From NCBI GenBank assembly GCA_900473185.1, contig UCKU01000003.1, forward strand, positions 112,382 through 176,381: a stretch of DNA of 64,000 nucleotides, in the 5' to 3' direction. This document shows, piece after piece, positions 1-64,000 of this stretch (positions are counted from its first letter, which is position 1; the number at the start of each line of letters is the position of its first letter). The DNA is from Hyphomicrobiales bacterium (GTDB lineage: Bacteria; Pseudomonadota; Alphaproteobacteria; Rhizobiales; Rhizobiaceae). The position numbers and the translations under genes were made by a program. A model generated the notes under the pieces. It was not told the DNA's origin, ran no database searches, and worked only from the letters and a program-made list of their open reading frames with translations.

Positions 1-84
1 CGGCAGGCCAGAGGGGGGTGTCCCACGGCACGCCGTGAGCAGAAAACAACACAGCCGATTCCGGAGGCCGTCTCACATCTATCC
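1..84. other. intergenic flank downstream of mobB
   Basis: This short stretch lies between the window edge and the end of mobB. I see no convincing ORF, repeat or terminator in it. It is only the visible part of a spacer that continues outside the window. Confidence 0.4.
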
Positions 85-609
85 TCAAACGCCAACCGGA
101 GCACCAAGCCCAACCGCGCGCGCAACAAAATCCGCAATCGCGATCGTATTATCCAGATCAAACACCGCAAGCCCCGCAGCGTCGTCGACCTCATGATCCG
201 CCGCAATCGCCACGATATGCGGATCCTCCGGCGCCAGCGGATCCCGCCTTGCAGCCTCCAGCCGCCGCGCCTCGATTTTCGGGATCGGCTCGCGCTTGTA
301 GCCCTCGATCAGCACCAGATCGCAGGGGGCAAGCCGCGCCAGTATCTCTTCGAAGCTCGGCTCCGGAGCGCCGCGCAACTCGTGCATGATGGCGTAGCGG
401 GTGCCGGAGACGATGGTCACCTCATGGGCTCCGGCCTGGCGGTGGCGGTAGCTGTCGGCGCCGACCTTGTCGATGTCGAAATCGTGGTGGGCGTGTTTGA
501 TGGTGGAGATGCGATAGCCACGGCGGGTGAATTCCTCGACGAGGCGCACCGCAAGGCCCGTTTTGCCGGAATTCTTCCAGCCGGCGATGCCGAAGATTTT
601 CTGTGTCAT
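85..609 (-). CDS. mobB: MobB, molybdopterin-guanine dinucleotide biosynthesis adaptor
   Basis: GTP-binding partner of MobA in converting molybdopterin cofactor to its guanine-dinucleotide form in the cytoplasm. A P-loop (GWKNSGKT) sits at about residues 9-16 and LVLIEGYK, typical of MobB, near residue 98. The frame is open to 648, but the third in-frame Met (609) directly precedes the conserved TQKIFGIAGWKNSGKT segment and gives 174 residues, a normal family length. The longer form would overlap mobA by 8 bases and add a charged extension not expected in MobB. It lies 31 bases downstream of mobA on the same strand, so the two are probably one transcript. Confidence 0.93.
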   Translation of the reverse strand: MTQKIFGIAGWKNSGKTGLAVRLVEEFTRRGYRISTIKHAHHDFDIDKVGADSYRHRQAGAHEVTIVSGTRYAIMHELRGAPEPSFEEILARLAPCDLVLIEGYKREPIPKIEARRLEAARRDPLAPEDPHIVAIAADHEVDDAAGLAVFDLDNTIAIADFVARAVGLGAPVGV

Positions 610-640
610 CCGCCCATCTTCTTTCATGTGCCCATCTTTT

Positions 641-1270
641 TCATGCACGAAGTGCCTCCAGCCAGCGTTCGGCCTCCACTAAATCATCCGGCGTGTTGAT
701 GTTAAAGAAGGGATCGAGAACGCTGGCGCGGGTAGGATGCAGCGGGAAGGAGACTTCCGTTACGTCATGACGCAAGAGGAAGTCGCGAACACGGCGCTTC
801 TCGTCGATCCTGACCCATTCCTCCAGATTCCCGGCGAGCGCCGTCGGCCAAAGACCAAAGACCGGATGGCTGCGGCCTTCCGAGGCAGCGATGGCGATCT
901 GTTCGGGATGGCTTACCGCACCCGCAAGCCGGCTAACGAGATCGGCCGGGAAGAAGGGGCAATCGACGGAGACGGTGACGACATGGGTGGCGGCCAGGCC
1001 GGCGCCATAGACCATGGCCGCATGAATGCCGGCCATCGGCCCCGCCTTGCCGGGAATACGGTCGGAGATGACGGGCAGGTCGTGTCCGTCAGCCGCATCG
1101 GCATTGACGGCGATCAGTACCGTCTGCGGCAAGAGGCGAGCCAGAACATGGGAAAGCAGGCTGCGGCCGCCGAGCGTGACGCCCGCCTTGTCGCGGCCCA
1201 TGCGCGACGAGCGCCCGCCGGCCAGCACGACGCCCGCAATGGTCGATTGATCGAGCACGAAATCAGTCAT
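641..1270 (-). CDS. mobA: MobA, molybdenum cofactor guanylyltransferase
   Basis: Transfers GMP from GTP to molybdenum cofactor, making the bis-MGD form used by DMSO-reductase-family enzymes such as formate dehydrogenase or nitrate reductase. The nucleotidyltransferase signature LAGGRSSRMGRDK is at residues 16-28, and NINTPDDL near the C-terminus is the usual closing motif. Its 209 residues match the family. It is first in a mobA-mobB pair. moaA of the same pathway lies about 7 kb away on the same strand but is clearly separate. Confidence 0.95.
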   Translation of the reverse strand: MTDFVLDQSTIAGVVLAGGRSSRMGRDKAGVTLGGRSLLSHVLARLLPQTVLIAVNADAADGHDLPVISDRIPGKAGPMAGIHAAMVYGAGLAATHVVTVSVDCPFFPADLVSRLAGAVSHPEQIAIAASEGRSHPVFGLWPTALAGNLEEWVRIDEKRRVRDFLLRHDVTEVSFPLHPTRASVLDPFFNINTPDDLVEAERWLEALRA

Positions 1271-1288
1271 GGCGATACCTCAGACTTA

Positions 1289-2197
1289 TCATACGGGCGA
1301 GCGGGGCGCTGATTCCTGCGCGACCGGTGGCACGTGGCGCTTGGCCTCACGATAGAACGTATAGAGGCCGGAGGCGATAACGACGGCGGCACCCACCAGC
1401 GTCCAGAAATCAGGCACTTCGGCAAAGAAGAAGAAGCCGAGCAGGGCCGAGAAGATCAGGCTCGTATAACGGAAGGGCGCGACGAAGGAGATCTCGCCGG
1501 TACGCATGGCGAGGATGACCGACTGGTAGCCGACGAGCACCAGCACGGAGGCAAGCAGCAGATGCGTGAGCGAGGTGACGCTGACCGGTTCCCAGCCGCC
1601 GAGGAAGGGGATCATAAGCGCGCCGAAGATTGCGACCGAGACCGCCGTGACCGTCGTGATCATCAGCGAGGGAATGTCCTTGCTGATGCTGCGGGTGGCG
1701 AGATCGCGCCCGGCGGTGGAGGCGACGCTGCCAACGCAGAGGAGGGCGGCGGCTGTAAAGCCTTCCGGGCCGGGGCGGATGATGATCATCACGCCGACGA
1801 GGCCGACGAGGATCGCCATCCAGCGCCGCCATCCGACCGGCTCCTTGAAGAAAAGCGCCGCACCAAAGGTGACGACCAGCGGCAGCGACTGGAGGATCGC
1901 CGAGGCATTGGCGATCGGCATCATGCCAAGGGCAGTAATGTAAGTGACGGCGGCGATGATCTCGCAGGCGATGCGCAGTGCGATGACGGGTTTGAGCATG
2001 ACCCGCCAGGGTCGCAGCGCGCCCAGCTTCCAGGCGATCAGATAGACGAGGATGCTAGTGAAGAGGCCACGCAGGAACATGATCTCACCGGCATTCATGT
2101 AGGAGATGACTGATTTGGAGAGTGCGTCGCTCGAGGAAAAGCCCGCCATAGCCATGCTCATATAGATGGCGCCTTCGGTATTGCGTGATCGCGGCAT
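1289..2197 (-). CDS. EamA/DMT-family inner-membrane transporter
   Basis: About ten hydrophobic segments in 302 residues, arranged as two repeated five-helix halves, as in drug/metabolite transporters of the RhaT/EamA type. Segments such as LGMMPIANASAILQSLPLVV in the first half and VAPFRYTSLIFSALLGFFFF in the second are the usual paired EamA motifs. Substrate cannot be read from sequence; relatives export amino acids, nucleosides or drugs. It ends 18 bases before mobA on the same strand, so readthrough into mobA is possible. A second EamA protein is at 52665-53570. The start at 2197 has AAGGGAA upstream; a Met 12 residues in is an alternative. Confidence 0.85.
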   Translation of the reverse strand: MPRSRNTEGAIYMSMAMAGFSSSDALSKSVISYMNAGEIMFLRGLFTSILVYLIAWKLGALRPWRVMLKPVIALRIACEIIAAVTYITALGMMPIANASAILQSLPLVVTFGAALFFKEPVGWRRWMAILVGLVGVMIIIRPGPEGFTAAALLCVGSVASTAGRDLATRSISKDIPSLMITTVTAVSVAIFGALMIPFLGGWEPVSVTSLTHLLLASVLVLVGYQSVILAMRTGEISFVAPFRYTSLIFSALLGFFFFAEVPDFWTLVGAAVVIASGLYTFYREAKRHVPPVAQESAPRSPV

Positions 2198-2508
2198 GCT
2201 GGAGATTCCCTTACCTTACAAGCCCTTTTAGAAGGGAAAGGCCGGCAAGGGAATCGAAGGAATGCCACACCCGGGATAATTCGATGCTGCACTGCGGTAC
2301 AACCTGCCGTTAGGGAAAGCAAATCCTTGTGCAGCTGCGGCAAATATTAGAAATATAAGGATAATTCCCAAATCTTCCGGTTGCGGATTAAGGTTGTATC
2401 AACCGATTCGGCGAAATATGCGACCACTCTTCATGATGGAGGAGGCCGCCGAACCATCCGGAATGATTGCGGAGTGGACGGTACCATCAGTTTCAAGGCG
2501 CCGCGTCC
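2198..2508. other. divergent intergenic region, EamA transporter / chemoreceptor
   Basis: About 310 bases between two divergent genes, so it must hold both promoters. It is AT-rich around 2340-2375. A small perfect dyad, GGTTG-TAT-CAACC, lies at 2392-2404 and could be an operator. Short ORFs here look like chance. I see no RNA gene. Confidence 0.4.
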
Positions 2509-5064
2509 ATGCACTTCATCGACCGACTTCTGCAAAGCCGTCGTATCGTCACCAAGGTCCTGCTGTTCGTCATCCCGCTCGTCGTGCTGATCGCCGGTGT
2601 CGGCATCCTCGGTTACCACACGGCCAATATCCTGAACGGCCACATGACGGTGACGCGCGCGACGATCGAAAACATTTCTGATTTCGAGAACCTTCAGGCG
2701 GCGCTCCAGGAGTTCGTCTCCGACCCTTCGGATGCGAGCAAGGCCGGTTTCGGCAAGGCGATCGATGCGCAGGAAAGCGGCGTGGTGCGCCTCAACAGCC
2801 TCTTGAAGACCAACGATCAGCGCGGCCAGCTAACCGAAGTCAGCGGCCTTGCGAGCGCCATGCGCAAGCAGCAGGAGGCGCTGTGGGGCGTGCGCCAGAG
2901 CGAGGACGCCAGCGTCGCGGCCATTACCAAGACGGTACAGGCGATCTCGGCTGCCGCAGAGGAAGCCGGCGGCCAGACCGATCTCGTGCGCAAGGATTTC
3001 ACCGACAAGGAAGTCTTCGCCAAGGCGCTGCTCTACAATTCTGCTGCCTTCAAGTCGCTGACCGATATCATGGGCGCGATGCGCGTCGACATCCAGATGG
3101 GCTTTACGCCCGAGGAGCAGATCGAGGCCGCCCAGCAGCATATTGCCGAGATCCTGAAGCAACTCGACATTGCCAAGGCCATGGTCTCCAAGGATGGCCA
3201 GCCATTGATCGGGCAGGTCGCCGAGACAGCCGGCAAGCTCGATGCGCTCTTGAAGGGCAGCGGGACACCGGATGAGAAAGCCTCCGGCATGGCGCCGCTC
3301 CTGACCGGCTTCGTCAATACCGAGGGCCAGATGACGCTGCAGTCGGCCAAGAACAGCGACACGGCATCCGCCCGTTTCGTCAGCCTCGACAAGAGCATTG
3401 CCGAACAGCGTGAGCTCTTGACCTCGGTCGATCAGGTGCGCGACGGTGCCGACCGGTTGCAGGTGCATGTGAGCCAGATGCTGAGCGCGCGCGATGCCGC
3501 CGCGCGGGACGTGGTTCTCGCCGATCTCAAGATGCTGACCGAAACTGCCAGGAAGATCTCCGCGCTCGGCGCCAACGATGCCGTCATGAAGGCTTTCGCA
3601 GACAAGGTTGCCCCGGCTGCTGCTTCGCTGACCGCTGCTTCTGCCGACATGCTGAAGGCGGCTGCGGACTGGAAGGCGGCCCGCCAGCAGTCATCCGAAA
3701 TCCTCTCCGGCGCCATGGCCTCGCTTCGCCAGTTCGTCGGCCAGGCGCAGGAACTCGGCAAGGAAGACAGCGAGCGTTCGGCGAACGTCTCCGTCTTTGC
3801 GATGATCCTCGGCACCCTGCTGGCGATCATCGGCGGGCTCATGCTGGTCGAAACCCTGCGCGGCCCGCTGAAGCGCGTTTCAGACGTGATGACACGGCTT
3901 GCCAATGGCGATCTCGAAGTTGCCATTGAAGGCCGCAACCGCGGCGACGAGATCGGCGATATGGTTCGCTCGGTCGCCGTCTTCCGCGATGCGGCGGTCG
4001 AAAACGTCCGGCTCGAGAAGGAGGCCGAAAGTGCACGGGCGCTCTCAGCCGACGAGGCGAGCCGCCGTGCCGCCGAGCGCGAGCGCATCGAGGCCGAGCA
4101 GAAGCAGGCGCTGAATGCGCTCTCCGACGTGCTGCAGCAGCTGGCACAAGGCAATCTGGAAATCGGCATGCGCCGCGATCTCGCCAGCGATTTCGTCGAT
4201 ATGGCCGATACCTACAATCATGCCGTCGAGGCGCTGCGCCAGACGCTTGCCGATGTGCGCGGCGCCACTGTCGAGATCAAGGGCGGCACGGGCAACCTCG
4301 CATCCTCGGCCGACGATCTTGCCCGCCGCACCGAGCAGCAGGCGGCCGCACTCGAGGAAAGCTCACGGGCGCTGCGGCACTTGAGCGATGTCGTGCGCTC
4401 CACCGCCGACCGCGCCAAGCAGACGGCGCAATCCGTCAACGAGACGCAGGTTTTTGCGACCCGTTCCGGCGAAGTCGTCGCCAAGGCCGTCGATGCGATG
4501 GGCGAAATCAATCGCTCGTCCGAAAAGATCGCCACCATCATCGGCGTGATCGACGAAATCGCCTTCCAGACCAACCTGCTGGCGCTGAATGCCGGCGTCG
4601 AAGCAGCGCGGGCAGGCGAGGCGGGACGCGGCTTTGCGGTCGTAGCGCAGGAAGTGCGCGAACTTGCCCAGCGCTGCGCCAAGGCCGCCCGCGAGATCAA
4701 GGAACTGATCTCGGCCAGTTCCGGCCAGGTGCAGAGCGGCGTAGAGCTCGTCGAGGAAACCGGCCAGGCGCTCGCCGAAATCATTGCCCATGTCGGCGGC
4801 GTGCAGCGCCTCGTCTCCGAGATTTCGGCGGCCACCGGCGAACAGTCGACCGGCATTCACGAGGTCAGCAAGGCGGTGCATGACGTGGAGCTGATCACCC
4901 AGCAGAATGCGGCGATGGTTGAAGAGAACAACGCGGAGATCCAGGGCCTGCGCCAGCGTGTGGACATGCTCTCGGACAAAGTCAACCGCTTCCGCACCGG
5001 CGACGAAGGCGAGGTGCATGGATATGGCCGCGCCGAGGGTCGCTGGACGGGCCGCGCTGCATAA
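2509..5064 (+). CDS. Methyl-accepting chemotaxis protein
   Basis: Membrane chemoreceptor signalling through CheW/CheA. An N-terminal membrane helix (about residues 10-32) is followed by a roughly 390-residue, mostly helical sensing region, a second membrane helix near 427-450, a HAMP domain, a second HAMP-like linker, and the cytoplasmic coiled coil. The hairpin tip, with [20 protein letters not shown] and [15 protein letters not shown], is near residues 682-720. The C-terminus (GRWTGRAA) lacks the CheR/CheB-tethering pentapeptide. The ATG at 2509 begins directly at the cytoplasmic lead-in ([12 protein letters not shown]); an upstream in-frame start at 2467 adds an unlikely extension. 851 residues. 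Ligand unknown. A strong terminator follows. Confidence 0.92.
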
Positions 5065-5093
5065 GTGAGCGCATCGGAAATGAGATCAGGAAG

Positions 5094-5128
5094 AGCCCGC
5101 GGTTTTCCAACCGCGGGCTTTTTCTTTT
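5094..5128 (+). terminator. Rho-independent terminator after the chemoreceptor gene
   Basis: A perfect 11-bp stem (AGCCCGCGGTT with AACCGCGGGCT), a four-base TTCC loop and the run TTTTTCTTTT. It starts 30 bases past the stop codon and isolates the receptor from csbD. Confidence 0.93.
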
Positions 5129-5183
5129 GAACAATTAGCCGCCTGCGCCGTTTTCCAACCATGTCCAACAAAGGAGAACCGTG

Positions 5184-5390
5184 ATGGATTGGAACCGTGT
5201 TGAAGGCAACTGGAAGCAAGTTAAGGGCCGGGTTAAGGAGCAGTGGGGCAAGCTTACCGACGACGACCTTGACCAGATCAACGGCCGCCGCGAACAGCTC
5301 GAAGGCAAGCTGCAGGAACGCTACGGCCTCGCCAAGGATCGCGCCCGCCGGGACATCGATAGCTGGTACGACAGCCAGACCTGGCACTGA
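5184..5390 (+). CDS. CsbD-family stress-response protein
   Basis: A 68-residue hydrophilic protein with the CsbD pattern: MDWNRVEGNWKQVKGRVKEQ at the start, then WGKLTDDDLDQINGRREQL. Members are small, abundant proteins induced by general stress; the biochemical role is unknown. AAGGAG at 5171-5176 is seven bases before ATG 5184 and only four before the in-frame GTG at 5181, so ATG is preferred. It stands alone between two terminators. Confidence 0.92.
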   Translation: MDWNRVEGNWKQVKGRVKEQWGKLTDDDLDQINGRREQLEGKLQERYGLAKDRARRDIDSWYDSQTWH

Positions 5391-5430
5391 TAACAATCCG
5401 ACATCAGAGTATTCCACTCAGAAAGACTTG

Positions 5431-5455
5431 GCCCCGCTTATGCGGGGCTTCTTTC
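5431..5455 (+). terminator. Terminator after csbD-like gene
   Basis: GCCCCGC-TTAT-GCGGGGC (5431-5448) followed by TTCTTTC. It lies 40 bases after the csbD stop. An imperfect dyad (CAACCGC / GCGGGTTG) follows at about 5467-5487. Confidence 0.85.
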
Positions 5456-5597
5456 GTGCCGGCTATCAACCGCGGCAAAGCGGGTTGAGGCTATAGCCGA
5501 ATCCTGATCTCCATTAGATATCTTGGAACGGAGCACAACGGATTTACGAGCCATGAGCACTGCGGAAAAATCAGATGAGTCGAACCCGGAGCTCCCC

Positions 5598-6182
5598 ATG
5601 GGATATTCTCCGGTTCCCAGGGGCAAGCTTGCAAACGCCGTCACCTGCCTGGAAATGACTGAGAAGCCGCTGCCGAGGGAGGCCGGCAACACTGCAGGGC
5701 TTTCCCTGGAGAGGATGCGGGTGCCTGATCCACACACTTATCGGCAGCTCTTCCGGGCGATCGGTGAGGACTGGCTTTGGGTTTCCCGGCTTGTCATGGC
5801 CGATGAAGCGCTGAAAGCCATCATCGGCGACCCCTTGGTGGAAATCTACGTGCTACTCTCAGACGGTCGGCAAGCCGGAATGCTGGAGCTTGATTTCCGG
5901 CAGCCCGGCCAATGTGAACTGGTCTTCTTCGGTGTCGGCAAGAGCGCCATCGGAACAGGGGCGGGGCGCTATCTCATGAATCACGCTTTGTCCATCGCCT
6001 GGGCGCATCCGATCGAGCGGCTCTGGGTCCATACCTGCCATTTCGACCACCCGAACGCGCTGCCGTTCTATCAGCGATCCGGCTTCAGGCCCTATGCTTT
6101 CATGATCGAGGTCACGGACGATCCGCGGCTGACCGGGGTTTTGCCGCAGTCGGCGGCGCCGCATGTGCCTATCCTCGGGTAG
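5598..6182 (+). CDS. GNAT-family N-acetyltransferase
   Basis: Probable acetyl-CoA-dependent N-acetyltransferase of unknown substrate. The fold is visible in the strand segment VEIYVLLSDGRQAGMLELDF, a GVGKSAIGTGAGRYLMNHAL stretch that replaces the usual Q/RxxGxG/A acetyl-CoA loop, and LWVHTCHFDHPNALPFYQRSGF, the typical C-terminal helix-strand. The frame is open from TTG 5523, and ATG 5553 is possible. ATG 5598 has GGAG six bases upstream and begins at MGYSPVPRGKL, giving 194 residues. It is convergent with the next GNAT gene. Confidence 0.85.
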   Translation: MGYSPVPRGKLANAVTCLEMTEKPLPREAGNTAGLSLERMRVPDPHTYRQLFRAIGEDWLWVSRLVMADEALKAIIGDPLVEIYVLLSDGRQAGMLELDFRQPGQCELVFFGVGKSAIGTGAGRYLMNHALSIAWAHPIERLWVHTCHFDHPNALPFYQRSGFRPYAFMIEVTDDPRLTGVLPQSAAPHVPILG

Positions 6183-6216
6183 GGCAATGCCAGGCGGAGA
6201 GGGCTCTTCGAAAATT

Positions 6217-6738
6217 TCAGGATAGAAGGCTGTAAAGGTTCGTCGGCGCACCGTGGAGCATGACCTGCCCTTCGAAGCCGAAGCCGCATTTCTCGAGAAC
6301 GCGGCGAGATGCGGGATTGGCCGGGCGCACCAGCCCGATAATCCGGCGGGCACCCAGTTCTTCGAAGGCAAAGGTCAGTATGCCGCGAACGAGTTCGGTT
6401 GCGTAACCGTGTCCCCAGCTTCGGGGATCGAGATGATAGGAGAGGTTGAGACCCTCGAACTCATTCGACACGGTAACCCCGCCAAAGCCGATCAGCTCAC
6501 CATTGGCGATGACTGCAAAGCGGCCGAAACTGTGTTGATTCCAATGCGCCATGTCCTTCGCCAGCCGTGCGGCGCTTTCTTCGGGGCTGTCCGGCCGAGG
6601 CACGGGCCGGTGCGCGACCAGTTCAGGCCTTGCGAACAGCTCCGTCAGAAAATGAAGATCCTCTATGGTCGGTGGGCGCAGCAGCAGCCTGTCGGTGCGG
6701 CGCGTCTCATTCATTGGAATATCGTTGCCGTCAGTCAT
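6217..6738 (-). CDS. RimJ/RimL-type GNAT acetyltransferase
   Basis: A 173-residue acetyltransferase related to ribosomal-protein alanine acetyltransferases. TDRLLLRPPTIEDLHFLTEL is the usual N-terminal strand-helix, DPRSWGHGYATELVRGIL carries the acetyl-CoA loop (GHGYA), and IIGLVRPANPASRRVLEKCG is the conserved C-terminal segment. Substrate is not predictable; paralogues modify antibiotics, polyamines or proteins. A Met eight residues downstream is an alternative start. Confidence 0.88.
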   Translation of the reverse strand: MTDGNDIPMNETRRTDRLLLRPPTIEDLHFLTELFARPELVAHRPVPRPDSPEESAARLAKDMAHWNQHSFGRFAVIANGELIGFGGVTVSNEFEGLNLSYHLDPRSWGHGYATELVRGILTFAFEELGARRIIGLVRPANPASRRVLEKCGFGFEGQVMLHGAPTNLYSLLS

Positions 6739-6846
6739 TCATGTTCCGCTTGGCTAAGGAAAGGCGCGGGGACAGGGAATATCGATAACGATGTCCCGCC
6801 ACCGGATAGCCTCTTCCTGTTCTCTCGTGCGGCGAAACACAGTCTC

Positions 6847-7629
6847 TCAACTCATATAGCCGCCATCCAGCACCAGCGGACTTCCCAGCATGAAGGAAGC
6901 GGCATCCGAGCAGAGCCACAGCACGCCCTCTGCGATCTCCTGCGGCGTGGCGATGCGGCCGATCGGGGTTTGAGCGATGATGGCGGTCGCGATGTCGGCG
7001 CTCTTTTTCATAGAGGATTCTACGGGCGGGGTGCCGACCCAGCCGGGGCAGATCGCGGTGATGCGGATACCCTCGCGGGCATATTCGAGTGCGGCACTCT
7101 TCGTAAGCCCGATGACGCCGTGTTTTGCGGCCGCATAGGCCGCACCACCCGGAAAGGGATAGCCACGCAGGCCATCAACGGATGAGTTGTTGACGATGAC
7201 ACCCCGGCCGTTCTTTTGCATGGCTGGGATCTGATAGCGCATGCAGAGGAAGACCGAGGTCAGGTAGCCGTCGATGGTCTTGCGCCAGGCATCCTCGCCG
7301 AGGGTTCCGACCGGTGCGCCGCGTCCGCCGCTGCCGCCATTGTTGAAGGCGTAGTCGATCCGCCCATGTTGCTTCACGATGCCGGAGATCAGCCTTTCCA
7401 CAGACTTGCCATCGGCCACGTCACATTCAACCCAGCTGACGCTGCCATCCGGCAGGCTGGCAAGCGCCTGTTTTGCGCGTTTTTGGTTGCGACTGGCGAT
7501 GACGAGCGTTGCGCCTTCGCGCGCGAAAGCCTGTGCGGTCGCAAGGCCGATGCCGGATGATCCGCCGGTGACGAGAGCTATCTTGCCCTGCATTTCGGGG
7601 TAACGTTTTGGGCTGGTGTCAGTGGGCAT
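6847..7629 (-). CDS. SDR-family oxidoreductase
   Basis: Classical short-chain dehydrogenase, 260 residues. The nucleotide-binding TGGSSGIG follows the KIALV strand near residue 20. NNGGSGG replaces the usual NNAG. The catalytic Ser is in VNNSSVDG and the YxxxK is in YAAAKHG. RNQKRAKQ after the second strand suggests NADP(H). ICPGWVGTPP and LVLDGGYMS are typical C-terminal motifs. Substrate unknown. The true start may be the Met at MQGKIAL, 12 residues in. Confidence 0.9.
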   Translation of the reverse strand: MPTDTSPKRYPEMQGKIALVTGGSSGIGLATAQAFAREGATLVIASRNQKRAKQALASLPDGSVSWVECDVADGKSVERLISGIVKQHGRIDYAFNNGGSGGRGAPVGTLGEDAWRKTIDGYLTSVFLCMRYQIPAMQKNGRGVIVNNSSVDGLRGYPFPGGAAYAAAKHGVIGLTKSAALEYAREGIRITAICPGWVGTPPVESSMKKSADIATAIIAQTPIGRIATPQEIAEGVLWLCSDAASFMLGSPLVLDGGYMS

Positions 7630-7769
7630 TCGGCGATTCCATGTTCACACAGTCATGCCATATGAGCGTGCCTTGCGTCTCACTGCAAGATCAGGTGCTC
7701 GATGGCTGAAGGGAGGGCGCCATGCCGCGCCTTGCCGGCCCTTCGCATGGCTCCGGGCGTTCGACGCTG

Positions 7770-7808
7770 CAATCGATTCACTGGATCGATTGCTCCCGCT
7801 TCGCGGGA
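7770..7808. repeat. Paired hairpins downstream of moaA
   Basis: Two perfect dyads in tandem: CAATCGAT-7-ATCGATTG (7770-7792) and TCCCGC-TTC-GCGGGA (7794-7808). They sit just past the moaA stop (minus strand). No T-run follows on the minus strand, so they are better read as 3'-end structures or a short interspersed repeat than as a canonical terminator. Confidence 0.5.
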
Positions 7809-7815
7809 CCGCATC

Positions 7816-8862
7816 TCACCCCCCGGTGACACTCATATGCCGGGCGACGGCCGGACGCTTATGCGTGCGGTCGATGATGAAATCGTGGCCCTTGGGCTTG
7901 CGGGTGATCGCCTCGTCGATGGCGGCATGGAGCAGGCCGTCGTCCTCGGTGGCGCGAAGGGCCGCGCGCAGGTCGGCGGCGTCGTTCTGGCCGAGGCACA
8001 TATAGAGCGTGCCGGTGCAGGTGAGGCGCACGCGGTTGCAGCTCTCGCAGAAATTATGGGTGAGCGGCGTGATGAAGCCGAGGCGGCCGCCGGTTTCCGC
8101 GACCCTGGTATAGCGGGCCGGGCCGCCGGTCTGGTAATCGATATCGGTCAGCGTGAACTGCTCTTCGAGATCGGCACGCAGCTTCGAGAGCGGCAGGTAC
8201 TGGTCGGTGCGGTCTTCTTCGATCTCGCCCATCGGCATGGTTTCGATGACGGTCAGATCCATGCCGCGGCCATGCGCGAAACGCAGCATGTCGGGCATTT
8301 CCGCTTCGTTGAAATCCTTCAGCGCCACGGCATTGAGCTTGATCTTCAGCCCGGCCTTCTGGGCGGCATCGATGCCTTCCATGACCTTGGCGAAATCGCC
8401 CCAGCGGGTGATTTTTCGGAATTTCTCCGGATCGAGCGTGTCGAGGGAAACATTGATGCGGCGCACGCCGCAGTCATAGAGTTCTTCGGCATGGCGGGCG
8501 AGCTGGGAACCATTTGTGGTGATCGTCAACTCGTCGAGACCGGAGCCGACCTGGCGACCAAGCTGGCGCACCAGATGCATGATGTTCTTGCGAACCAGCG
8601 GCTCGCCGCCGGTCAGGCGAATCTTGCGCACGCCCTTGGCGATGAAGGCGGAACAGAGCCGGTCGAGCTCTTCCAGCGTCAAGAGATCCTTCTTCGGCAG
8701 GAAGGTCATGTTTTCCGCCATGCAATAGGTGCAGCGGAAGTCGCAGCGGTCGGTGACGGAAACGCGTAGATAGGTGACGGCACGCCCGAAGGGGTCGATC
8801 ATCGGCGCTGCATCCGCTACCAGCGGCGAGGCATTGCCTATCGTTCCGACTATGGTGTTCAC
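7816..8862 (-). CDS. moaA: GTP 3',8-cyclase MoaA
   Basis: Radical-SAM enzyme that converts GTP to the precursor of cyclic pyranopterin, the first step of molybdenum-cofactor synthesis. The N-terminal cluster motif CDFRCTYC is at residues 40-47. The C-terminal cluster cysteines are in [14 protein letters not shown]. The chain ends in the conserved Gly-Gly tail (SVTGG). The frame is open to 8934, but GTG 8862 has GGAG six bases upstream and begins at NTIVGTIGN, giving 348 residues, the usual length. The GTG start is therefore well supported. It is transcribed away from the DUF971 gene. Confidence 0.95.
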
Positions 8863-8998
8863 GTCAATCTCCGTACTCTCCTTAATGTGGGCATATGCTA
8901 TTGTGGCGTCAAGGGAAACAGCTTTCGGCGTCACGGCAAATTGCGCTTGCGCCGAAAAAGATCAGCGCCTACTCCTCGCAGAAGAAGAGGACATAGTG

Positions 8999-9373
8999 AT
9001 GAGCGATATCTGGCCCAGCGAACTCCGGGTTTCGAAAGACCGCCAGAGGCTGGTGGTAAGTTTCAATGACGGGCAGAGCTTCGATCTCTCGGCCGAGCTT
9101 CTGCGCGTGCTGTCGCCCTCGGCCGAGGTTCAGGGGCATGGGCCGGGGCAGAAGGTCACAGTGCCGGGCAAGCGCAATGTCGCCATCATCTCAATGATCC
9201 CGACAGGCAATTATGCCGTGCGCATCGGCTTCGACGACATGCACGATACCGGCATATATACCTGGACCTACCTGCGCGAACTCGGCGAGCGCGGCTTCGA
9301 GCTTTTCTCGGCCTATGAGGAAGAGCTGAAGGAAAAGGGAATGAGCCGCGACGTAGCGGAAAAACCAAGATAA
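8999..9373 (+). CDS. DUF971-family protein
   Basis: A 124-residue protein with the DUF971 pattern seen alone and at the N-terminus of gamma-butyrobetaine hydroxylases: WPSELRVSKDRQRLVVSFND, then VPGKRNVAIISMIPTGNYAV and FDDMHDTGIYTWTYLRELG. Standalone members are proposed to act in iron-sulfur or Mrp/ApbC-associated functions, but this is unproven. ATG 8999 with GAGG eight bases upstream is preferred to the open frame from 8774, which runs into the moaA promoter. Neighbouring moaA needs two [4Fe-4S] clusters, a suggestive but weak link. Confidence 0.85.
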   Translation: MSDIWPSELRVSKDRQRLVVSFNDGQSFDLSAELLRVLSPSAEVQGHGPGQKVTVPGKRNVAIISMIPTGNYAVRIGFDDMHDTGIYTWTYLRELGERGFELFSAYEEELKEKGMSRDVAEKPR

Positions 9374-9409
9374 TCTTCAATATCAGGCGAAGGGGCGACG
9401 AGGGGGCAC

Positions 9410-10597
9410 ATGACGGAAACGCATAAAAAGAGCTGGCTGCGAGCCCACGGGCATACCGGCAGCAGGGTCACATTCCTGGAACTCTTCTTCGATCTCGTTT
9501 TCGTCTTTTCCATTTCACAGCTGTCGCACGCGCTTTTTGCGCATTACACGCTGCTGGGTGCCGCCGAAGCCGCACTGATGATGTTTGCCGTCTGGTGGGT
9601 GTGGATCTTCACCGCCTGGGTGACGAACTGGCTTGATCCGGAGCGCATGCCGGTGCGCAGCATGCTGATCGTGCTGATGCTGCTCGGCCTCGTGCTCTCG
9701 GCCTCCATTCCCGAAGCCTTCGGCGAAAAGGGTCTGTTGTTCGCCTCAGCTTATGTGTTGATGCAGGTCGGTCGCTCGCTCTTCACCACCTATGCGATGC
9801 AGGCTGCGGGCCGTTCGGCCACGATCAATTTCGTGCGTATCACCACTTACCTTGCCGTTGCCGGCGTGTTCTGGATCGCCGGCGGTCTTCTGGAGCATGA
9901 GACGCGGCTGATCTGCTGGGTGATCGCGCTCTTGATCGAATATTCCGGGCCGGCTCTCGGCTTTGCGGTGCCCGGCCTCGGCAAATCCAAGACGGAGGAG
10001 TGGGACGTTTCCGGCGCGCATATGGCGGAGCGTTGCGCGCTCTTCATCATCATCTGCCTCGGCGAAGCGATCCTCGTTTCCGGCCGTACCTTCTCCGAAA
10101 TGGAATTCTCGGTCATGACCGGGGTGGTCTTCCTGATCGGCTTCATTGGCACGGTTGCCATGTGGTGGCTCTATTTCCGCTTCGGCCATGAGCGGGCGGC
10201 GCATCGCATCGAGCATGAGGATACGCCGGGGAGCTTAGCGCGGCAGGCCTTCACCTATGCGCATATCCCGATCCTGGCAGGCATCATCGTGCATGCGGTG
10301 GCGGTGGAATTCATGTTCGAGCATCCGCATGAGGCGGGCAATCTGGCCATCGCGGCCTCCGTGCTCGGCGGCTCCGGCCTCTTCCTTATCGGCAATCTCT
10401 GGTTCAAGGGCGCCACCAGCGGCCGCCTGCCGCTCTCGCATCTCGCCGGAATCGTGATCCTGATCCTCTGCGCATTCCTGGCGCCCTTCATGCAGGTCTA
10501 TGTGATGGGCATTCTGGCAGCGCTGGTGCTGATCGTCGTGGCAGCGTGGGAATACAAGTCGCTGACGCGCGGGCCAGCGGGGCCGGTACTGCACTGA
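9410..10597 (+). CDS. Low temperature requirement protein A (LtrA)
   Basis: A 395-residue integral membrane protein with about ten to eleven hydrophobic segments. The family hallmark is at the N-terminus: VTFLELFFDLVFVFSISQLS. Further matches are WWVWIFTAWVTNWLDPERMP and AERCALFIIICLGEAILVSG. LtrA was named from a cold-growth phenotype in Listeria; its molecular function is unknown. It ends one base before the stop of the convergent marR gene. Confidence 0.9.
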   Translation: MTETHKKSWLRAHGHTGSRVTFLELFFDLVFVFSISQLSHALFAHYTLLGAAEAALMMFAVWWVWIFTAWVTNWLDPERMPVRSMLIVLMLLGLVLSASIPEAFGEKGLLFASAYVLMQVGRSLFTTYAMQAAGRSATINFVRITTYLAVAGVFWIAGGLLEHETRLICWVIALLIEYSGPALGFAVPGLGKSKTEEWDVSGAHMAERCALFIIICLGEAILVSGRTFSEMEFSVMTGVVFLIGFIGTVAMWWLYFRFGHERAAHRIEHEDTPGSLARQAFTYAHIPILAGIIVHAVAVEFMFEHPHEAGNLAIAASVLGGSGLFLIGNLWFKGATSGRLPLSHLAGIVILILCAFLAPFMQVYVMGILAALVLIVVAAWEYKSLTRGPAGPVLH

Positions 10598-10598
10598 C

Positions 10599-11066
10599 TT
10601 AATCCTCGTCTCTCAAATCCTGCAGCAGCACGCCGATGATGCGCTCCATCGAATCGGCGGTTGCCATGCATTGCTCGATCGGCTCGGCAGAGAGCGTGCG
10701 CTCTATTAGGCCGGTCTGGATCGCCATGGCCTGTTCGGTCAACTTGCGACCCTCGGGCGTCAGATGCAGGCGCAGCACGCGCTTGTCGCGCTCGTCGTCG
10801 CGGCGCAGGATCAGGCCGCGCTTTTCCATCTGCGGCAGGAGCATGCTCATATTGGAGCGGCCGACCAGCAGCTTGCGGGCCAGCTCCTGCTGCGAAATTC
10901 CTTCGAAGCGGTAGAGATTGACGAGAATATCGAGATGCGGCGGCTTGATATCGAGATCGGATAACGAGCGCGCCAGGGATTGCTGCATGAGCTGGCAGGC
11001 GCGAGCCACCGCGATCCAGCTGCGAAAACGCGGGTGATCCCAGGGTAGGGATTGATTTTTGTTCAT
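10599..11066 (-). CDS. MarR-family transcriptional regulator
   Basis: A 155-residue winged-helix repressor. GISQQELARKLLVGRSNMSMLLPQMEKRG is the recognition-helix region (in two pieces GISQQELARKLLVGRS and NMSMLLPQMEKRG), and RRDDERDKRVLRLHLTPEG is the wing. It is divergent from an alpha/beta hydrolase with only 45 bases between start codons. A 16-bp dyad lies in that gap, so it probably represses itself and the hydrolase. Ligand unknown. Confidence 0.9.
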   Translation of the reverse strand: MNKNQSLPWDHPRFRSWIAVARACQLMQQSLARSLSDLDIKPPHLDILVNLYRFEGISQQELARKLLVGRSNMSMLLPQMEKRGLILRRDDERDKRVLRLHLTPEGRKLTEQAMAIQTGLIERTLSAEPIEQCMATADSMERIIGVLLQDLRDED

Positions 11067-11079
11067 CGTTGTACTTTAT

Positions 11080-11095
11080 TGTTCAGTGTTGAACA
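11080..11095. promoter_or_regulatory. Candidate MarR operator
   Basis: TGTTCA-GTGT-TGAACA, a perfect 6-bp dyad, extended imperfectly to TTATTGTTCA and TGAACATTAT. It sits 14 bases from the marR start and 17 from the hydrolase start, so a bound dimer would cover both promoters or the translation-start regions. Confidence 0.6.
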
Positions 11096-11111
11096 TTATC
11101 GGAATCCCATC

Positions 11112-12062
11112 ATGGCAAAATTTGCGCTTGAGGTCACCCGCCTCGGATTTTCGCTCATGCAATCCGTTTCTCCGCGTCTTGCCGGCGAGGCGGCCTTCCG
11201 GCTGTTCTGCCGAACGCCATCCGTCAAGCCGAAAGGCGAGAAGGCGAAGGCGGCGCATGCGGCGGGTGTTGCCAGGCTTGCGGGCGCGGAACGCTTCCTA
11301 CTGCCCGTCGAGGGGAAGCGCGCCCATGCCTACCGGCTGAATGGCGGGGCGATCGGGCGGCGCAAGCGTTACCTCGTCACCCATGGCTGGGGCTCCGGTA
11401 TGGCCTATATGGCCGATCTGGTGACGATGCTGGCGGATTCCGGCGCGGAAGTAATCGCGCTCGATTTTCCCGGCCATGGCCGTGCCGGCGGACGCTTCCT
11501 GCATATGGGGCTGGCGGTCAAGGCGATTGCGGCCGCGGAAGCGCGCTTCGGCCGCTTCGATGCCGTCATCGGCCATTCCTTCGGCGGTGCTGCGCTGATG
11601 GTCTCCGCCTCCGCCATTCTGCCTGACGTGAAACCCGTCTCGACCGAGCGCATGGTGCTGATCGGCTCGCCAAGCGAAATGCAATGGCTGTTTACCGATT
11701 TCGGCCGGATGCTGCGGCTGAAGCCGGCCGCGCAGGCCGCGCTCGAGGATGTCGTGCAGCGTATCACCGGTCGCAGACTTGAGGATTTCGACGCGGGAAA
11801 AACCGCCGCGGGCATCGGCAAGCCGGTGCTGGTGATCCATGCCGAGGACGACAAGGAAGTCAGTGCCGCCCATGCGCGGCGTTATGCGGCCTCTGGCGGG
11901 CAGGTGCGGCTGTCCTGGGCGAACGGTTTTGGCCACCGGCGCATCATTTCGGCAGGCCCCGTTCTTGGCGAAGTCGCGGCGTTTCTGGCTGAGGAAGACA
12001 TCAAAAAACCTGCTGAGATCATTCCGATTTTTGAGCTTCCGGCGCGCCGTGCATCGGTGTAG
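11112..12062 (+). CDS. Alpha/beta hydrolase
   Basis: A 316-residue hydrolase. VTHGWGSG forms the oxyanion-hole region, GHSFGGAA holds the nucleophile Ser, the acid lies in VIHAEDDKEV and the His in GFGHRRII. ATG 11112 begins at MAKFALEV; the longer frame from 11052 would run through the operator. Substrate unknown; esterase or lipase-like. Probably derepressed when the divergent MarR regulator binds its ligand. Confidence 0.87.
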   Translation: MAKFALEVTRLGFSLMQSVSPRLAGEAAFRLFCRTPSVKPKGEKAKAAHAAGVARLAGAERFLLPVEGKRAHAYRLNGGAIGRRKRYLVTHGWGSGMAYMADLVTMLADSGAEVIALDFPGHGRAGGRFLHMGLAVKAIAAAEARFGRFDAVIGHSFGGAALMVSASAILPDVKPVSTERMVLIGSPSEMQWLFTDFGRMLRLKPAAQAALEDVVQRITGRRLEDFDAGKTAAGIGKPVLVIHAEDDKEVSAAHARRYAASGGQVRLSWANGFGHRRIISAGPVLGEVAAFLAEEDIKKPAEIIPIFELPARRASV

Positions 12063-12095
12063 CGTCCGGCCGGTCGCCAACAGGACGGGGTAGCG

Positions 12096-12707
12096 ATGAA
12101 GATCATCAGCAGCATCGAAGAGCTCAACGAAATCTATGGCGCGGGCCTGTCGCAGGCATCCGTCGACAAGGTGACGAAACGGCTGACACCGCTCTACCGG
12201 CATATGATCGAGATCTCGCCCTTTACCGCGCTTGCGACCGTTGGCCCGGAAGGGCTCGACTGTTCGCCGCGCGGCGATATCGGCGGCGTGGTGCGCATCG
12301 TCGATGACACGACACTGCATCTTCCCGACTGGCGCGGCAACAACCGCGTCGATTCGCTTTCCAACATCGTGCGCGATCCACGCCTGTCGCTGATGTTCCT
12401 CATTCCCGGCTCGAATACCGTGATGCGCATCAACGGCCGCGGCGTAGTGTCCAATGACGAGGCGCTGCTTGCGAGTTTCGAGATGGACGGCAAACATCCG
12501 CGCACGGTTATCGTCATCAGCATCGTCGAGGTCTATTTCCAGTGCGCGCGTGCCGTGATGCGCGCCGAACTGTGGAATGCCGAGCGATTCATCGATCCCA
12601 CGAATTTGCCGACGCCCGGCCAGATGCTGAAGGATGCGGTAGGGGATTTCGATCATGAGACTTATGATCGGGAATGGCCGGCGCGGGCTGCCAAGACGAT
12701 GTGGTGA
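12096..12707 (+). CDS. Pyridoxamine 5'-phosphate oxidase-family flavoprotein
   Basis: A 203-residue split-barrel protein of the MSMEG_1061-like group that binds FMN. Visible segments are FTALATVGPEGLDCSPRGD, LPDWRGNNRVDSLSNIV, LMFLIPGSNTVMRINGRG and the C-terminal KHPRTVIVISIVEVYFQC, where Cys-Ala-Arg replaces the usual basic flavin contact. It is not PdxH itself, which is longer and carries other signatures. It follows the hydrolase by 33 bases and is probably cotranscribed with it. Confidence 0.82.
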   Translation: MKIISSIEELNEIYGAGLSQASVDKVTKRLTPLYRHMIEISPFTALATVGPEGLDCSPRGDIGGVVRIVDDTTLHLPDWRGNNRVDSLSNIVRDPRLSLMFLIPGSNTVMRINGRGVVSNDEALLASFEMDGKHPRTVIVISIVEVYFQCARAVMRAELWNAERFIDPTNLPTPGQMLKDAVGDFDHETYDREWPARAAKTMW

Positions 12708-12764
12708 GGTGAGGGCGCGCCGGGCAGTGACGTCCTCACCAACCTTAGTTGATTGTCAGCACGA

Positions 12765-12901
12765 GCGGCCCCCTCATCCGCCTGCCGGCACCTTTTCCCG
12801 CTGGGGAGAAGGGGATGCCGCGACCGTCTCCGCATTCTCAAAGGCATCGTAGGCCTCGTTCCCTCTACCCAGCGGGGAGAGGGTTGGGGTGAGGGGGCCG
12901 C
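12765..12901. repeat. RIME-like palindromic intergenic repeat
   Basis: A 137-base element with perfect 12-bp terminal inverted repeats (GCGGCCCCCTCA ... TGAGGGGGCCGC). It contains inner segments such as CCTCATCCGCCTGCCGGCAC and GGGGAGAGGG that resemble the mosaic palindromes scattered between genes in rhizobia. It lies between two convergent genes. The family name is from memory of such elements, not a search. Confidence 0.65.
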
Positions 12902-12934
12902 ACATTCTAAAAAGCAACAGGCGTTCCTCGGCAC

Positions 12935-14482
12935 CTAAGCCGCCACTCTCCTCGGAAACAGCACGGCGTCCGACGCCGTCCTGACCCCGTCAACGACAAG
13001 CGGCGTCTCATAGACATCAGGCACCTCAATCCCAAGCCTTGAATGCAGTGCCTCCGCTGATCGCGGCAGGAAGGGCAGGAGGCAGCGAGCAACGATCGCC
13101 AGTCCATAGACCTGCTCAGCAAGGCAGCCGCCAAGACGATCAACCGTCGCCTGCCGTTCTGCCAGCGTGAGATCGCCAAGCAGCGCCTTCGCATCCGCCC
13201 ATGGAGCGCGTTTGGCAAAACGCCGGTTCGCCTCGCCGACAAAGGCGAAGACATCCGCAAGGCCGACATGCAGCTCATAAGCATCGAAAGCCTCGGCTAC
13301 TTTCGCTGGAAGGCGCGTCGCCTCCTGCGTGAAATCACTCTCCTGCAGCGGCGGAACGACCCCTCCGAAAGCAGACGCGACAAGTGCCAGCACCCGGTTG
13401 GCGAGATTGCCGAGCTGGCCGCCAAGCTCTCCTGTCCATGCCGCTTCCAGACGCTCGGCCGAGAAGTCGCCATCGTCACCGGAGCGGATATGCCGGAGCA
13501 GGTAATAGCGCAGCGCATCCGGCGTACCGTAGGCGTCGATGATGGCTTCCGGGTCGATGCCATTGCCGGCGGATTTGCCGATCTTTCTGCCGTCGACCGT
13601 CACATAGCCATGCACCGATATCGACGACGGCGGCGGCAGACCAGCCGCGAGGAGGATAGCCGGCCAATAGATGGCATGAAATTTCGAGATGCCCTTGCCG
13701 ACGACATGGATGCGCTCACCGCTGGCTGTCCAGTAACGATTGAATAGTGTCGGATCAGAGCCATAGCCGAGGCCGGTCAGATAGTTCGCCAGCGCGTCGA
13801 ACCAGACATAGACGACCTCGTCGCTCTCGGGCACGGCAACACCCCAGCCACGTGCCCGCTCGGCGCTGCGCGACACGCTGATATCGTCGAGTCCGCGCCG
13901 CAGCAGGGCCAGCACCTCATTGCGCCGGTGGGCCGGCACGATGGCGAGTTCGCCGGTCTCGATCAGTTGCAGGATGCGGTCGCCATAGCGGGAGAGGCGG
14001 AAGAACCAGTTCTCCTCGCGGACGAGTTCGAGAGGGATGCCGTGTTCCGGGCAGCGCCCGTCAGTGAGTTCCGACGCCTCGTAGAACTGCTCGCAACCGA
14101 CGCAATAGAGGCCCTCATAGGCCTTGCGATAGAGGTCACCATTCGCAGCACAAGCCTTCCACAAGGCGTGCACGCAGGCGACATGCCTTGGATCGCGCGA
14201 GGTGCGCACGAATTCGTCGTTGGAAATATCGAGCCGTGTCCCCAACTGCTCGAAGCGGTCGGCATTGGCGTTGACGAAATCCGCCACAGGCAGGCCGGCG
14301 GCTTCCGCCGAGCGAACGTTCTTCAGGCTGTTGTCATCGGTACCGCACTGGAACCGCACATCGCGGCCAAGCAGGCGGAAGTGGCGCGCATAGGCATCGG
14401 CCTGCACGAGTTCGAGCGCAAAGCCCACATGCGGGGCGGCGTTCACGTAGGGGATCGAGGTGGTGATATAGGTCTTGTTCAT
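12935..14482 (-). CDS. metG: Methionyl-tRNA synthetase, atypical (second-type)
   Basis: Class I synthetase that charges tRNA with methionine. The HIGH motif is PHVGFALE at about residues 17-24 and the KMSKS motif is changed to GRKIGKSAGNG. A zinc-knuckle candidate is CVGC followed about 15 residues later by CPEH. 515 residues, with no C-terminal tRNA-binding extension. The active-site motifs differ from the usual housekeeping alphaproteobacterial form, so this is probably a second MetRS; whether a standard copy exists lies outside the window. AAGGA precedes ATG 14482. Expression appears to be set by the leader-peptide attenuator at 14531-14640. Confidence 0.88.
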   Translation of the reverse strand: MNKTYITTSIPYVNAAPHVGFALELVQADAYARHFRLLGRDVRFQCGTDDNSLKNVRSAEAAGLPVADFVNANADRFEQLGTRLDISNDEFVRTSRDPRHVACVHALWKACAANGDLYRKAYEGLYCVGCEQFYEASELTDGRCPEHGIPLELVREENWFFRLSRYGDRILQLIETGELAIVPAHRRNEVLALLRRGLDDISVSRSAERARGWGVAVPESDEVVYVWFDALANYLTGLGYGSDPTLFNRYWTASGERIHVVGKGISKFHAIYWPAILLAAGLPPPSSISVHGYVTVDGRKIGKSAGNGIDPEAIIDAYGTPDALRYYLLRHIRSGDDGDFSAERLEAAWTGELGGQLGNLANRVLALVASAFGGVVPPLQESDFTQEATRLPAKVAEAFDAYELHVGLADVFAFVGEANRRFAKRAPWADAKALLGDLTLAERQATVDRLGGCLAEQVYGLAIVARCLLPFLPRSAEALHSRLGIEVPDVYETPLVVDGVRTASDAVLFPRRVAA

Positions 14483-14530
14483 CGGTTGATCCTTTCGAAG
14501 GCTGGTTGCCCCGCGAGACGGATCGCCAAA

Positions 14531-14604
14531 TGAAAAGACCGCCTCAAGGGCGGTCGCTGGTGCATTCTGGACGCACGAAACCCGCCACGCTATGAGCGCG
14601 GCAT
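14531..14604 (-). promoter_or_regulatory. Transcription attenuator of the methionyl-tRNA synthetase gene
   Basis: Reading the minus strand, three structures can be drawn. The protector hairpin pairs 14602-14595 with 14591-14584 (GCCGCGCT/AGCGTGGC, 8 bp with one G-U). A possible antiterminator pairs GGCGG (14586-14582) with CCGCC (14553-14549) around an inner GTGC/GCAC stem (14576-14573 with 14563-14560). The terminator is GACCGCC-CTTGA-GGCGGTC (14555-14537) followed by TTTTCATTT. Protector and antiterminator share bases, as do antiterminator and terminator, so they exclude each other. The three Met codons end where the protector starts. A ribosome stalled there would block the protector and favour readthrough. 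This is the standard trp-type logic; folding energies were not computed. Confidence 0.85.
14537..14555 (-). terminator. Attenuator terminator hairpin before metG
   Basis: Perfect 7-bp stem GACCGCC/GGCGGTC with a five-base CTTGA loop, followed on the minus strand by TTTTCATTT. It lies 54 bases upstream of the metG start codon, not at a gene end, which marks it as regulatory. Confidence 0.9.
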
Positions 14605-14640
14605 CATCATCACTGACGTGCTGATTGCGGTTCTGTCCAT
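14590..14640 (-). CDS. Met-rich leader peptide of the MetRS attenuator
   Basis: A 16-codon ORF encoding MDRTAISTSVMMMPRS and ending in TAG. Three consecutive ATG codons occupy 14610-14602. No Shine-Dalgarno sequence precedes the start. The upstream promoter-like sequence would place +1 at or within two bases of the A of ATG, so the leader may be translated from a leaderless mRNA, as known for the rhizobial trp leader. Its likely role is to sense Met-tRNA charging by ribosome stalling, not to act as a peptide. Confidence 0.82.
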   Translation of the reverse strand: MDRTAISTSVMMMPRS

Positions 14641-14648
14641 GCGGGATG

Positions 14649-14677
14649 TGGTATCACCCGGCGCGAATTCAGACAAG
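14649..14677 (-). promoter_or_regulatory. Putative promoter of the metG leader transcript
   Basis: CTTGTC (14677-14672), a 17-base spacer and ATACCA (14654-14649) on the minus strand. The ATG of the leader peptide begins eight bases after the -10-like hexamer, so transcription would begin at about 14642-14640. It fits in the 44 bases between the lysR stop and the leader ATG. Confidence 0.55.
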
Positions 14678-14684
14678 CGCGGCC

Positions 14685-15590
14685 TCAGGCATTTTCCGCG
14701 GGATGAAATTTCAATGCCTCAACCAGCATCGTGAAGGCGGGCGAGGGATGCCGCCTTGACGGGTAGTAGAGATGATAGCCGGGAAAGGGTGGGGACCATT
14801 CGTCCAGCACCTGCACGAGGCGCCCGCTGTCCAGATATTGCCTGACGACGTCTTCGTGGACAAAGGCCAAGCCATAACCATCGAGTGCCGCCCTGATCAT
14901 CTGCGGCACGCCATTGAACGCGACTTGCCCATCGACCCTGACGCGCATCTCATGTCCGTCACGTTCGAATTCCCAGGGATAGAAGCCGCCATAGGTTGGC
15001 AGGCGTATGTTGATGCATCGATGCGCCGTCAGTTCCTGCGGCGAGGCGGGCGCCGGTCTTTCTGCCAGATATGACGGAGCACCCACGACGATCATTCGCG
15101 CCAGCGGCCCGATGCGAACGGCGATCATGTCCTTTTCCACCTGGTCGCCAAGCCGGACGCCGGCATCGAAGCGCTCCGCGACAATATCCGTCAACGCCAG
15201 ATCTGCGATCAGCTCGACCTTGATGTCGGGATAGTCGGCCAGGAATTTCGACAGCTTCGGCCACAGAAGCGTGTCGATCGCATGCTGGCCGGCGGTGATC
15301 CTGAAACTTCCCGCAGGCTTTTCCCGGTATTCGCTCAGTGCTGACAGTTGCGCGTCGATGCTGCCGAATGCCGGGCTGAGCGTTGCCAGCAGTTGTTCGC
15401 CTGCCGTCGTCGGCGCGAGACTGCGCGTCGTGCGGGTCAGCAGGCGTACGCCCAACCGTTCCTCCAGCCGGCGAATAATGAGGCTGAGCGATGACTGCGA
15501 TGTTCCGAGACGCGCAGCCGCCTTGGTAAAGCTCTGCTCCTCGGCAACCGCCAGAAACGCCATGAGATCGCCCAGGTCTTCGCGCCGCAT
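14685..15590 (-). CDS. LysR-family transcriptional regulator
   Basis: A 301-residue regulator. The N-terminal winged helix (AFLAVAEEQSFTKAAARLGT, then SQSSLSLIIRRLEERLGVRL) is followed by the periplasmic-binding-like effector domain starting near residue 90. It is divergent from the DUF2255/CMD/AKR run at 15706-17834 and probably controls it. The intergenic region contains an ATATAAG...TCATAT partial dyad near 15603-15622 that fits a loose T-N11-A LysR site. Confidence 0.92.
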   Translation of the reverse strand: MRREDLGDLMAFLAVAEEQSFTKAAARLGTSQSSLSLIIRRLEERLGVRLLTRTTRSLAPTTAGEQLLATLSPAFGSIDAQLSALSEYREKPAGSFRITAGQHAIDTLLWPKLSKFLADYPDIKVELIADLALTDIVAERFDAGVRLGDQVEKDMIAVRIGPLARMIVVGAPSYLAERPAPASPQELTAHRCINIRLPTYGGFYPWEFERDGHEMRVRVDGQVAFNGVPQMIRAALDGYGLAFVHEDVVRQYLDSGRLVQVLDEWSPPFPGYHLYYPSRRHPSPAFTMLVEALKFHPAENA

Positions 15591-15705
15591 TTATTGATCT
15601 CCGATATAAGTCCAATCTCATATTACCGCCTAATCGAAACAAAAGGCAGGGTCTATGGTGTTGGGCAGTGACACAAGCCTGCTGGCAATGGACGGAGCCT
15701 CGATC

Positions 15706-16086
15706 ATGGCATGGTCAAAAGACGAACTGACGCGCATCGCCGCGTCCGATGATCTGCATATTTCCCCTTTCCGTGATGATGGCGTCACCTATGGCACGCC
15801 GACATGGATCTGGTCGGTCGTCGTCGACGGCGCCCTGTTCGTGCGCGGTTACAATGGCCAGGCTTCGCGCTGGTATCAGGCGGCGCTGAAGCAAAAAGCC
15901 GGGCGCATCAGTGCAGCAGGAATGACGGCGGACGTCACGTTTAAACCCGTTGTCGATGCGGCGACCTGCGACAGGATCGATGATGCCTATAGGGCAAAAT
16001 ATGCCGGAAACCGCTACCTCGATCCGATGATCGGTGCGCGAGCGCGAGCCGCCACAATCCGCGTGGAAGCGGTCCGCAACTCATAG
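15706..16086 (+). CDS. DUF2255-family protein
   Basis: A 126-residue small protein with the DUF2255 pattern: DELTRIAASDDLHISPFRDD, then VDGALFVRGYNGQASRWYQA and DDAYRAKYAGNRYLDPMIG. Function unknown; the fold resembles F420/FMN-binding split barrels and the family often sits beside oxidoreductases, as here. ATG 15706 has GGAG eight bases upstream and is preferred to ATG 15655. The stop is six bases before the next gene. Confidence 0.87.
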   Translation: MAWSKDELTRIAASDDLHISPFRDDGVTYGTPTWIWSVVVDGALFVRGYNGQASRWYQAALKQKAGRISAAGMTADVTFKPVVDAATCDRIDDAYRAKYAGNRYLDPMIGARARAATIRVEAVRNS

Positions 16087-16091
16087 ACCGA

Positions 16092-16823
16092 ATGGACGAA
16101 GCAATGCCGAACTCTCATACCTTGCACCAGACGCTCAGCCTCGACGATATCAGGAGCGTCTCGCCCGCAATGGCTGATTATACCGAGAAGGCCATTGTCG
16201 GCGACCTGTGGAAACGGCCCATGCTGACGGCGAGGGATCGCTGCGTCATCACCCTCTCGGCGCTGATTGCCCGCAACCAGACCATTTCGATGCCGCATTA
16301 CGTCAAGCTCGCTCTCGACAACAGTGTCCTGCCTGCCGAGATATCCGAGATCATCACGCATCTCGCCTTTTATTGCGGCTGGCCCAACGCCTATTTTGCA
16401 GTCGAGATCATCAAGGATATTTTCACTGAGCGCGGCATCGGCGCTGAACGGTTGCCGGCGGCAGTGCCCGAGCTGCTGCCGCTCGATGAGCCAAGCGAGT
16501 TTAGGCGTGCCGCCGCCGTTGAGGCCAATTTCGGCGAGATCTCAGCTGGCGTCGTCCATTACACCGGCGAACTGTTGTTCAAGAACCTGTGGCTGCGTCC
16601 GGATCTCGCCCCGCGCGACAGAAGCCTGGTGACGGTTAGCGCGCTCATAGCGACAGGGCAGGTGGCGCAGATCACCTATCATCTCGGCCGCGCCATGGAT
16701 AACGGCCTGACCCGCGAGCAGGCGTCCGAAGCGCTGACACAGCTTGCATTCTATTGCGGCTGGCCCTGCGTCTTCTCGGCCATGCCCGTCGTCAAGGACG
16801 TTTTCGCCAGCCGCCAAAACTGA
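16092..16823 (+). CDS. Tandem carboxymuconolactone decarboxylase-family protein
   Basis: A 243-residue protein built of two CMD/AhpD-like repeats. Each half ends in nearly the same motif: LAFYCGWPNAYFAVEIIKDI and LAFYCGWPCVFSAMPVVKDV. There is one Cys per repeat rather than the CxxC of AhpD, so peroxidase activity is not implied. Such proteins occur with AKR and LysR genes and may act on quinones or lactones; no specific reaction is assigned. A start at ATG 16104 is also possible. Confidence 0.87.
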   Translation: MDEAMPNSHTLHQTLSLDDIRSVSPAMADYTEKAIVGDLWKRPMLTARDRCVITLSALIARNQTISMPHYVKLALDNSVLPAEISEIITHLAFYCGWPNAYFAVEIIKDIFTERGIGAERLPAAVPELLPLDEPSEFRRAAAVEANFGEISAGVVHYTGELLFKNLWLRPDLAPRDRSLVTVSALIATGQVAQITYHLGRAMDNGLTREQASEALTQLAFYCGWPCVFSAMPVVKDVFASRQN

Positions 16824-17834
<1,011 letters not shown>

Positions 17835-17934
17835 CCGGCGGCCATGTCGCTTCCGTTCTAGCTGAAGGCCGGCATGGCTGCTTTCCAGCCATTGTAAGCT
17901 ATCCTGCGCGGTCTTGAAGCGCATGGAGGACGCG

Positions 17935-18333
17935 ATGGCGATGGAAAGCGTGAGAACCGGTGGCTGCGCCTGCGGCGCAGTCCGGTATGAAGTCGAAGGT
18001 GAGCCGTATCAATCCGGGCTCTGCCACTGCACCAAATGCCGGAAGCTGACCGGTTCCATCTTTTCGGCAACGGCGAACTGGCATCGCTCGAAGTTCAAGA
18101 TGGACGGCGAGATCAGCAGCTACGACAAGCGGTCCTTCTGCCCGATCTGCGGATCGCGGCTGTTCTTCATGCTGGATGATGCCATCGAAGTCTTCATCGG
18201 CACCCTGGATCAGGCGCCCAACGATATCAGGCCCATGGTCGAGGTCTGGACCGTCCGCCGCGAACCCTGGCTGCCGCGGGTTCCGGGTGTCCGGCTCTAC
18301 GATAAAGACGAGCACCCGCCCTCAGATCGGTAG
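17935..18333 (+). CDS. GFA-family (glutathione-dependent formaldehyde-activating-like) protein
   Basis: A 132-residue zinc protein. Cysteines lie in GGCACGAVRYE, LCHCTKCRKLTG and FCPICGSRLFF, the usual GFA arrangement with two metal sites. Despite the name, most members have no proven formaldehyde role. GGAGG at 17925-17929 is five bases before ATG 17935, which sets the start; the frame is open from 17914. It is convergent with the ROK regulator. Confidence 0.9.
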   Translation: MAMESVRTGGCACGAVRYEVEGEPYQSGLCHCTKCRKLTGSIFSATANWHRSKFKMDGEISSYDKRSFCPICGSRLFFMLDDAIEVFIGTLDQAPNDIRPMVEVWTVRREPWLPRVPGVRLYDKDEHPPSDR

Positions 18334-18345
18334 GCGCGCGCGTCG

Positions 18346-19500
18346 TCAGTAAAACGTCGATTTGAAGGGAAGGATCGCCGAGCCCATGGCAGCGGCGTCG
18401 CCCGATATGTCTGACACGATGAGCTTGGGGTGTGGGCGGGCGACGCCGTAGCGCGGGCGGCCGAAAAGTTGGGTGCGTTCGCTCAACATCTGCGCCAGTC
18501 CCGGTGGCACCTGGCCGCCGAAGACGATCGCCTGCGGGTCGTAGATTGCCCAGATGGCGTTGATGAGACGGTTATAGGCCGGCGTGATCTCCTCAACCCA
18601 TTCCACCGCGCCCGGCCATTTCGGATCGAAATTCTTGCGCAGATAAGGGATCGACGGCACGTCGACATTGTGGCGCTTGAGCTTCTCAAGAAGCAGCTGC
18701 AAGGCGGGGCGGCGGACCATCTCCTCGTCGTCGTACATGCCAGAGAATTCCCCCGCATTGCCATTGCCGCCGAGCAGCAGTTCGCTGTCGTGTATCAAGC
18801 CGCCACCGAAACCGTAATTGAAGCTGAGATAGGCGAAGTGCTTGATGAAGCGGCCGGCGCCGAACATCGCCTCGGCTACAGCGCCGGCGCTGCCGCCGTT
18901 CAACAGCCAGACGGGCTTTTTGAAGAGATCGCTCAGAAGCGGTCCTAGCTCGATCAGCGACCATTCATGCAGCGGCATCGAGGCATTGTATTTTGTCCCT
19001 GATATCAGAGCGCCCGCAATGCCGAAGCCGATGCCGAAGAAGGTCTCGTCATCGAGGCCGTTCAGCTGCTGCATTTCGGCAATGCGTTCTTGCACGCGAT
19101 CCAGCGCCTGGTTCATGCCCAGCTCCCTCAGCGAGATGTCGCTTTCGCCGAGCACATTGCCTGACAGGTCCACCAGGCAGATGTCGACCACGTCGGAATT
19201 GACGGAAATACCGACCGAATAGGCGTGGAGTCCGTTGAGCCTGAGCATGGGGCTCGGCTGGCCGCGGCCGAGACCGGGCTTGGGGGACCCCAGCGAAACG
19301 ATGCCGCGCTCGACGAGCTGGTCGATGATGCGATGGACGGATTGCTGCGTCAGATCCGTATGGCCGGTGATCTCGGATCGCGACAGGCCGGGATTGCGCC
19401 AGATGAGTTTCAGCAGGCTGCGTTCATTCACGGAGACGACGATTTCTTCTCCCGGACGGCGGAACCGGGATGCAATCAACGGTTCGGGAAAATAAGGCAT
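18346..19500 (-). CDS. ROK-family transcriptional regulator
   Basis: A 384-residue repressor of the NagC/XylR type. An N-terminal winged helix (about residues 25-85, LIWRNPGLSRSEITGHTDLT, then QQSVHRIIDQLVERG) precedes a ROK sugar-kinase-like domain (GFGIAGALISG, FGGGLIHDSELLLGGNGNAG). The usual CGxxGC zinc motif of ROK proteins is not seen. It diverges from ugpBAEC and the two phosphodiesterase genes, its probable targets. Two similar dyads flank the intergenic region. The effector is probably a phosphorylated sugar or polyol, by family. Confidence 0.9.
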   Translation of the reverse strand: MPYFPEPLIASRFRRPGEEIVVSVNERSLLKLIWRNPGLSRSEITGHTDLTQQSVHRIIDQLVERGIVSLGSPKPGLGRGQPSPMLRLNGLHAYSVGISVNSDVVDICLVDLSGNVLGESDISLRELGMNQALDRVQERIAEMQQLNGLDDETFFGIGFGIAGALISGTKYNASMPLHEWSLIELGPLLSDLFKKPVWLLNGGSAGAVAEAMFGAGRFIKHFAYLSFNYGFGGGLIHDSELLLGGNGNAGEFSGMYDDEEMVRRPALQLLLEKLKRHNVDVPSIPYLRKNFDPKWPGAVEWVEEITPAYNRLINAIWAIYDPQAIVFGGQVPPGLAQMLSERTQLFGRPRYGVARPHPKLIVSDISGDAAAMGSAILPFKSTFY

Positions 19501-19512
19501 GACGCACCTCGA

Positions 19513-19533
19513 ATATACTACAAAAGTGTAACT
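19513..19533. promoter_or_regulatory. Candidate ROK operator 1
   Basis: TACTA-N5-GTGTA (19516-19530) with an A/T-rich centre, an imperfect version of the dyad at 19613-19627. It lies about 16 bases upstream of the ROK gene start, where bound protein would cause autorepression. Confidence 0.5.
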
Positions 19534-19611
19534 GAAACACGAATGGCAACCGCAGGTGCCTGCATACCGGGCTTTACGCTCTCAATCAAGTCGGACCACG
19601 TCATCGAATTG

Positions 19612-19631
19612 TTACACACAAAGTGTATTAA
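19612..19631. promoter_or_regulatory. Candidate ROK operator 2
   Basis: TACAC-ACAAA-GTGTA, perfect 5-bp arms at 19613-19627, centred 97 bases from operator 1. It is about 64 bases upstream of ugpB. The spacing would allow looping between the two sites. Confidence 0.55.
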
Positions 19632-19690
19632 GCCGACCGTTCACGATCCGGACGCTGATCCGGCGGGTCTCAAATTCAGGCGAGGGCAAA

Positions 19691-21001
19691 ATGAAGATTT
19701 CCATTCTGGTGGCTGCGGCCGCCCTGATGACGGCTGCGTGTTCTTCTGCACAGGCTGCCAGTTTCGAATTCTGGTACGGCAATACGGGAAGCGTCGAAAA
19801 GGCGATCCTGGCACAGTGCGACGCCTTCAATGCGTCGCAGTCGGCCAATCACGTCACCTGCGTCGGGCAGGGCAGCTATGAAGTGTCCATGCAGAAGGCG
19901 ATTGCCGCCTACCGTTCCAACAAGCATCCGGTGCTGATCCAGTTCTTCGATGCAGGCACGCTCGACCTGCTGCTGTCCGACGCCGTCGTTCCGGTTCAGG
20001 ACGTGCTGCCCGATGTCAACTGGAACAATTATATCAAGGGTGCGCGCTCCTATTACGAGACGTCGGGCGGCAAGCTCTATTCGCAGCCCTACAATTCGTC
20101 GACGCTACTCTTCTACGTCAACAAGACCGAACTCGAAAAAGCCGGCGTCACCGAGATGCCGAAGACCTGGGAAGACATTATCGAGGCTGCCCGCAAGCTG
20201 AAGGCTGCCGGCAACCAGTGCCCTTATGTCACCAATGCCGAGCCGTGGTCGATGTTCGAGCAGTTTTCCGCCCGTCACGGCCTGCCGATCGCTTCCAAAC
20301 ACAATGGCTATGACGGTCTCGATGCCGAATATGTCTTCAACACCACTTTCTTTGCCAAGCATCTGCAGAACCTGATCGACTGGCGCAAGGAAGGCCTGGT
20401 GAAGATCGCCAGCGATACCAAGGCCGGCAATTACACCGCCGCCTTCAATTCCGGCGAATGCGCCATGATGGAAAATTCCTCCGGCTCCTACACGGACTCG
20501 TCCAAGGCCTTTGCCGGCAAGTATGAACTCTCCGTCAGCCTGACGCCGATGTACAAGGGTTACGAGCGCCACAACACCTTCGTTGGCGGCGCCTCCATCT
20601 ACATCATGAAGGGCCATGACCAGGCGCAGATTGATGGCGCCAAGGCCTTCCTCGATTTCCTGCGCAAGCCCGAACAGCAGATGTTCATGACGGCTTCCAC
20701 CGGCTACGTACCCGTCACCAACGACGTGCTCGATGCCATCGCCAAGAGCCCTGATGCCGGTTCCACCAAATATGCGACGGCAGGCGTCGGCATTGAATCC
20801 ATGAACGAGCCCGGCACCCCCGACACCCGCGGCATCCGCCTCGGCTTCTACGTGCAGTTCCGCTCGATCCTAATCGAAGAAACGCAGAAGGCGTTTGCCG
20901 GCACGCAGACCGCGCAGGCATCGCTCGACAGTGCCAAGAAGCGTGGCGACGAGCTGCTGCGCCGCTTCGAGCAGACCTACAAGACGGCAAAGCTGCCCTG
21001 A
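19691..21001 (+). CDS. ugpB: UgpB-like periplasmic solute-binding protein
   Basis: A 436-residue ABC-importer binding protein resembling sn-glycerol-3-phosphate/glycerophosphodiester receptors. Matches to UgpB are YNSSTLLFYVNKTELEKAG, GLPIASKHNGYDG, DWRKEGL and CAMMENSSGSYTD. The N-terminus is a signal peptide, probably cut after SSAQA; the Cys in TAAC lacks a proper lipobox. ATG 19691 follows GAGGG and starts the signal peptide; the frame open from 19556 would run through the operator. First gene of ugpBAEC, followed by a hairpin that should raise its yield over the permeases. Confidence 0.88.
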   Translation: MKISILVAAAALMTAACSSAQAASFEFWYGNTGSVEKAILAQCDAFNASQSANHVTCVGQGSYEVSMQKAIAAYRSNKHPVLIQFFDAGTLDLLLSDAVVPVQDVLPDVNWNNYIKGARSYYETSGGKLYSQPYNSSTLLFYVNKTELEKAGVTEMPKTWEDIIEAARKLKAAGNQCPYVTNAEPWSMFEQFSARHGLPIASKHNGYDGLDAEYVFNTTFFAKHLQNLIDWRKEGLVKIASDTKAGNYTAAFNSGECAMMENSSGSYTDSSKAFAGKYELSVSLTPMYKGYERHNTFVGGASIYIMKGHDQAQIDGAKAFLDFLRKPEQQMFMTASTGYVPVTNDVLDAIAKSPDAGSTKYATAGVGIESMNEPGTPDTRGIRLGFYVQFRSILIEETQKAFAGTQTAQASLDSAKKRGDELLRRFEQTYKTAKLP

Positions 21002-21008
21002 TCCATCT

Positions 21009-21047
21009 CCGGTGCGGCGCTCCCCCGTCGCCGCACCGGCTTTTCTC
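21009..21047 (+). terminator. Intra-operon hairpin between ugpB and ugpA
   Basis: CCGGTGCGGCG (21009-21019) pairs with CGCCGCACCGG (21029-21039), followed by CTTTTCTC. This perfect 11-bp stem lies in the 62-base gap within the operon. It probably gives partial termination or 3' protection, the usual way to keep binding protein in excess. Confidence 0.75.
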
Positions 21048-21063
21048 GAAATGGACATGCGTG

Positions 21064-21954
21064 ATGTCGTCGGAATCCTCGCTTTTCAGCCATCGCTGGC
21101 TGCCGCTGCTGCTTGCCGCACCCTTGCTGCTGCTGATCCTCATCTTCTTCTACGCGCCGATCATCCAGGCCTTCTACTGGTCCTTCTTCCTGGAAAGGCC
21201 GTTCGGCGGCGGGTCGGAGTTCGTCGGCTGGGATAATTTTCGCCGTGTACTTGCCGATCCGGAATTCTGGGATGCCGGCTGGCGCACGATAATCTTCATG
21301 ATCTTCGCCTCGTCGCTCGCAGTCGCTCTGCCGCTGATCCTGGCGGTGGCTGCCGACCGGAAGATCCGCCTGTCGCTGACGGCCCGCAACGTGCTGGTCT
21401 GGCCGAAGGGTGTGGCGGGCGCTTCGATCGGCGTCGTCTTCGCCTTCATCTTCAATCCCTTCGTCGGCATTCTGGCGCCGATCAACCATTTCTTTCCGGG
21501 CGCCTGGGTGCCGGGCCTCGATGGCACTGACGCTTTCATCACGCTGATCATTGCCCATGTCTGGGGCGGCATTCCCTTCAACTTCGTCATCCTGCTCGCC
21601 GGGCTGCAATCCATTCCGCGCACCATGTTTCAGGCGGCAGCGATGGATGGCGCAGGGCCGTGGCGGCGCATCTTCGATGTGCAGCTGCCGCTGATCATGC
21701 CGCAGCTCTTCCTGACGCTGGTGCTGGAATTTACCGAAAGCGTCACCTCCGCCTTCGCACTGATCGACACGATCACCAAGGGCGGGCCGGGCGGCTCTAC
21801 CAATCTGCTCGTCTACAAGATCTACACCGATGGCTTCAGCGGCTACGACCTGTCAGGCGCTTCTACCCAGACGGCCATCCTGATGGTCTTCGTCGTCATC
21901 CTCACTGCCGCGCAGTTCCTGCTTCTCGGCCGTAGCATCAATTACCAACGATAA
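21064..21954 (+). CDS. ugpA: UgpA-like ABC permease
   Basis: A 296-residue inner-membrane permease with six hydrophobic segments. The EAA loop that contacts the ATPase reads AAAMDGAGPWRRIFDVQLPL near residue 200. TKGGPGGSTNLLVYKIYTDG is characteristic of MalF/UgpA-type permeases. ATG 21064 is preferred to the adjacent GTG 21061. Ten bases separate it from ugpE. Confidence 0.9.
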   Translation: MSSESSLFSHRWLPLLLAAPLLLLILIFFYAPIIQAFYWSFFLERPFGGGSEFVGWDNFRRVLADPEFWDAGWRTIIFMIFASSLAVALPLILAVAADRKIRLSLTARNVLVWPKGVAGASIGVVFAFIFNPFVGILAPINHFFPGAWVPGLDGTDAFITLIIAHVWGGIPFNFVILLAGLQSIPRTMFQAAAMDGAGPWRRIFDVQLPLIMPQLFLTLVLEFTESVTSAFALIDTITKGGPGGSTNLLVYKIYTDGFSGYDLSGASTQTAILMVFVVILTAAQFLLLGRSINYQR

Positions 21955-21963
21955 GGGCCAGCC

Positions 21964-22881
21964 ATGATCGAAAATGCTCGCTCGCTCAATTTCGCCGCCA
22001 GCGCCATCCTGGCTGTCGGTATCATCTTCATTCTCGGGCCGCTCTATTTGACGCTCGCCAATGCCTCGCAACCCTACGAGTTCCTGCTGCGCAACGGGCT
22101 TGCCTGGTATCCGGGCGACCAGTTCATCGCCAATGTCATGCGCGTCTTCACCGAGACCCGCATCCCGATCCAGATGCTGAACAGCATGCTGGTGGCCTTT
22201 TACGATGCCGTCTTCACCTGCGCGCTTTCCTTTCTCGCTGCCTATGCGCTCGTCTATTTCCGCATCCGCTGGGCAGGTATCGCCTTCGCGGTGATCCTGG
22301 CTACGATCATGCTGCCGATCGATATTCGCGTCATCACCACCTATCAGGTGGCGGCGAACATCTTCTCGCCACTGAATGCGCTGCTTGATCTCACCGGTGC
22401 CAATGCGCTGATCGAAAGCCTGTTCGGTGCGCATGTTCATCTCGAACTCAGCGTGCTCGATACGCATTTCGGTCTCGTCGCACCACTGGTAGCGCATGGA
22501 ACCGGCACCTTCCTGTTCCGGCAGTTCTTCCGCACGTTGCCGGCTGATCTCTTCAAGGCGGCGCGCATGGATGGGGCAGGGCCGATCCGTTTCCTCTTCC
22601 ATATCCTGCTGCCGATCTCGCTCAGCAGCTTCGCAGCGCTCTTCGTGCTGACCTTCCTCAGCGGCTGGACGCAGTATCTCTGGCCGCTGGTTGCCGCCTC
22701 CAAGCCCGAAATGACGACCGCCGTCGTCGGTCTGGCGCGCCTCGCACCCGACATGGAAGGCGAGATCCCCGACTTTCCGATGATCATGGCAGGCGTCGTG
22801 GTCGTCTCGATCATTCCCCTTGTCATGATTGCGCTCCTGCAGCGCTACCTCGTGCAAGGCCTCGTTCTTTCGGAGAAATGA
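21964..22881 (+). CDS. ugpE: UgpE-like ABC permease
   Basis: A 305-residue MalG-type permease, partner of UgpA, with six membrane segments. The EAA loop is ARMDGAGPIRFLFHILLPIS. Segments such as MLPIDIRVITTYQVAANI and FLSGWTQYLWPLVAASKPEM match UgpE. Its stop is one base before the GTG of ugpC. Confidence 0.9.
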   Translation: MIENARSLNFAASAILAVGIIFILGPLYLTLANASQPYEFLLRNGLAWYPGDQFIANVMRVFTETRIPIQMLNSMLVAFYDAVFTCALSFLAAYALVYFRIRWAGIAFAVILATIMLPIDIRVITTYQVAANIFSPLNALLDLTGANALIESLFGAHVHLELSVLDTHFGLVAPLVAHGTGTFLFRQFFRTLPADLFKAARMDGAGPIRFLFHILLPISLSSFAALFVLTFLSGWTQYLWPLVAASKPEMTTAVVGLARLAPDMEGEIPDFPMIMAGVVVVSIIPLVMIALLQRYLVQGLVLSEK

Positions 22882-22882
22882 C

Positions 22883-23980
22883 GTGAACGCCATCGATACC
22901 GCCATCCGCACCGCGGCCACCAACATCACGCTGTCAGGCGTCACCAAGGCATACGATACGAAATCGACCGTCATTCCGCCGCTTGATGTCGAGCTTCGCG
23001 CCGGTGAATTCACCGTTGTTCTCGGCCCGTCGGGCTGCGGGAAATCCACGCTGCTGCAGATGATCGCCGGGCTCGAGGCCGTCAGCGGCGGCAAGATCCT
23101 GTTCGGCAATCGCGAGGTACAGGGCTTGGAGCCGAAACAACGCGGCTGCGCCATGGTTTTCCAGAATTATGCGCTCTACCCGCATATGACCGTGTTCCAG
23201 AACATGGCCTATAGTCTGAGGGTCGCCGGCCTGCCGAAAGCCGAGCGTCAGGAGCGGGTCGGCGCTGTGGCCGAAATGCTCGGGCTTGCCGCCTATCTCG
23301 ACCGCAAGCCGGGGCAGCTCTCCGGCGGGCAGCGCCAGCGCGTGGCGATCGGCCGGGCGATCGTGCGCGAGCCCGGCGTGCTGCTCTTCGATGAACCGCT
23401 CTCCAATCTCGATGCGCAGCTGCGCCACGACATGCGCGTCGAGCTCGCCGATCTGCACCGGCGTATCGGAGCGACGACCGTCTTCGTCACCCATGACCAG
23501 GTCGAGGCGATGACGCTTGCCGACCGCATCCTGATCCTCAACAAGGGCAGTGTCGAGCAGTTCGATACGCCGAAGGCGATCTATCATCGTCCTGCCTCGG
23601 TCTTCGTCGCCAAATTCATCGGCGCACCGCCCATGAACATTCTGCCGGTGAAGGGCGACGGCTCTGTGTTGCGCCTCGCGGACGGGCAGACAGTTGCGGG
23701 ATACCACAAATCGGGCAATTTCCAGCTCGGCATCCGCCCGGAGGATATCGCCGTCGCAGCGGACGGTACGATCAAGGGCCGGCTCAGGCATTTCGAAGAT
23801 CTCGGCTCGCATGCGGTGCTATCAGCCGATCTCGCTGGCACCTCCATCCGCATCGCCACACCCTTCGGCGCGGATACCGATTCCGCCGAGGCGCTTTCCT
23901 TCACCTTCCCACGATCCCGGTTGCACCTGTTTGACGGCGAGACGGGGCGTGCCATTGCGGACGCATTCGCCGACCATTGA
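22883..23980 (+). CDS. ugpC: UgpC-like ABC transporter ATPase
   Basis: A 365-residue ATPase of the MalK/UgpC class. The Walker A is GPSGCGKST, the signature LSGGQRQRVAIGRAI, Walker B VLLFDEPLSNLD and the switch His is in FVTHDQVEAMT. A C-terminal TOBE/OB region follows, with KFIGAPPMNILP. GTG 22883 has GGAG seven bases upstream; the frame open from 22829 overlaps ugpE and adds unrelated residues. The stop is 11 bases before the first phosphodiesterase ATG. Confidence 0.93.
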   Translation: MNAIDTAIRTAATNITLSGVTKAYDTKSTVIPPLDVELRAGEFTVVLGPSGCGKSTLLQMIAGLEAVSGGKILFGNREVQGLEPKQRGCAMVFQNYALYPHMTVFQNMAYSLRVAGLPKAERQERVGAVAEMLGLAAYLDRKPGQLSGGQRQRVAIGRAIVREPGVLLFDEPLSNLDAQLRHDMRVELADLHRRIGATTVFVTHDQVEAMTLADRILILNKGSVEQFDTPKAIYHRPASVFVAKFIGAPPMNILPVKGDGSVLRLADGQTVAGYHKSGNFQLGIRPEDIAVAADGTIKGRLRHFEDLGSHAVLSADLAGTSIRIATPFGADTDSAEALSFTFPRSRLHLFDGETGRAIADAFADH

Positions 23981-23991
23981 AAGACTTCTCC

Positions 23992-24816
23992 ATGAATTAC
24001 ACAGACTATGTGCGGGACCCGGACAAGGACTGCGCAGTGGTGGCGCATCGCGGCATCTGGCGCGACGCTCCCGAAAACAGCCTCGTTGCCATCGAAGCGG
24101 CGATCCAGGCCGGCTGCGATGTCGTCGAGATCGATGTCCGCCGAAGTGCGGATGGCGGCCTCTTCCTGCTACATGACAGGACACTGCAGCGCATGGCCGG
24201 CATCGACGAGGCGCCGGAGGCGCTGAGTTCGGCACGGCTCGCAGGTCTCACTCTCAGAAACCGCGACGGTGGCGAGAGCAATGAGATGACCGGCGAGAGG
24301 TTGCCGAGCCTGCAGCAGCTCTTCGACCTGACGCGCGATCGCATCTTCCTGCATCTCGATGTCAAGGACCGGGCCATCATCCCCGACGTCATCGCCTGCG
24401 CGCGCGATTTCGATGTCGAATCCCAGGTGGATTTCTGGGGCAGTCTTCGAACGCCCGAAGATCTTGCCTGGGTGCGCGAGACGGTTAGCCCGTACGGCGT
24501 GCTGTTCATGGCCAAGTCACGGATCGGCGCTACGCATGCCGAAGCGGAGCTCGATCTGTTGTTCGAGCTTGCGCCTGCCGTTTGTGAAGTCTGCTTCGAC
24601 CGCATCGAGGATATCGCCGCGCTCCACGCCCGCCGGACGGGCATGGCGCTCTGGGCAAATACGCTCGATTCCGTGGCCTTTGCCGGCTTCACCGATACGG
24701 CTGCCATGCAGGATCCCGACGCCATCTGGGGCCGGCTCATCGAAGCCGGCATCTCCCTCATCCAGACCGATGAACCGGTCGCCCTGAAATCATACCTCGC
24801 CAGCCGTCGTGGCTGA
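23992..24816 (+). CDS. Glycerophosphodiester phosphodiesterase 1
   Basis: A 274-residue GDPD-family TIM barrel hydrolysing glycerophosphodiesters to sn-glycerol-3-phosphate and an alcohol. Active-site motifs are VAHRG, APENS, VVEIDVRR and LLHDRTL. There is no signal peptide, so it acts in the cytoplasm on material brought in by the Ugp transporter. It is paralogous to the next gene, from which it is separated by 16 bases; both share the N-terminal plan with DYVRDP/DFIADP before the catalytic HRG. Confidence 0.92.
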   Translation: MNYTDYVRDPDKDCAVVAHRGIWRDAPENSLVAIEAAIQAGCDVVEIDVRRSADGGLFLLHDRTLQRMAGIDEAPEALSSARLAGLTLRNRDGGESNEMTGERLPSLQQLFDLTRDRIFLHLDVKDRAIIPDVIACARDFDVESQVDFWGSLRTPEDLAWVRETVSPYGVLFMAKSRIGATHAEAELDLLFELAPAVCEVCFDRIEDIAALHARRTGMALWANTLDSVAFAGFTDTAAMQDPDAIWGRLIEAGISLIQTDEPVALKSYLASRRG

Positions 24817-24832
24817 CACTTAAGGAAAGACC

Positions 24833-25693
24833 ATGAGCTACAAAGACTTCATCGCCGACCCGAATCGCAGCTGCGCCATCGTTGCCCATCGCGGCGCCTG
24901 GCACGGCGCGCCGGAAAACAGCCTGGCCTCCATCGAAAAGGCCATCGCCGTCGGCGCCGACATCGTCGAGATCGACGTGCGCAAGAGCGCCGATGGCGAG
25001 CTTTTCCTGATGCATGACGACACGCTCCTGCGCATGGCCGGCATCGACCGCGACGTCGAGACCTTCACTATGGCCGAACTGCAGGCGATCGCGCTGCGCG
25101 AAGACAATGGCGGCGAGCACCGCACCACCACCGACCAGCGCATTCCGACCCTGAAGCAGGTTTTTGAAACCATTCGCGGCCGCATCTTCGCCGATCTCGA
25201 CCTGAAGGATCGCGGCCTGTTTTCGGAAGTGGCGGCCTGCGCCCGCGAGATGGGCGTGGCGTCCTCCGTCGACCTGAAGACAACAGTCATGACCCGCGAA
25301 GATCTCGAATGGGTACGAGCCCAGAACATCGAGGGCGTGCCGTTCATGGCGATGGCGCATTTCACCGCTGCCGGTATCCATCAGACGCTTTCGCTACTCT
25401 CGGAAATCAGGCCCTTCATGTGCGAGCTACGCTTCGATCATCTCGACACGATTGCAAACAACCAGCAGCTCTTCCGGGATGCCAATATGGCGATCTGGTT
25501 CAACACGCTGGATATGGCCGCAAGCGGCGAATGGATCGACACGAGGGCGCTCACCGAGCCCGACGCCATCTGGGGCCGCCTCATGGACGCCGGCATCAGC
25601 ACCATCCAGACCGATGAGCCGGCCGCCCTGCGGGCCTATATCGAGGCGCGGAGAGCGGCGCAAAATCCCTTGGGAACCCGCATCGCGGGTTGA
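24833..25693 (+). CDS. Glycerophosphodiester phosphodiesterase 2
   Basis: A 286-residue paralogue of the preceding enzyme. VAHRGAWHGAPENSLASIE carries the His, Arg and Glu; IVEIDVRKSADGELF and LMHDDTL complete the active site. The C-terminal MDAGISTIQTDEPAALRAYI parallels the first copy. Cytoplasmic, last gene of the operon. Two copies may differ in preference for choline, ethanolamine or other head groups; this cannot be read here. A GGCCACC/GGTGGCC hairpin follows. Confidence 0.92.
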   Translation: MSYKDFIADPNRSCAIVAHRGAWHGAPENSLASIEKAIAVGADIVEIDVRKSADGELFLMHDDTLLRMAGIDRDVETFTMAELQAIALREDNGGEHRTTTDQRIPTLKQVFETIRGRIFADLDLKDRGLFSEVAACAREMGVASSVDLKTTVMTREDLEWVRAQNIEGVPFMAMAHFTAAGIHQTLSLLSEIRPFMCELRFDHLDTIANNQQLFRDANMAIWFNTLDMAASGEWIDTRALTEPDAIWGRLMDAGISTIQTDEPAALRAYIEARRAAQNPLGTRIAG

Positions 25694-25745
25694 GCCTCTG
25701 CCGATCTGCCGGCCACCCGCCGACGCGTGGTGGCCCGCATCTTCC
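25685..25745 (+). repeat. Short repeat, copy 1 (with terminator-like hairpin)
   Basis: Begins GCGGGTTGAGCCTCTGCCG, where the first bases overlap the phosphodiesterase stop, and includes the hairpin GGCCACC (25711-25717) with GGTGGCC (25729-25735). A second, diverged copy in the same orientation lies at 27967-28030. Confidence 0.65.
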
Positions 25746-25892
25746 ACATTCGGGCCGCCCGACACAGTGAGTCTAGGAGTCCGTCCTGAAATTCAGATCT
25801 GCTGGTGACGTATCCTTTCGGCGCGATCGTCCGTCTTGGTTATTGTTCGCGATTGTCCTCGACATCGCCCCCTAACAAATTGGAGCGTGACA

Positions 25893-26825
25893 ATGGATAG
25901 CAAGCAGAGCTTGGCAAACAAGATATACTACGAAACGAACGCAGAGGCTTGGCGCAGCGGTCGAGAATTGCCGCCGGAAGCCTCCGAGTGGTCCGTTCTG
26001 ACGGCGGAACCCGGCGGCGTCGATTACGTCGAGACGAACCTCGGCGACAACACTGCGCTATGGGTGCAGCCAAAAATGTCGGCTAGGGATCGGGTCATGC
26101 TTTACGTGCACGGCGGTGGCTATGTTGGCGGATCGATCTGGACGCATCGCAAGATGGTCGGACACCTCGCCAAGGCGGTTGGCTGTTACGCTTTGATCGT
26201 CACTTACGACTACTCGTTTCAGAGCAAGTTCCCGCGGCAAATCGAACAGGTCGTGGCCGCGTTCGACTGGCTGGCCGGGCAGGGTATCGGGCCGGAGCAT
26301 ACTATAGGTGCAGGCGATTCCGCCGGCGCAGGCCTGGTCATTGCAGCCGCGATGAAACTCCGTGATGCGGGACGTCCGCTGCCGGCCGCGCTCTTCAGTA
26401 TCTCTGGCTGGCACGATCTGTCGGCGAGCGGCCTGTCTTACGAAGCTAACCGCGAAAAGGACGCTTTCTTCCAGAAGGCGACCGTGGATATGTTGGCAGC
26501 ACAAGTGCTCGGAGGGGCCGATGCTCGAAATCCATTCGCCAGCCCGATCTTTGCCGATCTCAAGGGCCTGCCGCCGATCTGTCTGCAAGCTGGCGAAGAC
26601 GAGACCCTGCTTGACGACAGCCGGGTGCTCGCAGAGCGTGCGAAGGCGGCCGGCGTCGAGGTGCGCTTAGAGGTATATCCTGGGATGCTGCACTCGTTCC
26701 AGATGATGGCTGGCCGCGCTCCCGAAGCCGATGACGCGATAGAGCTGTTTGCACAGTGGGTTCGCCCCAAGCTCGGCCTGACCGGAGCCGCGGCAGCACG
26801 CGGTGAAAGTCACGAAGTCGCATGA
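25893..26825 (+). CDS. Alpha/beta hydrolase (HSL-type esterase)
   Basis: A 310-residue esterase of the hormone-sensitive-lipase group. HGGGYVGG is the oxyanion-hole motif, GDSAGAGLV has the nucleophile, AGEDETLLDD the acid and GMLHSFQMM the His. ATG 25893 has GGAG upstream and starts at MDSKQSLANK. It precedes a sigma-factor gene by 35 bases, so the two may be cotranscribed. Substrate unknown. Both genes lie inside a segment bracketed by a repeat, which hints at later arrival. Confidence 0.88.
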   Translation: MDSKQSLANKIYYETNAEAWRSGRELPPEASEWSVLTAEPGGVDYVETNLGDNTALWVQPKMSARDRVMLYVHGGGYVGGSIWTHRKMVGHLAKAVGCYALIVTYDYSFQSKFPRQIEQVVAAFDWLAGQGIGPEHTIGAGDSAGAGLVIAAAMKLRDAGRPLPAALFSISGWHDLSASGLSYEANREKDAFFQKATVDMLAAQVLGGADARNPFASPIFADLKGLPPICLQAGEDETLLDDSRVLAERAKAAGVEVRLEVYPGMLHSFQMMAGRAPEADDAIELFAQWVRPKLGLTGAAAARGESHEVA

Positions 26826-26860
26826 CTCGTATCTTCCTCAATGACGCTAGGATGTGACAG

Positions 26861-27799
26861 GTGAAGGACATGCGGGAGCGACCGGTCGGTCTATTCGACG
26901 TACGATATCGAGCCTTCCTTGAGACGGTGTCAGACATCCGCGCCCAGTTGCATCGCTACTGCGCCCGCATGACCGGCTCACAGCTCGACGGTGAGGATCT
27001 CATGCAGGAAACGCTATTCGAGGCCTACATGAAGGTCGAGACCCTCGATGATGCCCGCAGGCTGAAGCCCTGGTTGTTTCGCATCGCTCACAATCGCTGC
27101 ATCGACTTTCTGAGGCGGCGCGAAGCACGGGAGCGGGCGGAGAGCGCCTATTCGGACGACGTCGGCGTGGTCGCTGCTGAGTCGGCGACGAGTGATGCAC
27201 GTCGCGCCATAGAACGGCTGGTCGGCAGCCTGCCGCCCAAAGAGCGCGCCTGCGTCCTCCTGAAGGATGTGTTCGACTATTCGCTGGAGGAGACCGCAGA
27301 GCTCGTGGATTCGACGGTTGGCGGCGTCAAAGCCGCGCTCTCCCGCGGACGGGCGAAGCTCGCCAGCTTGCCCGCGGAACCGACCGGCGAACCGAGCCGT
27401 CCACTTGATCCCGACACCGCGCGGCTCCTGCAGCGCTATATTGACCTCTTCAACCGCCATGATTGGGATGGCGTGCGGGGCCTCACCAGCGCCGATGCCC
27501 GGTTGAGGGTCGCCGACTGCTTCGACGGCCTGCTCAGGAACTCTCCCTATTTCTTCGAATACGAGCGAAACCCGGAAACGTGGACCATGGAGTTGGGGGC
27601 GATCGACGGGGAGCCTGTCATGCTCGTACTCTTCCAGCGAGGAGGCCTGTGGCAGGTCGCATGGCCGGTTCGCGTCCATGTCGCCGGCGGCATTATCGAC
27701 CGCATCGAAGACTATTATGCCTGCCCGTGGGTCATTGGAAACGCCGCGGAGTCCGATCTAAAACTTATGACCGATTCAGTCGTCTTGCTAGCAAGATGA
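26861..27799 (+). CDS. RNA polymerase sigma factor, SigJ-like with C-terminal SnoaL domain
   Basis: A 312-residue alternative sigma factor. Region 2 (DLMQETLFEAYMKVETLDD, FRIAHNRCIDFLRRR) and region 4 (LPPKERACVLLKDVFDYSLE, VGGVKAALSRGRAKL) are followed by a SnoaL/NTF2-like domain from about residue 185 (LLQRYIDLFNRHDWDGV). In such sigma factors the C-terminal domain takes the place of an anti-sigma partner. None is nearby. The GTG start at 26861 is the first in-frame codon before MRERPVG. The last residues and stop codon fall within a transposase remnant on the other strand, so the native C-terminus was probably replaced. Confidence 0.82.
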   Translation: MKDMRERPVGLFDVRYRAFLETVSDIRAQLHRYCARMTGSQLDGEDLMQETLFEAYMKVETLDDARRLKPWLFRIAHNRCIDFLRRREARERAESAYSDDVGVVAAESATSDARRAIERLVGSLPPKERACVLLKDVFDYSLEETAELVDSTVGGVKAALSRGRAKLASLPAEPTGEPSRPLDPDTARLLQRYIDLFNRHDWDGVRGLTSADARLRVADCFDGLLRNSPYFFEYERNPETWTMELGAIDGEPVMLVLFQRGGLWQVAWPVRVHVAGGIIDRIEDYYACPWVIGNAAESDLKLMTDSVVLLAR

Positions 27800-27925
27800 C
27801 GGAGGCGGCGCGGAGGAAAGTCTCGGCGGTGGCGATAGTGGTCTCGAAGTCCTCGGTGAGGCGGCGGTTTCAGTTGATCCTGGCGAAGAAGCGTTCGACT
27901 AGCCGACTGTCTGCGGCGCTATATC
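27765..27925 (-). pseudogene. IS5-family transposase C-terminal remnant
   Basis: Read on the minus strand, the frame gives SRLVERFFARI, then N, a TGA stop, then NRRLTEDFETTIATAETFLR and AASVILLARRLNRS, ending at a TAA (27765-27767). This is the conserved end of IS5-type transposases (ERFF...RRL...). The internal stop and missing N-terminal part make it a pseudogene. It overlaps the 3' end of the sigma-factor gene, whose stop codon it supplies. No full element or intact inverted repeat was found. Confidence 0.75.
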
Positions 27926-27966
27926 GAAGCGCCGAAAGCGCTAAGAAGGCCGGCTGAAACTCGCGT

Positions 27967-28030
27967 GCGGGTTGATCCTCTGCCGGCAGGCCGGCCACCC
28001 GCCAGAGAGCGCGGTGGCCTGTATCTGCCG
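27967..28030 (+). repeat. Short repeat, copy 2
   Basis: Starts GCGGGTTGATCCTCTGCCG and contains GGCCGGCCACCCGCC and GCGGTGGCC, matching the copy at 25685-25745 with several changes and small indels. It ends at the 3' end of the convergent cupin gene, where its hairpin (GGCCACC 27993-27999 with GGTGGCC 28013-28019) may help terminate that transcript. Confidence 0.65.
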
Positions 28031-28429
28031 TTACTTCACCGGCACGACGAGCGGCGAACCGTTCGTGACGATATAGGTTGCCAGTTCCGAGGCCTTGCCG
28101 TCGCCGACATTCCGCGCCGAATGGGCAACGCCCGTGGGGATGAACAGCGACTGGCCGGCCATCAGCGTTACCGGTTTCTGGCCATCGAGTTGATATTCCA
28201 GCGCGCCCTGGATGACATAGGCGATTTCCTCGCCCGGATGATGATGCTTGGGTGCAGAGGCGCCGGGTGCGAAATCGACGCGCACCTGGACGGCCTCGTG
28301 GCCGGGTACATCGATGTCGTTTTTCACGAGATCGGTGCGCTGGATGGGCTCTTCCGCATTGGCCTTGGTCAGCTGCATCGCGCCGACGATGACAAGAGCG
28401 CCTGCTGCCATGATCATGATGGTTCTCAT
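28031..28429 (-). CDS. Secreted cupin-domain protein
   Basis: A 132-residue protein with a signal peptide (cleavage near ANAEE) and one cupin barrel. Motif 1 is PKHHHPGEEIAYVIQGALEY and motif 2 is PTGVAHSARNVGDG, giving a probable metal site. It is likely periplasmic. Single-cupin secreted proteins have no assigned common activity; possible roles are a dioxygenase-like or sugar-binding function. Confidence 0.85.
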   Translation of the reverse strand: MRTIMIMAAGALVIVGAMQLTKANAEEPIQRTDLVKNDIDVPGHEAVQVRVDFAPGASAPKHHHPGEEIAYVIQGALEYQLDGQKPVTLMAGQSLFIPTGVAHSARNVGDGKASELATYIVTNGSPLVVPVK

Positions 28430-28559
28430 CTGTCTATCCTTCCGTCAGATTGGTTGAAACCCGCAATCGGGCGACGGGGTTATTTGAGCAGAGGGATGAA
28501 TTGGAAATGTTTCAGCAGAGGGGGCTTTTTGTATCGCCGTGTATCTGCGGGGCGCTCCG

Positions 28560-29420
28560 TCAAGGTTTTGTCTGCACTGCTTCAAGATGTTCATCGAGCG
28601 TTATCCTGCCCCAATGGCGACGGGCGGGCATTTCAAAGCCGGTGTCGATGGTGACTTCGGTCATCTTCGCGTAGCAACGGGCAGCCGCCCAAGAGAAGCC
28701 AAGTCCGAGATAATATTCCTCGAATTTTTCGCGAGGGATCGTCTCGGCCGTGACGGGGCGGCCGAGACGCGATGAAAACGCCTTGGCGACATCGGCGAAG
28801 GAATGGCGCTCCGGACCTTCGATATGGTCTATCCCGATGTCGTCGATCGGGCTCTTGAGGCGCGCGGCAGCAGCTTCTCCGAGATCCCTTGGCGAAACCA
28901 TCGGCATCTTCATGTCCTCGGGGAAGGGCGTGAGCAGACGTCCGGTCTCTTTCGCAGGCTGCAGAAGCATGTCGAGATTGGTGAAATAATATGCGCCGCG
29001 GTTGATGGCGGCTGGAATACCGGTTGCCTTTACGAGGCGTTCGAATTCGTACAGCACCGAGAGATCGCCGATGCCGGCGCCATCAAGCGCTCCGTAGGTC
29101 GAGGCCACGACCAGCTTCTCGAGCCCGGATCCTTCGAGTGCCGCGGCAATGCTCCTGGCGGTCTTCAGTTCCTCGGCGTTCGTGTCGCCTTTGATATCGG
29201 CCGGCGGGTTCAGCAGAAAGGCGCGGCGCCCCTTTTGCAGGATGGAACGAATCTGGCCGGTGTCGGCCACATCGGCAATGACGGGTTGAACGCCGTCATG
29301 CTTTATGGCGGCAGCTTTTTGCGCGCTGTGAACGACGGCGATAACTTTCTCGCCCGACGCCTGCAAGGCGTCGATGACGACTGAGCCTATGTGTCCGGAT
29401 GCGCCAAGGATGACATACAT
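28560..29420 (-). CDS. NmrA-like NAD(P)-binding protein
   Basis: A 286-residue atypical SDR of the NmrA/QOR2 type. The Rossmann motif is GASGHIGS at residues 6-13 of the shorter form. No catalytic YxxxK is recognisable in the usual place. ATG 29420 starts directly at MYVILGASGHIG; the 59 residues upstream look non-coding. Role may be quinone reduction or redox-dependent regulation. A second member is at 32425-33303. Confidence 0.86.
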   Translation of the reverse strand: MYVILGASGHIGSVVIDALQASGEKVIAVVHSAQKAAAIKHDGVQPVIADVADTGQIRSILQKGRRAFLLNPPADIKGDTNAEELKTARSIAAALEGSGLEKLVVASTYGALDGAGIGDLSVLYEFERLVKATGIPAAINRGAYYFTNLDMLLQPAKETGRLLTPFPEDMKMPMVSPRDLGEAAAARLKSPIDDIGIDHIEGPERHSFADVAKAFSSRLGRPVTAETIPREKFEEYYLGLGFSWAAARCYAKMTEVTIDTGFEMPARRHWGRITLDEHLEAVQTKP

Positions 29421-29610
29421 GTGTGAATCTCGCAGACGCTCACATGTATAACTGCGCACGCCGGTTCGAGGTTCCATTGCTGGCCCATTCGACCTCTGGC
29501 CGAAGACGGCCGCGGGTGCGAATATCCTGGTAAAATGCCGGAACGAGGCTTCGCCTCGGACCGGACTGTGCAATAAGAGCCGATAGACCGCCAACATTGC
29601 AGGTGACGTC

Positions 29611-30147
29611 TTGCCTTTTGCCGTTCACATGGAGCTGGACCCCTATGCTGCAGCAGAGCTTCAGCCGATCATCGAGCATGTGGAGCGTATTTCACCCGAT
29701 GTCGTCACTCCTCGTCGTTTGAAGGTTGAGCCGCACATATCGCTTGCCGTCTATGACGGGCTCGACCCCGAGCCTCTCGCAAGGGCGCTCGACCGCTTCA
29801 GCGCGAACATGAGCGCTCCCAGCGTCAAACTTTCGAGTATCGGTCTTTTTCCCGGACCGGCATCAGTTCTATTTGCCGCGCCTGTCGTTTCCGAAGAGCT
29901 GCTTATCCTTCACCGGGACTTCCATGCCGCGGCCGCCTCTGCAGGGGCGGCGTGCTGGCCGCATTACCTACCGGGAAACTGGGTGCCGCATGTCACGCTC
30001 GGCGAGCAGTTGAGCCCCGACGAGGCCGGGGCGGCAATCAGCGGCGCGATGAGCCTTTGGCAACCGGTAGCCGCAAGCCTGCACCGGATTTCACTCGTGC
30101 GCTTCCATCCGGTCGAGCTGTTGTGGCACCGGCAATTGCCGGGCTGA
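29611..30147 (+). CDS. 2'-5' RNA ligase/2H phosphoesterase-family protein
   Basis: A 178-residue protein with both signature motifs of the two-histidine phosphoesterase fold: PHISLAVYD near residue 45 and PHVTLGEQL near residue 130. Members act on 2',3'-cyclic phosphates or ligate RNA in vitro; the cellular role is not settled. AGGTGA (29601-29606) precedes TTG 29611; ATG 29629 is the alternative start. Confidence 0.83.
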   Translation: MPFAVHMELDPYAAAELQPIIEHVERISPDVVTPRRLKVEPHISLAVYDGLDPEPLARALDRFSANMSAPSVKLSSIGLFPGPASVLFAAPVVSEELLILHRDFHAAAASAGAACWPHYLPGNWVPHVTLGEQLSPDEAGAAISGAMSLWQPVAASLHRISLVRFHPVELLWHRQLPG

Positions 30148-30161
30148 ACCTATTCGGTGGC

Positions 30162-30323
30162 TTATGCGCGCCAGAAGGGTCGGTGGCTCTGCTGGTAGGC
30201 GATTTCGCGCGTCATGCCGAAATCCCGGAGCGTTTCGTCGGGCAGGGTATCCAGTTCGCGGGCAAAGAGGCGGCGTTCGGTCCAGCGTTCACGCCACAGG
30301 CGGAGCGTATCTGTCATATGCAT
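30162..30323 (-). CDS. DUF1127 small protein
   Basis: A 53-residue protein with the DUF1127 pattern: LWRERWTERRLFARELDTLP then DETLRDFGMTREIAYQQ. Members are small, arginine-rich, and some affect RNA turnover or phosphate/sRNA regulation in alphaproteobacteria. AAAGGAAA lies upstream of ATG 30323; the frame is open to 30350. Divergent from a LysR gene with a 12-bp dyad between. Confidence 0.86.
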   Translation of the reverse strand: MHMTDTLRLWRERWTERRLFARELDTLPDETLRDFGMTREIAYQQSHRPFWRA

Positions 30324-30371
30324 GATGAAATTTCCTTTCTCTGTTGGCAAAACTCACCTATTGTTAGCGGG

Positions 30372-30399
30372 AATTTGAGCGGATTTTTCCGCTCAAATT
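30372..30399. promoter_or_regulatory. Long perfect dyad between DUF1127 gene and lysR
   Basis: AATTTGAGCGGA-TTTT-TCCGCTCAAATT, a perfect 12-bp stem with a 4-base loop. The flanking genes are divergent, so this is not a gene-end terminator. It contains a T-N11-A spaced TTGAGC/GCTCAA core and may be the LysR operator. Two copies of AAAACTCAC (from 30349 and 30471) flank it. Confidence 0.6.
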
Positions 30400-30492
30400 G
30401 CTTTTATGTCATGCTTTTATGGCAGTATTCGAGCTCGGAAAAGCGCCTTATCTTGACGACATCCGTTAGAAAAACTCACATATAGGGAAGCC

Positions 30493-31383
30493 ATGGCCCG
30501 CAATTTGCCGCCACTGTCCTATCTCAGGGCCTTCGAGGCCACGGCGCGTCTCGGCTCGGTGACACGGGCGGCCGACGAGCTGGGGCGCACGCACGGCGCC
30601 GTTTCCAAGCAGTTGCAGCTTCTGCAGGAGCAGCTTGGCATTCCAGTGTTCGAGAAATCGGGGACCGGGCTTCGGCTCAACGAGGAGGGAGCGGCCTTCT
30701 TCGCCACCGTGTCGCGGGCCTTCGATCTTCTGGAGGAGCGCTATCAGGAACTGAAGGCGAGCCGGAACGAGGCGAGCGTGCATATCGCCTGCAGCGCCAC
30801 CTTCGCCATGGTCTGGCTCGTGCCGCGTCTGGCGGAATTCTACAGTCTCTATCCGAACTGCCGCGTGCAGCTTTCCCTGTCATCGAGCGCGCGCGACGGC
30901 GGCACGAACCGGGCGAGGGACGGCGTGGATTTCACACTGAGCTGGGACCGCCTGTCGCGGCCGCAGGTGAAGGACGAGTTCGTGCCGCTCGCTTCCGTCT
31001 CCTTCGGCCTGGTCTCGGCGCCGGATTATTCGTTCAACACTGATGGCGATGACTTCAGCTTCCCGACGCGCATCTCGCCTGACCACCTGAGTGAGCAGTG
31101 GACGAGCTGGCAGGTGGCGACCGGGCATAGGATCTCGGCACGATCAGAGCTTTATTTTCCGCATATGCATCTCTGCGTGAGCGCTGCCGTCACGGGGCTT
31201 GGGGTAGCGCTGGTCGAGCGGCGCTTTGCGCTGAAGGAGCTGAAGAGCGGGAGGCTCGTGGAGCGGTCGGAATTCCTGACCTACGAGGACGGCTTCGTGG
31301 CGATCATGAAACCGGGCCGGGCGCTCTCGCCGGCGGCTGATCATTTCCTCGACTGGCTGCGCGGCGCCTTCGTGCGGGAATAG
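30493..31383 (+). CDS. LysR-family regulator (GcvA-like)
   Basis: A 296-residue regulator. The N-terminal LPPLSYLRAFEATARLGSVT and RAADELGRTHGAVSKQLQLL form the GcvA-type helix-turn-helix, and the effector domain starts near residue 93. It is divergent from the DUF1127 gene, which it may control along with itself. The effector is unknown. Confidence 0.9.
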   Translation: MARNLPPLSYLRAFEATARLGSVTRAADELGRTHGAVSKQLQLLQEQLGIPVFEKSGTGLRLNEEGAAFFATVSRAFDLLEERYQELKASRNEASVHIACSATFAMVWLVPRLAEFYSLYPNCRVQLSLSSSARDGGTNRARDGVDFTLSWDRLSRPQVKDEFVPLASVSFGLVSAPDYSFNTDGDDFSFPTRISPDHLSEQWTSWQVATGHRISARSELYFPHMHLCVSAAVTGLGVALVERRFALKELKSGRLVERSEFLTYEDGFVAIMKPGRALSPAADHFLDWLRGAFVRE

Positions 31384-31406
31384 GCCGGCGAAAGCCCGCT
31401 TCCGCT

Positions 31407-31823
31407 TCAGCGAAGAAGCAGATCCCGCGCAAGCCAGATGCAGAGGGCGGCTGCGAGCAGCCAGATGATCACGACCGCCACAAGGCCGGCACGGCTGACC
31501 GGGCGTTGCACCCGCTCGATGGCCATGTCCCTGAATTCCGACATCAGAGGCGCAGGAATGAGGCGGATGGCGATGAGGATACCGAGCGGGACGATGATGA
31601 GATCATCGAGATAGCCGAGCACCGGCACGAAGTCAGGGATGAGATCGACTGGCGAAAGCGCATAGGCAGCAACCGCGCCGGCGACGATCTTGGCCACCAC
31701 AGGCGTGCGGCCGTCGCGCGCTGCAATCCAGAGCGCGACCACATCGCGTTTCACGCGCCGCGCCCATTGTTTCGCCGCCGTCAACCATTCGCCCATTGTT
31801 GCGCTGCCTGTCTGTTTGAACAT
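31407..31823 (-). CDS. DUF1232 (YkvA-like) membrane protein
   Basis: A 138-residue protein with the DUF1232 core: YALSPVDLIPDFVPVLGYLD and DLIIVPLGILIAIRLIP. A C-terminal hydrophobic segment (AGLVAVVIIWLLAAALCIWL) indicates membrane attachment. Function unknown. The start is uncertain: in-frame Met codons at 31856, 31823 and 31796 all lack a clear ribosome-binding site. Confidence 0.82.
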   Translation of the reverse strand: MFKQTGSATMGEWLTAAKQWARRVKRDVVALWIAARDGRTPVVAKIVAGAVAAYALSPVDLIPDFVPVLGYLDDLIIVPLGILIAIRLIPAPLMSEFRDMAIERVQRPVSRAGLVAVVIIWLLAAALCIWLARDLLLR

Positions 31824-31970
31824 TCGGTCCGGATCGTCGCAGGCGTGGTTTAACATTTGATCTATTGAGTGGGAACGGAGCCGAACCCAAATGTTTTCTG
31901 TTTGTTCTTTTTCGCCATTCGGTTAGATTGCACTCGTACGCGACGCCGATTTCGCGAAAAGGGAGCTTGC

Positions 31971-32267
31971 ATGAAGGCGGTTTTGTTTGGGATTTTCTTG
32001 CTGACCGCCGGGAATGCGTCTGCTTCCTGCGATCTGGTTTCGGCTCCGTGCTCCACCGACAGTTCGGGCAATACCTATATCAGAGAGCAGAATTTGGGCG
32101 GCGGTTACAATACGTATCGAAACGGAGATCTCTACTCACAGACGCATCAGCAGCTCAATGGCAGCTATCGAGAGACCTATTCGAGCGGCGGCTACCGGAC
32201 TTATTACAGCGATCCCAATCGCAGCGATCCTTATCGGGACAATCCGAAAGGCATGATCGGCCACTGA
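31971..32267 (+). CDS. Small secreted Tyr/Ser-rich protein
   Basis: A 98-residue protein with a signal peptide (MKAVLFGIFLLTAGNASA) and a low-complexity mature part rich in Tyr, Ser, Asn and Gly (GGGYNTYRNGDLYSQTHQQL, SSGGYRTYYSDPNRSDPY). One Cys pair near the N-terminus of the mature form could make a disulfide. Not recognised as a named family. GGGAG at 31961-31965 supports the ATG; codon usage is high-GC but softer than neighbours. Confidence 0.72.
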   Translation: MKAVLFGIFLLTAGNASASCDLVSAPCSTDSSGNTYIREQNLGGGYNTYRNGDLYSQTHQQLNGSYRETYSSGGYRTYYSDPNRSDPYRDNPKGMIGH

Positions 32268-32299
32268 GGCGGGGCCGATCTTCCTGCAGCACACTCTGA

Positions 32300-32347
32300 G
32301 CAGCGGGAATAGAGACGATATTCGCCTGACTTCAATTTGCGGATCAT
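32300..32347 (-). pseudogene. 5' remnant of a small conserved rhizobial gene
   Basis: With GGGAGG upstream, ATG 32347 encodes MIRKLKSGEYRLYSR, the start of a short protein common in Rhizobiaceae that usually continues KxxPKTGKRRNLGTF. Here the frame runs into unrelated sequence (CSECAAGRS). The gene has lost its 3' part, by deletion or rearrangement. The comparison protein is recalled, not searched. Confidence 0.45.
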
Positions 32348-32424
32348 CGGAACCTCCCATGCTGAGGGGTAAATCCCCCTCGACCTCATCCCGTTCCGGC
32401 TTACGAGGACGACCTCCCTCAAAG

Positions 32425-33303
32425 TCACCGTACGGAGACAAGCGGCCGAAGCGCGTCGATCAACTCGGTGGGGCCTCTGCGGATATCGCGTGCATTCGGC
32501 TCGACATCGATGAGGCCGCCTCTGCTGTGAACCTCGTAAAGCTCGGTCAAAAGATCGGCAGCGCTGGCGCTCATCACCCGACCCAGGCTTTCCCGCCATT
32601 GCGAGCGGGGCAGGGCCTGAGCAATAATCGTGCGGCCCAGCAACTGGCTCAGCGCTGCAGCCACGTCGCTCGCGCTATAGCGGCGCGGGCCTTCTGCGTG
32701 AACAATCTGCTCGCGCGTTTCGATGTCGGGCCGAAGCAGGAGGTCTGCGGCAATCTGGCCGACATCCTGTGCCGAGACGTTGGGGATCCGCTTTTCGACC
32801 GGGTCATGAAAGCTCGGCAGAATGCCGGTTGCGATCGCTGCCGGCGCGACGCCACCCCAGCCTTCCATATGCTCGGCCGACCGCAGGAATATCCGGCGCA
32901 TATCCAGTTGGCGAAGGCGCTGTTCGAATATGTAGAACATGCTCGGCATGGCGAAGCCTTCGCCGAGATGGGCGCCATAGTCGGAAATGGCGAGCACGAG
33001 GGCGGCGCGCGCCTCTTGCAATGCCTCGGCAATGCTTTCGATCGAGCGGCGCATGTCGCCTTTCACGTCTTCGGCCCGCGGGTCGACCGGCAGGATGACC
33101 TGAACGCTGTCCGCACCTGATATCGCTCCGGCAAGCGCCTTGGCGTCCTGCAGATCGGCAAATGCGACATCGCAGCCGATGGCGGTCAGGCGGTCAGCCT
33201 TTGCCGGATCACGCAGGATGGCGCGCACGGGCACACCTCCCGCGCGCAGCGCCTTGGCGGTTGAATAGCCGATCTTTCCGGCGGCTCCGAGGATTGCAAT
33301 CAT
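32425..33303 (-). CDS. NmrA-family NAD(P)H-binding protein
   Basis: A 292-residue atypical SDR. GAAGKIGYST is the dinucleotide motif at the N-terminus. ATG 33303 has AAGGAG upstream and starts at MIAILGAAG. It is downstream of an AraC regulator gene on the same strand with a 62-base gap, and the two are probably cotranscribed. Likely quinone or azo-type reductase, by family. Confidence 0.86.
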   Translation of the reverse strand: MIAILGAAGKIGYSTAKALRAGGVPVRAILRDPAKADRLTAIGCDVAFADLQDAKALAGAISGADSVQVILPVDPRAEDVKGDMRRSIESIAEALQEARAALVLAISDYGAHLGEGFAMPSMFYIFEQRLRQLDMRRIFLRSAEHMEGWGGVAPAAIATGILPSFHDPVEKRIPNVSAQDVGQIAADLLLRPDIETREQIVHAEGPRRYSASDVAAALSQLLGRTIIAQALPRSQWRESLGRVMSASAADLLTELYEVHSRGGLIDVEPNARDIRRGPTELIDALRPLVSVR

Positions 33304-33365
33304 GTGTTTCTCCTTGCTGATGATGCGCAAGGACTAGAGGGCGAGCCCGAAGGCGTCGCACAAAT

Positions 33366-34262
33366 TCAGGCCGGTCTTTGCAATTTCGGGCGGAATTCGC
33401 CGACTTCGCGCAGTATCTCGCCAGGTGTCTGGCCGGTGAGCCGGCGCATGGTCATTGCCATATGGCTCTGATGAGCAAAGCCCGCCGCAAGCGCAATCTC
33501 GCTTGCGGCCATATCCGTCGTCGTCATCAGGGCGCGGGCATATTCGACGCGGCGGCGGATGACATATTGGTGCACGGAAACGCCGGTGCTGTTGCGAAAC
33601 AGGCTCTTCAACCGTGTGACGCTGACACCAGCAACGACCGCAAGGTCCGCCAGATGCAGCTTCCGGTCCAGATGGGTCTCGATGAATTCCGTCAGCATCC
33701 GCAATTGCCGGGCCGAGAGTTTCGGTTCGCCGTTGATCTCGGGCCGGGGCGCGCCGTCGCTCGACGTCTCGATCAGGCGTATGGCGAGCGCGTTGGCGAG
33801 AAGATCGATATAGAGCGGGTCGGAGGGCGTATCGGCTTCCAGGTCCGCCTTGATCGCCCGGCAGATCGCCTCGATGCCGGCGTCACGCAGCTGAAATCGC
33901 GGCTGCAGCTCGATCTTGCCGGCATCCCGTCCGAGATCTTCCGCGACCTGTTCCAGCCGCGAGGGATCGAGACTTACGCGCAGGATCCGGCAATCGGCAT
34001 CATCCTCCCAGGACCCATCGAGGCCGGCCGGGATGACGTCGATATCGCCCGGCTTCTGCACGCGGCGCATGCGCCGGCCGCCGCAGTGGCAATCGGCATT
34101 GACGGGAGGACCGAAGTGGATGCCCAGACGATGCATGTCACCACCCAGGACACGGGAGATGCCGCGCGGAATATGCAGGAAGTCGGCCGCGAGCCCGCTC
34201 CACGCTCGTCCGGCGCTGGTCAGCAGGATCAGCGGCGAGGTCTGCAGGGATGAAGCTGTCAT
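33366..34262 (-). CDS. AraC-family transcriptional regulator
   Basis: A 298-residue regulator. Its C-terminus holds two helix-turn-helix motifs: LADLAVVAGVSVTRLKSLFR and AASEIALAAGFAHQSHMAMT, with the closing RRLTGQTPGEI. The N-terminal half is an effector or dimerisation domain with HCGGRRMRR and VIPAGLDGSW. It probably controls the adjacent NmrA-type gene. Confidence 0.9.
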   Translation of the reverse strand: MTASSLQTSPLILLTSAGRAWSGLAADFLHIPRGISRVLGGDMHRLGIHFGPPVNADCHCGGRRMRRVQKPGDIDVIPAGLDGSWEDDADCRILRVSLDPSRLEQVAEDLGRDAGKIELQPRFQLRDAGIEAICRAIKADLEADTPSDPLYIDLLANALAIRLIETSSDGAPRPEINGEPKLSARQLRMLTEFIETHLDRKLHLADLAVVAGVSVTRLKSLFRNSTGVSVHQYVIRRRVEYARALMTTTDMAASEIALAAGFAHQSHMAMTMRRLTGQTPGEILREVGEFRPKLQRPA

Positions 34263-34338
34263 GATCTGTCTCGACTTTCTGCTTTGGCCGGATGCTACGT
34301 CTCAATCGCCGCCTTGCCAACCGGCCATGCCTGAAAGC

Positions 34339-35892
34339 TCAGATGATCGCCTCGATGAGAAACGGTCCTCGGCGCCTGAGCGCGCTTTCGAACAGATCGG
34401 CAAATTGCTCGCAGCTATGTGCGCCCGCAGCATCGACGCCCATGCCCTTGGCGACCAACACCCAGTCCCAGGCCGGGTGATCGAGGTTCATCATCCGCCG
34501 GGCGTTCTCGCCGATGCCGTCGACGCCGACATTGCGCATCTCGGCATGCAGCACGGCATAGGCGCGGTTGGCGAAGATGATCGTGATCACATCGAGATTT
34601 TCCCGCGCCTGCGTCCACAGGCCCTGCACCGTATACATGCCGCTGCCATCCGCCTGCAGATTGATGACCTTACGGTCGGGACAGGCGACCGCCGCACCCG
34701 TCGCAAGCGGGATACCGCAGCCGATCGAGCCGCCGGTATTCATCAGGTAGTCGTGTGGCGCCGAGCCGGCCGAAAGATCGAAGAAGCGGCGGGCCGAGGT
34801 GACGCCCTCGTCGCAGATGATGGCATTGTCGGGAAGTCTTGCCGCCACCATCACGGCGATCGCATCTTCGGTCAGATGCCCGAACGGAACGATATCGTCG
34901 GAAAGGTCTGATGATCGCGACGGAGGTAGTGACTGCCTGACGCCGAGTTCGTCCCTGAGTGCTTCCAGCGCGCCTTTCAGATCTTCGCCATGCCTTGCAA
35001 GGGTCAGAACCTTGCAGCCTTTGCGCACCAGCCGTCCAGGCTTGCCCGGATAGGCAAAGAAAGCGACGGGCTCGGGCGCGCCTGCCAATACCAGCACATC
35101 AATATCGGCCAGCAGATCAAGGGCGGCGTCGATCGGATAGGGGATGCGGGTCAGGGCGACACGACCGCGGCCGCGCTCGACCCTCGGCAATTGCATCTCG
35201 CTGAAGAGACGCACATCCTTGGCGGCCGCGATTGCACCCGCAATCTCCAGGCAGTCGGCACGGGCAGCTGCACCGCTGACGAGGATTCCGGCCTCGCCGG
35301 GCGTATCTCTGATAGCGGCGGCAACCTCACGCACGACGTCCATGTTCACGGCCGATGGTACTGGCCGGGACAGCCTGACCGGCTGATCCGTTTCGACATG
35401 GCCCCAGGCGGCATCAGCCGGCAGGATAAGCGTTGCCACACCGGGAGGTGACAGTGAGGCACGGAAGGCAGCCTCCGTCGCGTCTGCCACATCCTCGGGG
35501 CCGCTGATGCGACGCACCCAGTTCGACATCGGCGCGGCAAGGCTTTCGATATCAGATGTCAGCGGCGCATCGAGGGCAAGATGATAGGAGGCGTGGTCGC
35601 CGACGATGTTGATGACGGGAACCCTTGCCCGGCGGGCATTGTGGAGATTGGCAAGGCCGTTCGCCAACCCCGGTCCGGTGTGGAGCAAGGTCGCGGCCGG
35701 TCGGTCGGTCATGCGCGCATAACCATCGGCCGCTCCGGTGACGACGCCCTCGGAGAGGCCGAGAACGCAGCGCATCTCGGGCTTGCGGTCGAGCGCTGCC
35801 ACAAAATGCATTTCCGATGTGCCGGGATTGGCAAAACACACCCTGACATCGTTTGCCAGCAGCGTATCACACAGGCTGTCTGCACCATTCAT
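34339..35892 (-). CDS. Thiamine-pyrophosphate-dependent enzyme (acetolactate-synthase-like)
   Basis: A 517-residue protein with the three domains of the pyruvate-oxidase/acetolactate-synthase superfamily. LSEGVVTGAADGYARM contains the Glu that activates the cofactor, and QADGSGMYTVQGLWTQ with NLDVITIIFANRAYAVL forms the C-terminal TPP/Mg site. The length and FANPGTSEMHFVAALD fit the benzoylformate decarboxylase-like or uncharacterised branch rather than IlvB. Substrate is therefore not assigned. ATG 35892 has AGGAGG upstream. Confidence 0.87.
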   Translation of the reverse strand: MNGADSLCDTLLANDVRVCFANPGTSEMHFVAALDRKPEMRCVLGLSEGVVTGAADGYARMTDRPAATLLHTGPGLANGLANLHNARRARVPVINIVGDHASYHLALDAPLTSDIESLAAPMSNWVRRISGPEDVADATEAAFRASLSPPGVATLILPADAAWGHVETDQPVRLSRPVPSAVNMDVVREVAAAIRDTPGEAGILVSGAAARADCLEIAGAIAAAKDVRLFSEMQLPRVERGRGRVALTRIPYPIDAALDLLADIDVLVLAGAPEPVAFFAYPGKPGRLVRKGCKVLTLARHGEDLKGALEALRDELGVRQSLPPSRSSDLSDDIVPFGHLTEDAIAVMVAARLPDNAIICDEGVTSARRFFDLSAGSAPHDYLMNTGGSIGCGIPLATGAAVACPDRKVINLQADGSGMYTVQGLWTQARENLDVITIIFANRAYAVLHAEMRNVGVDGIGENARRMMNLDHPAWDWVLVAKGMGVDAAGAHSCEQFADLFESALRRRGPFLIEAII

Positions 35893-36042
35893 GGCCGTTT
35901 CCTCCTGTTTACAATAGCCTTGCACGGGAAGAATATAAGAACAACCTTGAATATTGCATCCGGTCGGCGCGAGCTTTTGTGATGGGGCTTCAAGCCGCCT
36001 TTATAATCATCGCGGCGGCGGCAGCCATTGGGGAAATTGGCG

Positions 36043-37266
36043 ATGAGCATGCTGTTCAGGAACGAGTTGCATGAGGATTTCGGCAGCTGGCCGATTGCCT
36101 ATATTCCCTATGGCGGGGCGGATTTCGGCGAGATCCAGGCTGTAGCGGAAGCTGTCGGCGATGGCGATCACGGTGCTTTCTACGAGGCGTGGGTTTCGGC
36201 CGGCGACCGGCTGAAAGGCGAAGCGGAGGCAGCGCTTTCCGCAGGGCATAAGGTCAGCGCGCGCGAGCTTTATTTGCGGGCAAGCGTCTTCTACGCCGCC
36301 TCCTATCATCCGCTCTACGGCGCGCCTGTCGACCCACGTCTGCTTGCCGCCTTCCGCAAGCAGACGGATGCGCTGGAGATGGGGCTTGCACTCTCGGCAC
36401 CGACGATCGAGCCGCTTTCCATTCCGCTCGGTGAGACGCCGATGCCTGGATATTTCATTCCCGCGCAGGGTCTCGAGCACGAGATGCGGCCGCTCATCAT
36501 CTTCAACAACGGCTATGACTGCACCATCACCGACACTTATTTCGCCTGCGCCGTCGCAGCCTCGCGGCGCGGCTATCACAGCCTGCTCTTCGACGGCCCC
36601 GGCCAGGGCGCCATGCTCTACGAGCACGGCATTCCGCTGCGGCCGGACTGGGACGTGGTCATCAGGGCGGTAATGGATTTTGCGGTGGACTATCCGCTCG
36701 TCGACCCTGATCGTATCGCGCTCAGCGGCTGGAGCCTCGGCGGGCTTCTGGCGCCGCGCGGGGCGGCGGACGAGCCGCGCATTGCCGCGCTGATTGCCGA
36801 CCCCGGCACCTGGAGCATTGCCGATGGCTTTCGCAGGGTCATCATCCAAAAATTCGGCGTGCCTGCGGAAGCGGCGGCCGATCTCGGTGCTCTCGACCAG
36901 AAACTGATCGATACGATGGACGCTTTCGTGCGCGGCAATCCGGTGCTGAACTGGAAGGTGGTGCAACGCGGCTTCTGGGTGCATGGGGTGGACAATCTCA
37001 GAGGCTTCCTCGCCTCGGCCGAGCTCTTCACCATGCGGGGACATGCGGAGCGCATTCAATGCCCCACATTGATCACCCAGGCGGAGAATGACGGGCTCGC
37101 CGCCGATGCCGGCTTTTTCTTCGATACGCTGCGCTGCCCGAAGACGCTGATGCGGTTCACCGCCGCAGAGGGCGCGGATGGCCACTGCGAGATGAAGAAC
37201 CGGTCACTGCTCAACAGGCGGGTTCTGGACTGGCTCGACTCGCAATTCGGGCCGGGCAGCAGCTAG
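36043..37266 (+). CDS. Alpha/beta hydrolase (FrsA/DUF1100-like)
   Basis: A 407-residue hydrolase with a helical N-terminal part. The nucleophile is in SGWSLGGLLAP, an acidic segment in LITQAENDGLAADAG, and the His in GADGHCEMKN. It resembles 2,6-dihydroxypseudooxynicotine hydrolase-type enzymes that cleave C-C bonds, but the substrate is unknown. GGGGA precedes ATG 36043. Its last 63 bases overlap the convergent lysR gene. Confidence 0.84.
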   Translation: MSMLFRNELHEDFGSWPIAYIPYGGADFGEIQAVAEAVGDGDHGAFYEAWVSAGDRLKGEAEAALSAGHKVSARELYLRASVFYAASYHPLYGAPVDPRLLAAFRKQTDALEMGLALSAPTIEPLSIPLGETPMPGYFIPAQGLEHEMRPLIIFNNGYDCTITDTYFACAVAASRRGYHSLLFDGPGQGAMLYEHGIPLRPDWDVVIRAVMDFAVDYPLVDPDRIALSGWSLGGLLAPRGAADEPRIAALIADPGTWSIADGFRRVIIQKFGVPAEAAADLGALDQKLIDTMDAFVRGNPVLNWKVVQRGFWVHGVDNLRGFLASAELFTMRGHAERIQCPTLITQAENDGLAADAGFFFDTLRCPKTLMRFTAAEGADGHCEMKNRSLLNRRVLDWLDSQFGPGSS

Positions 37267-38133
37267 ATGGTCCAGAAGGCTGCGGGCATGGACGGGCAGT
37301 TCCGCCCCTTGCGCCGCGCAGACCACCAGTTGCCGTGTCGCCCAATCATCCGAGAGGCGGATGATGGCAATCCCGGACGATCGTTTTTGGCGGCGGGCGG
37401 CCGCATCAGGCACGATGCCGATGCCGACGCCAACACCGACCAGCCGGCAGATAGCCTCGAAATCGCGCAGCCGCACGCGGATCTTCAACCGAATGCCGAT
37501 GCGACCTGCCTGCGCGTCGATATGATCCTGCAGGGCGCCACCAGCGAGGCCGATGAAATGCTCATCGACGAGATCGGCGAAGCGGATGCTGCTCTCCAGG
37601 GCCAGAGGATGGCTGTTGCTGACAACGACGACGAGCCGATCGGTCGCGAAAGGTCTCGCCGTCAGCCCGGCCATGTAGGCCGAGGCAGAGAGGATGCCGA
37701 TCTCGGCATGGCCAGCCGCCACGCTTCGGGCAATCTCGGCGCTCTGCCGTTCCTTCAATTGCAGATCCACCCGCGGGTTGGCGGCCATCCAGTCCGCCAG
37801 CTTTTCAGGCAGGTGTTCCGATATGGCGGCCGTGTTGGCGAGAATGCTGATCGTCGAGCGCAAGCCGCGCGCATATTCGCCAAGCTCGCCATGCATCTGT
37901 CTGATCTGGCCGAGGATCATGCGGGCATGGTGGGCGAGTGCTTCTCCAGCCTCCGTCGGGGAGACGCCACGCCGGCCGCGGTGCAGCAGGGTGACTTCGC
38001 CGAGCGCCTCCATGTCGCGCAGGCGCTCGCTCGCAGCGGCCAGCGAAAGCCCCACATCTGCCGCCCCATGGGTGATGCTGCCGGCATCGACGACGGCCAG
38101 GAACAGGCGAAGGTCAGTCAGATCGAAACGCAT
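37204..38133 (-). CDS. LysR-family transcriptional regulator
   Basis: A 309-residue regulator. FLAVVDAGSITHGAADVGLS and LAAASERLRDMEALGEVTLL make the helix-turn-helix; the effector domain follows. It diverges from a TauE/SafE permease at 38231, probably its target. The 3' end overlaps the convergent hydrolase gene by 63 bases in a different frame. Confidence 0.9.
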   Translation of the reverse strand: MRFDLTDLRLFLAVVDAGSITHGAADVGLSLAAASERLRDMEALGEVTLLHRGRRGVSPTEAGEALAHHARMILGQIRQMHGELGEYARGLRSTISILANTAAISEHLPEKLADWMAANPRVDLQLKERQSAEIARSVAAGHAEIGILSASAYMAGLTARPFATDRLVVVVSNSHPLALESSIRFADLVDEHFIGLAGGALQDHIDAQAGRIGIRLKIRVRLRDFEAICRLVGVGVGIGIVPDAAARRQKRSSGIAIIRLSDDWATRQLVVCAAQGAELPVHARSLLDHLAAARPELRVEPVQNPPVEQ

Positions 38134-38156
38134 TTTGCCACGTTAGGTCATTTCGT

Positions 38157-38177
38157 GCCTTCGGGCCAGCCGAAGGC
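38157..38177. promoter_or_regulatory. Dyad between lysR and TauE/SafE gene
   Basis: GCCTTCGG-GCCAG-CCGAAGGC, a perfect 8-bp dyad in a divergent intergenic region, about 24 bases from the lysR start. It may be an operator; it does not look like a terminator because both genes point away. Confidence 0.4.
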
Positions 38178-38230
38178 AGCCTCGGGGACTTCCGCATTGT
38201 GCCGGTATCGGAAGCTGCTAGCGAGGCGGC

Positions 38231-38977
38231 ATGTCCGATCTTTCCATTATTTTCATATCCGCTGTCACCGCCACCTTCTTTGCCGCTGGCATGGTCAAGG
38301 GTGTCACCGGCATGGGACTTCCAACGGTCGCCATGGGCGTATTGGGGGTTTTGACCTCGCCGCTGACGGCTGCAAGCCTTCTCATCGCGCCGTCCTTCGT
38401 CACCAATATCTGGCAGTTGTTCGCAGGGCCGGGTTTCGGTCCGCTTCTGCGGCGATTCTGGCCGATGATGACAGCCATTATTGCGGGAACGATGCTTGGT
38501 TCGGCATGGCTTACGGGCGGCGATACCAGCTTCACGACAAGGGGGCTCGGCGCAGCGCTGGTGCTCTATGCGGCCTATGCGCTGTTTGCGCGTCAGCTCC
38601 GGGTGCCGGAGGCGATGGAGCCGTGGCTTTCGCCCGTCATCGGTGCGGCGACGGGACTGATGACGGGCAGCACAGGCGTCTTTGTCATTCCGGCCGTGCC
38701 CTATCTGCAGGCGCTGGAGCTTGCGAAGGATGATCTCGTGCAGGCGCTCGGCCTGTCCTTCACCGTCTCTACGATCGCGCTTGCGGCGTCCCTCGGCATA
38801 CGCGGCGCCTTCGACGACGGCAATCTTGCGCTTTCGGTGCTTGCGATCTTACCTGCACTGGCGGGGATGTGGGCGGGGCAGGTGCTGCGCGGTCGGATCG
38901 CGCCGGCAACCTTCCGACGCTGGTTTCTCATCTGCCTTCTGCTGCTGGGCGCGGAAATGTGCCTCGGGCCGCATTGA
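38231..38977 (+). CDS. TauE/SafE (TSUP)-family permease
   Basis: A 248-residue permease with about eight hydrophobic segments. FFAAGMVKGVTGMGLPTVAM and GAATGLMTGSTGVFVIPAV are the repeated TSUP motifs. Relatives export sulfite or sulfoacetate or transport other anions. The substrate is unknown. Divergent from a LysR gene. Confidence 0.88.
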   Translation: MSDLSIIFISAVTATFFAAGMVKGVTGMGLPTVAMGVLGVLTSPLTAASLLIAPSFVTNIWQLFAGPGFGPLLRRFWPMMTAIIAGTMLGSAWLTGGDTSFTTRGLGAALVLYAAYALFARQLRVPEAMEPWLSPVIGAATGLMTGSTGVFVIPAVPYLQALELAKDDLVQALGLSFTVSTIALAASLGIRGAFDDGNLALSVLAILPALAGMWAGQVLRGRIAPATFRRWFLICLLLLGAEMCLGPH

Positions 38978-39042
38978 GCGGCGAGGGGCCGCCTCCAATT
39001 AGCCTGCGCATAACCATCCAGTTCGCCTGACTTTGCGTTTGA

Positions 39043-39276
39043 ATGGCTGTCGGCCTACAATCGGCTATGACCAGCGATCTCTTCCTCCTTGCGGCGTTCG
39101 TCGTGTTCAGCCTGATCGGCTATATCATGCTGCCTGCGATCGGCAGGCGAGATGACTTCTTGAAGGCCTCTCCCTCCGAAATGGCGTGGTATTCCAAGCG
39201 TATCTTTCCGCTCATGGCGATAGCGGTCCTGTTCGCTTTTCTCGGCAGTCAGGCCAATTCCTGGGGATGGCCCTGA
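39043..39276 (+). CDS. Small two-helix membrane protein
   Basis: A 77-residue protein with hydrophobic segments LFLLAAFVVFSLIGYIMLP and FPLMAIAVLFAFLGSQA. ATG 39067 (MTSDLF) is an alternative start, giving 69 residues. Not recognised as a named family. It ends directly before the convergent VOC gene. Confidence 0.6.
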   Translation: MAVGLQSAMTSDLFLLAAFVVFSLIGYIMLPAIGRRDDFLKASPSEMAWYSKRIFPLMAIAVLFAFLGSQANSWGWP

Positions 39277-39657
39277 TCAGGGCTCCACACCCGTCACATT
39301 GCCATCGGCGTCGGTCGTGAACGTGCCCTTGCTCTGGTCGAGCATGGTCAGCACGTTGCCGAAGGGATCACGCACGACGGCCGCCATGCCGATCGGCAGT
39401 TCGAACGGCTCGCAGACCCGCTCTCCGCCGGCCGCCTCGAAACGCGCGAGAGCAGGGGCGAGCTCGGGCACGAGAAGATCCACCTCCGGGCCGGTTTTGG
39501 TGTGCAGCACGAGTTCGGCGTCCGTATCGGCCATGGCAAGGCCTGCGGCATCGGGCGTGCGCCAGAGCAATTTGTGGCCGAGAGTGTGGGAATAAAAGGC
39601 CAGGCCTTCGTCCAAGTCGGAGACCCTAAGGATGACGCAGTCGATTTTCTGGAACAC
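39277..39657 (-). CDS. VOC-family (glyoxalase/bleomycin-resistance-like) protein
   Basis: A 126-residue vicinal-oxygen-chelate protein. CVILRVSDLDEGLAFYSHTL opens the first beta-alpha module and VRDPFGNVLTMLDQS closes the second. GTG 39657 follows GGGAG and begins at FQKIDCVIL; the 22 residues of the longer frame lack family features. Substrate unknown: such proteins include lactoylglutathione lyases, dioxygenases and drug-binding proteins. Confidence 0.84.
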   Translation of the reverse strand: MFQKIDCVILRVSDLDEGLAFYSHTLGHKLLWRTPDAAGLAMADTDAELVLHTKTGPEVDLLVPELAPALARFEAAGGERVCEPFELPIGMAAVVRDPFGNVLTMLDQSKGTFTTDADGNVTGVEP

Positions 39658-39880
39658 GAGTATCTCCCTGGCTCTTACGGCCGGTGCCGCTGGAAATAGA
39701 GGGTGGCGGGCGTGAAAAAGCAATTACGAACAAGGAGCCTTGGGAGGTAGGTGAAGGCGTTGTGCCACGGCACCCATCCCCACGCGAAGCCATCCACCGC
39801 CTTGTTTTGGCCCCGCTCGCTCATCACTAAGCTAGCCCCACGCGATGCGCGATTCCTTTCCGTTCAACGAGGGTTTGAGA

Positions 39881-40192
39881 ATGATCAAGACAATGACGAT
39901 TGCGGCAACCGCCATGCTGGTTTCGGCTCACTATGCCGGCGCCTCCAGCGATGCTGCGTGGAATGCGCTCTTCGCCAAGGTGAACGGCACCTGCATCGGC
40001 CAGTCGGGTATGGATACGCCAGAGGCGACCGCTCCCATTGTCTTCGACGATGCAACAGGCAAAGTCGCCGTGCTGCTGCGCGGCTCGATCGGCAAGGGCA
40101 AAAGCAAGGTCAAGAACGTCAACCTGATCTGCCTCTACGACAAGAAAACGGGCAAGGCGTCGATCGAGGAATATCGCTGGCTCGGCCGGTAA
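39881..40192 (+). CDS. Small secreted protein
   Basis: A 103-residue protein with a signal peptide (TIAATAMLVSAHYAGA), then a mature domain with a Cys pair (GTCIGQ, NLICLYD) that could form a disulfide. Not recognised. ATG 39881 is preferred to 39845 because it starts the signal peptide. A tiny ORF follows 15 bases later. Confidence 0.72.
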   Translation: MIKTMTIAATAMLVSAHYAGASSDAAWNALFAKVNGTCIGQSGMDTPEATAPIVFDDATGKVAVLLRGSIGKGKSKVKNVNLICLYDKKTGKASIEEYRWLGR

Positions 40193-40207
40193 CAGGGCAC
40201 CAGACCC

Positions 40208-40336
40208 ATGACCATCATGCACAAGCATGATGGTCCGTTCGGCTGGGCCCGGCCGGACAATCGTTTCACGGACTGGGCGAATTCCCGGCAAAACGAGATC
40301 GATGAAGCCGCGCGGTACGAGGCAGTCGAGCGATAG
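40208..40336 (+). CDS. Possible 42-residue small protein
   Basis: The frame MTIMHKHDGPFGWARPDNRF continues for 42 residues to a TAG. Codons are high-GC at third positions and the product is Trp-, Asp- and Glu-rich, which chance ORFs here usually are not. Its first codons overlap a perfect hairpin (GACCATCATGC/GCATGATGGTC, 40210-40235) that would hide the start. AGGGCACC is a weak upstream site. Confidence 0.4.
   Translation: MTIMHKHDGPFGWARPDNRFTDWANSRQNEIDEAARYEAVER
40210..40235. repeat. 11-bp hairpin
   Basis: GACCATCATGC-ACAA-GCATGATGGTC, perfect pairing over 11 bases. It follows the secreted-protein gene by 18 bases but has no T-run on either strand. Either a 3'-end stabiliser or a translation block for the small ORF at 40208. 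Confidence 0.6.
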
Positions 40337-40365
40337 CGGCGCGCTCGAGGTGCTGCAGCCACATC

Positions 40366-40530
40366 TTACCCGACCAGCCGGATGGCGATTGCGCCCGCCA
40401 GCAGGACAAGCAGCACGCCTGCGGTCATCAGGCTCACCAGAAAGTGCCGATAGGTCTTCCGGCTTCGGGTGCGGCCGGCCATGATTTCGCGTTCACGCGC
40501 CAGATAAGTTACGCCACTGCGGCCGAACAT
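40366..40530 (-). CDS. Small single-helix membrane protein
   Basis: A 54-residue protein with a basic N-terminal half and one C-terminal membrane helix (FLVSLMTAGVLLVLLAGAIA). ATG 40530 follows AAGGAAG; the frame is open to 40632. Not recognised. It is convergent with the small ORF at 40208. Confidence 0.55.
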   Translation of the reverse strand: MFGRSGVTYLAREREIMAGRTRSRKTYRHFLVSLMTAGVLLVLLAGAIAIRLVG

Positions 40531-40680
40531 GGGTTTCTTCCTTGAGGTCATCGACAGGATTGGAGGGAGATTTTGCCGAAAGGCCCATATGAAATCGATA
40601 TTGCTGCCGGACAGGGAATATAAGAACTGCATTAACGCCGACGCGCCCTTGCCGGCGCCAGCTGCGCCTGAATTCTCGAA

Positions 40681-41520
40681 CTAGGCCCGGTAGCGATCGA
40701 CCGCGGTGCCGAAGACGAGGGCGACGATATCCATCATGCCATCGGGATTTGCCGGGCGCCGGTCCGGATCGAAGGCGACGCCGATGATGGCTTGCTGGCC
40801 GGAGGTGGTCGCAACCGGCCAGAAGTCGAAGCGGGATTCGTCATAGGGATAGACGCCGCCGGTGACGGCGAGACGGGAATCCCATGCCGATTTTGCCGCC
40901 TCGATCTCGATTGCCGAAAGCTCTTCTGCGCCTTGCACCTCCGGCTCACCATCCGCCTGTGCCGGGAAGACGACGACGGCCGGCGAGTGGAAGAAGCCGG
41001 TGACGGCAGCAAGCGTCAGCTTCGTGGATTCCTCCATCGATCGGCTTGCCGCCATCTTTCCTGCATAGGTCTTCAGCGCGGCCTGCATGTGGCGGGTGCG
41101 CTCCAGATCGATGCCCTTGCGACGTCCCCAGGCAGTGATGGCGCTGATGATGCAGGCGACGACGAAAAGTAGGACGATCGCCCAGATATTGGCGGTATCA
41201 GCGACGGCCAGTGAAAAGCGCGGTTCAGTGAAGAAGAAATTATAGGCGAGCGCGCCGAGCACGGCGGAAAACAGCGACGGCCCGAGACCGAAAAAGACGC
41301 TGCCGGCGACGACAGGCAGGACATAGATGAGCGATAGGTTGGGAATGGCTTCGTAGCGGTCGAAGCCCGCGGCTACGGCCGTCGCCATCGCCGTCATAAT
41401 GAGGCAGATGACATAGCGGACGACCGGCGGCACTTCCGAGAAGTCCAAGCTCTCTTCGATATTGTAGTCGGCAATCGCCGCTTCGGCTTGCGGCGCAGTG
41501 AAACTCTTGTCAGGGGACAT
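40681..41520 (-). CDS. DUF4118/GAF protein resembling the middle of KdpD, no kinase
   Basis: A 279-residue membrane protein. Four hydrophobic segments (from about residue 30 to 135) match DUF4118, including SLIYVLPVVAGSVFFGLGPS and SAVLGALAYNFFFTEPRFS, followed by a GAF-like region with FFHSPAVVVFPA. In KdpD this pair links the osmosensing N-terminal part to a histidine kinase; here no kinase, receiver or Usp domain is attached. ATG 41520 is preferred. It may sense membrane state or turgor as an accessory. Confidence 0.82.
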   Translation of the reverse strand: MSPDKSFTAPQAEAAIADYNIEESLDFSEVPPVVRYVICLIMTAMATAVAAGFDRYEAIPNLSLIYVLPVVAGSVFFGLGPSLFSAVLGALAYNFFFTEPRFSLAVADTANIWAIVLLFVVACIISAITAWGRRKGIDLERTRHMQAALKTYAGKMAASRSMEESTKLTLAAVTGFFHSPAVVVFPAQADGEPEVQGAEELSAIEIEAAKSAWDSRLAVTGGVYPYDESRFDFWPVATTSGQQAIIGVAFDPDRRPANPDGMMDIVALVFGTAVDRYRA

Positions 41521-41767
41521 GATCGAATCCTCCTGAAAGTAAATTGGATTGCCTCGCATTTGAATTCCATGCGGGAAGAAGCGGTATTTTATAAAGGCCC
41601 ATAAAGGCGGGGTGTCGGATGAGCGCTCGCAACCGTCTTTATGCGAGGCTTATGCCGCGGCCCGTCTCCTCCAATCGAAAACATATGCCCGAACCGATAG
41701 CTTCACCGGCGGCGGACGTCCCATCGTCTGCTCGGACAAGTGTATTTTGATTGGAAGGAAAAAGGCG

Positions 41768-41968
41768 ATGTACGGTCGTTGGTGGGCTTATTACATGCAG
41801 GCGCGCATGCGCCATGTGGCTCAGTCTCATCCATCCTTGAACGGGCAGCAGCGCAGAACCGAGGTGACGTTCGAGCACACGGACGATCTTTGGATATTCG
41901 TGAGGCTCGCTCTGGTCCTCGCCGTCTTCTTCACCGGCCTTGCCTGCATCCTCTGGGTCGCGAGCTGA
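41768..41968 (+). CDS. Small single-pass membrane protein
   Basis: A 66-residue protein: a basic/aromatic start (MYGRWWAYYMQARMRHV) and one membrane helix (IFVRLALVLAVFFTGLACIL). Ribosome-binding bases GGAAGGAAAAAGG precede ATG 41768. Its TGA overlaps the ATG of the next gene (TGATG), implying coupled translation. Not recognised. Confidence 0.6.
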   Translation: MYGRWWAYYMQARMRHVAQSHPSLNGQQRRTEVTFEHTDDLWIFVRLALVLAVFFTGLACILWVAS

Positions 41969-42237
41969 TGCGGATAATGAAGTCAATCGAACTGGACGAG
42001 ATATCGAGGGCGACGGTCGGACGCTTTATCTGGAAGTGTTACATCGCTTTGGCCATCGCCCTCCTTGTGCGGTCGAACACGCTGGAAACAGTATCCAAGT
42101 GCCTGCTTCTTTACGCCGCCCTGATGATCATGGTCGCGTCGTTTACGCGCCAGCGCTACTACGCCGGCAGCTTCAACCACTGGAGCGAAGCGCTCTGGCT
42201 CGCCTTCGTTGCCGCCGGCCTGCATCTGCTGCAATGA
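41968..42237 (+). CDS. Small membrane protein coupled to the preceding gene
   Basis: An 89-residue protein starting MRIMKSIELDEISRATVGRF, with two to three hydrophobic segments (IWKCYIALAIALLVRS, LLLYAALMIMVASF, EALWLAFVAAGLHLLQ). ATG overlaps the upstream stop by one base. Not recognised. Followed by a convergent-gene terminator. Confidence 0.62.
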   Translation: MRIMKSIELDEISRATVGRFIWKCYIALAIALLVRSNTLETVSKCLLLYAALMIMVASFTRQRYYAGSFNHWSEALWLAFVAAGLHLLQ

Positions 42238-42246
42238 GCTAGCTCT

Positions 42247-42276
42247 CCGCCGTCACAGGCTGACGGCGGCTTCCCC
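42247..42276 (+). terminator. Terminator between convergent genes
   Basis: CCGCCGTCA-CAGGC-TGACGGCGG, a perfect 9-bp stem, then CTTCCCC. The T-run is poor, so termination strength is uncertain. It lies between the small membrane gene and clcA, both ending here. Confidence 0.6.
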
Positions 42277-42298
42277 TGGTCTCATCAGATGCTTGAGC

Positions 42299-44116
42299 TC
42301 AGGTGCGCCCTTCATTCACCTGCCTTCGCGGTCCGAAATAGGGCCGGCGCTCCGTCTCGGTTGCCCTGAGCGAATGGCGCAGCCGCAGCAGATCCTTGCG
42401 GGCGACGAGGCCGCGCAACTCTCCGTTTTCCGCATCGACGATCGGGATGCGGCCGGCATCGGTCGCCAGCATCAGATCGGCGACATAGCCGACCGTATCG
42501 TCGGGATGGGCTGTTGGCAGCGAGCTGTCGGAGACGAGATCGCCGAGCGTCTGGTCGGCAAGCGTGCCATCCTGCTGCCAGCGCAACGCATCGCCGCGCG
42601 AGACCAGGCCTTTCACGATGCCTTTGCCATCGAGGACGGGATAGACGCGATGGGTCTTCGGCGTCGCCATGAAGAAATGGGTCACGTCACCGACCGTCAT
42701 ATCCGCCGGGAAAGTATCGACCTCCTTGATCATGATGTCGCGGGCGCGGGAGAACTCGAAGGGATCGATGCCGTATTCGCGGGTGATGTGCTGGCCGCGG
42801 CGAGCGATCTTCTCCGTCAGGATCGAGCGGCGCAGTAGCAGTACCGTGACCGCATAGGCGGAGACGGTCGCCGCCAGCAACGGCAGCAGCGCCGAGACGT
42901 CGCCCGTGAGTTCGACGGCGAAGAAGGTGCCTGTCAGCGGCGCGCGCATCGTACCGCCCATCATGGCGGCCATGCCGAGCAGGGCCCAGAAGCCGGGATC
43001 GCCGGGAAGGAAGAGGCCGACCAGCCAGCCGAGAGCGCCGCCGAAGATGAGCAGCGGCGCCAGCACGCCGCCCGAGGTGCCCGATGATAGGGCAACCAGC
43101 CAGATCGCGGCTTTCACCAAGAGGATCGTCAGCACGGCTGCCGGCAGGATGCTGCTGTTCAGCAGGCCGTCGATGACATCGTAGCCGACGCCAAGCACCC
43201 GCGGCTCGATCAGGCCGCCGAGGCCGATGACGAGGCCGCCGAGCGCCGGGCACCACATCCAATGGATCGGTAGCGCCTCGAAGAGATCCTCGATCTTGTA
43301 GAGCAGCGTCGTCAGGATGCCGGATTGCAGGCCGGCGATGATGCCGACAGCAGCGCAGAGCAGGATGCCCCACCAGGGCAGGTCCATGTGGAACTGTTTC
43401 GGAAAGAGCGGGCCAGCCTGAAACAGGAAGGGGCGCCAGCAGATCGAGATGCAGGCGGCGACCGCGACCGGAATGAAGCTGCGTGGCTTCCATTCGAACA
43501 GCAGCAGTTCGACGGCGAGCATGATGGCGGCGATCGGCGAGCCGAAGATCGCGGTCATGCCGGCGGCGGCACCCGCGACCAGCAGCGTCTTGCGCTCGGC
43601 CGAGCTCAGATGAAAGCACTGGGCGAACAGCGAGCCGATCGCGCCGCCCGTCATGATGATCGGGCCTTCCGCGCCGAAGGGGCCGCCGGTGCCGATCGAG
43701 ATCGCCGAGGAGAGCGGCTTCAGGATCGCCACTTTCGGCGACATGCGGCTGCCGCCGATCAGAATCGCCTCGATCGCCTCGGGAATGCCGTGGCCACGGA
43801 TCTTTTCGGAGCCGAAGCGCGCCATCAGCCCGATGACGAGGCCGCCGATGACGGGAATGAGCACCATCCAGACGGAGCGTGGCGCTTGAGCCATCGAGAC
43901 GGCCGCGATGCTGAAGCGGTGAAACCAGACGAGGTTCGTCACCAGCGAGATGAGGCTGACCAGAACCCAGGCGGCAAAAGCGCCGCCGGTGCCGACGATC
44001 AGCGCCATGCCGACGAGGGCCAAGACACGCTTATCCGTGGTGAAATCCCCGGCCTCGCGCCGGGAGAGGCCACCCATGAAATCATGGGGGCGATGGGAGC
44101 TTTTTTGGGGAGGCAT
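42299..44116 (-). CDS. ClC-family chloride channel/transporter with CBS domains
   Basis: A 605-residue ClC protein. Anion-path motifs are GHGIPEAIEA, GGPFGAEGPIIMTGG (Glu of the gate in GAEGP) and SSGTSGGVLAPLLIFGG. Two CBS domains from about residue 460 (MATPKTHRVYPVLDGKGIVK, LMLATDAGRIPIVDAENGEL) may bind nucleotide. GGAG-like AGGA six bases before ATG 44116 sets the start, although ATG 44140 and a TTG 44146 are open. It diverges from two tandem marR genes, with a perfect 17-bp palindrome between them. Confidence 0.92.
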   Translation of the reverse strand: MPPQKSSHRPHDFMGGLSRREAGDFTTDKRVLALVGMALIVGTGGAFAAWVLVSLISLVTNLVWFHRFSIAAVSMAQAPRSVWMVLIPVIGGLVIGLMARFGSEKIRGHGIPEAIEAILIGGSRMSPKVAILKPLSSAISIGTGGPFGAEGPIIMTGGAIGSLFAQCFHLSSAERKTLLVAGAAAGMTAIFGSPIAAIMLAVELLLFEWKPRSFIPVAVAACISICWRPFLFQAGPLFPKQFHMDLPWWGILLCAAVGIIAGLQSGILTTLLYKIEDLFEALPIHWMWCPALGGLVIGLGGLIEPRVLGVGYDVIDGLLNSSILPAAVLTILLVKAAIWLVALSSGTSGGVLAPLLIFGGALGWLVGLFLPGDPGFWALLGMAAMMGGTMRAPLTGTFFAVELTGDVSALLPLLAATVSAYAVTVLLLRRSILTEKIARRGQHITREYGIDPFEFSRARDIMIKEVDTFPADMTVGDVTHFFMATPKTHRVYPVLDGKGIVKGLVSRGDALRWQQDGTLADQTLGDLVSDSSLPTAHPDDTVGYVADLMLATDAGRIPIVDAENGELRGLVARKDLLRLRHSLRATETERRPYFGPRRQVNEGRT

Positions 44117-44153
44117 CGCAGGTCCTGTTGACGGCTTCATTCTCAAGGAAAAT

Positions 44154-44170
44154 ATATCGTAGTACGATAT
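44154..44170. promoter_or_regulatory. Candidate MarR operator (17-bp perfect palindrome)
   Basis: ATATCGTA-G-TACGATAT, perfect 8-bp arms around one base. It lies 32 bases from marR and about 38 from the clcA start. The symmetry and location in the divergent promoter region fit an operator for one of the MarR proteins downstream. Confidence 0.72.
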
Positions 44171-44201
44171 AAATCAACAACCAAAATCAGGAGCTGGCAC
44201 C

Positions 44202-44648
44202 ATGCCGAACAAACACCAGGCCCTATCGGAGATCGAATATGAGGCGCTCGCCAATCTCAGATACAGGATCCGCAAGTTTCGCCAGTTCAGCGGGAAGGCG
44301 GCCGAAAAACTCGGCCTCACGCGGCAGGAGCATCAGGCACTGCTCGCGATCAAAGGGCTTGGCGCCGGCGGGCGCATGAGCCTGCCGGATCTCGCAGACA
44401 AGCTCTTCCTCTCGCGGGCGGAGGTCGCAGAGCTTGCCACCTCGCTGCAGGAGGCCGGCCACGTCACCAGCGAGGCGAAGCAGAAACGTCGGCCGGCCGT
44501 CATGTTGACAGCGCAGGCAGAAGAGCTATTGCGTCGTCTGGCATCAGCTCATCTCTATGAAATCCGCGAGATGGCGCCGGAACTCATGCAGGCGCTGCGC
44601 ATGCTGCAAGATCACCGGCAGATGGAAGTGGCCGCATGGATGCAGTAA
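44202..44648 (+). CDS. MarR-family regulator 1
   Basis: A 148-residue winged-helix protein. MSLPDLADKLFLSRAEVAEL is the recognition region, the wing is shortened (SEAKQKRRPAVMLTAQAEEL) and a C-terminal helix closes the dimer. AGGAG precedes the ATG. It probably binds the palindrome upstream and regulates clcA. 13 bases separate it from a close paralogue; the two share the N-terminal EYEALANLRY/DYEALSNLRY motif. Confidence 0.88.
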   Translation: MPNKHQALSEIEYEALANLRYRIRKFRQFSGKAAEKLGLTRQEHQALLAIKGLGAGGRMSLPDLADKLFLSRAEVAELATSLQEAGHVTSEAKQKRRPAVMLTAQAEELLRRLASAHLYEIREMAPELMQALRMLQDHRQMEVAAWMQ

Positions 44649-44661
44649 TCGCAGGGGAGGC

Positions 44662-45117
44662 ATGGTGAAGACGCCGAAGAACGATCTGACGGATGCCGAT
44701 TACGAGGCGCTCTCCAACCTGCGCTACACACTGCGCCGCTTCATGGATTTCAGCGCCTCGGCCGCTCAGGAGGAGGGCCTGCCGGCACAGCAGCATCAGG
44801 CGCTGCTTGCGATCCGCGGCCACCGTGGCGAAGACGCCATGACGATTGGCCTGCTTGCCGAGCGCCTGCTGATCGCGCCGCATTCGGCCACCGAACTCGT
44901 CGGCAGGCTGGTTGCCGCAGGCTATGTCTCGCGCCAGACGGACCCGGCCGACAAACGACGACAGACGCTGGAGCTGACAGAAAAGGCGGATGCCGCGCTG
45001 AAGCGGCTGACGGCCATTCATCTGACCGAAATCAGGGAAATGGCGCCGAAACTCATCGATATGCTGCAGAGCCTGCAGGCAGGTGGCGAACTCAAGTCCG
45101 ATGCGTGGCCGAGCTAG
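44662..45117 (+). CDS. MarR-family regulator 2
   Basis: A 151-residue paralogue of the preceding gene. MTIGLLAERLLIAPHSATEL is the helix-turn-helix and RQTDPADKRRQTLELTEKAD is the full wing, which the first copy has partly lost. GGGGAGG precedes ATG 44662. The adjacent copies arose by duplication or make a heterodimer. Confidence 0.88.
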   Translation: MVKTPKNDLTDADYEALSNLRYTLRRFMDFSASAAQEEGLPAQQHQALLAIRGHRGEDAMTIGLLAERLLIAPHSATELVGRLVAAGYVSRQTDPADKRRQTLELTEKADAALKRLTAIHLTEIREMAPKLIDMLQSLQAGGELKSDAWPS

Positions 45118-45135
45118 CAGGCGGTCATCGCGCAG

Positions 45136-45519
45136 TCAGGCCCGCCGGTTATTCGCCTGCTTTAGGTGATGGCGAATGCCGTGGCCGGCAAGCGGCTCGT
45201 CGGCAAAACGGCCGATGACATGGAGATGGGCGTGCTGGACCGTCTGTCCCGCGACCTCGCCGACATTCCAGCCGATATTGTAGCCGTGCGGCTCGGCTCG
45301 ATCGAGATGGGTGCGAGCACTCTCCAGAAGATCGAAAGTGTCGAACCATTCCTCTGATGTCAGCTCGAAGGGTGTTACGACATGCCGGAACGGTATGATG
45401 ATACCGGAGCACTGCAGGACCGGGTCGGTTGTTTCGAGGAAATAGCAGCTGTTGTTGGAAAAGAGCGGCGGGGCTTTTTCCGCACGGTTTGCGGCACAGA
45501 AGGGGCACATGGGCATCAT
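45136..45519 (-). CDS. HIT-family nucleotide-binding protein
   Basis: A 127-residue HIT protein: the catalytic triad sits in QTVQHAHLHVIGR (H-x-H-x-H). MCPFCAANRAEKAPPLFSNN provides CxxC, often a metal site in these proteins. Members hydrolyse dinucleotide or nucleoside-phosphoramidate bonds. The Met at 45510 is an alternative start. Confidence 0.9.
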   Translation of the reverse strand: MMPMCPFCAANRAEKAPPLFSNNSCYFLETTDPVLQCSGIIIPFRHVVTPFELTSEEWFDTFDLLESARTHLDRAEPHGYNIGWNVGEVAGQTVQHAHLHVIGRFADEPLAGHGIRHHLKQANNRRA

Positions 45520-45644
45520 TCCCGACCAATCTCAGTCATTACTTCGGGCAGGGCAATAGCGCCCGGCGGCGACGGATATGTGACAGGCTGATATCAGAAG
45601 CTGAGGCGAAGGCCCGGACGTTAACAGGGCCGTTTACGCCTGGT

Positions 45645-45665
45645 GTTTACCGTAACGTACTTCCG
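45645..45665 (+). promoter_or_regulatory. Shared motif, copy A (sulfatase promoter)
   Basis: GTTTACCGTAACGTACTTCCG, with another TTTAC 13 bases upstream. It is about 59 bases from the sulfatase ATG and matches sites at 50052-50073 (minus) and 50863-50883. Core TTACnGTAA is palindromic, as in TetR-type sites. Confidence 0.7.
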
Positions 45666-45723
45666 CGATCATGGAATTTGGCAAAACATTCGCGCGCAGG
45701 TTTCATCTCAAGGGAGATATTCG

Positions 45724-47379
45724 ATGAAGGACGTCGAAATTCAAAAGCAGGATGACCCGATTGCTTCCGTCAGCCGCCGTGATCTTCCTTCTAGGCGGCA
45801 CTTCGCTGGCGCTCACGGCTCTCGCCGTGTCGTCTGCAAGCGGACAGGCTGCTGCACAGACGCAGCAGGCCGCACCCGCCCAGGGAGGCGGTTCCGGCAA
45901 ACCGCCGAACATTCTCGTCATCTTCGGCGACGATATCGGCATCCCGCAGATCAGCGCCTACACGATGGGGCTGATGGGTTATCGTACTCCGAATATCGAC
46001 CGCATCGCCAGGGAAGGGGCGATCTTCACCGATTCCTACGGCCAGCAAAGCTGCACCGCCGGCCGCGCCTCCTTCATTCTCGGGCAGGAACCGTTCCGCA
46101 CGGGGCTGCTCACGATCGGCATGCCCGGTGATCCGCATGGCATTCAGGACTGGATGCCGACGTGATGAAGACGAGGGGTTATGCGACCGGCCAGTTCGGC
46201 AAGAACCATCTCGGCGACCAGGACCAGCACCTGCCGACCAAGCACGGTTTCGACGAATTCTTCGGCAATCTCTACCACCTCAATGCCGAGGAGGAGCCGG
46301 AGGGCTATTTCTATCCGAAGGACCCGGCCTTCCGCCGGCAATTCGGCCCGCGCGGCGTGATCAAGTCGACAGCCGACGGGAAGATCGAAGATACCGGTGC
46401 GCTCACTACCAAGCGCATGGAAACGGTGGACGAGGAATTTCTGGCCGCCGCCAAGGATTTCATCGGACGGCAGGCCAAGGCCGACAAGCCTTTCTTCTGC
46501 TGGTTCAACTCGACGCGCATGCACATCTTCACCCATCTGAAGCCCGATTCCGTGGGCAAGAGCGGCAAGGGCATCCATGCCGACGGCATGGTGGAGCATG
46601 ATGGCCATGTCGGCCAACTGCTCGACCAGCTCGACGAACTGGGGATCACGGAGAACACCATCGTTCTCTACACCACCGACAATGGTGCGGAAATTGCACT
46701 CTGGCCTGATGGCGCCATGACGCCTTTCCATGGCGAAAAGGGCACGACCTGGGAAGGTGGCTTCCGCATTCCGATGATGGTGCGCTGGCCAGGCGTCGTC
46801 AAACCGGGAACGGAGATCAACGAGATCGTCACGCTGATGGACTGGATGCCGACATTTGCGGCGGCAGCCAGCGTGGACGATCTCAAAGAGCAGATGAAGG
46901 CCGGCTTTGCGTCGGGCACCAAGAACTTCAAGGTGCATCTCGACGGCTACAATCTGATGCCCCTGCTGAATGGCGACAGTCAGAGCGGGCCGCGCGATTC
47001 CGTCTATTATTTCGATCAGGGCGGCAATCTCAACGCCATCAGGTGGAACGACTGGAAGCTAAGCTTTGCGATCAACAGCGAAGGCAATATTGCCACGGCG
47101 ACCCGCGAAGTGCCGGCCTGGGCCAATATCGCCAACCTGCGCATGGATCCCTACGAGCGCGGAATGCATGAAGGCGGCGGTGCCGTCGACTTCCTCGCCC
47201 GCAATATGTGGCTGATCGTTCCGGTCCAGGGCAAGATCAAGGACTTCTTCTCGGACTTCGACCAGTATCCCTATCAGGAGGGCAGTTCGCTGAATGCGAG
47301 CGGCATCAACTACAGCCTGCTGCGGCAGCAGGCGGCGCTGAAGCGGCTGAACGAGCTGGAGCGCCTGACGCCGCAATAG
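45724..47379 (+). pseudogene. Arylsulfatase, frameshifted twice
   Basis: Sulfatase-family gene broken into three frames. Frame 1 starts at ATG 45724 (SVSRRD, a twin-arginine signal start). Near 45787 one extra C moves the reading to frame 2 ([16 protein letters not shown] onwards), which carries the catalytic SCTAGR and ends at TGA 46163-46165. Frame 3 continues from about 46162 (MKTRGYATGQFGKNHLGDQD) through the C-terminus to 47379. Restoring both frames gives a normal sulfatase. A second peptide might restart at ATG 46165, overlapping the TGA. No formylglycine-generating enzyme gene is in the window. Confidence 0.82.
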
Positions 47380-47484
47380 CCCTCCCGAGGCCGTCGCGGG
47401 AGTGCGGCCGGAACTCCCGCGGCGGTAGACACCACATCCGCAAGCAGAGTGAATGTGTTCATGGCCGATGCTGGGGAGGCCTTT

Positions 47485-48930
47485 ATGGGCTCGTTTTTGA
47501 AGGTCGTTTTTGTCTTCCTTCTGGCGGCCGCGTCGCTGGGGACAAGGCCCGCAGCGGCCGAGGAGGCGGGCTCTCCCGGCCTCATCCAGAAGCATGTCAT
47601 CGATCTCAACACGATGAAGGAGCGTCGCATCGTTCGCGTGCTCGTGCCCTACAGCAAGACGATTTATTTCGTCGACAAGGGACGCCAGTTCGGCACGGCG
47701 GTCCAGTTCGGGCTGGAGCTCGAAAAGGTCATCAACAAGGACCGCAAGAAGCAGATCGATCATATCAACATCGTCTTCGTTCCGACACCGCGCGATAAGC
47801 TGCTGACCTCGCTAAACGAGGGGCTCGGCGATATCGTCATGGCGAACCTGACGATTACGGACGAGCGGCTGAAACAGGTGGATTTCACTGATCCGCTTTA
47901 CGAAAACGCCGAGGAGGTTCTTGTCACCGCACCGAACAGCCCAACGGTTTCGAGCCTCGATGACCTCTCGAGCCAGCACATCGCAGTGCGCGCCTCGAGC
48001 AGCTATCACGAACATCTTCTGGCGCGGAACAAGGAACTGGCGGCTGCCGGCAAGCCCGAGATCGTCATCGACCTGATGGACGAAAGCCTCGAGGACGAAG
48101 ACTTGATGGAGATGGTCAATGCCGAGCTTCTGCCCTTCACGGTCGTTGATGCCTACAAGGCGGATATCTGGACGCATGTCTTTGGCGACATGAAGGTGCG
48201 CCGCGATATCGTGCTGTCATCGGAGGGTAAGATCGCCTGGGCAATCCGCAAGAACAGCCCGGAGCTGAAGGCCGAACTCAACGCCTTTGTCGCTACCCAC
48301 AAGGTCGGCACCACCTTCGGCAATATCCTTCGCAACACGTTTTTCAAGCAGGACAAGATCGTCAAACGCGCCTATGCGCCCGATGATGTCGCCCGCTTCC
48401 AGAAACTGGTCGAGATCTTCCGCAAATATGGCGGCAGCTATTCCTTCGATTATCTGATGCTGATTGCACAGGGCTATCAGGAATCGCAGCTCGACCAGTC
48501 CAGACGTTCGCCGCGCGGCGCCGTCGGCATCATGCAGATGCTGCCTTCGACGGCCAAGGACAAGGTGATCGGCATCAGCGGCATCGACAAGGATCCGGAC
48601 CGCCATGTGGAGGCGGGTGCGAAATATCTGCGCCACCTGATCGATACCTATATCGATGACGAGGGCCTGACGCCCAAGGACCGGCAGCTCTTTGCCTTCG
48701 CCGCCTATAATGCGGGGCCGGGCAACCTGCACAAGTTCCGCGACAAGGCCAAAGCGATGGGCCTCGATCCCAATGTCTGGTTCGGCAATGTAGAGAATGC
48801 GGCTTCCGAGATCGTCGGGCGAGAGACGGTCCAGTATGTCAGCAACATCTATAAATATTACGTCGCCTATTCGCTGCTCGTGGCGCGAATGGGGGAACGG
48901 ACAGATGCCGGCGGGGCTGTTCAGAAATAG
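47485..48930 (+). CDS. MltF-like lytic transglycosylase with solute-binding domain
   Basis: A 481-residue secreted protein. A signal peptide precedes a bacterial solute-binding type-3 domain (about residues 40-300, RVLVPYSKTIYFVD, LGDIVMANLTITDERLKQVD) and a SLT domain whose catalytic Glu is in YQESQLDQSRRSPRGAVGIM. The pair matches MltF, a membrane-bound murein lytic transglycosylase. GGAGG five bases before ATG 47485 sets the start. It follows the sulfatase with a 105-base gap and no visible own motif, so it may be in the same transcript. Confidence 0.9.
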   Translation: MGSFLKVVFVFLLAAASLGTRPAAAEEAGSPGLIQKHVIDLNTMKERRIVRVLVPYSKTIYFVDKGRQFGTAVQFGLELEKVINKDRKKQIDHINIVFVPTPRDKLLTSLNEGLGDIVMANLTITDERLKQVDFTDPLYENAEEVLVTAPNSPTVSSLDDLSSQHIAVRASSSYHEHLLARNKELAAAGKPEIVIDLMDESLEDEDLMEMVNAELLPFTVVDAYKADIWTHVFGDMKVRRDIVLSSEGKIAWAIRKNSPELKAELNAFVATHKVGTTFGNILRNTFFKQDKIVKRAYAPDDVARFQKLVEIFRKYGGSYSFDYLMLIAQGYQESQLDQSRRSPRGAVGIMQMLPSTAKDKVIGISGIDKDPDRHVEAGAKYLRHLIDTYIDDEGLTPKDRQLFAFAAYNAGPGNLHKFRDKAKAMGLDPNVWFGNVENAASEIVGRETVQYVSNIYKYYVAYSLLVARMGERTDAGGAVQK

Positions 48931-48976
48931 CCGTGCTGACGGCTGTTGGAGCCGACAGCACGGTGGGGTCCTTTCC

Positions 48977-49555
48977 TCACGGCTTCTTCGTGAAGACACC
49001 GAGATTGTAGAGCTGGACGCGCCGGTTATTGGCGGCCTCCGACTTCGAGCCTTCGATCGGGAAATATTCGCCGACGCCGACGGCATAGAGACGGCTGGCA
49101 TCGACGGCGAAGGTGGTCGACAGGATCTCCTTGATCGCCTCGGCCCGCTGCTGGCTGAGGTCGAGATTGTGCTGGTCGGTGCCGGTCGAGCTCGTATGGC
49201 CGACGACGAGGAACTTGTAAGCCCAGAGGTTCGGGTGGTGCAGCGCATCGGCGATCATGCCGAGCGTGCGGTAGGATTCCGGTTCGATGGCAACGGAATC
49301 ATTCGCGAAGGCGATCTCAACCACCATCTGCGGCAGGCGCGCGACCTTGCTCCAGTTCGGCAAGCCGGACATCTGCTTGCCCGATCCGTTCATGGCCTCC
49401 TGCCGCAGCAGTTCGACATCGACGATCGGGGCAGCGCCCTGCAGCTTGGCAAGGCCGTTGATGATGCGCTGTTCGGACACTTGTTGCGCGGACGCAAGTG
49501 CGGGCAAGAGGAGGGCGGCGGCAAAGCCGGCGAGGGCGATTTTTCGCATCGTCAT
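48977..49555 (-). CDS. OmpA-like outer-membrane/periplasmic protein
   Basis: A 192-residue protein with a signal peptide (ALAGFAAALLLPALASA) and an OmpA-family peptidoglycan-binding domain: VVGHTSSTGTDQHNLDLSQQ and RAEAIKEIL with GSKSEAANNRRVQL. ATG 49555 has GGAGG upstream; ATG 49549 also possible. It starts 4 bases after the Cys-rich gene, so they are an operon. Confidence 0.88.
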   Translation of the reverse strand: MTMRKIALAGFAAALLLPALASAQQVSEQRIINGLAKLQGAAPIVDVELLRQEAMNGSGKQMSGLPNWSKVARLPQMVVEIAFANDSVAIEPESYRTLGMIADALHHPNLWAYKFLVVGHTSSTGTDQHNLDLSQQRAEAIKEILSTTFAVDASRLYAVGVGEYFPIEGSKSEAANNRRVQLYNLGVFTKKP

Positions 49556-49559
49556 GACC

Positions 49560-49982
49560 TTACCTCCAGCCTGCATCTGATATCGTCTGATTGCACTGGG
49601 CACTGACCGTTTTCTGCTTTTTGGCCAGGCATGCGAGAATGTAGCCGTCGCCGACGACGCCATTGCAGCGCCGCGCCATGTCGGTGGCGCAGACCTTGCT
49701 GTAGGCCGTCTGCGCCTGCTCTCGCTTCTGGATCGATGCCGCGACACTCGCAAGCGTGGATGTGCAGGTTGGCGAAACCTTGCCCGCATTCTGTGCGAGG
49801 CAATCGGCAATCCTGTTATTGCCGAGGTTCAGCCCCTTGCAGAGCTTCTTGATATCGGCGCCGCAATCCTTCGCGAGCACGGTGATCGCATCGGCATAGC
49901 TGATCGTGTCTGCCTTCGCGGCGCCCGTCCAGGCGATGACGACGATCGCCGCCGCACCAACCAGTCTCCATCTTTTCGGCAT
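49560..49982 (-). CDS. Secreted Cys-rich-repeat protein
   Basis: A 140-residue protein: signal peptide (LVGAAAIVVIAWTGAAKA), then a mature domain with seven Cys arranged like the Cys-rich repeats of GLG1-type proteins (DCGADIKKLCKGLNLGNNRI, ADCLAQN, TCTSTL, VCATDMARRCNGV, ACLAKKQ, QCNQTI). Such proteins are periplasmic and poorly understood. It is first in an operon with OmpA-like and has the shared motif about 70 bases upstream. Confidence 0.75.
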   Translation of the reverse strand: MPKRWRLVGAAAIVVIAWTGAAKADTISYADAITVLAKDCGADIKKLCKGLNLGNNRIADCLAQNAGKVSPTCTSTLASVAASIQKREQAQTAYSKVCATDMARRCNGVVGDGYILACLAKKQKTVSAQCNQTISDAGWR

Positions 49983-50051
49983 GCGTAGCCCTCCTGCTGC
50001 GGCGCCGGAATGGCGCCCCTCGGGGCTATTGAACGCAGATCGCGAGAGCTC

Positions 50052-50073
50052 GGATAAGTACGTTACCGTAAAC
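50052..50073 (-). promoter_or_regulatory. Shared motif, copy B (Cys-rich/OmpA promoter)
   Basis: Minus strand reads GTTTACGGTAACGTACTTAT, with ATTTAC 11 bases upstream. Same core as copies A and C. It is about 70 bases from the Cys-rich gene ATG. Confidence 0.72.
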
Positions 50074-50096
50074 TCGCTGTAAATCGGTGAGGGCGG

Positions 50097-50732
50097 TTAC
50101 GTGCTTGCCCGCCGATAGAGAGCGAGCGAGCCGGCTAGCGTCAGCAAGGCACCGCCGCAGATCCGGTCGAGCCAGAGCGCGCCCGATTTCCTGAGCAGCC
50201 GGACGGCCTGCGAGCCGAGCAACGCGTAGCCGAACATGACCATGAAATCGATGGCAGCGAAGACAAGGGCGAGCACGGCATATTGCTCGACCTGCGGGCT
50301 CGCGGGATCGATGAACTGCGGCAGGAAGGCCGAGAAGAACAGGTAGCCCTTGGGATTGGTGACGGCGACGAGAAAGCTCTTCAGGAAGATCGTCACCGCC
50401 GAAGCGGATGCGTTCCCGCTTTCAGAGCGCAGCGAGACGTCAAGCGTTCCCTTCGAACGCAGCAGCATGACGCCGAGGAACGCGAGGTAACAGACACCGA
50501 CCCATTTGACGACGGTGAACCAGAATTCCGAGGCGGCGAGCAGGGCACCAAGACCCAATGCGACTGCGCCGATCAGCACGAAGTCGGACATGACAGCGCC
50601 GATCATGCCGGATATCGCCCGGCGCACTCCGAATTTCGAGCCGTTGGTCAGGGCGAGAAGCACCGTCGGGCCGGGTGTGGCGATACCGATGAATGCCACA
50701 AGCGCAAATGCAAGAACCGTCATTTCTGTCAT
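50097..50732 (-). CDS. LysE/RhtB-family exporter
   Basis: A 211-residue amino-acid exporter with six hydrophobic segments. PGPTVLLALTNGSKFGVRRA near residue 20 and VTNPKGYLFFSAFLPQF are diagnostic of the RhtB family. GGAGGACGAC before ATG 50732 sets the start. Substrate unknown; homoserine, threonine or others are known for the family. Confidence 0.9.
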   Translation of the reverse strand: MTEMTVLAFALVAFIGIATPGPTVLLALTNGSKFGVRRAISGMIGAVMSDFVLIGAVALGLGALLAASEFWFTVVKWVGVCYLAFLGVMLLRSKGTLDVSLRSESGNASASAVTIFLKSFLVAVTNPKGYLFFSAFLPQFIDPASPQVEQYAVLALVFAAIDFMVMFGYALLGSQAVRLLRKSGALWLDRICGGALLTLAGSLALYRRAST

Positions 50733-50862
50733 GTCGTCCTCCTCCGTGTCAGGAATCGAGTTATGGCATTCACCTGACATTTGCGGAAGGGTCTTCAAGG
50801 AAAGCCAATATCCTGCTCCGGATCGAAGCACAGAGTTCTGTATCCTGACTATTTACGGCGCA

Positions 50863-50883
50863 GTTTACTGTAACGTACTTCCG
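50863..50883 (+). promoter_or_regulatory. Shared motif, copy C (DUF1254 promoter)
   Basis: GTTTACTGTAACGTACTTCCG, with ATTTAC 12 bases upstream. It is 135 bases before the DUF1254 ATG and 131 beyond the lysE start, so it sits in the divergent spacer, read toward DUF1254. Confidence 0.7.
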
Positions 50884-51018
50884 GATATACGCCCCTTGTG
50901 TTTCGCTTGGGTAGCTCAGCAGGTCCCACTACCTTGGCCATCTTGGTCTCGCCAAAGATGCGCCTGTCTCAATCGAGGGTCCTGCCGAGTTCTTTATTTC
51001 GTTCCGGGGGAAACGCAC

Positions 51019-52503
51019 ATGACAATCCAGTTTGGGATCAGACGCCTGTTGCGAACGCCTATGTCGTTCGTCTTCCTGTCAATTGCTTCGATGGCCATTC
51101 CGACCGCACCTGAGGCCAGGGCCGCTTCCCTGACGGAAGAGGAAGCGCGTGAGATCGGCATCGAAGCCTATGTCTATTTCTATCCGCTGATAACGATGGA
51201 CATCACGCGCAAGCAGCTGACCAACATGGAACCGAAGGAGGGGTCGATCGGCGGCCCGGCCAACCGGTTCGCCAATATCCGCGAGTTTCCACCGGCGGAC
51301 ATGAAGGCCGTGGTCCGGCCGAATTTCGACACGCTCTATTCGAGCGGCTGGCTTGATCTCACCAAGGAACCGGTGGTGGTTACCGCGCCGGATACCGGAG
51401 GCCGCTATTACCTCCTGCCGATGCTGGACATGTGGACGGATGTGTTTGCCGCGCCGGGCTGGCGAACGACCGGAACATCAGTCGGAAACTTCCTGATCGC
51501 CTCGCCCGGCTGGAGGCCCGAGCTTCGCGACACGTTCGGCGAATTCAAGCTGCCGGAGGGAACTGAACGGATCGATGCTCCGACGCCCTATGTCTGGATC
51601 ATCGGCCGCACCAAAACCGATGGCCCTGATGACTACAATGCCGTTCACAAGATCCAGGACGGTTACAAGATCACGCCGCTGTCGCAATGGGGCAAAGGCG
51701 CCAAGCAGGCGGAGGTTAAAATAGACCCTTCCATTGACATGAAGACGCCACCGAAGACTCAGGCCGATACGGCTTCGGCGAAAGACTATTTCGCTTACGC
51801 TGCCGAACTGCTGAAACTTCATCCGCCGCATAGCACCGATCAGCCTATCATTGCCCGCATGAAGCAGATCGGCATCGAGCCCGGCAAGAGCTTCGATCTT
51901 TCCAAGGCCGATCCTGTCGTCCAGAAAGCGTTGAAGACGGCGCCGCAGGATGCGCAGGCGCTCATGGGCTGGAAGCTGAAGACATTGGCACGGGTGGTCA
52001 ATGGCTGGTCGATGAACACCGACACGATGGGCGTCTACGGCAATTACTACCTGAAACGGGCGATCGTGGCGCAACAGGGACTTGGCGCCAATCTGCCTGA
52101 GGACGCCATCTATCCGCTGAACCTTGCGGATGAAAGCGGCAACGCGCTCAATGGACAAAGCAATTACACGCTCCATTTCGAAAAGGAGAACATTCCGCCG
52201 GTCAACGCTTTCTGGTCCGTCACCCTCTATGACAACGACGGCTTCCAGGTCGCCAATCCGCTCAACCGGTTCGCCGTCAGCAGCTGGATGCCGTTCCAGT
52301 TTAATGCCGACGGCTCGCTAGACCTCTATTTCCAGACGGAAAGCCCCGGCAAGGACAAGGAATGGAACTGGCTGCCGGCGCCGAACGGACCTTACAATCT
52401 GACGATGAGGCTCTATGCGCCGAAGGGTAGCGCGCTGATCGGCAAGTGGAACCCGCCGCCGGTGACGCGTGCGGCGCCAGCAGCTCCGCTCGCGGCTCAG
52501 TGA
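51019..52503 (+). CDS. Secreted DUF1254/DUF1214 protein
   Basis: A 494-residue protein with a probable signal peptide (VFLSIASMAIPTAPEARA). DUF1254 (EIGIEAYVYFYPLITMDITR, NFDTLYSSGWLDL) is followed by DUF1214 (NYYLKRAIVAQQGLGANLPE, PVNAFWSVTLYDNDGF). Members occur often in rhizobia and pseudomonads and have no proven activity. GGGGGAAACGCAC lies before ATG 51019, preferred to the frame open from 50506. Confidence 0.88.
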   Translation: MTIQFGIRRLLRTPMSFVFLSIASMAIPTAPEARAASLTEEEAREIGIEAYVYFYPLITMDITRKQLTNMEPKEGSIGGPANRFANIREFPPADMKAVVRPNFDTLYSSGWLDLTKEPVVVTAPDTGGRYYLLPMLDMWTDVFAAPGWRTTGTSVGNFLIASPGWRPELRDTFGEFKLPEGTERIDAPTPYVWIIGRTKTDGPDDYNAVHKIQDGYKITPLSQWGKGAKQAEVKIDPSIDMKTPPKTQADTASAKDYFAYAAELLKLHPPHSTDQPIIARMKQIGIEPGKSFDLSKADPVVQKALKTAPQDAQALMGWKLKTLARVVNGWSMNTDTMGVYGNYYLKRAIVAQQGLGANLPEDAIYPLNLADESGNALNGQSNYTLHFEKENIPPVNAFWSVTLYDNDGFQVANPLNRFAVSSWMPFQFNADGSLDLYFQTESPGKDKEWNWLPAPNGPYNLTMRLYAPKGSALIGKWNPPPVTRAAPAAPLAAQ

Positions 52504-52622
52504 GAAGGCTAAAAGGATCGGAAGCCTTTGGGGGCGCGCCATGATCCAAGCGCGTCCCGCCAAGCCTTTCTTTTCCAACGACAGTTCGACCTGCATCGAA
52601 GCATTTCGCGCCCGCAGCCGGT

Positions 52623-52639
52623 AAACAGACGGTCTGTTT
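52623..52639. promoter_or_regulatory. TetR-type palindrome before eamA-like gene
   Basis: AAACAGAC-G-GTCTGTTT, perfect 8-bp arms around one base, 25 bases upstream of the transporter ATG. The sequence resembles operators of TetR-family repressors. No TetR gene lies in the window, so the regulator is elsewhere. Confidence 0.65.
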
Positions 52640-52664
52640 TACACTGCTGACGAACGGGACTGCG

Positions 52665-53570
52665 ATGGAAAAGACGGCAACGATGACAACGGAGCTGGCG
52701 CTGCTGCTGGCGCTTTCGGCGCTCTGGGGCGCCTCCTACACCTTCATCAAGATCGGCGTCGAAACCATCCCGCCGCTGACACTGGTGGCAGCACGGACGC
52801 TCATCGCCGGCGTGCTGCTTCTCGCCATCATCCGGTGGCGTGGCCTCAAGCTGCCGCGCGACCGAAAGACCTGGGCCTATTTCCTGTTTCAGGCCTGCCT
52901 CAACAGCGTCTTGCCCTTCACGCTGATTGCTTGGGCTGAGCGCACGACCGATGCCGGCCTGGCGGCAATCCTGAATTCCACGACACCGATCTTCGCCTTT
53001 CTGATCACGGCACTGGTTACCCGGCACGAGGCCCTCACAGGCCGCAAACTCTTCGGCGTGTCGGCGGGGTTGGCCGGCACCGCGCTGGTCATTGGCCTTG
53101 GCGCGCTCGGCACTCTGGGGCAGGGGCTTTGGGCGCAGCTTGCGATCGTCGCCGCCACGATCTGCTATGCGGGCGCTGCCGTCTTCGGGCGGAATTTCAG
53201 GGCGCTCGATTCGATGATGCCGGCCGCCGGTTCGTTGCTCTCAGGGGCGGTGATCCTCATCCCCATCAGCATCGCCATCGATGCCCCCTGGACATTGCGC
53301 CCGAGCCTCGATTCCATCTTCGCGCTCCTTGCCCTCTCGGTCTTCTCAACGGCGCTCGCCTTCGTGATCTATTTCCGTCTCATGCGGACGCTCGGTTCGG
53401 TCGGCGCCACGGCCCAGGCCTATCTCCGGGTGCCGATCGGCGTTGCAATCGGTGTCGTCTTCCTCGGCGAAACGCTGTCCTCCACGGCAGGTCTTGGGCT
53501 TGCCTGCGTCATGGCCGGCGTCATCGCAATGACGCTGCCCACCCGAGCGCGGGTCCGTCAGGCGGTCTAA
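52665..53570 (+). CDS. EamA/DMT-family transporter
   Basis: A 301-residue transporter with ten predicted membrane segments. ALWGASYTFIKIGVETIPPL and AILNSTTPIFAFLITALVT belong to the first half; GSVGATAQAYLRVPIGVAIG to the second. Export of small metabolites or drugs is the family role. A perfect 17-bp palindrome just upstream suggests repression by an unseen TetR protein. Confidence 0.87.
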   Translation: MEKTATMTTELALLLALSALWGASYTFIKIGVETIPPLTLVAARTLIAGVLLLAIIRWRGLKLPRDRKTWAYFLFQACLNSVLPFTLIAWAERTTDAGLAAILNSTTPIFAFLITALVTRHEALTGRKLFGVSAGLAGTALVIGLGALGTLGQGLWAQLAIVAATICYAGAAVFGRNFRALDSMMPAAGSLLSGAVILIPISIAIDAPWTLRPSLDSIFALLALSVFSTALAFVIYFRLMRTLGSVGATAQAYLRVPIGVAIGVVFLGETLSSTAGLGLACVMAGVIAMTLPTRARVRQAV

Positions 53571-53668
53571 TCCGCAATCGCTTATTCGACTGAGATCGAA
53601 AATCGCCTGTTGTCATCGCGCTGTCATTAATGATGAGGATACGGGTCGGCGCAATGGGGGATGTTGGC

Positions 53669-54895
53669 GTGGATGCAAAAGAAATGACCGAGGAGAAGAC
53701 GGCGGCTCCACCGGCAGGTACGCCTGCGGAGGTGTTCGGCGCCTTCCTGAAGCTTGGCCTCACCTCGTTCGGCGGACCGATCGCGCATCTCGGTTATTTC
53801 CGCGACGAGCTTGTGACGCGTCGCAAATGGATCGACGAGAAGGGTTATGCCGATCTCGTCGCCCTCTGTCAGTTTCTTCCCGGTCCCGCATCGAGCCAGG
53901 TCGGCTTTGCCATGGGCCTCTTACGCGGTGGGCCGCTGGGGGCGCTTGCGGCGTGGAGCGCATTCACGCTTCCGTCCGCGCTGATCCTGTTCATCTTCGC
54001 AACCGCCGCCACCGCGCTCGACAATCCTCTCGGACAGGGCCTGCTGCACGGATTGAAGCTCGTTGCCGTTTCTGTCGTGGCACAAGCCGTCTGGGGCATG
54101 GCACGATCGCTGACACCCGACAAGCCGCGCGCCGGCATCGCGCTGGCCGCGATTTTTATCGTGACATCAGGGGGAGCGTTCGGCCAGCTCGCAGCCATCA
54201 TGCTGGGTGCGATTTCAGGGCTCGTGCTTTGTCGCGAGGCCGCCATCGAGCACAAGGCAAGTTTTTCGTTCGGTATATCGCGATCATCAGGCGTCGCTTG
54301 TCTGCTGGCATTCCTGCTCCTGCTGTTCGGACTGCCGCTCATCGTTTCCATCATGGATTTGCAGGGGCTGCGCCTCTTCGATGCCTTCTATCGCTCAGGC
54401 GCGCTGGTGTTTGGCGGCGGCCATGTTGTCCTGCCGCTGCTCGAGGCGGAGGTCGTGAGGCCGGGCTGGGTTTCGGAAAACGCGTTTCTCGCCGGTTACG
54501 GTGTCGCACAGGCTGCGCCGGGTCCGCTTTTCACGTTTTCGGCCTATCTCGGGGCGGTGATGGGGCCGGCTCCCAACGGTGTCATGGGCGCGGCCATCGC
54601 TCTGGTCGCCATCTTTCTGCCGGGCTTTCTGCTGCTCGTCGGCACCCTGCCTTTCTGGGACAGGCTCAGCACCTATCCGCTGGCGCAGGCGGCCATGCGG
54701 GGTGCAAATGCCGCCGTGGTCGGCGTGCTGGGGGCCGCACTCTACAATCCGGTATGGACAAGCGCGGTCCTTACATCGGCCGATTTTGCTCTTGCCCTGT
54801 CCGGCTTCCTTCTGCTGGTGGTCTGGAAGGCGCCGCCATGGATCGTCGTGGTGCTGATGGCAGCAAGTGCGATCCTGCTGCAGCTTTCCGCCTGA
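53669..54895 (+). CDS. chrA: Chromate transporter ChrA
   Basis: A 408-residue ChrA with two homologous halves, each about six segments. First half: LKLGLTSFGGPIAHLGYFRD and CQFLPGPASSQVGFAMGLLR. Second: SGALVFGGGHVVLPLLEAEV and AQAAPGPLFTFSAYLGAVM. It exports chromate in proton exchange. GTG 53669 with GGGGG eight bases upstream is chosen; ATG 53630 is also open. Confidence 0.88.
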   Translation: MDAKEMTEEKTAAPPAGTPAEVFGAFLKLGLTSFGGPIAHLGYFRDELVTRRKWIDEKGYADLVALCQFLPGPASSQVGFAMGLLRGGPLGALAAWSAFTLPSALILFIFATAATALDNPLGQGLLHGLKLVAVSVVAQAVWGMARSLTPDKPRAGIALAAIFIVTSGGAFGQLAAIMLGAISGLVLCREAAIEHKASFSFGISRSSGVACLLAFLLLLFGLPLIVSIMDLQGLRLFDAFYRSGALVFGGGHVVLPLLEAEVVRPGWVSENAFLAGYGVAQAAPGPLFTFSAYLGAVMGPAPNGVMGAAIALVAIFLPGFLLLVGTLPFWDRLSTYPLAQAAMRGANAAVVGVLGAALYNPVWTSAVLTSADFALALSGFLLLVVWKAPPWIVVVLMAASAILLQLSA

Positions 54896-54910
54896 ACCGT
54901 ATCGGGCCAG

Positions 54911-55822
54911 TCAATCCTTTGGCGACAAAACGGCTTCTATCGCCGCCCATGCCATCAGGCCAAGCCTTGCATCCGCCGCATCATTGCCGCCATGGGCGTG
55001 AAGGCTGGAGCGGGGTGTCGTCTCGCCTGGAAACAGCACCCGATGGCCCGCCTCGGGGTCAACGACCAGTGACACCGGCCTGCCGCTTCTTTCGCGCCGA
55101 CTGGCAAGCTCACGCGCAAACCTCTCCGATGGCCAGAGTGCATCGTCGCCGCCAGCCACGAGGACGAGATCTGCGGTGGCCTTCTCGATGGGAATGTGCG
55201 TTCGCCGCAATGTTTGCTCGTCCGTATCCAGGCACTTTTCGAAGAAGGAGCGATAGGACACGAGCCCATCGCGATAGTCCCGCTCCCAGGCGGGATCGGC
55301 GCGGACGAATTCCAACGGCTCTCCCTTCCAGGACCAGGATGAACGTTCGGGCCATTCTCTGCCGTCCTTGCCGGGACCGATATTGCCCCAGACAACCGAG
55401 CTCGGGCTGATCGCTATAACTGCGTTCACGCGCGGGTCGAGGGTGGCGACAAGCAAGGCCGCCTCTGCGCCTTTCGATGTCCCGACGAAGACGATCCGCC
55501 GGCACCCCCGCGAGATCAGGTAGTCCGTGGCGTCACAGAAGGTTTCCAGCGGGATCTCGCAGATGCCGGGCGATTGCCCCGTTGCGCCGAACCATTGCAG
55601 CGCCAGTGCTTTCGCGTCAGCCTCGACAAACAATCTGGCACGATCGATATCGACCCTGCCGCTGGAACCGCTGAGCACGACGACACCGGTCTCATTCGAG
55701 TCGGGCCGCGAGACGAATGCGCCGTTTACCCGGCCTTCGAGCCGTTCGATTTTGCAGCCGTCCATCGCGCTTGTTACCATGCTGACATCATGTTGAATTA
55801 TCGGATGGTTCTCGACTGTCAC
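54911..55822 (-). CDS. BAAT-C-like acyl hydrolase/dienelactone-hydrolase-like protein
   Basis: A 303-residue alpha/beta hydrolase similar to the C-terminal domain of acyl-CoA:bile-acid acyltransferase/thioesterases. VGTSKGAEAALLVATLDPRV includes the nucleophile Ser, LVAGGDDALWPS the acid and DPEAGHRVLFPG the His. The start is uncertain: GTG 55822 is 17 bases from the divergent methyltransferase gene and ATG 55780 is also open; neither has a clear ribosome-binding site. Confidence 0.8.
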   Translation of the reverse strand: MTVENHPIIQHDVSMVTSAMDGCKIERLEGRVNGAFVSRPDSNETGVVVLSGSSGRVDIDRARLFVEADAKALALQWFGATGQSPGICEIPLETFCDATDYLISRGCRRIVFVGTSKGAEAALLVATLDPRVNAVIAISPSSVVWGNIGPGKDGREWPERSSWSWKGEPLEFVRADPAWERDYRDGLVSYRSFFEKCLDTDEQTLRRTHIPIEKATADLVLVAGGDDALWPSERFARELASRRERSGRPVSLVVDPEAGHRVLFPGETTPRSSLHAHGGNDAADARLGLMAWAAIEAVLSPKD

Positions 55823-55839
55823 TGAGGACGGAGCCTATC

Positions 55840-56619
55840 ATGGTCGAGCATGCGCGTGCAGGGGCCTCTTTCGAGGATGCCAATGTCGTCAGCAACTATC
55901 CCTACCGTCCGCCATATCCCGAGGCGATCTACGAGAAGCTGCTGGCCATCGCGCCGAAACGCGGCTGTCTGCTGGATATAGGCTGCGGCCCCGGCAAGAT
56001 TTCACGGCCGCTCTCACGGCATTTCGAAAAGGTCATTGCTGTCGATCCATCCCGCCACATGATCGAACTCGGTCAGGGCCTGGAGGAGGGGCGCGCACGC
56101 AATCTTCACTGGATCGTCGGTTTCGCCGAGGATGCAGATATCCCCGATCGTCCCGACCTCATCGTTGCTGCCGCGAGCATTCACTGGATGGATCACAAAC
56201 GCCTTTTCGCACGGCTGAAAACCTATGCCGCCGCCGATCACCGGGTGGCCGTCATATCAGGAGATGCGCCTTTCCAACCAGCCTGGGAAGCGGACTGGCA
56301 GTCTTTTCTCATCAGGTGGGTTCCTGCCATAACGGGTGAGGCGTTCGATCCCATTGGCAAGCGAGAGGACTGGTCGGCCTATAAGGCGTTCCTCGACATC
56401 GAAGGCTCCGAGCATTTCCACTCCGCTCCTTTCGAGCAAAGCGTCGAAGACTTCATTCGTAGCCAGCATTCGCGCGATACGTTCGCGCCATCCCGTCTGG
56501 CCGGCAGGATGACCGAGTTCGACGGAGAGCTCGGCGAGATGCTCGCTCCCTATGCTCGCGAGGGAAAACTGAGTTTCATCGTCAGGACGAAACTGGTCTG
56601 GGGCTCGATCAGGTTATGA
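55840..56619 (+). CDS. SAM-dependent methyltransferase
   Basis: A 259-residue class I methyltransferase. LLDIGCGPGKISRPL is SAM-binding motif I and VIAVDPSRHMIELG is motif II. GGAG seven bases before the ATG. Substrate unknown. It is divergent from the BAAT-like gene and convergent with another methyltransferase. Confidence 0.9.
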   Translation: MVEHARAGASFEDANVVSNYPYRPPYPEAIYEKLLAIAPKRGCLLDIGCGPGKISRPLSRHFEKVIAVDPSRHMIELGQGLEEGRARNLHWIVGFAEDADIPDRPDLIVAAASIHWMDHKRLFARLKTYAAADHRVAVISGDAPFQPAWEADWQSFLIRWVPAITGEAFDPIGKREDWSAYKAFLDIEGSEHFHSAPFEQSVEDFIRSQHSRDTFAPSRLAGRMTEFDGELGEMLAPYAREGKLSFIVRTKLVWGSIRL

Positions 56620-56667
56620 TCTGCATGTGCCCAAAACCGCAATCCGGCCCGTCAAGATGTTGAACTT

Positions 56668-57480
56668 CTAGGCCGCTGCTAGGATGACGTGAGCCTGAAT
56701 TTTTGCGGCAACCTCACCGTCGCCATGCCGGTCGGCAATCGCGGATGCGGCACAGTCGGTCGCAACGTCCAGTTTTCCCGGAGCTCTGGCTTCGATTTCG
56801 CTGCGAAGGACGGTCCCGTGGCAATAGGCGAGGGCAGGAATCCGCGGCGAGGATGCGCGGCTTTGTTCGGCTTTCGTTTCGATCACCACATCAGAGAAAC
56901 CCGCCTCTTCCAGCTCGGCGCGGATCAGCGCCTTGTCATAATAGCCATGCGGCGTGCGGGCCAGGAAGCGCGGCGGATCATCCGGAAACATCGTCGCAAG
57001 GGCCTTCGTCACATCGTCGGCAAAGACATTCTCCTCGATGCGGTCCCATACGTTGAACAGGAAATGTCCGCCGGGCTTCAGGACACGCCTTGCTTCGCGG
57101 TAGCCGGATATGCGGTTCGGGAAGAACATCGCGCCAAACTGACAGCAGACAAGATCGAAGGCGGCATTTTCAAAGGGCAGCGCCAGAGCATCCGCCTGGC
57201 GCCATTCCAGGCGACTGTCTAAGCCTTGCTGCGAAGCGGCATAGTCGAGCATCGGCTGGTTGAGATCGGTGATGATATAGCGTACGCCCGACGACAGTTT
57301 CGGCGCCATTGCGCGGGTGACGACCCCGGTGCCTGCTGCGGTTTCCAAAACGGCGCCGGGCGACAGGGATGCCGCTCTCCGGGCAAGATCCACGGCAAAG
57401 GGCTCGAAAATCAGCGGCACCATGTAGTGGTCGTAGTTTTCCGGGATCGAGCCGACGAACAGCTTGTCCTTTTCCAGCAT
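56668..57480 (-). CDS. SAM-dependent methyltransferase (UbiE-like)
   Basis: A 270-residue class I methyltransferase. VLETAAGTGVVTRAMAPKLS is motif I, YIITDLNQPMLDYAASQQGL motif II and FDLVCCQFGAMFFPNRISGY motif III. The order is like UbiE/COQ5-type enzymes, but the substrate is not assigned. AAGG eight bases before ATG 57480; the longer frame begins with GTG 57489. Confidence 0.9.
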   Translation of the reverse strand: MLEKDKLFVGSIPENYDHYMVPLIFEPFAVDLARRAASLSPGAVLETAAGTGVVTRAMAPKLSSGVRYIITDLNQPMLDYAASQQGLDSRLEWRQADALALPFENAAFDLVCCQFGAMFFPNRISGYREARRVLKPGGHFLFNVWDRIEENVFADDVTKALATMFPDDPPRFLARTPHGYYDKALIRAELEEAGFSDVVIETKAEQSRASSPRIPALAYCHGTVLRSEIEARAPGKLDVATDCAASAIADRHGDGEVAAKIQAHVILAAA

Positions 57481-57535
57481 TGTCGTCACCTTCCACCGCC
57501 CAATAGGGCGTCAAACACATCGGTTTCACTGCCGC

Positions 57536-58267
57536 TCACAGCCGCAGGCTGTCATCCAGCCAGACCCGGAAGCCGCCGCGGAAGGCGTTGTCGTTGTTGC
57601 CGCGCCGGCATTTGGGCGGCAGATCCTTCAGCTTTTCGACGTTGCCGCCACCGATGACGATATAGTCAGGCAGCAGGGCGGCGGCCAGGCGGTCGGCGAC
57701 GTCGAAGACCGATTTTCGCCATCTGCCCTTACCGCGACCTTCCAGGCCGCGTTCGCCGACATAATCCTCGAACGTCGCCTTCTTGTAGGGCATATGCGCC
57801 AGTTCGAGCGGCATGCAGACGTTCTCGGCGATCATCGCCGAACCGAGTCCCGTGCCGAGGCCGAGGAAGAGCATACGGCCGTCCTCGTAGCTGCCGATCG
57901 CCTGCATCAGCGCGTCATTGACCATACGCACGGGCTTGCCGAGGGCTTTTTCGAAATCGAAGCCTTTCCATCCGCCGCCGAGGTTAAACGGATCGGCCGC
58001 GGGGCGGTGGGCAGCGACGGGGCCGGGGTAACCCATGGCGACAACGTCATAGTGCCAGTCGGCGGTCAGATCGGTGAGGGCCGCGACCATCTTCGCCGCC
58101 GTCATCGCGCGCCCCGATACGACCGAGCGTCGCTCGCTGCCACTGCTGAGTTCCGCCTTCACATGCGAGCCGCCGATATCGACGGCGAGCACGATGCGGT
58201 CGGCTGGCGCCGCAACCTTCGGCTGGGCTCGCTCACGTGTCCGCTTTTCTTCCATTGTGTCAGCCAT
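57536..58267 (-). CDS. ppgK: ROK-family polyphosphate glucokinase
   Basis: A 243-residue ROK kinase. LAVDIGGSHVKAELSSGSER is the phosphate-binding motif, GYPGPVAAHRP and NLGGGWKGFDFEKALGKPVR are sugar-site motifs, and LGLGTGLGSAMI is the second phosphate loop. It lacks a DNA-binding domain, so it is an enzyme rather than a regulator; ROK polyphosphate glucokinases phosphorylate glucose with polyphosphate or ATP. Divergent from a glucoamylase gene whose product releases glucose. Confidence 0.85.
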   Translation of the reverse strand: MADTMEEKRTRERAQPKVAAPADRIVLAVDIGGSHVKAELSSGSERRSVVSGRAMTAAKMVAALTDLTADWHYDVVAMGYPGPVAAHRPAADPFNLGGGWKGFDFEKALGKPVRMVNDALMQAIGSYEDGRMLFLGLGTGLGSAMIAENVCMPLELAHMPYKKATFEDYVGERGLEGRGKGRWRKSVFDVADRLAAALLPDYIVIGGGNVEKLKDLPPKCRRGNNDNAFRGGFRVWLDDSLRL

Positions 58268-58335
58268 GGTTGCTGCTCCTCTCCGGCTGTACCGTTATTC
58301 CTTCTCGCGCTATTTTATCGGGCGCAAGATCGTAG

Positions 58336-58351
58336 CCGGCTGTCAAGCCGG
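58336..58351. promoter_or_regulatory. Small dyad between ppgK and GH15 gene
   Basis: CCGGCT-GTCA-AGCCGG, a perfect 6-bp dyad in the divergent spacer. It may be an operator for one of the two genes, or an incidental hairpin. Confidence 0.3.
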
Positions 58352-58422
58352 TATATTGCAGATCGCTTAATTTCATCTCAGGATGGCAGAGAACACGAGC
58401 AAATAGAGCGGAGGAACAGCAC

Positions 58423-60846
58423 TTGGCCTTTCCGACACGACCACCCGGTTCCGTCGAACCGCCAGGTGCGCCGGGCATCGAGCCCCGATGGACGTCCAGC
58501 GACAAGAGCGCTGTTGGTACCGCCGTCAGTTCGGCAAGCTGCGTCTGGTTCACGGCAAGCCACGGCATCCTCAACGAGATCTACGCGCCACGGCTCGATA
58601 TGGCCTGCGTGCGCGATTTCGGTTTCATCGTCACGGCTAAGGGCTATTTCTCCGAGGAGAAGCGCGACGCCGATCACAGCGTGCAGGCGATCGAGGACGG
58701 CGTCCCGGCCTTCCGCCTCGTCAATACCGCCCGCGACGGGCGTTATCGCATCACCAAGACTATCTTTTCAGACCCTGAGCGCGAGGTGGTGCTGCAGGAC
58801 ATCCGCTTCGAGGCACTGATAGGCAATCTCTCGGACTACCGGCTGCATGCGCTTGTTGCCCCACATCTCGTCAATGGCGGCGCCGACAACAACGGCTGGT
58901 ATGATGATTTCAAGGGCCGGCAGATGCTGTTTGCCGAGGGTTCCGGGCGGTCGCTCGCCATTGCCGCTTCGGTGCCCTGGCTTGCGCGGTCAGTGGGCTA
59001 TGTCGGCATTTCCGACGGCTGGCAGACGCTGTCGCGCGGCGAGGGGCTGAATGAGGAATACCGCTGCGCCACATCCGGCAATATCGCGCTGTCAGGAACG
59101 CTGGATATGCGGGCAGGCGAGGGGCAAGCTGGCCAAGGAAAGGCGCTGATCGCCATAGGCTTCGGCACGCAGCCGGAGGAAGCTGCCGTGCGCACGCTTC
59201 TCAGCCTTGAGCAGGGCGTTGAGCCGACGCTGAAACATTATCGCAGCGGCTGGCGGGAGTGGCAGTCCGGCCTGCTTGCGCTCGACGAGCCACATGATCC
59301 GACCCAGCTCAACCGCTATCGCGTCAGCACCGGCGTGCTCGCCACCCATCGCGACGATGCCTCCGGCGCCATCATCGCCAGCCTTTCCATCCCCTGGGGC
59401 TTCAGCAAAGGCGATGACGACCTTGGTGGTTATCATCTGGTGTGGACGCGCGACCTGGTGGAAACGGCGGGCGGTCTGCTCGCGGCCGGGGCCACCGCGG
59501 ATGCACGCTCCGTGCTCGACTATCTCGCTGTCATCCAGGAAGCGGACGGCCATTGGGTGCAGAATGCCTGGCTCGACGGCAGACCCTACTGGTACGGCAT
59601 CCAGATGGATGAGACGGCCTTTCCCATACTGCTCTACGATATGCTGCTGCGTGCGGGAGCGATCGACGCCTCGGAGAGGGGACGTTATCTGCCCATGGTC
59701 GAGGCGGCTGCGGGCTATATCGTCAGAAACGGTCCCGCCACCCAGGAGGATCGCTGGGAAGAGGATGCCGGCTACTCGCCGTTTACGCTTGCCGTGGAGA
59801 TTGCCGGCCTGCTTGCGGCGGCCGATGCTGTGGAAGCGGCCGGGCGGCTGGATGCGGCGCACTATCTGCGCGAGGTCGCCGACGGCTGGAACGAGCGCAT
59901 CGAGGAATGGACCTACGCCACCGATACCGAACTGTCGCGCCGTCTCGGCGTCGAAGGCTATTATGTGCGCATCGCCTCGGCGACAGACGGCAGCCTGTCA
60001 CTGCGGCGTGACTTCATTCCGATCCGCAATCGGGACGATCTCGGCGAGACGCTTGAAGCGGACCTGCTGATCAGCCCCGACGCACTGGCGCTGGTGCGCT
60101 TCGGTCTCCGGGCCGCCGACGACCCGCGCATGCTCGGCACAGTCGCGGCAATCGATGCGGAGCTGCGCCGTGACCTCCCGGCCGGTCCCTACTGGTATCG
60201 CTACAATGACGACGGCTATGGCGAGCGCATCGGCGGCGCACCCTTTGCCGGCAGCGGTGTCGGCAGGCTCTGGCCGCTGCTGACCGGCGAGCGCGCCCAT
60301 TATGAACTCGCCGCCGGGCGAGCAGACGAAGCGCAGCGGATGCTTGCTGCGCTGGAAGCTTCGGCAAGCGAAGGTGGGCTCTTGCCCGAACAGATCTGGG
60401 ACAGCGAGGACGTGCCGCAGCGCGAGCTTTTCCTCGGCCGACCCTCGGGCAGCGCCATGCCGCTCGTCTGGGCGCATGCCGAACATATCAAGCTCCTGCG
60501 CTCGCTGCGCGACGGCGTGATCTTCGACATGCCGCCCCAGACCTTTGCCCGCTATGTCGCAGCAAAGCCGGCGCCGGCACCATTCTCCTGGCGGCTGACA
60601 GCCCGACGCGATCAGATGCCGGCGGGCCGGCGGCTCCGCATCGAACTGCCTGAGCCCGCTATGGTGCGCTGGTCTACCGACGGCTGGGCAAGTGCTGCCG
60701 ACAGCCCATGCCGCGACACCGGCTTCGGCACTCACGTCTTCGACCTGCCGACACAGACGCTCGGCCCCGGCATGATCGACTTCACGATCTTCTGGAAGGA
60801 TGCGCAGCGCTGGGAGGGCGCTGATTTCAAGGTCGATGTGGTTTGA
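58423..60846 (+). CDS. GH15 glucoamylase/glucodextranase-like protein
   Basis: An 807-residue glycosidase. The N-terminal beta-sandwich (GILNEIYAPRLDMACVRDFG onward) is a glucodextranase N-domain; the alpha/alpha barrel follows. The general acid Glu is in RWEEDAGYSPFTLAVEIAG and the catalytic base Glu in LLPEQIWDSED. The C-terminal 100 residues form a beta domain. No signal peptide is seen, so it may act inside the cell on alpha-glucans. TTG 58423 has GGAGG eight bases upstream. Divergent from ppgK, which would phosphorylate the glucose released. Confidence 0.9.
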   Translation: MAFPTRPPGSVEPPGAPGIEPRWTSSDKSAVGTAVSSASCVWFTASHGILNEIYAPRLDMACVRDFGFIVTAKGYFSEEKRDADHSVQAIEDGVPAFRLVNTARDGRYRITKTIFSDPEREVVLQDIRFEALIGNLSDYRLHALVAPHLVNGGADNNGWYDDFKGRQMLFAEGSGRSLAIAASVPWLARSVGYVGISDGWQTLSRGEGLNEEYRCATSGNIALSGTLDMRAGEGQAGQGKALIAIGFGTQPEEAAVRTLLSLEQGVEPTLKHYRSGWREWQSGLLALDEPHDPTQLNRYRVSTGVLATHRDDASGAIIASLSIPWGFSKGDDDLGGYHLVWTRDLVETAGGLLAAGATADARSVLDYLAVIQEADGHWVQNAWLDGRPYWYGIQMDETAFPILLYDMLLRAGAIDASERGRYLPMVEAAAGYIVRNGPATQEDRWEEDAGYSPFTLAVEIAGLLAAADAVEAAGRLDAAHYLREVADGWNERIEEWTYATDTELSRRLGVEGYYVRIASATDGSLSLRRDFIPIRNRDDLGETLEADLLISPDALALVRFGLRAADDPRMLGTVAAIDAELRRDLPAGPYWYRYNDDGYGERIGGAPFAGSGVGRLWPLLTGERAHYELAAGRADEAQRMLAALEASASEGGLLPEQIWDSEDVPQRELFLGRPSGSAMPLVWAHAEHIKLLRSLRDGVIFDMPPQTFARYVAAKPAPAPFSWRLTARRDQMPAGRRLRIELPEPAMVRWSTDGWASAADSPCRDTGFGTHVFDLPTQTLGPGMIDFTIFWKDAQRWEGADFKVDVV

Positions 60847-60893
60847 GGCGGAACCCATTTCCGCCAGACTCACGGAATTCCCGCCAATAAGGA

Positions 60894-60924
60894 AGCGGCC
60901 GTTTCCGGCCGCTAAAGGGATTTA
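60894..60924 (+). terminator. Terminator after GH15 gene
   Basis: AGCGGCCG-TTTC-CGGCCGCT (60894-60913), perfect 8-bp stem with a 4-base loop, followed by AAAGGGATTTATTTC. T-run imperfect. Two TTCCGGAA palindromes follow at 60941-60948 and 60953-60960. Confidence 0.7.
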
Positions 60925-60983
60925 TTTCATTTTCTCTGTATTCCGGAAGTATTTCCGGAAAACCGAAAGCAAGACCCAGGAGA

Positions 60984-62054
60984 TCAGGACTTGTAGATCA
61001 GCCAGCTCTTGGTGAATTCCTTCTGCATTCCGTCCTCATAGACGACGGTGCAGTTGCGGCCGGCGTTCTTGGCGCTGTAAAGCGCGATATCGCTCTTGGA
61101 ATAGAGCTCGCCGGCGTCGTCGGCGTGCGAGGCCATGCAGATGCCGATGGAGACCGTGACCGGGCCGTAATTGACGCGGGTGCGGGAATTCTTGAAGGGG
61201 GTGGATTCCAGCGTCCGGCGAATGCGCTCGGCGATCGCCGTCACTTCCTCCAGCGTGTTGCCGTCGATGATGAGCGCGAATTCCTCACCGCCGGTGCGGG
61301 CGACGAAAACGTCGCGGCGGACATTGGTGCGGATGACGGAGGCGACCGTCGCCAGAACCTTGTCGCCGACCGGATGGCCGTAGGTATCGTTGATCTTCTT
61401 GAAATTGTCGATGTCGGCTAAGAGCAGGGCAGTTACCGGGCGCAACGCCGGATTGTTGAAGACGGCGGCCAGCCGGTCGTCGAAGGCGCGGCGGTTGGAT
61501 AGGCGCGTCAGAGAGTCGGTATTGGCGATGCGCTTGTATTCGTCGAGTTCCTTACGGACCTGATCCATCTCCTGCGAGCGCTGGACCATGTCTTCGACGG
61601 TCTTTTCGCCGTGGGTGATCGTATCGCCGGTTGCCTGAGTGAGCAGATCGATGGCGTTTTCGATGAGGTCGGCGCTGCTCGTGCTCTTGGAACTGATGCG
61701 CTTGCAGGTCTCGTTGAGCAGCCGGTTATAGCTTTCGAGCGAGGTCTGCTCCTGGCGCAGCACGCGCAGCAGGCCTTCCAGCTCGCCGGCGATGCGGCTA
61801 TGGGCGTCGTCGAAGATCTTGGCAGGTGCCGTGTGGGAACAATGCTGTGTGCCGAGTGCATCGAGCTCAGCCTGCGTCGCCTGGCTGCCGAGAGCGGCAA
61901 GGTCGCGGGTGAGTGCGGGGTTGGAACCAATATAGGCTTCGTAGAAGAGTTCGTAATTGCGGGGAATTGGTGCAACGCCCATGGAGCGCATTGCATAGGT
62001 GATCTGACCCGCCACATCGGGAACCTGCACCTTGGGCGCAACGGCCGTATTCAT
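60984..62054 (-). CDS. Diguanylate cyclase (GGDEF domain)
   Basis: A 356-residue protein with an unassigned N-terminal half and a GGDEF domain starting near residue 190. The catalytic motif is GGEEF in VFVARTGGEEFALIIDGNTL. The usual RxxD inhibitory site five residues before it is missing: the sequence there is VRRDVFVART, with Asp one residue out of register. It makes cyclic di-GMP; feedback control is doubtful. No membrane segment is seen. GGAG lies before ATG 62054. Confidence 0.9.
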   Translation of the reverse strand: MNTAVAPKVQVPDVAGQITYAMRSMGVAPIPRNYELFYEAYIGSNPALTRDLAALGSQATQAELDALGTQHCSHTAPAKIFDDAHSRIAGELEGLLRVLRQEQTSLESYNRLLNETCKRISSKSTSSADLIENAIDLLTQATGDTITHGEKTVEDMVQRSQEMDQVRKELDEYKRIANTDSLTRLSNRRAFDDRLAAVFNNPALRPVTALLLADIDNFKKINDTYGHPVGDKVLATVASVIRTNVRRDVFVARTGGEEFALIIDGNTLEEVTAIAERIRRTLESTPFKNSRTRVNYGPVTVSIGICMASHADDAGELYSKSDIALYSAKNAGRNCTVVYEDGMQKEFTKSWLIYKS

Positions 62055-62418
62055 TCCGGCAACTCCTCATCCAATTCTTAAGCAATCTTCTATTTGTTAT
62101 CTTAGATTTCTTGGGAAATGATTAAAGCGACATATACCAAAGATTACATACGATAAGTTTGATGGGCATCAATACTACGATCAGCCCTATGATTTTTCTC
62201 AAATATTTGTAAGTTCGACTGCAACGGAGACACCTCTTATGCGCGAGGTGCTCCAAAAAAGTTCAATCGTTTTCTCTTTTTAGGGATTGTTTTCGTTTTG
62301 TTGACGGTCGGTATCTTTTGTCTGGTCTACTGCCGGGCAGGGCGAAGTGACAGATTCTGTCTCAAGAAACCGGATTTTGGGGGATCGGATCGCGGTCTCC
62401 CCTTGAAGGTATGAGATC
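62055..62418. other. Intergenic region between the GGDEF gene and a small ORF
   Basis: A 364-base AT-rich spacer holding promoters of two divergent genes. A bulged hairpin, GGAG(A)CACCTC / GAGGTGCTCC, lies at 62226-62254 and is followed on the plus strand by six A. A loose TTGACG (62301-62306) with GTCTAC 18 bases downstream may drive the small ORF at 62419. No tRNA or other RNA gene seen. Confidence 0.5.
62301..62330 (+). promoter_or_regulatory. Possible promoter before the small ORF at 62419
   Basis: TTGACG at 62301-62306 and GTCTAC at 62325-62330, spacer 18. The -10 match is weak. It would give an about 80-base 5' leader. Confidence 0.3.
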
Positions 62419-62655
62419 ATGGAATCGTCTCGCCACACCTCACCCGCCGTTCTCGCATTCGCCATCGTTGCCGGCTGTGCTTTTCTTTTACAGCAGACCG
62501 GCTTCTTCAACGGCATCTTCAGCACGGATATCCTCGCCACCGTGAAGGCGGAGGATATTCTCAGTGCATCCGATATCGCCGCCATGGAACGACCTGTAGT
62601 TCAGCCCATGACGGCGGCCAGTATAGATCCGGCCGAGACGGCTTCGGTGCGATAG
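62419..62655 (+). CDS. Small single-pass membrane protein
   Basis: A 78-residue protein with one hydrophobic segment near the start (AVLAFAIVAGCAFLLQQTGF) and a polar, acidic C-terminal tail (VKAEDILSASDIAAMERPVV). GAAGG at about 62406 lies before ATG 62419. Not recognised; predicted membrane-anchored with a tail of unknown side. It ends 16 bases before the convergent fumarase gene. Confidence 0.65.
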   Translation: MESSRHTSPAVLAFAIVAGCAFLLQQTGFFNGIFSTDILATVKAEDILSASDIAAMERPVVQPMTAASIDPAETASVR

Positions 62656-62671
62656 CCAGCAGGCTCAAGTC

Positions 62672-64000
<1,329 letters not shown>

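Follow-up and report, generated by a model that had tools for sequence, protein, structure and literature searches.

Analysis of a 64,000-nucleotide stretch of Rhizobiaceae DNA (hereafter the window) uncovered, upstream of a methionyl-tRNA synthetase (MetRS) gene, a short leader region that we interpret with high confidence as a ribosome-mediated transcription attenuator, through which an auxiliary MetRS would be controlled by the charging of elongator Met-tRNA. The auxiliary metG gene is very probably expressed only when charged Met-tRNA is short. Sequence comparison supports this reading in three ways: the leader open reading frame (ORF), its Met codons, and the RNA helices are conserved; the unit is absent before housekeeping metG genes; and Met codons recur in leaders of unrelated sequence.

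The first-pass annotation of this DNA had proposed a promoter-like pair next to a leader AUG, a 16-codon ORF with three Met codons, a protector hairpin, an alternative GGCGG:CCGCC pairing, and a perfect terminator, and each of these elements can be read directly in the window (Table 1). The protector comprises 8 pairs, one of them G-U, and starts on the final base of the third Met codon. The 5-bp antiterminator GGCGG:CCGCC encloses the middle hairpin. The perfect terminator is the sole terminator-like site in positions 14400-14800 (shuffle mean 0.3), and AAAGG is found upstream of the metG start.

Table 1 Features of the leader region and its flanking genes in the window.
Feature	Position	Strand	Basis or detail
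LysR-type gene	ends 14685	minus	upstream neighbour of leader region
Putative promoter	14648..14677	minus	read in sequence; spacing kept in homologues
-35-like CTTGTC	14677-14672	minus	read directly
Extended -10-like TGATACCAC	14656-14648	minus	read directly; end 7 nt before leader AUG
Leader ORF MDRTAISTSVMMMPRS*, 16 codons, apparently leaderless	14590..14640	minus	ATG 14640; stop TAG 14592-14590
Three consecutive Met codons (putative regulatory codons)	14602..14610	minus	codon conservation
Protector hairpin (segments 1:2)	14584..14602	minus	GCCGCGCT 14602-14595 with AGCGTGGC 14591-14584
Antiterminator 5′ arm GGCGG (segment 2)	14582..14586	minus	can pair with 14549-14553
Middle hairpin GTGCGT/ATGCAC	14560..14576	minus	enclosed by antiterminator
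Antiterminator 3′ arm CCGCC (segment 3)	14549..14553	minus	inside terminator 5′ arm
Intrinsic terminator (segments 3:4) and U tract	14533..14555	minus	GACCGCC-CTTGA-GGCGGTC 14555-14537, then TTTT
Auxiliary methionyl-tRNA synthetase gene metG, 515 aa	12935..14482	minus	TIGR00398 above cut-off; ATG 14482

The assignment of the downstream gene to MetRS holds, with the refinement that, judged by its identity to the second copy and its place in a tree, it is an auxiliary rather than the housekeeping enzyme. A second MetRS gene is present in the genome besides the housekeeping copy; the window protein and the genome's other MetRS, encoded on another contig, share 41% identity. Auxiliary copies occur in 36/148 genomes of the genus Rhizobium, which makes this an accessory gene; 32 genomes have a close copy (73-100% identity) and 4 a divergent one (51-56%), and the best match in the remaining Rhizobium genomes is ≤43% identical to the window MetRS. 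Plasmids of Rhizobium, Sinorhizobium, and Agrobacterium carry copies with 71-76% identity, and those with 49-51% identity are plasmid-borne in Embleya and Streptomyces. When the L134 protein was searched against 398 Pseudomonadota genomes (E 1e-115), the window genome alone matched, and three of 397 genomes of the order matched at E 1e-125; the auxiliary gene is therefore rare outside Rhizobium in those samples. A further MetRS-like gene was present in 9/9 genomes examined, that of genome G537 being confirmed by TIGR00398.

In a midpoint-rooted tree of 46 hand-chosen MetRS rows, 30 form an auxiliary group with support of 97/94, and four housekeeping rows fall outside it. Within the group, 23 rows have leaders with adjacent Met codons, three carry Met codons singly or spaced apart, and four (L133, L081, L082, and L084) have no such leader. 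Since the Met-codon leaders lie inside the auxiliary group, the leader tracks the auxiliary lineage. No Met-codon leader was found before the housekeeping metG in 20 Rhizobium genomes, in the window genome, or in three actinomycetes; the 0/20 count in Rhizobium led us to reject the idea of a feature shared with housekeeping metG.

Conservation of the leader ORF among Rhizobiaceae centers on its Met codons. Two to four clustered Met codons are present in the leaders of 32/32 close copies, the window included; the run reads MMM in 26 of the first 30 copies and MMMM, MM, MTM, and MVM in one each, and the peptide ahead of it varies among copies. In a set of 38 distinct leaders (Rhizobiaceae and close relatives), ATG stands at the three positions in 36, 36, and 37 cases, respectively, and the codon directly before the run is GTG in 22. 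Indels between the leader start and the Met run are multiples of three, and the distance from the start to the Pro/Leu position is 12, 13, or 14 whole codons in 45/45 homologues; L022 has a single-base indel at its stop codon, and L028 has one in its middle hairpin. Clustering of at least two Met codons was likewise seen in 31/31 loci (L051-L080 and L083) drawn from the best 80 of 217 relatives, many of these loci sharing genomes; L079 among them is the homologue of the laboratory strain Rhizobium johnstonii 3841. As in trp-type attenuators, the region carries a short, translated-looking ORF with clustered cognate codons. The covariance model scored >90 bits in 4/394 sampled family genomes, each time upstream of auxiliary metG. 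Matches with E ≤ 0.001 were found in 16/394 genomes, and those other than the four were mostly terminators behind coding sequence.

Three individual loci deserve mention. One other covariance-model match is leader-like (L038, G309:C3:148756-148870), with MNNTHKTNLSIMTTVH read by eye, a hairpin, and a terminator, and the gene after it resembles, by eye, a small SnoaL/DUF4440-type protein. At L073 (Rhizobiales), the run reads MMV, the antiterminator arm is altered, and there is no U tract, so that leader and switch seem to be decaying together. The auxiliary MetRS of L131 (G031:C63:170190-171727) appears as two overlapping matches in different frames behind an intact leader.

Upstream of the leader, 45/45 Rhizobiaceae and related homologues keep a TTG hexamer at exactly 17 nt ahead of the TANNNN of a TGNTANNNN element, and this element ends 5-7 nt ahead of the leader AUG in all of them, a fixed spacing that fits the proposed promoter-like pair. 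A strict sigma-70 consensus scan of 14400-14800 found no promoter. The spacing is what a promoter for a leaderless transcript would show and would place the transcript start at the leader AUG. The claim that the leader has no Shine-Dalgarno sequence stands for the window, where none is evident, but is not absolute, because AGGA, GGAG, or GAGG occurs ≤15 nt from the leader AUG in 9/45 homologues; most of these fall within the -10-like element.

The window RNA has a fold z-score of -2.16, and in the folding model the complete RNA adopts the protector, the middle hairpin, and the terminator. If the terminator 3′ arm is absent and a ribosome covers ≥10 nt beginning at the Met run, the best fold includes the antiterminator; in the nascent RNA, its modelled probability rises from 0.00 when free to 0.97 with 12 nt covered, in agreement with the earlier proposal that a stalled ribosome would block the protector and allow the antiterminator. 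Once the whole terminator is present, the best fold contains it again, whether or not the 5′ part is covered, so the switch would be kinetic. Base pairs were computed for each leader (L157, for example, switches and L172 does not), and coverage raises the antiterminator probability by more than 0.5 in 36/40 Rhizobiaceae, 1/4 divergent alphaproteobacterial, 0/1 Armatimonadota, and 3/18 actinomycete leaders. The antiterminator is modelled even without a ribosome in 11/18 actinomycete and 3/4 divergent alphaproteobacterial leaders, and it forms in neither state in the Armatimonadota leader. Two further features of trp-type attenuators are found: a stall-favoured antiterminator exclusive with both protector and terminator, in the window and 36/40 Rhizobiaceae leaders, and an intrinsic terminator between leader and gene, which is weaker in actinomycetes, where many terminators have no U tract.

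Protector, terminator, and antiterminator together were recovered in 40/41 Rhizobiaceae sequences (shuffles 3%), 4/4 divergent alphaproteobacterial sequences (0.6%), 1/2 from Armatimonadota and Gemmatimonadota (0%), and 18/26 from actinomycetes (11%). These counts cover distinct sequences, with L006, L015, and five actinomycete loci, all lacking an adjacent ATG pair, left out along with duplicates, and they use a relaxed rule written after misses under a stricter one, by which three helices were found in 11/19 hand-chosen representatives. The alignment of orthologues suggested in the first-pass annotation confirms the conserved Met codons and stems, with paired cells in the 38 sequences reaching 99.7% for the protector, 100% for the terminator, 99.5% for the antiterminator, and 94.7% for the middle hairpin. 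Compensatory changes, named there as a further check, were scarce: the first pair of the terminator (G-C, G-U, or A-U) is the only one changed on both sides, covariation counts in the Rhizobiaceae helices were no better than in shuffles, and none was seen for the antiterminator among the 38 sequences. With so little variation among the sequences, covariation is weak. The segment 14495-14532 (GATCCGYCT...), lying between terminator and metG, is conserved as well and, by eye, could pair with GGATC at the ribosome-binding site; as a candidate fifth segment pairing with the terminator 3′ arm, it did not stand out from shuffles (median p 0.46 in Rhizobiaceae and 0.32 in actinomycetes).

In the mechanism that we propose, RNA polymerase would start at the leader AUG or immediately beside it. 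If Met-tRNA suffices, the ribosome would reach the stop codon where, judging from its size, it would cover GGCGG, so that the antiterminator is blocked and the terminator halts transcription. With Met-tRNA short, the ribosome would wait on the Met codons, and a stall at any of the three should, again from ribosome size, cover the protector 5′ arm; GGCGG would then pair with CCGCC before the terminator 3′ arm exists, giving readthrough into metG. We infer the transcription start, the stalling, the termination, and the response to charging alike. A Met-codon attenuator seems self-contradictory, since translation of its leader cannot begin unless initiator tRNA is charged; the switch would therefore operate only as long as initiation continues and elongator charging is the limiting step, and deep loss of Met-tRNA should shut it off.

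The reading as ribosome-mediated Met attenuation gains further support from leaders of unrelated sequence, which show no evident commonality beyond Met codons and switch hairpins. Divergent Rhizobium copies carry MSNAIHILKSMMRPC, MSNEIDIHKSMMRPC, and MIEKFKSLMKFRMMRRFAMKR (3/4, the fourth copy having no leader), and examples from actinomycetes include MTQCTQPMMRPVQGPLRVR, MHTSTLRMMRPAAGPTGVR, MNWVASALTAAEMMPR, and MNAQVMMAR, with MITPSRQHRMMPRTRGC and MITRSFQMMPRRRGC on plasmids of Streptomyces NBC_01558 and Embleya NBC_00896, respectively. Leaders of the form MCMMSSF... precede 4/5 Gemmatimonadota copies (the fifth has none), and an Armatimonadota contig encodes ...GMMMSRVW.... A leader rule, defined as two adjacent ATG codons in an ORF of 5-45 codons within 260 nt upstream, was satisfied by 30/32 close Rhizobiaceae, 4/5 divergent alphaproteobacterial, and 28/33 actinomycete auxiliary copies, against a background of 0.5-4% in shuffles and 1-2% in random windows of the same loci. 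The gene was present in 34 actinomycete genomes, whose matches were analysed apart from G625, G661, G596, and G583; four of the five actinomycete misses have a leader with one Met codon and the fifth has spaced Met codons. Among other MetRS loci, the rule was satisfied in 2/44, namely L088 and L092 (Gemmatimonadota and Armatimonadota), both of which fall in the auxiliary group.

Beyond the helices, conservation in Rhizobiaceae also runs high in the loops and the middle hairpin (mean column identity 85-89%), which speaks for a terminated leader RNA or peptide acting mainly in trans, with attenuation secondary; rnTrpL and peTrpL of Sinorhizobium meliloti (PMC7298713) offer a rhizobial precedent. 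The unrelated leaders, however, retain only Met codons and hairpins, which fits a role in cis, and we consider a mainly trans-acting product unlikely, though the leader product may have an additional role in trans. It is very unlikely that the leader works by nascent-peptide or drug-induced arrest, in the manner of erm leaders, with the peptide and not Met-tRNA being sensed: antibiotic-sensing leader peptides exist, but here Met codons are the recurring part of unrelated leaders and the target gene encodes MetRS. That the terminator merely ends the LysR-type gene, with the ORF arising by chance and metG having a start of its own downstream, accords with the same-strand position of that gene and with the gap of only ~50 nt from terminator to metG. 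Yet the leader-terminator unit is kept before metG though its neighbours differ (no family besides MetRS in >6/35 loci; 3-kb flanks, ORFs ≥120 aa), and the Met codons are both conserved and found in unrelated leaders; we rejected this combination, which is now highly improbable, on leader conservation, the leader-rule counts, and the differing neighbours. Equally implausible is a riboswitch in which RNA would bind a metabolite such as SAM independently of translation, for although S. meliloti metA and metZ carry SAM-II riboswitches (PMC9373788), no Rfam match, T-box and SAM riboswitches included, reached the gathering score in the whole window or E = 1 in ten other loci, which excluded a known Rfam RNA, and the leader types have no evident common sequence beyond Met codons and switch hairpins.

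Given an attenuator that responds to Met-tRNA charging, the module may have a role in resistance. The window enzyme carries HVGF and KIGKS motifs, as opposed to HIGH and KMSKS in the housekeeping copy, and HxGH is found in nine of eleven actinomycete rows compared; the changed motifs may alter the inhibitor sensitivity of the auxiliary MetRS. Tentatively, and as a possibility that we would not yet call probable, the Met-codon leader and the auxiliary MetRS with altered HIGH/KMSKS form a horizontally mobile module for inducible resistance, whose leaders were replaced or remade several times with the logic kept across at least three phyla. Inhibition of the housekeeping MetRS by natural products, or damage to it, would lower elongator Met-tRNA, upon which the attenuator would open and a tolerant MetRS restore charging. 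Plain Met starvation and enzyme damage are alternatives to MetRS-inhibitor resistance. With a natural Met-codon attenuator in several phyla, one can examine how elongator charging is distinguished from initiator charging. The leader is also a possible reporter for Met-tRNA charging, and inducible spare MetRS genes, as a class, may lead to natural MetRS inhibitors.

Attenuators before aminoacyl-tRNA synthetase (aaRS) genes are already known. In the E. coli pheST attenuator, the Phe codons of the pheM leader control a housekeeping aaRS; the two systems share an aaRS gene under codons of its own amino acid and differ in that amino acid and in the housekeeping nature of the enzyme. Vecchione and Sello reportedly described, in 2010, a ribosome-mediated attenuator with cognate codon for an auxiliary TrpRS of Streptomyces. 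The likeness lies in a second aaRS whose cognate codon governs ribosome-mediated attenuation; unlike that case, the system here involves Met and MetRS, spans Alphaproteobacteria, Actinomycetes, Gemmatimonadota, and one Armatimonadota locus, and involves an enzyme whose resistance is only conjectural.

In S. meliloti trpL, the transcript starts at the AUG of a leaderless leader ORF (PMC7298713). The Rhizobiaceae leaders resemble rhizobial trpL in the apparently leaderless ORF, the run of cognate codons, the mutually exclusive structures, the terminator, and the family in which they occur; they differ in using Met instead of Trp and in serving an aaRS instead of biosynthesis, and the likeness drawn here concerns architecture. 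A search of the window genome with a trpL-like leader pattern gave four matches, none resembling a trpL-like leader. In Streptomyces lividans, leader peptides, several of them leaderless, precede leuS, trpS, alaS, and thrS, and metL precedes the metNIQ transporter with spaced Met codons and no clear terminator (PMC8079986). These leaders are similar in lying upstream of aaRS genes and in including a Met-containing case; metL, however, serves a transporter, and the table of PMC8079986, as available, has no MetRS leader. PMC1262725 reports trpS and leuS attenuators in some Streptomyces and no conserved RNA structures upstream of methionine operons in Actinobacteria. The earlier statement that no alphaproteobacterial MetRS attenuator of this sort had been described agrees with the literature searched, in which no Met-codon MetRS attenuator was found (judged by title and start of abstract, with subscription papers mostly outside the search). 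The logic itself extends beyond Rhizobiaceae.

The best Rfam similarity was to RF00624 (Pseudomonas P9), which has the same order of codon-like repeat, hairpin, spacer, and terminator; scores of 24.7, 28.7, and 22.2 bits did not reach its gathering cut-off of 43. Unlike the Met leaders, the P9 consensus begins with the Ile-like AUUAUUAUU, and P9 looks like an Ile-codon attenuator. One Rhizobium locus (L216, G044:C12:85722-85801) has a P9 match over the cut-off, with a leaderless-looking ORF MCNVRRTSLQIILAIH (by eye) that contains two adjacent Ile codons, followed by hairpins and a terminator; the gene after them resembles, by eye, a P-loop kinase.
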